NCBI GenBank assembly: GCA_946886975.1
Contig: CAMPJV010000012.1
Location: 1-19,629 of the forward strand
Reading direction: 5' to 3'
Length of the DNA stretch: 19,629 nt
From: an uncultured Taibaiella sp.
Lineage (GTDB): Bacteria; Bacteroidota; Bacteroidia; Chitinophagales; Chitinophagaceae
Shown: piece by piece, positions 1 through 19,629 of the stretch
How positions within the stretch are numbered: the first letter of the stretch is position 1
How the letters are laid out: every line of letters begins with the position of its first letter
Translations under genes and position numbers: made by a program
Notes under the pieces: generated by a model
Databases searched by the model: none
What the model was told of the DNA's origin: nothing
Seen by the model: only the letters and a program-made list of their open reading frames with translations

Positions 1-2346
1 CAGGGGATTTGCTGTTGAGATATTTGGTGTCGTATAATTAAGAGCAATCCCGGTTGGTGGGTTAGGATCGGTAGGAAATTTGCCTGTAGAGTCTGATAGC
101 ACCGGTCCATAGGTTGGTCCGGTCTGAGATTTGGAAAGAGCAGTAAACTCCTGTCTATTTTCATTGATTTGTATGATATTCCCGAACGTCATCGAAAATC
201 CGCCAAATATCGAGAGATTGGGAGCTACATAGTATTTGAGCATCAGAGGTATCTCAATTTCCCAATAGTTTTTTTCCTTTACGGCTTGTCCCAAAATAAT
301 GGAATCATAGGCATTATGATAAGTATATCGCCTTACTAACACAGAATCACTAGCTCCAGGCTGACTTGGTGAATAAGTTGAGTCGTTAAAAGTTACGGAT
401 TGACCAGTTAGCCTATGATAAGCCCGAGTTGCACCAAATATAGCAGGCTTGTTGATCTGGTTGTACTTAACGCCCGGTTGCACGGCCAGCCCCACTCTTG
501 GCGATAAATTCCATTGAAGGAACGGTGCTACAACAAAGTTGTTGGTAGTTATTTCGCTAAACCCTCTGTCATACCCAGCCTTAATTCCGCCTTCCACTTT
601 CATCTTATTAAAGTTCCTCTGCTTGCGCTGACGTTCCGCATTCCCACCACCTCCGCCACCACCGGATGGTGCCGGAAGGCCCGGTTCGTCATCATCAGTA
701 GTTGCAGTTGGCGTTGTCTCCGTCTCATCCTCCGCTTCCAGGGCAGACATATTCAAAACGATGCCGTCCTCATTACGTTCATAAGCTTTTTTGGCTGGTT
801 TCGCTGCTGGTTCAGCCTTTGCAGTCTGGATTGACTTTGCCTTCGCTCCACTGTTTGTAGATGCATTATTAGTGACAGGTTCCGGTGTTGCCGCCTTATT
901 AGCTTCAGAGCTCAGACTTATTTCCTTATTCTTGTTAGGCTCCGGAGTTACAAGTATGGGTGTGCCCTTTGCACTTGTAGATGAAACTTCAATGGGCTTT
1001 CCTTTCGATTGTTCCGGTGTTATGCTAACGGGGTTGCCACTGCTCTTTTCCGGTGTCACAGCGATTGGCTTAGCTTTTGCTACCTCAGGCTCCAGCAGCA
1101 CAGGCTTGCTCGCGGTCTTCTCCGCAACTGGCTTGGTCGGTTGTTTAATTTCTAAAGCTGGGTTTGGCGTAGCCGTTGACGTGTTTGCCGTAGTTGTTGT
1201 AGGGCTAGTCTTTTTATCCTTCGCATCAGGCACAGGCACCGCATTAATGCTCTTACCATTGGCGTTCTTCGGCTGTGATTCCTTAGTGTTATTCGCTTTA
1301 GCAACAATCTCCTTCGTAGGGTCGCCCATCTTATTCGTTCCTTCAGCCGTCGCGCTCTTCGCTGTTTCCTGTATTAATGCTTTTGTGTTCTTCTGCTCTT
1401 TACCGGCATCGGCGGCATTCGGCGTCTCTCCCCCTTGCGTAGTCTCTGTCTGGGTGTTATTGTTCACCTTGGCATTCGCACTCGACGTACTATTTTCAGC
1501 AGTACCTGTGGCGGGATTATTATTGCTATTGGCAGTAGCCACAGCTTCAGCGCCCGCCTTCGTCTTAGTCGCTGCACTGGTTGTGGCGGTGACATTAGCA
1601 GTCGTCTTCTTGTTTAGTGCAGTAGCGTTCTTGGTATTGGTTGTAGTTCTCTCAGTTTCGCCTCCATTCTCTGCAGAGGTGACACCCTGGGTATTGGCCG
1701 AAGCGTTGGCTGCCGTAGCACCTTTATTCGAAGCTGCTTTAGTCTTATTCGTTCTTTTAACAGAAGCAGTCCTGGCATTCGTACTTGTCTTCTTCTCCGT
1801 TACATTTTCGTTATCACCTTTAGTTCCTGCGTCCTCATTTCCTTTCTGGGCCTTCTCTTTACTCACGCCACTGCCTTCACTATTTTCACTTGCTGCCTTA
1901 TCCCATACCTTCAACGCCTGCTTCTTCTTTGTGCCTCGGGTTTCCGATTTGCTCGTCCCCGGTGCGTCTGGCGTTTCGTTCATCGCCGTTTCAGTCCCAT
2001 CATTACTGCTGCTCGGAGTTCCGGCTTCTGTTATATTCGTATCTGTCGCCGTAGTCGAAGGCGTAGCTCCGGAAGGCGCGCTTCTCTCCACATTTTCATT
2101 TAAAGGCTTCCTCTTCGATGTAGTCTTTTCTAGCGACTTGTTGATAATAAAATACCCCACAATACCCAGCAGCGCCAGCAATAGCAGTATCCACAGCCAC
2201 CTTCTCGATGGTTGCTCTGCTACCGTTGCTTCAGCGGCAGGCAATCTCTGTTCCAGTGAGGTCCACACGCTGGCCGGCGGTGTCTCCCGGTAGTCGTTTA
2301 GTCCTTCCCGGAACAGATCATCAATATGTTTACTGCGGTCGTCCAT
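1..2346 (-). CDS. Dual-membrane-spanning anti-sigma-like protein with C-terminal outer-membrane beta-barrel (3' end missing)
   Basis: The frame is open from an ATG at 2344-2346 to the window edge (782 codons, no stop), so the C-terminus is missing. Residues 1-48 form a short charged tail containing PPASVW followed by LEQRL; I recall this 'PPxxVWxxL' pattern from many Bacteroidota proteins encoded beside ECF sigma factors. Residues about 50-68 are one hydrophobic helix (LWILLLLALLGIVGYFII) preceded by two Arg. Residues about 70-580 are a low-complexity Thr/Ala/Asn/Lys/Glu linker with four 12-residue repeats (426-473) and seven Gly in a row (562-568). From about 582 (MKVEGGIKAGYDRGF) the sequence alternates like a porin-type beta-barrel. 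The gene begins 8 nt after the stop of the ECF sigma gene, so the two are surely co-transcribed. Inference: the tail holds the sigma factor, the helix sits in the inner membrane, the linker crosses the periplasm and the barrel sits in the outer membrane, as in the Dma anti-sigma factors described in Bacteroides. Sigma binding itself is not visible in the sequence. Confidence 0.85.
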   Translation of the reverse strand, partial: MDDRSKHIDDLFREGLNDYRETPPASVWTSLEQRLPAAEATVAEQPSRRWLWILLLLALLGIVGYFIINKSLEKTTSKRKPLNENVERSAPSGATPSTTATDTNITEAGTPSSSNDGTETAMNETPDAPGTSKSETRGTKKKQALKVWDKAASENSEGSGVSKEKAQKGNEDAGTKGDNENVTEKKTSTNARTASVKRTNKTKAASNKGATAANASANTQGVTSAENGGETERTTTNTKNATALNKKTTANVTATTSAATKTKAGAEAVATANSNNNPATGTAENSTSSANAKVNNNTQTETTQGGETPNAADAGKEQKNTKALIQETAKSATAEGTNKMGDPTKEIVAKANNTKESQPKNANGKSINAVPVPDAKDKKTSPTTTTANTSTATPNPALEIKQPTKPVAEKTASKPVLLEPEVAKAKPIAVTPEKSSGNPVSITPEQSKGKPIEVSSTSAKGTPILVTPEPNKNKEISLSSEANKAATPEPVTNNASTNSGAKAKSIQTAKAEPAAKPAKKAYERNEDGIVLNMSALEAEDETETTPTATTDDDEPGLPAPSGGGGGGGNAERQRKQRNFNKMKVEGGIKAGYDRGFSEITTNNFVVAPFLQWNLSPRVGLAVQPGVKYNQINKPAIFGATRAYHRLTGQSVTFNDSTYSPSQPGASDSVLVRRYTYHNAYDSIILGQAVKEKNYWEIEIPLMLKYYVAPNLSIFGGFSMTFGNIIQINENRQEFTALSKSQTGPTYGPVLSDSTGKFPTDPNPPTGIALNYTTPNISTANPL
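928..1071 (-). repeat. Four 12-residue tandem repeats in the periplasmic linker
   Basis: Residues 426-473 of the envelope-spanning protein read as four consecutive 12-mers: KPIAVTPEKSSG, NPVSITPEQSKG, KPIEVSSTSAKG and TPILVTPEPNKN. Position 2 is always Pro, positions 3 and 5 are aliphatic, and TPE follows in three of the four. The third copy has diverged (SST in place of TPE). The repeats lie near the barrel end of the linker and look like an extended, proline-stiffened spacer. I know no named domain for them. Confidence 0.75.
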
Positions 2347-2354
2347 TTTGTGCT

Positions 2355-2942
2355 TTACCTCAACGTTATTTTCTCTTTTAGTCTCCGTCGCGCATCGTTC
2401 AGATGCCACCGACAGTTATTTTCATTCAGCCCCAGGTGTTCCGATATCTCTTTATGGGACAGCTGCTCAAATACAAAAAGGTTAAATACAGCCCTTTGCG
2501 TCTCAGGTAGCCCATGCACCAGTTGCAATAGTTCCTTATAGCCCATTTTCCCAATAACATCCCCATCCACATGCACGTCAGTAGTCTCTATCTCCACTTT
2601 GTAAGCAGGCTCCTTCTTAATGTACTTACGGAAGTTATCAGTGATCGTGTTGATGACAATACGACGCATCCACCCTTCAAACGAACCTTTGAAGGAATAG
2701 CCGCTCAGGCCGGTCAGTATTTTATAGAATGCGTCATTCAGTATTTCATCCGCCTGCCCGGTATTATAGACATAACGTTTTACCATACCATAGAGTAAAG
2801 GAGCATATTTGTCATACAGCTTCTTCTGGGCTAGCCTGTTCTGGGCAATACAATCCCTTATCAGGTCTAAAGGGGGTTCTTGACCTGGGGCAGGGCTACT
2901 TCCGGAAGTTTGCTGATGCAGTATGTTATCCTTTTCGGACAA
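2355..2942 (-). CDS. ECF-family RNA polymerase sigma-70 factor
   Basis: This 195-residue protein has the two domains of an ECF sigma factor. Region 2 spans about residues 38-107 (KLYDKYAPLLYGMVKRYV, then DEILNDAFYKI and the tryptophan-containing FEGWMRRIVINTITDNFRKY). Region 4 spans about 138-190 with a helix-turn-helix (LSHKEISEHLGLNENNCRWH). It directs RNA polymerase to a specific set of promoters, and its length is normal for the family. The start is unusual: the first possible codon is TTG (2940-2942), an in-frame TAG lies two codons upstream, and there is no ATG before region 2, so TTG is the best start. The anti-sigma-like gene follows after 8 nt and is its likely regulator. The ECF type is clear; its target promoters are not visible. 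Confidence 0.93.
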   Translation of the reverse strand: MSEKDNILHQQTSGSSPAPGQEPPLDLIRDCIAQNRLAQKKLYDKYAPLLYGMVKRYVYNTGQADEILNDAFYKILTGLSGYSFKGSFEGWMRRIVINTITDNFRKYIKKEPAYKVEIETTDVHVDGDVIGKMGYKELLQLVHGLPETQRAVFNLFVFEQLSHKEISEHLGLNENNCRWHLNDARRRLKEKITLR

Positions 2943-3105
2943 GTGCTAAACGTTTACCAAAGGCTCTTAATTCTTTGTTCTTACTTGATGACGAACATTC
3001 GGAAGGAAATGTTAGTGCAACGGGCTAAATTTTTTTAAAGGTTGGGTCATCTGCCAAAGTTTTTTTTCCTCCGGCTGGTTAAAGCTATCTATTAGGTGCC
3101 AAACC

Positions 3106-3762
3106 TCATAACATATCATTGCTGTACAGATACATAAGCAGGCACAGTAGCAGCGTAACACCCAGCACGATCAGGGGCAGATACTTGTCTCCTCTCATCT
3201 TTTTTCTCCTCTCCTCTTCCGCAAAGGCTATTGTCTGCCGCATCAGGTTATCATTGCCCGCCATCATCCCCAGCCTTGATACTATTGCGGGGTAATACCT
3301 ATAATCCAGTTTCCTTATCGAGCTAATGATCTCCTCCAGGATCTGACGGTTCGTCTGCTGTTCCTGCTCCTGCTGCAACACCCCAAGGTGCGAGTCCGAC
3401 AGCAGCAGAAGCACGTATTCACTAACGGCTTTGTGGTTCATCGTATAGCTGTCCAGCCCCGCCATATGACTGCTTAATTTCCTTGCCTCCTTCAGCAGCC
3501 ACTCTCCTGATATGATCATCGGATCCTTTCGGCTGCTTAACCCCGCGAAGTATCTCTCCTCGTCATATATTTTCCTCTTTTGCTCATCCCCAAGCACCTT
3601 ATATGCCTCCTGTATCTCCCTGAAGTGACTCGCGGTGAAGCCGCTGTCCAGGTTCTTGTCCGGGTGATATTTATGCGCCAGCACCCTATAGGCTTTCTTC
3701 ACTTCCCCCAGCGTTGCCGTAGAAGCTATCCCCAATGTTCTATAATGATCTTTTAGCCCCAT
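3106..3762 (-). CDS. Tail-anchored J-domain (DnaJ-like) protein
   Basis: Residues about 5-68 form a J domain (DHYRTLGI, then KKAYRVLAHKYHPDKN, then FREIQEAYKVLGDEQKRKIYD) with the catalytic HPD triad at 33-35. This stimulates ATP hydrolysis by a DnaK-type Hsp70. There is no Gly/Phe region, zinc finger or substrate-binding domain, so it is not a full DnaJ. Residues about 80-190 are mostly helical and charged and I recognise no domain there. The C-terminus is one transmembrane helix (about 194-213, YLPLIVLGVTLLLCLLMYLY) with only about five residues behind it, so the J domain would sit on the cytoplasmic face of the membrane and recruit Hsp70 there. It lies 163 bp upstream of the ECF sigma gene on the same strand, so co-expression is possible but not shown. 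Confidence 0.9.
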   Translation of the reverse strand: MGLKDHYRTLGIASTATLGEVKKAYRVLAHKYHPDKNLDSGFTASHFREIQEAYKVLGDEQKRKIYDEERYFAGLSSRKDPMIISGEWLLKEARKLSSHMAGLDSYTMNHKAVSEYVLLLLSDSHLGVLQQEQEQQTNRQILEEIISSIRKLDYRYYPAIVSRLGMMAGNDNLMRQTIAFAEEERRKKMRGDKYLPLIVLGVTLLLCLLMYLYSNDML

Positions 3763-3882
3763 CTGGTATTCCCACCAACTAAAATAGATATTCTCTTGCT
3801 TTTGCCCTCTCCTCTTGTCAGTCTGTTCTTACCTGCACTACCGGTTAGCCCCTGCCTCGCCCTTGCCTCTCGACCGGTTTTT

Positions 3883-3959
3883 ATACGGAGTAAATACGGG
3901 ATAAATACGGGATAAATACGGGGTAAATACGGGGTAAATACGAAGTAAGTACAGAGTCG
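3883..3959. repeat. Tandem array of seven 11-bp repeats
   Basis: On the plus strand the units are ATACGGAGTAA, ATACGGGATAA (twice), ATACGGGGTAA (twice), ATACGAAGTAA and a diverged GTACAGAGTCG. They are contiguous with no spacers. The period of 11 is not a multiple of three and no reading frame uses it, so the array is non-coding. It lies about 120-200 bp upstream of the J-domain gene start. The period is close to one helical turn, so the A/T-rich TAAATA segments all fall on one face of the DNA. It may be a minisatellite, curved DNA or a cluster of binding sites; the sequence alone does not decide. Confidence 0.9.
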
Positions 3960-4066
3960 CCGCGCTTGGCCATAGGCTCTTACATGCGTCTGCTTAGGTG
4001 GAACACAGCCTTACCCTGCTCTTTCCTCTTCCGCATACCTGTTGCTCCGGCAAATCTTGAGGGCAT

Positions 4067-4092
4067 AAAAAAAGCCCCGCGGTTGCGGGGCT
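4067..4092 (-). terminator. Rho-independent terminator of the 77-aa gene
   Basis: The plus strand has seven A (4067-4073), then AGCCCCGC, loop GGTT and GCGGGGCT. Read on the minus strand this is an 8-bp, nearly all-GC stem with a 4-nt loop followed directly by seven T, a textbook intrinsic terminator. It lies about 42 nt after the stop of the small minus-strand gene at 4135-4368 and would end that transcript before the repeat array. Confidence 0.92.
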
Positions 4093-4134
4093 GAGTTCTC
4101 TCTCTCCTTTTAAATGTCTTTTATATAGCCTCTT

Positions 4135-4368
4135 TCAATGCTTACGGCCTTTTTCCTGCACAGGCTGTTGCTGTACTGGTATGAGCGCAGGCTTCATAAA
4201 ATGGTAAGGAGTAATTGCTACTCCAAGATTCCTCCATCGTGGAAGCATCTTCGGGGTAACTGGTCTGTAAGCACGTGCCATGTGAAGGTGATCCATCACG
4301 GAAGCCAGTTGCTGCAGACCTGAATTAATTGTTTGATTAACTACACGGCGTAGAGACTTCATATACAT
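4135..4368 (-). CDS. Small hypothetical protein (77 aa)
   Basis: I do not recognise this protein. It has no signal peptide or membrane helix. It is basic, with an amphipathic N-terminal part (MKSLRRVVNQTINSGLQQLA), a central RPVTPKMLPRWRNLGVAITP segment and a Gln/Pro/Lys tail (VQQQPVQEKGRKH). A second in-frame ATG two codons in (4360-4362) is an equally good start. The main support for a real gene is its setting: it lies on the same strand as its neighbours, is preceded by an AT-rich 173-bp gap suited to a promoter, and is followed about 42 nt later by a strong terminator that serves no other gene. A non-coding RNA ending at that terminator is the main alternative. Confidence 0.55.
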   Translation of the reverse strand: MYMKSLRRVVNQTINSGLQQLASVMDHLHMARAYRPVTPKMLPRWRNLGVAITPYHFMKPALIPVQQQPVQEKGRKH

Positions 4369-4541
4369 ACTGCCACATTTCCTGGGGCCGGTTTTTTACT
4401 TTCGGGAATACACAAATTTCATTAAAATTTTCCAAACTAAAAGGTTAATTCGCTGTAAAAGAACAGATTTTATATCCTTTAATTCCTACAATATAATCCA
4501 TCCCTTTTTACTAACCAAATATTAATGATCGTCGCGTACGT

Positions 4542-6749
4542 CTAATGCTGCACCACGATCCTCACCACTCCTGCTTTTCCTGATTCACCCGTGATCTTCA
4601 CAAAATAAACGCCGTTCGCCAGCTGGCTGGTAGCAATAGTCTTTTTAGTCTCCGAGTCAGCGCTTGCATGGATCACAGATTGTCCCAGCATATTCAGGAT
4701 GTCTATCTCCATCTCTTGCTGCTCTGTTCCCCAGTCTATCACAAGCTCATTATTTACCGGGTTCGGGTACACCTTCACGTTTTCCAAAGAGAACCCGCCA
4801 ATGCTCAATAACGATACATTCAGAACGTTCGACTTATCTGACGCACATCCCGTCCCGGTGGCCTTTGCATAGTGGTTGCCCGGCTCGATCGGATGATACG
4901 TCTGGCTAGTCGCTCCTGGTATTAACCCGTTCGGGCCAAACCACTGCACTGGCGACACGCTTGCTACCAGGTCACCGTTCACAAACGAGATCACTGGTGC
5001 CGGCAGCCCCGGAAGGAAGCTTACGGTATGTCCGTTCGATCTTATAGTATCAGGGGTATTACAAGTTGTGTTATTTACTACGGTCATGCTGGTCACCACG
5101 TCCCCGCTCTGCAGGTTGGTAGGGTTCCATGTTGGCCCTGCTGCTGCAGGAACTCCGTTCACCAGCCAGGTAATGGAACTGCTGCCTGGCACATTAGTGG
5201 TTGTGGCCACAAAAGAGATCACTGAATCCTGACAGCCTGGGAAACCAGAGGTGATACTGCTCACCAGCGTTGCTCCTGTAGACGGCTTAATGGTCACTAT
5301 ATAGTCTTCTGCCTGCCCTGCAACAAGGCTCCCGCATGGGGTAGGAGGGGGTGCCGTGGTCAGGTCGCTAATGATACGCATCCTCAGTGCCTGGCACACC
5401 ACTGGTCCTGTAGCCGGAATGTTCACCGTTCCGGTGTGAACCTGGTTAGCTGTCGCTCCTGCATGGAAGTACACCAGCTCCGCCGGATCCTGGAACTGCC
5501 CGTCATTGTTGTAGTCTATATATGCGCTCACATTCTCAGGCTGAGGGCCGGTCGTTACGCTGATCGGATAGCTCGTCCCGAGATATACTTCTGTGTTGTG
5601 CGTACAAAAGTTGTCTACATGTATACCCTCGGTGTTAAATCCTCCTGAGGTCCTCGTCATGTTGTTAAAGCTCACCTCTTGTGGTCCCACGTTAGCAGGG
5701 CTGCCTGGGTTCATTGCCGTAGGGATGCATTGTGAAGGCAGCGCTGGTTGTGGCGCATTCACTCCGCCGTCCGACACCATTAAGCTCGCCCGGTTATTCA
5801 GCAGGTTCCATAATACTTTCTCTCGCTGGCCAGCCGTAAATCTGTCCCTGCAGCCTTGAGTGTAGCTCATAAAGCTGAACTGAGTGTTGTTCAGGGGAGT
5901 ATTAGTGCATGGGTTGATCACATCGGTACAGGTAATGCCTCTCTTATGAGGCTCAGTGTCACAGATGCCGTCTCCGTCCAGCAGACAGTCTACATTCGGT
6001 GGACAGTCCACACCGCCATTATCGCCTTCAAAGGTGTGCGGCAGTCCCATTCCGTGTCCAAATTCATGGACCAGGGTAGAATATCCCGCCTGCGCGTATG
6101 CGGCAAGGATCACAGTGCCATCTATAGAGGGACCTGCGCCGGGATAATAGGCATATCCCGCCACACCTGGATCGTCTATCTTGTTTACCACCCACACGTT
6201 GTAATATTGGTCGTTTGGCCACAGGCTCAAAGCTTTCACATCCACGTCAGACGCTCCCGGGCTGCCTATTCCGCCAGAGGCATAGCCTGACAGCACAGTA
6301 CCATTCACCCTGTTTATGCCGTTCGTCGGCTTGCAGTCCGGATCCCTCGCAGCCAGTACAATTTTGAAGGGTATTCTCGATCCTCCGTTGGAAGTGTTCG
6401 GGTAGGCCGGCCAGATAGCCTGGTAGGTCTTGTTCACATAGTCCACAAGATCCATCAGCTGAATGTCTGTTGGGTTATACGCCGATCCGATCGGACCGCC
6501 GGTATGCACCACATGTATCACCATCGGTATCTCGTAAACCGTGTCGTTGCCGTTGATCAGCAGACGGGCGCTCTCCTTCATTTGGTTGAAGTTCACCCAG
6601 TCCTGAGTCATTTTCTGAACCCGCTGCTTGTAGACGGGGTCATTCTGCATTTGTTGCTTGTGGCGTTTCTCAAAACCACACAGCTCCTGCGCATGTACTA
6701 TTGGCGAGAAAGCAAATAGTAGCGCAATGGAAGTAATAATTCTCCGCAT
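4542..6749 (-). CDS. Secreted M43 (pappalysin-type) zinc metalloprotease with T9SS sorting domain
   Basis: This 735-residue protein starts with a signal peptide (cleavage probably after VHA-20). The zinc site is HEFGHGMGLPH at 228-238, matching HExxHxxGxxH with ligands H228, H232 and H238 and base E229. A Met-turn follows (FSFMSY, M294). Cysteines are frequent between the zinc site and the Met-turn, as expected for M43 enzymes. Residues about 380-486 contain a GEVED-type module (AYIDYNNDGQF, then GQAEDYIVTI). Residues about 495-645 look like Ig/PKD-like beta modules. The C-terminus (about 655-735; KVYPNPVNNEL to GVYFVKITGESGKAGVVRIV) is a Por/T9SS type A sorting domain. The product should cross the inner membrane by Sec and the outer membrane by T9SS, then be released or anchored, and would digest extracellular protein. 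Its substrate cannot be told. Confidence 0.95.
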   Translation of the reverse strand: MRRIITSIALLFAFSPIVHAQELCGFEKRHKQQMQNDPVYKQRVQKMTQDWVNFNQMKESARLLINGNDTVYEIPMVIHVVHTGGPIGSAYNPTDIQLMDLVDYVNKTYQAIWPAYPNTSNGGSRIPFKIVLAARDPDCKPTNGINRVNGTVLSGYASGGIGSPGASDVDVKALSLWPNDQYYNVWVVNKIDDPGVAGYAYYPGAGPSIDGTVILAAYAQAGYSTLVHEFGHGMGLPHTFEGDNGGVDCPPNVDCLLDGDGICDTEPHKRGITCTDVINPCTNTPLNNTQFSFMSYTQGCRDRFTAGQREKVLWNLLNNRASLMVSDGGVNAPQPALPSQCIPTAMNPGSPANVGPQEVSFNNMTRTSGGFNTEGIHVDNFCTHNTEVYLGTSYPISVTTGPQPENVSAYIDYNNDGQFQDPAELVYFHAGATANQVHTGTVNIPATGPVVCQALRMRIISDLTTAPPPTPCGSLVAGQAEDYIVTIKPSTGATLVSSITSGFPGCQDSVISFVATTTNVPGSSSITWLVNGVPAAAGPTWNPTNLQSGDVVTSMTVVNNTTCNTPDTIRSNGHTVSFLPGLPAPVISFVNGDLVASVSPVQWFGPNGLIPGATSQTYHPIEPGNHYAKATGTGCASDKSNVLNVSLLSIGGFSLENVKVYPNPVNNELVIDWGTEQQEMEIDILNMLGQSVIHASADSETKKTIATSQLANGVYFVKITGESGKAGVVRIVVQH

Positions 6750-6763
6750 AATGTTCAGTTGAA

Positions 6764-6791
6764 TAGTAGCAATTTACTGATTGATCTACTA
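6764..6791. promoter_or_regulatory. Imperfect inverted repeat upstream of the metalloprotease gene
   Basis: TAGTAG-CAAT pairs with ATTG-AT-CTACTA across a 6-nt centre (TTACTG), giving 6 + 4 bp with a 2-nt bulge. It ends about 14 bp before the protease start codon on the minus strand. There is no T run on either side, so it is a poor terminator for the permease gene. It could be an operator or a 5' leader hairpin near the ribosome-binding region. Confidence 0.35.
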
Positions 6792-6844
6792 TAAGACAAG
6801 CTTTCACCTGCTAAGGTTGGAAAGAAACCTGCTGAATCCCCTTT

Positions 6845-8176
6845 CTAAGCCCCTTTTACCAGCCTTTCCTTCACTTTATAGAGCACCAGCCCGATACCAA
6901 TGATGCCAAAGGCGAAGAAGATATAGATCCATTCGCTGCTGAAAAAGATAAAAAGCCATATTATAATGGAAAGTATTGCCGGTAAAGGGAACAGCGGCAT
7001 CTTAAATGGCCTTGGCTCGTCTGGCTTGCTGTAGTGCCACGCGATCACCCCTACTGCCTGGCTAACGAACTGTATCAGTATACGCATCACAATAATTGCG
7101 GTGATCACCTCCTTCATTTTAAAGAGCAGGCTGAATACGAATGCCAGCCCGCCCAGTGCCAGGAGTGATATATGGGGAAATCTATGCTTCGGATGTACTC
7201 TGGAGAAGATTGGGAAGAAGTCTCCGTTCAGTGCCGCGGCATATGGTATTCGCGAATAGCCCAGCATCACGGAGAACAGAGATGCCACGGCTATACAGAG
7301 CACCAGCACCGTGGCTATCTGGCCAGCCGTATGGTTATAGATATGCTCAAAGTATTCACTTACCACGAACTCCGACTTAGCCACCTGCTCCCAGGGCAAT
7401 ACGCCCACCACCATAGTCTGCATCGCTATGTACAGTATCGCAATTCCAGTGATCGAGATAAATATACTCCTGGGTATAGTCTTCACAGGGTCCTTGATCT
7501 CAGCTCCAAGATGACAGACGTTGTAGTATCCCAGGTAAGAGTAAACGGACTTCAGCGAAGCCTGTCCCAGAGCAGCAAAGAAGATAGTATCAAAGCTTAT
7601 AGAGCTAAGGTTAAGGTCAAATGCTTGCTGTGGATTTATATGCGACACGCCTGATAAGATCAGCCATATAATAGTCCCTCCTGTGATAAACCACAGCACC
7701 ACAGAGATCTTCCCGATGCTCTTTATCCCTCTGTACAGTAGCGCGACCAATAGCAAAACCAGTGCTCCGCTGACCATCTTTTTCTCTATCGTTGTAAGAG
7801 GAACCAGAAAGGACAGGTACTGGGAAAACCCGATGCTTCCACTTGCTATTACCAGCGGCGCCTGTATGGTTGTTTGCCATATGAAGAGGAATGCCATCAG
7901 CTTCCCTCCTTTCCCGAACAGCTTCTGAAGAAACACATAGCTCCCTCCTGCTTCAGGGTACTTCGCGCCAAGCTCTGCCCATACAAATCCGTCCATATAG
8001 GCGAGCAGCGCCCCGAGCAGCCATGCCACAATGCTCATAGGCCCCTGCATCATGCTCACTATCAGCGAGAGCGTCACGAACGGCCCTATTCCCACCATAT
8101 CTATCATATTGACAGCTGTGGCTTGTGTCAGGGAAAGGCCTCTCTCTAGCTTCGATTCGGTAGCTGCAGAGCTCAA
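6845..8176 (-). CDS. APC-superfamily amino acid permease
   Basis: This 443-residue, very hydrophobic protein has about twelve membrane helices. Helix 1 contains NMIDMVGIGPFVTLS (23-37), the broken-helix glycine motif of APC transporters. AELGAKYPEAGGSYVFLQ (67-84) after helix 2 and GAEIKDPVKTIPRSIF (224-239) after helix 6 are hallmark cytoplasmic motifs of the amino acid/polyamine/LAT branch. It most likely imports or exchanges amino acids across the inner membrane; specificity cannot be read. The start is TTG (8174-8176). An in-frame TGA lies about 30 nt upstream with no ATG or GTG between, and the next ATG would cut into helix 1. It lies 95 bp upstream of the metalloprotease gene on the same strand, so protease and transporter could form a peptide-use pair, but this is inference. 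Confidence 0.92.
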   Translation of the reverse strand: MSSAATESKLERGLSLTQATAVNMIDMVGIGPFVTLSLIVSMMQGPMSIVAWLLGALLAYMDGFVWAELGAKYPEAGGSYVFLQKLFGKGGKLMAFLFIWQTTIQAPLVIASGSIGFSQYLSFLVPLTTIEKKMVSGALVLLLVALLYRGIKSIGKISVVLWFITGGTIIWLILSGVSHINPQQAFDLNLSSISFDTIFFAALGQASLKSVYSYLGYYNVCHLGAEIKDPVKTIPRSIFISITGIAILYIAMQTMVVGVLPWEQVAKSEFVVSEYFEHIYNHTAGQIATVLVLCIAVASLFSVMLGYSRIPYAAALNGDFFPIFSRVHPKHRFPHISLLALGGLAFVFSLLFKMKEVITAIIVMRILIQFVSQAVGVIAWHYSKPDEPRPFKMPLFPLPAILSIIIWLFIFFSSEWIYIFFAFGIIGIGLVLYKVKERLVKGA

Positions 8177-8186
8177 GTATTTTGGT

Positions 8187-8214
8187 TTGGTCTGACAAAA
8201 TAGAGATCAGTTTG
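8187..8214 (+). promoter_or_regulatory. Candidate Bacteroidota promoter for the alpha/beta hydrolase gene
   Basis: TTG at 8187-8189 and TCAGTTTG at 8207-8214 are 17 nt apart. The second element matches TAnnTTTG except for one base. The start codon at 8266 lies about 50 nt downstream, and the site is in the 89-bp gap between two divergent genes. Position and spacing fit, but the match is imperfect. Confidence 0.35.
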
Positions 8215-8265
8215 CATATTCAGCATCATTGTATCCTAAGGCCTGATTTTTTTAATCAATAAACG

Positions 8266-9246
8266 ATGTCCCGACAGTTGCTCTTCATACTCGCTGCCTT
8301 ACTACTTACAAGCTCTGCCTATGCGCAGAAAGCTCTTGGCACACGGCTTCAGTCTTACGATTATCCCTACCCGGTCTACTTTATGCCTGCCACCGTGGAA
8401 AGCCGACACGTCCAGATCGCTTACATGGATGTCAGGCCTTCTCGTCCGAATGGAAAGGTGGTTCTGCTCATGCATGGAAAGAACTTTCCTGCTGCCTACT
8501 GGCAGCATACAATTGTCGCTTTGACCGGTGCGGGCTACAGGGTACTTGCTCCTGATGCGCTCGGATTTGGCAAGTCCTCCAAGCCGCTGGTGCAGTATAG
8601 CTTTTCCTTACTCGCCGCCCTTACCAGGGAACTGCTCGACACCCTGAAGATTCAGAAGGTAGCAGTTATTGGTCACTCCATGGGTGGCATGCTGGCCACG
8701 CGTTTTGCCCTAAGCTATCCCGAAAGAGTCTCTAAGCTGGTGCTGGAAGATGCACTTGGACTAGAAGACTGGCGGAGCAAGGGTGTGCCCTACAGAAAGG
8801 TAGACGACTGGTATAAAGACGAACAGGCTGCCACCTTCCAGAGCATTCAGAAGTACCACAAAACTTCATATTACCCTGTCTGGAACGAGGAATACAATGA
8901 ATGGATAAACGTCCAGTACGGCATGAAGCTCAGCAAGGACAGGAAGCAGCTCGACTACGTTAATGCCCTTACCTACGATATGATTTTCAACCAGCCAGTC
9001 GTTCACGAGTTCCCTGACCTGAAGGTGCCAACTTTGGTGGTGATAGGTACAGAAGATAAGACGAAGCTTGCAAGGGGAGTTTCAGAAAGGCTTGCTGCCA
9101 CATTCGGCAACTACAGAAAGCTTGGTAAAGAAGCCGCAAATGCTATTCCCAACTCCCGGCTCATAGAATATGAAAATATTGGACACGTCCCGCATCTGGA
9201 GATCCCGGAGCAATTCCACGCCGACTTAATAGAGTTCCTTAAATAA
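8266..9246 (+). CDS. Exported alpha/beta-fold hydrolase
   Basis: This 326-residue protein has a signal peptide (LLFILAALLLTSSAYA, cleavage about residue 20). The alpha/beta hydrolase core shows an oxyanion-hole motif HGKN (70-73), the nucleophile elbow GHSMGG with S138, an acid in VVIGTED (D264) and the catalytic His in NIGHVPH (H307), so the triad is complete. A lid-like insertion lies at about 165-245. It resembles the esterase/epoxide-hydrolase-like branch; the exact reaction (ester, lactone or other) cannot be assigned. With its signal peptide it should act in the periplasm or outside the cell. Its last codons overlap the 3' end of the convergent response regulator gene by 8 bp. Confidence 0.93.
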   Translation: MSRQLLFILAALLLTSSAYAQKALGTRLQSYDYPYPVYFMPATVESRHVQIAYMDVRPSRPNGKVVLLMHGKNFPAAYWQHTIVALTGAGYRVLAPDALGFGKSSKPLVQYSFSLLAALTRELLDTLKIQKVAVIGHSMGGMLATRFALSYPERVSKLVLEDALGLEDWRSKGVPYRKVDDWYKDEQAATFQSIQKYHKTSYYPVWNEEYNEWINVQYGMKLSKDRKQLDYVNALTYDMIFNQPVVHEFPDLKVPTLVVIGTEDKTKLARGVSERLAATFGNYRKLGKEAANAIPNSRLIEYENIGHVPHLEIPEQFHADLIEFLK

Positions 9247-9871
9247 ACTTATTATCCTTTGCCGTCTTAATGGCGTCAGCTTTGGAGTGGACATTCAGCT
9301 TGTGGTAGATGTTCTTTATATGGCTCTTCACCGTCTCCAGGTCTATGAACAGCTCGTCAGCTATCCGTTTCCTGCTCTTCCCTGTAGCAATCTGCTCCAG
9401 TATCTCCGTCTCTCTCCTTGTAAGAGGGGAAGACTCATTACGCTGAAAGGATTGGATAACCATCCTGGCAATATGAGCGCTCATTGGCCCGCCACCTTCC
9501 ATCACCTCATGTATCGAGCTGATGATCTTCTCATGTGGAGTATTCTTTGTAAGGTACCCCGACGCACCATTCCCAAGGGCGCGGAATATCAGCATATCCT
9601 GCTCGTACACGGTCAGTATCAGAATATATGTTTCAGGTATTAGCTTCTTCAGCTTAGGCAAGGCATCAATACCCGATATGCCCGGCAGCTCCACGTCCAG
9701 CAGCAGTACATCCGGGTCGTCATGATGTATCTTCTTAGCCGCATCCTCAAAAGAGGGATAGGTACTAACCACCTTATACCCTGGAGTATTGCCTATCAGG
9801 TAGGCATACCCTTCTCTGATGGTTTCATCGTCTTCTATTATGCTTACCCGGATATCAAGGTCCCTGCTCAT
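9239..9871 (-). CDS. LuxR/NarL-type response regulator
   Basis: This 210-residue protein has the normal length and order: a receiver domain (about 7-125), then a LuxR-type helix-turn-helix (about 147-206). In the receiver the acidic pocket is E13-D14-D15, the phosphoacceptor is D59 (LLLDVELPG), the switch Thr is T87 and the conserved Lys is K109 (YLTKN). The output domain starts at LTRRETEILEQIATGKSRK and has the recognition segment LETVKSHIKNIYHKL. It lies 45 bp downstream of the propeller histidine kinase gene on the same strand and is almost certainly its partner. Phosphorylation at D59 should control DNA binding. Possible targets are the divergent receptor gene at 13078 or its own operon. 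Its stop codon lies inside the 3' end of the convergent hydrolase gene. Confidence 0.96.
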   Translation of the reverse strand: MSRDLDIRVSIIEDDETIREGYAYLIGNTPGYKVVSTYPSFEDAAKKIHHDDPDVLLLDVELPGISGIDALPKLKKLIPETYILILTVYEQDMLIFRALGNGASGYLTKNTPHEKIISSIHEVMEGGGPMSAHIARMVIQSFQRNESSPLTRRETEILEQIATGKSRKRIADELFIDLETVKSHIKNIYHKLNVHSKADAIKTAKDNKFI

Positions 9872-9916
9872 AATCTGGAGTTTACAAGTTAAAGTTCCAA
9901 CAGTTTTGTCAATCTT

Positions 9917-12889
9917 CTATCCCCTTTTTAAGGGTATATCCTTTGGCAGCCTGAACGTAAGATTGATAATTGTCCCCTTTCCTTTATTGGAATCTATATA
10001 TAGTCTGCCATGTATCCTCGCCGCCCTCACGTTCATATTGTCTATGCCGTGTCCTTTCTTCACGTAGTGAATGTCAAAACCCTCACCGTTATCAGTCAAT
10101 ATCAGCTGCAGCGCGTTCTCATCTTTCAGGTTTGCTTCCAGCTTAACCTCCGTCGCCCTGGAGTATTTAAGACAGTTATTCAGTGCTTCTTTAAATATCA
10201 TGATCAGGTTCCTGCTTATATCCAGCGGCAGCCTGTATTCCCTCCATCGTTCATCGGTCCCAGTGAAAGTGAAGTTGATCTCCGTGTCCTGGAATAGCTC
10301 GCCACCAAAGTCCCTTATCCGGTGTATTATCTCATAAAGACTGTCATTTGACGGCTTCAGCGACCAGAGTATATCTCGCGTGCCGCTATATAGCTGTGCC
10401 GTGTTATCCTGTATCTGGTGAATGATCCTGTCCGTCTCGGGGGTAAGGAGTATCTTCTTCTTAAGTACATTGGTCAGTACATTGATCCTTGTAAGCTTAT
10501 TGCCCACTTCGTCATGAAAGTCCTCCGCAGTTCGCTGTCTCACCTTATTCTGCTCTTCCCTTCTAAGTTTTTCCAGTAGCTTCTGCCGGTTCTGCTTCCT
10601 CAGGTTCGCAATGTATTGTATGCTAATCCCCAACAAAATACATCCCGCCAATATGATCAGCCGAAACCAGTTGGTCTTATGAAAAGGGGTAATGATCTCA
10701 AACGGATAGGAGAGTTCTCTAGGCTGTTGATCCGCTCCAAATGCCATGCATTGCACTACGAAGGTATAGTTGCCAGGCGGCAGCGCCGAGTAGGTTACAG
10801 TATTAACTGTAGACCAATCTGACCACGGTGCATCCAGTCCTTCTATCCTGTACCTGTACTTTATCTGTTCACTGCTCCCCAATGAAATTGCATGAAAAGT
10901 GAAGGCAATATTGTTCTTTTTATAAGGTAGCCTTAGCCCGTAAGGAACATGGTACCACACGTCAGTACTGTCATAGTAGCTGCTGTCAATATAGTTCTCC
11001 CCGAAGAGCTTTATGGACTGCATCACAATACTGGTTGGTTGTGGAACTATCAGCTGCGACTGTGACTTATAGTGCAAAGCCCCATTCGTAGTCCCAAACC
11101 AGATGCTTCCATCCGGCATCTTCAGGACTGCGTTGTGATTGCTCTCCATTCCCCTCATTCCATGACCTTTACCGTAGAAGTAAACAGACGGCTGACGCTG
11201 GTCACCTATACTTATCCGGTGGATGCCATATCCTGTACCTGTCCATACATTACCGTTATCGTCTATCACAATATTGTAGATGAAATCAGACTGCAGCCCG
11301 TTCTTTCTGTCAATTGTAAATGTCTCGCCAGTCCTCAGATTGTAGTAGATCACACCATTGTCACTAGTACCCACCCACAGGTCATTGCCTGACCGCGCAA
11401 AACATTGCGGCAGAGCAGTATCCAGCACAGTTCCTGTCTTGTAGGGGTACACCGTTCCTCCGACGCATAGTTTTATCCCCAGGGAAGTAGCCATGAGCAT
11501 GCTGTCTCCTTCCAGTTGCAGAAAGTCCTGCACAACCACCCTGTCAGTATATACTCTTTTCAGACTGTCGTTCTCATACACCATGGCTCCGTTCGAGAAT
11601 CCAATCCATAGCCTGTTCCTGTCATCCGTATACATCGACGCGATTGCATTGGAAATCACCTTTCCCGTCTCGGCCGCATAGTTAAAAAAATAGGTCCCGT
11701 TATACCTCCAAAGTCCTGCTCCTCTTGTACCGATCCACAATGTCCCGTTCCTGTGTTTCAGAGCTGTTATCGCTGTGGACTTCAGTGGAAAGCCAACGCT
11801 ACTTACATTGCCGTTCTCATATACATAAAGTCCTGCGTCGTAGGTCCCCAGGAATATCCTTCCACCCCTGTCCCTTTCTATGCTCATTATCTGCCCGCTG
11901 GGCAGCCCTGTGCTCTCATCCACTACGGTAAACTGGGTGCCCGAATACCTGAAAACGCCCTGCCCATCCGACGCCATCCAGACGTTCCCTTCCGCATCCG
12001 TGAACATGCCCGGAAAGGAGTTGTCGCTCAAACCACTTCTCTTAGTAAAATAGCTCACTGCCGAGTCAACTATTCTTATCACTCCGCTGTTGGTTCCCAG
12101 CCATAGTGCTCCTGTGCGGTCTTCCGTCATGGAAAGTAGTGCTGGCAAATTTCTCGTTTTAGCGGCTACTATTCGGCCGCTGTCCATGGTATATAGCCCT
12201 CTGTTCGTGGCGAGCCAAAGGCGCTGTTTGCTGTCCCTGTAGATTTCATTAATGATGGTTCTCGCCAAAAGCTCATTTGAAGGCACCACCAGGCTGTCCC
12301 ACTTCTTACCAGAAAACCTATAAAGGATGCCTCCCGCCTTAGCCGTCCAGATACTGTTCTTCTCTACCAGCAGCGATGTCAGGAGCGCATTTGTATCTGG
12401 TGTTATCAACTGTTGCGTCTTATTGCCCAACACAGTAAATAGCTTGTTGCTGGCAATGCACCATGGTGTTCCGTTAGGGTGAAACCTTATGTGGTATACA
12501 TTAGGTGCGGTCTGAGTGTCATGTGTTTTAATCGTGTATAGTTTAAAGGTCTTGCCGTCAAATCGTGCAAGTCCGTCAGGTCCTCCTATCCATATGTTTC
12601 CGTTCTTGTCCGCAGCTACTGCGTTGACGGTATTATCGGGCATGCCGTCTCTTACAGAGTAGTTCGTAAAGGTCTTTCCGTCATATCTGCTCAGTCCACC
12701 GAGTGTCCCTATCCACAGATGCCCGAGTTTGTCCTGCGCCATTTCCCTTGGCTGCGACTGTATCAGCCCGTTCTCAACGTTCAGGTTATAGAATGGATAC
12801 CGTTGCGCCTGTAGATAAGTCGTGCTCCCTAAGAGCACAAGGATGATTTGGAATAGGACTATTTGTCTCGGGTAGTTGCCTTTCAACAT
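9917..12889 (-). CDS. Propeller-type sensor histidine kinase (Reg_prop, Y_Y_Y, HisKA_3, HATPase)
   Basis: This 990-residue membrane kinase has a signal peptide or N-terminal helix (about 9-28). A periplasmic sensor of many two-component propeller repeats follows (about 35-640; repeated units such as GHLWIGTLGGLSRYDGKTF and GNIWIGGPDGLARFDGKTF), then a Y_Y_Y domain (about 655-735; IKYRYRIEGLDAPWSDW, LPPGNYTFVVQ) and one transmembrane helix (about 742-764). The catalytic part is HisKA_3 with phosphoacceptor H792 (EDFHDEVGNKLTRI) and HATPase_c with N-box FKEALNNCLKYS (899-910), G1 box TDNGEGF (932-938) and GHGIDNM (946-952). It ends without a receiver or AraC domain, so it is not a one-piece hybrid system. 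The separate regulator gene lies 45 bp downstream. Homologous propellers often sense carbohydrates, but the ligand here is unknown. Confidence 0.95.
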   Translation of the reverse strand: MLKGNYPRQIVLFQIILVLLGSTTYLQAQRYPFYNLNVENGLIQSQPREMAQDKLGHLWIGTLGGLSRYDGKTFTNYSVRDGMPDNTVNAVAADKNGNIWIGGPDGLARFDGKTFKLYTIKTHDTQTAPNVYHIRFHPNGTPWCIASNKLFTVLGNKTQQLITPDTNALLTSLLVEKNSIWTAKAGGILYRFSGKKWDSLVVPSNELLARTIINEIYRDSKQRLWLATNRGLYTMDSGRIVAAKTRNLPALLSMTEDRTGALWLGTNSGVIRIVDSAVSYFTKRSGLSDNSFPGMFTDAEGNVWMASDGQGVFRYSGTQFTVVDESTGLPSGQIMSIERDRGGRIFLGTYDAGLYVYENGNVSSVGFPLKSTAITALKHRNGTLWIGTRGAGLWRYNGTYFFNYAAETGKVISNAIASMYTDDRNRLWIGFSNGAMVYENDSLKRVYTDRVVVQDFLQLEGDSMLMATSLGIKLCVGGTVYPYKTGTVLDTALPQCFARSGNDLWVGTSDNGVIYYNLRTGETFTIDRKNGLQSDFIYNIVIDDNGNVWTGTGYGIHRISIGDQRQPSVYFYGKGHGMRGMESNHNAVLKMPDGSIWFGTTNGALHYKSQSQLIVPQPTSIVMQSIKLFGENYIDSSYYDSTDVWYHVPYGLRLPYKKNNIAFTFHAISLGSSEQIKYRYRIEGLDAPWSDWSTVNTVTYSALPPGNYTFVVQCMAFGADQQPRELSYPFEIITPFHKTNWFRLIILAGCILLGISIQYIANLRKQNRQKLLEKLRREEQNKVRQRTAEDFHDEVGNKLTRINVLTNVLKKKILLTPETDRIIHQIQDNTAQLYSGTRDILWSLKPSNDSLYEIIHRIRDFGGELFQDTEINFTFTGTDERWREYRLPLDISRNLIMIFKEALNNCLKYSRATEVKLEANLKDENALQLILTDNGEGFDIHYVKKGHGIDNMNVRAARIHGRLYIDSNKGKGTIINLTFRLPKDIPLKRG

Positions 12890-12973
12890 AGCTGTCGTGA
12901 AGTTAAATGTTTACTGCCATTGCTTTACATAAGGAGGGAACAAAGAATACTTTTCTTTTATAAGCTTCCATAA

Positions 12974-13027
12974 ATCACCCCTATTGAGTGATGCGCCCGC
13001 AGGCCATTTCACCCTCCGCGGGTGAAA
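12974..13027. promoter_or_regulatory. Two inverted repeats between the kinase and receptor genes
   Basis: The main repeat is perfect: TTTCACCC (13007-13014), 5-nt centre TCCGC, GGGTGAAA (13020-13027). A shorter one lies upstream: ATCAC (12974-12978), 9-nt centre, GTGAT (12988-12992). The centres are about 34 bp apart, near three helical turns, and both left arms share TCACCC. Neither is followed by a T run, so they do not look like terminators. They lie in the 188-bp gap between divergent genes and could be operators. TACATTTA at 13048-13055, one base from the TAnnTTTG box, is a possible -7 element of the receptor gene 20 bp past the main repeat. Confidence 0.5.
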
Positions 13028-13077
13028 CTATATCCTGTAACCTCAGATACATTTATATCGTCTAAACAGAAGTTGCT

Positions 13078-15528
13078 ATGAAGCCTGGGATGATGTTAGT
13101 TTTCGCCGCTATATTGATGACCACAAGCTCCTTCGCCAGGAAGGATGGCTATATTATCAGCGGTAGGGTAGTTGATAAAGAGCAGCAACCTGTCGTTTCT
13201 GCCAATGTGGTTCTTGTGAAAGACTCCGGAAAGCTGGTCAAAGCTGCCCTCACTGACGAGCAGGGCCTGTATTCGATAGAAGAAATTGCAGCGGGTGAAT
13301 ACATCATTAAGGTTACGCTTCTTGGGTATGAAACTTACTCGTCACAAAAGCTGATTGTCTCTGGCAACACATCAGTCCCAGACATATCAATTACTGCAAA
13401 GAGTACTACACTGAATGAAGTAGCCGTGCGTGCGCAGAAGCCATTTATCGAAGTGAAGGCAGATAAGATCATCGTAAATGTCGAGAACAGTATTATAAGT
13501 GCAGGCTCGTCCGCCATGGAGGTGCTGCAGCGATCCCCGGGTGTTATGGTCGACAACAATGACAACATTTCTCTGAAAGGAAAGCTGGGAGTTATGATCT
13601 GGATGAATGGTAAGCAAACGCCTATGTCCGGTACCGACCTCGCCAACGTCCTGAAGAGCATGCCAGCAAATTCCATTGACCGGATAGAGATCATCTCCAA
13701 TCCTGGCGCCCGCTACGACGCCGCAGGCAGTGCCGGAATAATTAATATCATAACCAAAAAGGATCAGCGGCTCGGCGCAAATGGGACTATAAGCCTGTTT
13801 TACGGACAGGGGGTATATCCCAAGTATGGGGGAGGAGCAAGTCTGAACTACAGGAACAAAAAGCTAAATGTGTTTGCCAGCTACAACTACTCCCGGCGCG
13901 TATGGTTCAACCACCTGATGCTTAATCGCCGCTTTCTGGATACAAGTAAGGCAAATTATAATCAGCAGATCTTCCGCCTCGACCAGGACAATTATGCAGT
14001 GTTCGACTTTAATAACCACCTTTTCAACACTGGGTTGGACTATAGCCTGTCACCTAAGACGACGCTTGGCATTTCAATAAGCGGAGCAACCAACAGGTTC
14101 AACCCTAAAGCAGATAATAGTTCAGCCAAACACCTCGCCAATGATGAAATTGACTATAGGTTTTACACTACTGGCAGGCACAGCAACTTCTACTATAACT
14201 ATTCAGGCAATGGTTACCTGAAGCACGTGTTCGATAGCTCCGGTAAAGAGCTCGCCGTGGACCTTGATTATGCCGCTTTCGGCAATCAGAGCAACCAAAA
14301 CTTCGTTACTATATTCAGAACGCCGGAAGGAGCGTTTGATTCTTCTGATTATGCCTTGAGCAGCGATTTGACTGGCCTGACCCAGATCAGAAGTTTAAAG
14401 GTCGACTTCACCAATCCCCTAAGCAGTGGGTTACGGCTGGAAGCTGGTATTAAGGTCAGTTATGTGACTGCAGATAATGAGCCTGTCTTTTTTGAGAGTA
14501 ATAGCTCTGAGCCCGACCCACTGAGAACAAATCATTTTGTTTACACAGAAAACATAAATGCAGCTTATGTAAACACAAACAAGGACTGGGAGAAGTTCGG
14601 TATGCAGATAGGATTGAGAGTCGAAAACACAAACATCAGACTTGAGCAAAGGGCCGTAAATCAACCTTACGACAGCACATATTCCTATACCCAGCTCTTT
14701 CCAAGTTTTGCTGCACAGTATCATCTGACTCCAAAGCATGATCTGGGACTCACCCTGAGCAGGAGGATCGAGCGGCCCAACTACCAGCAGCTTAATCCTT
14801 TCCGGTATTACATAGACGCAACGACTTACCGCGAGGGTTATCCCAATTTAAAGCCTGCTTCATTTTACTCTGTTGAGCTGTCTCACACCTATAAGCAGAA
14901 GTTTCTTACTACCGTCACCTATGGAATAAACTATGGAATTATCACTGAGGTGATACAGCCTAGCGATAAAGAAGAAAACGTAACCGTACAAACAAATAAG
15001 AACCTTGACCGCATGCTGTTCATAGGGTTGAGCGGTGCATACCCCTTCCAGGTAACTAAGTGGTGGAACAATGTAACGAACTACAATATCTACTACGCCC
15101 GCTACGAAGGCAATGTGGCAAATACTCCGTTGAATGATGGCCGCCCCACATTCGACTTCAATACAACCAATACCTTCATTCTGCCAAAGAACTTTTCTGC
15201 CGAAGTAGGTGGCTTCTACCAGGCCAGTCAGCTATACGGCTATATGGATGTCCGGCCCGTCTGGATGCTCAATATGGGTGTTCAAAAGAACTTCCTGGAT
15301 AAGCGCGCCACGCTGCGTCTAAACGTGCAGGATATCTTCTGGACCGGCTATCCGGGCGCAACCTCAACTTACACTGGCTACCAGGAGCACTTTGTAGCTG
15401 AGAGAGAAACAAGACAAGTTACAATCGCCTTTACCTACCGCTTCGGCAAGAAATCTGTAGCCCCTTCCCGCCGCCGCACCGGTGGTGCAGAAGACGAGAA
15501 GCGCAGAGCCGGCACAGGCGGCGCATAA
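13078..15528 (+). CDS. TonB-dependent receptor-like outer membrane protein (carboxypeptidase-regulatory-like domain, plug, beta-barrel family 3)
   Basis: This 816-residue protein has a signal peptide (cleavage about residue 20, SSFA-RKDG). A carboxypeptidase-regulatory-like domain spans about 26-108 (SGRVVDKEQQPVVSANVVL, EYIIKVTLLGYE). The plug spans about 118-228 (MEVLQRSPGVMVD, IDRIEIISNPGARYDAAGSA, IINIITKK). A large beta-barrel of the OMP_b-brl_3 type follows (about 235-785; LSRRIERPNYQQLNPF and YRFGK are typical). A basic tail (RRRTGGAEDEKRR) lies beyond the last strand, as in many members of this family. It should take up or bind a ligand at the outer membrane using TonB energy. No SusD-like partner gene lies beside it, so it is not a classic glycan-uptake pair. 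It is divergent from the sensor kinase gene and may be under its control. Confidence 0.93.
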   Translation: MKPGMMLVFAAILMTTSSFARKDGYIISGRVVDKEQQPVVSANVVLVKDSGKLVKAALTDEQGLYSIEEIAAGEYIIKVTLLGYETYSSQKLIVSGNTSVPDISITAKSTTLNEVAVRAQKPFIEVKADKIIVNVENSIISAGSSAMEVLQRSPGVMVDNNDNISLKGKLGVMIWMNGKQTPMSGTDLANVLKSMPANSIDRIEIISNPGARYDAAGSAGIINIITKKDQRLGANGTISLFYGQGVYPKYGGGASLNYRNKKLNVFASYNYSRRVWFNHLMLNRRFLDTSKANYNQQIFRLDQDNYAVFDFNNHLFNTGLDYSLSPKTTLGISISGATNRFNPKADNSSAKHLANDEIDYRFYTTGRHSNFYYNYSGNGYLKHVFDSSGKELAVDLDYAAFGNQSNQNFVTIFRTPEGAFDSSDYALSSDLTGLTQIRSLKVDFTNPLSSGLRLEAGIKVSYVTADNEPVFFESNSSEPDPLRTNHFVYTENINAAYVNTNKDWEKFGMQIGLRVENTNIRLEQRAVNQPYDSTYSYTQLFPSFAAQYHLTPKHDLGLTLSRRIERPNYQQLNPFRYYIDATTYREGYPNLKPASFYSVELSHTYKQKFLTTVTYGINYGIITEVIQPSDKEENVTVQTNKNLDRMLFIGLSGAYPFQVTKWWNNVTNYNIYYARYEGNVANTPLNDGRPTFDFNTTNTFILPKNFSAEVGGFYQASQLYGYMDVRPVWMLNMGVQKNFLDKRATLRLNVQDIFWTGYPGATSTYTGYQEHFVAERETRQVTIAFTYRFGKKSVAPSRRRTGGAEDEKRRAGTGGA

Positions 15529-15576
15529 CAACTGAACCAACCCTTCGAAATATGATCTGACCAGACCAATGAAAAG

Positions 15577-15618
15577 ATCCCTCCGGTGTCATATCCTGCA
15601 AAACATGACCGGAGGGAT
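15577..15618. terminator. Bidirectional terminator between receptor gene and catabolic operon
   Basis: ATCCCTCCGG (15577-15586) pairs perfectly with CCGGAGGGAT (15609-15618). The stem extends by four more pairs (TCAT/ATGA) after a 2-nt bulge, around a loop of about 12 nt. On the plus strand it is followed by TAATTATTTT, on the minus strand by CTTTTCATT. It lies 48 bp after the receptor stop and 26 bp after the decarboxylase stop, so it can serve both convergent transcripts. Confidence 0.8.
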
Positions 15619-15644
15619 TAATTATTTTAGAAGAAATGATGATC

Positions 15645-16658
15645 CTAATTCGTGTACTTCTCCTTGTCGAGATTCAACCAGCTTAGCGCATTATCAAATA
15701 ATAGCCCATCCTTCATTTCCTGCGGGAAAGACATGCTTTCTATCAGCTTCCCCGGATGATGCTCCCCTAATGGGAAAGGATAATCACTGCCCATGCATAC
15801 CTTATCCCCGCCTATCACATCCACCACATACTCTAAAGCTTTAGGATCATGTACCAGCGCATCTATCCAGAACTTACCTAAATACTCCCTCGGGTTCACA
15901 TCATTGTCTATCGCACAAAGATCTGGGCGGACATTAAATCCATGCTCTATCCGCCCTATTGTAAATGGAAAGCTTCCACCTCCATGAGCAAAAGCCACAC
16001 GTAGCTTCGGGAAGCGTCGGAACACCCCGCCGAAGATCATCGAGCTGATCGCCCTTGCTGTCTCAGCAGGCATCCCCACTAGCCACGGCAGCCAGTATTT
16101 CTGCATGTCCTTCTGTCCCATCATCTCCCAGGGGTGGACGAACAGGGCACATCCAAGTTCTTCCGCAGCTTTCCAGAATGGATCGAAATAGCTATCGCTC
16201 AGGTTCTTTCCATTTATATTAGATCCTATCTCCAGCCCCGGCATCTTCAGTTCCTTCACGCACCTTTCCATCTCTTTAATGGCAAGATCTATGTCCTGCA
16301 GCGGTACAGTCCCTATCCCGACAAATCTGTCAGGATACTGCTCCACACATTGAGCTATATGGTCATTGAAGAATCTTGCTGTCTCGTCACCATGCGCCGG
16401 CCTGGCCCAATAGTTAAACAGAACAGGAATAGTAGAAAGTACCTGCACACCCACTGTAGTCATATCCATCTCCTTCATCCTACTCTGTGGGTCCCAGCAG
16501 TTCTGCTCTACTTCTCTGAATACCTTATCTCCCTTTATCATCCTCGCACATCCCGGGCAGTGGTGCTCCAGGTGAATGAACTCACCATACCCAAACTTCT
16601 CAAAGTAGTTAGGGATATGCTCAGGCATTATGTGCGTATGTATATCTATCTTTCTCAT
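15645..16658 (-). CDS. nbaD: 2-amino-3-carboxymuconate-6-semialdehyde decarboxylase (ACMSD)
   Basis: This protein removes CO2 from 2-amino-3-carboxymuconate semialdehyde in the kynurenine route of tryptophan breakdown, diverting it from quinolinate and NAD. From memory it lines up with human ACMSD almost without gaps, including KYWLPWLVGMPAET, the HGGG(S/A)FPFT segment and DYPFPLGE. Zinc ligands H7 and H9 (DIHTH), H175 (FVHPW) and D292 (GSDYPFP), catalytic H225 (FAHGGG) and substrate Arg R48 (KVFR) are all present. I chose the ATG at 16656-16658 (337 aa) because the family begins MxxIDIHxH. An upstream in-frame ATG at 16680-16682 would add eight residues and overlap the thiolase gene by 17 bp. 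With the chosen start the gap to the thiolase stop is 7 bp, so it is the third gene of the operon. Confidence 0.93.
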   Translation of the reverse strand: MRKIDIHTHIMPEHIPNYFEKFGYGEFIHLEHHCPGCARMIKGDKVFREVEQNCWDPQSRMKEMDMTTVGVQVLSTIPVLFNYWARPAHGDETARFFNDHIAQCVEQYPDRFVGIGTVPLQDIDLAIKEMERCVKELKMPGLEIGSNINGKNLSDSYFDPFWKAAEELGCALFVHPWEMMGQKDMQKYWLPWLVGMPAETARAISSMIFGGVFRRFPKLRVAFAHGGGSFPFTIGRIEHGFNVRPDLCAIDNDVNPREYLGKFWIDALVHDPKALEYVVDVIGGDKVCMGSDYPFPLGEHHPGKLIESMSFPQEMKDGLLFDNALSWLNLDKEKYTN

Positions 16659-16665
16659 CGTGTCT

Positions 16666-17865
16666 TTATGCGAGGTTCTCATAGATCACTGCGGCTCCCT
16701 GCCCCACGCCCACACACATCGTCGCAAGTCCGTACTTCGCCTTTCTGCGTTTCAGTTCATGCAGCAGAGTAGCAGAGATGCGTACACCGCTGCAACCAAG
16801 TGGATGCCCGATAGCAATAGATCCTCCGTTCACATTCACCTTGCTGCCATCCAGTCCAAGATCTCTCATACAGGCCAGGCTTTGCGATGCAAATGCTTCA
16901 TTCAATTCTACCAGGTCCAGGTCCTTTATGGTCAGACCGGCTCTCTTCAATGCCTTCTGTGTAGCAGGCACTGGTCCTATACCCATTATGGACGGGTCCA
17001 CACCTGCTATAGCCATCGACGTGATCTTGGCTATTGGTTTCAGCCCATATTTCTTTACTGCTTCTTCCGATGCGAGCAGCATTGCAGCCGCACCATCATT
17101 TACCCCGCTCGCATTGCCGGCCGTCACACTCCCGTCTTTCTTAAAGGCAGGCTTTAGTGCAGCCAGCTTTTCCAGCGATGTTTCCCTCGGATGTTCATCA
17201 GTATCAAACACCATGGTCTTTCCTTTTCCAAGGTCCACGGTGACAGGTATGATCTCTTCTTTAAACTTGCCTGCCTTCTGCGCAGCGAAGTATTTGTTCT
17301 GGCTTTCCAAGGCAAACTTATCCTGTTCTTCCCTGCTCACCTTCCACTGCTCTGCCACGTTCTCAGCGGTCTCTCCCATCGCGTACGGATAGTGCAGGCT
17401 GCTCAGCTTACTGTTTATAAACCTCCACCCGATGCTGGTGTCGAATAGCTCCACCTTCCGCTGGTAGGCCGCTTCTGCCTTAGCCATTACAAATGGCGCC
17501 CTGGTCATCGACTCCACGCCACCTGCAATGAAGAGCTCACCATCCCCGCACATGATTGCCCTGGATGCATCCATCACTGCCTGAAGGCCTGAAGCGCAAA
17601 GCCTGTTGACTGTGTTACCTCCAACGGTCACCGGTAGTCCCGCCATCAGTGCAGCCATCCTGGCCACGTCCCGGTTGTCTTCTCCCGCCTGGTTTGCAGC
17701 GCCTGCTATCACATCTTCTATCGCATGCACATCCACAGCAGGGTTTCTTTCTATCAGCGTCTTTATCACATGGGCCAGCAAGTCATCGGGACGAACTGTT
17801 GCCAGGCTGCCTCCGTGCTTTCCCACGGCTGTGCGGATAACATCTATTACATAAACAGTATTCAT
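16666..17865 (-). CDS. pcaF: Acetyl-CoA acyltransferase, 3-oxoadipyl-CoA thiolase type
   Basis: This 399-residue thiolase cleaves a 3-oxoacyl-CoA to acetyl-CoA and a shortened acyl-CoA. The nucleophile is C90 (NRLCASG), followed by NEAFASQ (322-328), GHPLG with H354 and the second cysteine C384 (MCVGVGQG). ANQAGEDNRDVARM (57-70), GGVESMTRAPFVM (115-127) and IGWRFIN (145-151) resemble the PcaF/PaaJ 3-oxoadipyl-CoA thiolases more than acetoacetyl-CoA thiolases. The symbol reflects this resemblance; a general fatty-acid thiolase remains possible. It is the middle gene of the operon: 24 bp behind the PLP-enzyme gene and 7 bp ahead of the decarboxylase. Together with the latter it could complete degradation of an amino-acid ring product, but the intermediate steps are not encoded here. 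Confidence 0.92.
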   Translation of the reverse strand: MNTVYVIDVIRTAVGKHGGSLATVRPDDLLAHVIKTLIERNPAVDVHAIEDVIAGAANQAGEDNRDVARMAALMAGLPVTVGGNTVNRLCASGLQAVMDASRAIMCGDGELFIAGGVESMTRAPFVMAKAEAAYQRKVELFDTSIGWRFINSKLSSLHYPYAMGETAENVAEQWKVSREEQDKFALESQNKYFAAQKAGKFKEEIIPVTVDLGKGKTMVFDTDEHPRETSLEKLAALKPAFKKDGSVTAGNASGVNDGAAAMLLASEEAVKKYGLKPIAKITSMAIAGVDPSIMGIGPVPATQKALKRAGLTIKDLDLVELNEAFASQSLACMRDLGLDGSKVNVNGGSIAIGHPLGCSGVRISATLLHELKRRKAKYGLATMCVGVGQGAAVIYENLA

Positions 17866-17889
17866 GAGTATTGTGTCGTGTCTTTTTAT

Positions 17890-19110
17890 TTATGATAATG
17901 CCTGCTCCAGGTCATTAATAATATCTTCTACGGTCTCTATTCCCACGCTCATTCTTATCAGGCCGTCCGTTATTCCGAACTCCAGTCTCTTCTCTCTAGG
18001 CACTCCCACGTGCGTTGTAGATGCAGGGTGGGAGATAAGCGTGTCGCATGTCCCTAAAGAAACAGCGCTCGTGCAGAGCTTTAGTTTATTGATGAAGGCC
18101 ACGCCCGCATTATATCCGTCCTTGAGCTCAAAGCTAAGCATCGCACCGGCATGCTTCATTTGCCTCATGGCCATCTCATGATGCGGATGGCACTTAAGTC
18201 CGAGATAGTTTACTACACTCACTGCTTTATGCTGCTCCAGGTATGTCGCCACTTTAGCTGCATTGCCGCAATGCCTTTCCATCCTGAGCGCGAAGGTCCT
18301 CAGCCCATTGGTAAGCAGGTACGCTTCAAATGCATTGCTATTTCCACCCAGCAGCCTGTGTGTCTTAGTCACCACAGTATTCATCTTCTCTATATCCCTG
18401 CCTATCAGTATCCCTCCCACAGCAGTACCGTGCCCATTCAGGAACTTAGTGGTGGAGTGCATCACGTAGTCTACCTGGTATTTAAAAGGTTGTTGCAGGT
18501 AGGGTGTGGCAAATGTATTGTCTACACAAACCACCAGCCCATGCTCCTTCCCGAGTCCGGAAAGTGTTTCCAGGTCTACACACTGCAGGGTGGGGTTAGC
18601 CGGACTTTCCAGGTACATCAGCTTTATCTGGCTGTCTGCCTTTATTGCATTGGCTACATTGTTAAGGTCGTGAAAGTCCAGCACGATCGTCTCGATGCCC
18701 AGGTTCGGAAGCACCTTATCGATCAGCTCCTGCGATCCGCCATATAGCGACTGATGCGTAATGATCTTCTCGCCGGCCTTCATGTTGCTCAACAGCATGG
18801 TGGTTATGGCCGCCATACCGCTTGCATGAAGTATCGCTTTTAGCTCCAGGTCTTTCCCATCTTTATCCTTCAGCCCGTAGGCCTCCAGCAATGCTATCTT
18901 CCTTTCCGCTTCGTTAATGGTCGGATTGCCAAACCTTCCGTACACATATCCTTTCTCTTCTCCCCTGAATATCGCCGCCGCCTGTTCTGCCGAGTCAAAG
19001 GTATAAGTACTCGTGGCGTAGATAGGGGTCAGGTGCGACCTGTTTGCTTCTCCTTCATGTCCTCCGTGGACGCACACTGTCTCTATGCCCCTGCTTTCTT
19101 CATTTGCCAT
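17890..19110 (-). CDS. Cys/Met-metabolism PLP-dependent enzyme (trans-sulfuration family)
   Basis: This 406-residue fold-type I PLP enzyme belongs to the cystathionine gamma-synthase/gamma-lyase, methionine gamma-lyase and O-acetylhomoserine sulfhydrylase family. The PLP lysine is K222 (HSTTKFLNGHG), the cofactor Asp is D197 (VDNTFATP), the phosphate-binding YGRFGNPT (57-64) has Y57 and R59, and Y123 is in SLYGGSQ. Methionine gamma-lyases carry a Cys two residues after this Tyr; here it is Gly125, which argues against a classic methionine gamma-lyase. An insertion-like KDKDGKDLELK (81-91) is slightly unusual. The reaction is therefore not fixed: gamma-elimination (cystathionine or homocysteine) or gamma-replacement are both open. 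It is the first gene of the operon with the thiolase and ACMSD and is preceded by a good promoter. Confidence 0.92.
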   Translation of the reverse strand: MANEESRGIETVCVHGGHEGEANRSHLTPIYATSTYTFDSAEQAAAIFRGEEKGYVYGRFGNPTINEAERKIALLEAYGLKDKDGKDLELKAILHASGMAAITTMLLSNMKAGEKIITHQSLYGGSQELIDKVLPNLGIETIVLDFHDLNNVANAIKADSQIKLMYLESPANPTLQCVDLETLSGLGKEHGLVVCVDNTFATPYLQQPFKYQVDYVMHSTTKFLNGHGTAVGGILIGRDIEKMNTVVTKTHRLLGGNSNAFEAYLLTNGLRTFALRMERHCGNAAKVATYLEQHKAVSVVNYLGLKCHPHHEMAMRQMKHAGAMLSFELKDGYNAGVAFINKLKLCTSAVSLGTCDTLISHPASTTHVGVPREKRLEFGITDGLIRMSVGIETVEDIINDLEQALS

Positions 19111-19133
19111 TTAATGACTGCTTAATTTGTCGG

Positions 19134-19160
19134 CAAAGGTACAAGATAGAAAGTAGCAAA
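19134..19160 (-). promoter_or_regulatory. Promoter of the PLP enzyme-thiolase-ACMSD operon
   Basis: On the minus strand TACCTTTG (19141-19134) is a perfect match to the Bacteroidota -7 consensus TAnnTTTG. TTTG at 19160-19157 can serve as the -33 element; the spacer of 15 nt is slightly short. Transcription would start near 19127, about 17 nt before the ATG at 19110. This is the only perfect -7 box I found correctly placed before a gene in the window. Confidence 0.6.
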
Positions 19161-19182
19161 TCTGATAAGTGGCCCCATAAGA

Positions 19183-19217
19183 AAAGCCATCGTAAACATA
19201 TAGTTCACGATGGCTTT
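19183..19217 (-). terminator. Terminator of the small exported-protein gene
   Basis: AAAGCCATCGT (19183-19193) pairs perfectly over 11 bp with ACGATGGCTTT (19207-19217), with a 13-nt loop that can pair further (AAC/GTT). On the minus strand it is followed by only a short T run (TTTT, then CTT). It lies 22 bp after the stop of the 120-aa gene at 19240 and just upstream of the operon promoter, separating the two transcripts. Confidence 0.75.
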
Positions 19218-19239
19218 CACTGTTGGTCGTTCCTGTCAA

Positions 19240-19602
19240 TTACCTGCCTCTGTATCTTCCTCCGTTATGCCCGTCATTATTTCTTCTGTGGTCCCTGCGG
19301 TTGTCATATTTGTCCCTGTCATATCTTCTGTCCCAGCTATGCCTGCGATAGTGGCTGCTGCGATGGCGGCGGTAATCACCGTCATTATGCTGCCGCGACA
19401 TGTGTCCTGGTCCTTTCCTCTCCCATTTGTCTCCTTGCCCGCGGTTTGTCCTGTGCCCGTCATTATGCTTGTCATAGCCTCGCCCCCCGTCGTTGGAGTA
19501 AGACCTGTTTCCATTACCTCTTTGTGCGAAGGCCTCATTGCTTATTGCAGTTATGCTGAACAGGGCGACCAGCATGGCCATTATTTTGATTCTCATCTTC
19601 AT
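19240..19602 (-). CDS. Small exported Arg/His/Asp/Gly-rich protein
   Basis: This 120-residue protein has a clear signal peptide (about 1-26, IKIMAMLVALFSITAISNEA, cleavage after AFA). The mature part is extremely polar and low in complexity, rich in Arg, Asp, Gly, His, Asn and Tyr, with clusters such as GDYRRHRSSHYRRHSWDRRY and DRDKYDNRRDHRRNNDG. No hydrophobic core or known fold is visible, so it is probably disordered. Similar short RDG/HRD-rich exported proteins occur in Bacteroidota without a known role; binding of metals or polyanions at the cell surface is a guess. A second ATG two codons in is an alternative start. Signal peptide and terminator make a real gene likely. Confidence 0.75.
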   Translation of the reverse strand: MKMRIKIMAMLVALFSITAISNEAFAQRGNGNRSYSNDGGRGYDKHNDGHRTNRGQGDKWERKGPGHMSRQHNDGDYRRHRSSHYRRHSWDRRYDRDKYDNRRDHRRNNDGHNGGRYRGR

Positions 19603-19629
19603 AGTAGATATTTTAAACTTCTCTTACCC

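Follow-up and report, generated by a model that had tools for sequence, protein, structure and literature searches.

A predicted Dma-type anti-sigma factor and its ECF sigma factor in Taibaiella, with a candidate promoter motif that may tie the pair to type IX secretion cargo

The window, by which we mean the whole stretch of 19,629 nucleotides analysed here, comes from an uncultured Taibaiella sp. and carries an ECF sigma factor gene followed by a predicted anti-sigma gene of the Dma type, a class whose founding paper reportedly appeared in PNAS in 2024. The features of the locus are:

1..603, minus strand: OmpA-like outer-membrane barrel, first 201 residues, incomplete at the window edge
1..2346, minus strand: Dma-type anti-sigma gene, ATG at 2346, cut by the window edge
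604..2142, minus strand: disordered periplasmic linker of 513 residues
931..1074, minus strand: four degenerate 12-residue units resembling KPIAVTPEKSSG, residues 425-472, within the linker
2143..2199, minus strand: single transmembrane helix, about residues 50-68, from hydropathy
2203..2346, minus strand: cytoplasmic tail, residues 1-48, predicted to bind the sigma factor
2263..2280, minus strand: PPASVW motif, residues 23-28
2355..2942, minus strand: ECF sigma factor gene, 195 amino acids, with TTG, the first start codon after a stop, as its start
2990..3015, minus strand: promoter-like motif before the sigma gene, CTAACATT-N14-CGTC

A Pfam search identified Sigma70_r2 (3.2e-11) and Sigma70_r4_2 (8.3e-14) in the sigma product, and among the best 25 NCBIfam matches listed the general TIGR02937 alone scored above its cut-off. 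Homologues at E<=1e-10 numbered 1271 out of 1414 candidates. The two loci nearest to the window pair, whose sigma factors are 79-80% identical to this one, belong to Taibaiella and Flavipsychrobacter MAGs, in keeping with the earlier note, which had placed the pair in another branch of the phylum than Bacteroides. With profile A2, the sigma factor adjoining a tail-bearing gene ranked first or second in 10 other genomes; in one of these, G061, the tail-bearing neighbour is a short form.

The anti-sigma ATG lies exactly 8 nucleotides after the sigma stop codon (2347-2354). The frame runs for 782 codons and leaves the window at base 1, hence the incomplete barrel; judged from homologues, about 85 C-terminal residues are missing from the window, and the full-length homologues P0003, P0004 and P0005 have 805, 905 and 811 amino acids. 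The earlier note had described an anti-sigma gene starting 8 nucleotides after the sigma gene and encoding one polypeptide with a PPxxVW tail, one membrane helix and a disordered, repeat-bearing linker of about 510 residues, and this description holds throughout. The most hydrophobic 19-mer of the protein ends at residue 68, the predicted model of P0003 has a helix at 42-84, and the charge bias around the helix favours an N-in orientation. The tail shows homology to its Bacteroides counterpart (hhalign probability 98, E 1.9e-13, 72 columns), the Bacteroides set having been gathered from a sigma-linked Bacteroides ihuae homologue as a stand-in for the named dma gene.

The linker measures 513 residues, of which 10% are FILMVWYC and none is cysteine, and the matching region of the P0003 model has pLDDT mostly below 50. 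Its repeats are real but modest, and Tandem Repeats Finder reported no DNA-level repeats across the four 12-residue units. The length that the earlier note had singled out as novel is not rare: linkers in the family span 164-694 residues, and 14 of 68 loci have one at least as long. Barrel length, by comparison, has a coefficient of variation of 0.02. So wide a spread of tether lengths argues against a taut, fixed-length mechanical rod and is hard to reconcile with one.

Barrels are 249-275 residues long in the 68 related loci and 271-280 in P0003-P0005. The 201 residues in the window match the barrel profile with E 1.9e-54 and are 52% identical to P0003. Absence of a barrel from the full-length prediction had been named as grounds for abandoning the proposal; in the model of P0003, the nearest full-length homologue, a barrel is present and matches small OmpA-class barrels by fold. 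DSSP divides it into 11 strand segments, two short neighbours being taken as one. When the whole 805-residue P0003 model was submitted to Foldseek, all 50 matches listed were outer-membrane proteins, at rmsd 18-34, while a search of PDB sequences with the family profile gave matches confined to profile positions 48-351, which were taken for low-complexity linker matches. The label OmpA-like is a tentative one based on the fold matches. The model of the Bacteroides homologue also matches OmpA-class barrels, but it is a weak model with a mean pLDDT of 51.8. Since both models match this class, the fold is probably common to both, a likeness of predicted fold and not of detected sequence homology: barrel-to-barrel comparison of the window family with the Bacteroides barrel detected no homology. 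OmpA/OmpW-class barrels (PF13568, OMP_b-brl_2) share the fold of the C-terminal domain, which differs from them in being fused to a tether, a helix and an anti-sigma tail.

The gene order recurs. Among 80 loci collected via the sigma factor, the sigma gene precedes a tail-bearing frame in 80/80, with the tail motif in all 80, the second frame being fragmentary in 4 and cut by a contig end in 8; with loci collected via the tail, the sigma gene lies upstream in 39/40. Because the order recurs in all 80 sigma loci, the pairing is not due to chance, and the proposed union of an ECF sigma gene with a one-piece protein reaching from inner to outer membrane is upheld, with the barrel seen in homologue models. 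When genome contigs were scanned with the anti-sigma alignment, 91 stretches matched but none was confirmed, and the locus search was done with the sigma alignment instead.

Tail homology, a single helix, a tether and an adjacent ECF sigma gene are all found here, as is a barrel in full-length homologues, and these are the features of Dma1/Das1 and Dma2/Das2 in the available text on Bacteroides thetaiotaomicron (PMC13088901): an anti-sigma tail, one helix, a long disordered tether and a C-terminal barrel beside an ECF sigma gene. As far as the sources available in part go, the one-piece architecture had already been published, for B. thetaiotaomicron in PMC13088901 and for Phocaeicola vulgatus in PMC9308784, so it cannot count as novel. 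The linker is longer here (164-694 residues) than in the B. ihuae homologue P0126 (about 125), that homologue again standing in for named dma sequences. In the portions available, the B. thetaiotaomicron systems affect vesicles, NigD and polysaccharide utilisation (PMC13088901), whereas P. vulgatus M0N98_03761/03760 responds to an antibacterial toxin, with longer O-antigen and raised NigD-type genes as output (PMC9308784, which also cites EcfO of B. fragilis); the predicted targets here are instead T9SS cargo.

What this analysis adds to the earlier note is a candidate promoter motif for the sigma factor and its apparent tie to type IX secretion cargo, both read from sequence. At 70 of 75 loci the sigma gene is preceded by a promoter-like motif, TAAC-N17-CG[T/C]C, with a spacing of 17 every time. 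Within the window, the relaxed pattern CTAAC-N17-CGYC has a single perfect copy, the sigma site, and the gene for a metalloprotease with a T9SS tail (4542-6749) has no perfect site. Of 19 pairs from the phylum search, L082 has the motif before its sigma gene and L083 has it in part, while no copy was found in the remaining 17. In set 1 a reversed pattern used as a control occurred 24 times and the motif 33 times, and set 2 had 28 occurrences of the control and 66 of the motif, which shows that raw motif counts are weak by themselves. The control differs from the true motif in base order, however, and was the commoner of the two in the first 20 rows of the order sample (23 vs 5).

In 28 other genomes that bear the pair, 45 of the 79 non-sigma copies of the strict motif precede genes with a T9SS sorting tail, against 22 of 419 background ORFs, a set that includes frames possibly not genes. 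At least one located T9SS target gene was found in 23 of the 28, and none at strict-motif stringency in the other five (G008, G010, G308, G321, G322). Non-sigma sites with no recognised T9SS-tail gene behind them number 9/26 in set 1 and 25/53 in set 2; at three of these 25 sites, the frame that follows bears a signal and is cut by the end of a stretch. A T9SS-tail gene also lies next to the pair in 51 of 68 loci. Because the 28 genomes were chosen for holding the pair and are mutually related, and because the 68 loci include near copies, p-values overstate independence. In Bacteroides ihuae no Por_Secre_tail was found above cut-off.

Links between ECF factors and type IX secretion are known elsewhere. 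In PorXY-SigP of Porphyromonas gingivalis, an ECF sigma factor is likewise tied to T9SS and PorA, a protein with a sorting tail, influences the pathway, but a two-component system controls genes for T9SS components, and the available portions of the papers (PMC4800418, PMC7712824) make no mention of a barrel anti-sigma factor; the SigP consensus given there is unlike the motif here. The SM6 promoters of Flavobacterium psychrophilum similarly place an ECF-type motif with a CGT box before T9SS genes and an ECF/anti-sigma pair, with the difference that the selection shown in the available text (PMC9723704) has T9SS components (GldN, PorU) and not cargo; that text gives no architecture for the anti-sigma factor of the pair.

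We consider the pair to be a Dma-type switch, probably autoregulated, for some T9SS cargo, and give this reading a probability of roughly 0.7, with signal and release inferred. At rest, as homology and gene pairing suggest, the N-terminal PPxxVW tail would keep the sigma factor bound at the inner membrane. The same chain is predicted to cross that membrane once, to bridge the periplasm by a long disordered tether and to end in the OmpA-like barrel. The trigger would act at the outer membrane: either a ligand would bind the barrel loops, or the barrel would fail to assemble or be lost. The sigma factor would then be released, most likely through cleavage of tether and helix. Free sigma factor would read CTAACATT-N14-CGTC promoters, giving positive feedback at its own operon and activating a small gene set, more than half of it encoding secreted proteins that carry a type-A T9SS sorting tail. 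The pair would thereby tune which proteins reach the cell surface. More tentatively, and with the odds against it, the pair may be a dedicated outer-membrane-to-RNA-polymerase circuit for T9SS, in which the barrel senses the secreted product of the adjacent gene, or its surface attachment, and adjusts cargo expression. That product would be either a protein of about 300 residues, encoded divergently, or one of about 420 or 840 residues, encoded downstream.

An unlikely alternative is a general envelope-stress Dma, with a barrel that reports outer-membrane damage and a regulon of repair or vesicle genes. Cell envelope stress is the signal favoured by the P. vulgatus authors in the available text (PMC9308784), and T9SS tails number from 113 to at least 150 per genome, so numerous that the T9SS link could be incidental; yet the share of T9SS-tail genes behind the motif far exceeds the background given above. 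Judged from frames alone, the non-T9SS targets may include repair genes. We also think it improbable that another ECF sigma factor reads the motif and merely counts the Dma-linked sigma gene among its targets. ECF relatives at E<=1e-20 number 2 to 8 per genome in 12 genomes, the Dma-linked one included, and four genomes have the motif 187-256 nucleotides before a second ECF gene; against this, in 147 genomes of the order where the Dma-linked sigma factor was not found at E<=1e-58 the motif occurs at close to chance level, and autoregulation is common among ECF factors. A fused relay of the FecI/FecR/FecA kind, with the barrel as a transporter signalling through TonB energy, shares the arrangement of a sigma gene with the gene for an anti-sigma protein of one helix behind it, but we rule it out for practical purposes: FecI/FecR surface signalling uses a FecR periplasmic domain and a TonB-dependent receptor with a plug, while here the barrel matches small OmpA-class barrels, P0001, the window's anti-sigma protein, has no Pfam family at E<=0.01 and hence no FecR or plug domain, and neither type is among the 11 Pfam families listed for 36 family members.

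The Dma-type regulons found in the partly available literature are from gut Bacteroides and Phocaeicola, and the promoter motif suggests a specific output, T9SS cargo, in this Chitinophagales lineage. The contrast between the spread of tether lengths and the near-constant barrel constrains any mechanism. The switch proposed here would bring together two open questions, namely what is sensed by Dma barrels and how a cell selects the T9SS cargo that it makes. If the pair is indeed a dedicated T9SS circuit, gut Bacteroides, a lineage without such cargo, would have a rewired form of it, with roles in vesicles and glycans.

The ECF sigma gene lies on the minus strand of the window and is followed by a frame for a Dma-type protein (dual membrane-spanning anti-sigma factor), in the setting listed here.

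base 1 to 2346, minus: Dma-type frame, ATG at 2346, 8 nt beyond the sigma gene, cut by the window edge at base 1
2355-2942, minus: ECF sigma gene, Pfam regions 2 and 4 in the product
2990-3015, minus: promoter-like motif, CTAACATT-N14-CGTC, before the sigma gene
3106-3762, minus: next gene upstream of sigma and in the same orientation; its DnaJ-domain product has a hydrophobic stretch toward the C-terminus
4542-6749, minus: M43 metalloprotease with a GEVED domain and a type IX secretion system (T9SS) sorting tail, by domain search
9239-12889, minus: two-component pair, a sensor (Reg_prop propeller, Y_Y_Y) and a LuxR-type response regulator
13078-15528, plus: outer membrane beta-barrel family protein (OMP_b-brl_3) with a CarboxypepD_reg domain

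The earlier note had proposed a one-piece anti-sigma candidate reaching from the inner to the outer membrane, its gene 8 nt after the sigma gene and its linker ~510 residues long. The spacing is confirmed and the linker measures 513 residues. The note was right in substance, and the architecture is of a kind described already. The second protein matches no Pfam or NCBIfam family at E<=0.01. Residues 1-48 form its tail, with PPASVW at residues 23-28, the membrane helix ends near residue 68 and the linker contains few hydrophobic residues. The last part visible is the barrel domain, 201 residues of which lie inside the window; judged against the full-length homologues P0003, P0004 and P0005 (52, 42 and 42% identical to the window barrel piece), the window edge cuts off ~85 residues.

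Scanning genome contigs with a 32-row sigma alignment gave 335 relatives, of which the best 80 were retained, chiefly from Taibaiella, Flavipsychrobacter, Chitinophagaceae and unnamed Bacteroidetes MAGs. All of these best 80 of 335 loci carry a frame with the tail motif starting -58 to +20 nt from the sigma stop, the two loci at -58 being due to an earlier start codon picked by the script. The second frame is full length in 68 loci, and the barrel profile matches 68/68, partly by construction since it was built from 38 of those frames. Linker length varies between 164 and 694 residues (coefficient of variation 0.52) and equals or exceeds the window's 513 in 14/68 loci; the coefficient for barrel length is 0.02. 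Three loci have tandem copies of the cytoplasmic anti-sigma tail ahead of the helix: three in L009:8539-10602, two in L012:8578-10590 and at least two in L111:1955-3457. Such tails might accommodate more than one sigma molecule or more than one kind of sigma. L007, a record titled Azovibrio restrictus MAG, has a pair closely resembling the one in L006, whose title reads uncultured Bacteroides sp.; probably the L007 label is wrong or the bin mixed.

Across the phylum, the tail profile matches in at least 74 of 296 genomes drawn, a lower bound since scoring stopped at 19 candidates per genome. A sigma gene was recognized upstream by profile in 39/40 loci from this search (20/20 and 19/20). Among the first 20, the barrel profile of the present family is matched by L081 and L082 only; in the remainder the C-terminal strand, judged by eye, at most hints at a barrel. 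Four of these 20 (L085, L086, L093 and L094), each adjoining an ECF sigma gene, encode short proteins (263-270 aa) that combine this tail with a single helix and do not match the barrel profile.

The founding Dma paper reportedly appeared in PNAS in 2024. The Bacteroides proteins and the present family share the four-part architecture and an adjacent ECF sigma gene. The tails align by hhalign (98%, E 1.9e-13), and sequence comparison detected no homology between the barrels; a model of the Bacteroides protein likewise matches OmpA-class barrels. Locus L120 encodes a protein identical to one of Bacteroides ihuae. Named relatives of this product, nearly all from Bacteroides and most with PF13568, carry annotations as outer membrane beta-barrel, porin family or hypothetical protein. 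The sigma-Dma architecture is thus a described kind, since a J Bacteriol 2026 paper (PMC13088901), which cites the PNAS work, defines Dma by the same four parts; apart from Dma3, it places the genes beside an ECF21 sigma gene, and it confines the family to Bacteroidota.

Upstream of the sigma gene, the motif TAAC-N17-CG[T/C]C[A/T] is present in 70/75 sequences (74 loci and the window), against 1.3 expected from shuffled sequences, and its spacing is 17 in 70/70 with 14 to 24 permitted. The site at 2990-3015 is the sole perfect copy of the relaxed pattern within the window, and none was found upstream of the metalloprotease gene; permitting one mismatch gave 7 matches against 5.6 expected. A second ECF sigma gene (192-194 aa) in four genomes (L123, L124, L189 and L194) also has the motif 187-256 nt upstream, and a sigma cascade is possible there.

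A strict motif (CTAACRTT-N14-CGTC) occurs at 33 sites in 12 genomes holding these loci (set 1). Seven precede the Dma-linked sigma gene, and 17 of the other 26 sit 20-154 nt before a T9SS-tail gene, all 17 targets having an N-terminal hydrophobic stretch and a Por_Secre_tail sorting domain by Pfam. In 16 further genomes (set 2), where tails were scored with a profile made from these targets, there are 66 sites. Sigma genes account for 13 of them and T9SS-tail genes for 28; 3 more stand before signal-bearing frames that the fetched stretch truncates, and 22 are others. At least one T9SS target was found in 23/28 genomes; the background among other ORFs of the loci is 22/419. Raw site counts alone are weak because the reversed pattern gave 24 matches in set 1 and 28 in set 2; the argument is carried by the genes behind the sites. 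Eleven sites in the first 12 genomes have a spacing of 12, 13 or 15-18; 9 are flagged inside a long frame, and one of these 9 (L177) lies 25 nt before a signal-bearing start. Four of the frames leave the fetched stretch, their C-termini outside view. T9SS tails number 113 to at least 150 per genome (at most 150 candidates scored), and the strict motif stands at few. Among the motif targets given a Pfam scan, all outside the 840-aa class, are a protein of 426 aa with a carboxypeptidase-regulatory-like domain, an NHL-repeat protein of 1329 aa and one of 292 aa whose sole domain is the sorting tail.

T9SS-tail genes also adjoin many of the pairs. A T9SS tail is encoded by the first gene after dma in 28/43 loci where that gene lies on the same strand, and by the gene before sigma in 22/33 where it is divergent (Fisher p = 1.1e-20 and 1.7e-17, related loci counted apart), and a T9SS-tail gene is next door in 51/68 loci. 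Downstream matches on either strand measure ~420 aa (9), 600-660 aa (3), 830-900 aa (16) or other lengths (2); upstream, 18/28 measure 285-315 aa. At L001 and L002, the nearest relatives of the window, no T9SS tail is encoded up to two genes away; their genomes carry unlinked motif-bearing cargo genes (L151-L153). Of 149 genomes sampled across the order, the sigma is present at E<=1e-58 in only 2, which account for 5 of 23 sites; the remaining 147 hold 18. The 28 pair-bearing genomes hold 99, of which 79 lie beyond sigma promoters.

Sequence or prediction supplies the sigma factor, tail, helix, disordered tether, barrel, motif and T9SS-cargo association in related genomes. On the proposed mechanism, the sigma factor would be bound by the N-terminal tail and, once a signal led to its release, would activate its own gene. 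The Dma-type protein is presumably N-in; over 72 sequences mean net charge is +2.17 before the helix and +0.64 after it, the former being greater in 43/72 and the reverse holding in 16/72. Tether length spans a fourfold range, and at 0.36 nm per residue the contour of the shortest, 164 residues, is already ~59 nm; for these reasons we consider cleavage or a lost anchor a likelier release step than tension on a taut chain.

ECF factors have been linked to type IX secretion before. In P. gingivalis a PorXY-SigP pathway governs T9SS component genes (PMC4800418), and PorA, a sorting-tail protein, influences that pathway (PMC7712824); in F. psychrophilum an ECF-type motif stands before T9SS component genes and also before an ECF/anti-sigma pair (PMC9723704). 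Among the papers listed by searches of the open-licence PMC literature, none was found that connects a Dma pair with T9SS cargo; as far as those searches go, the new part is the predicted output of the pair, the T9SS cargo.
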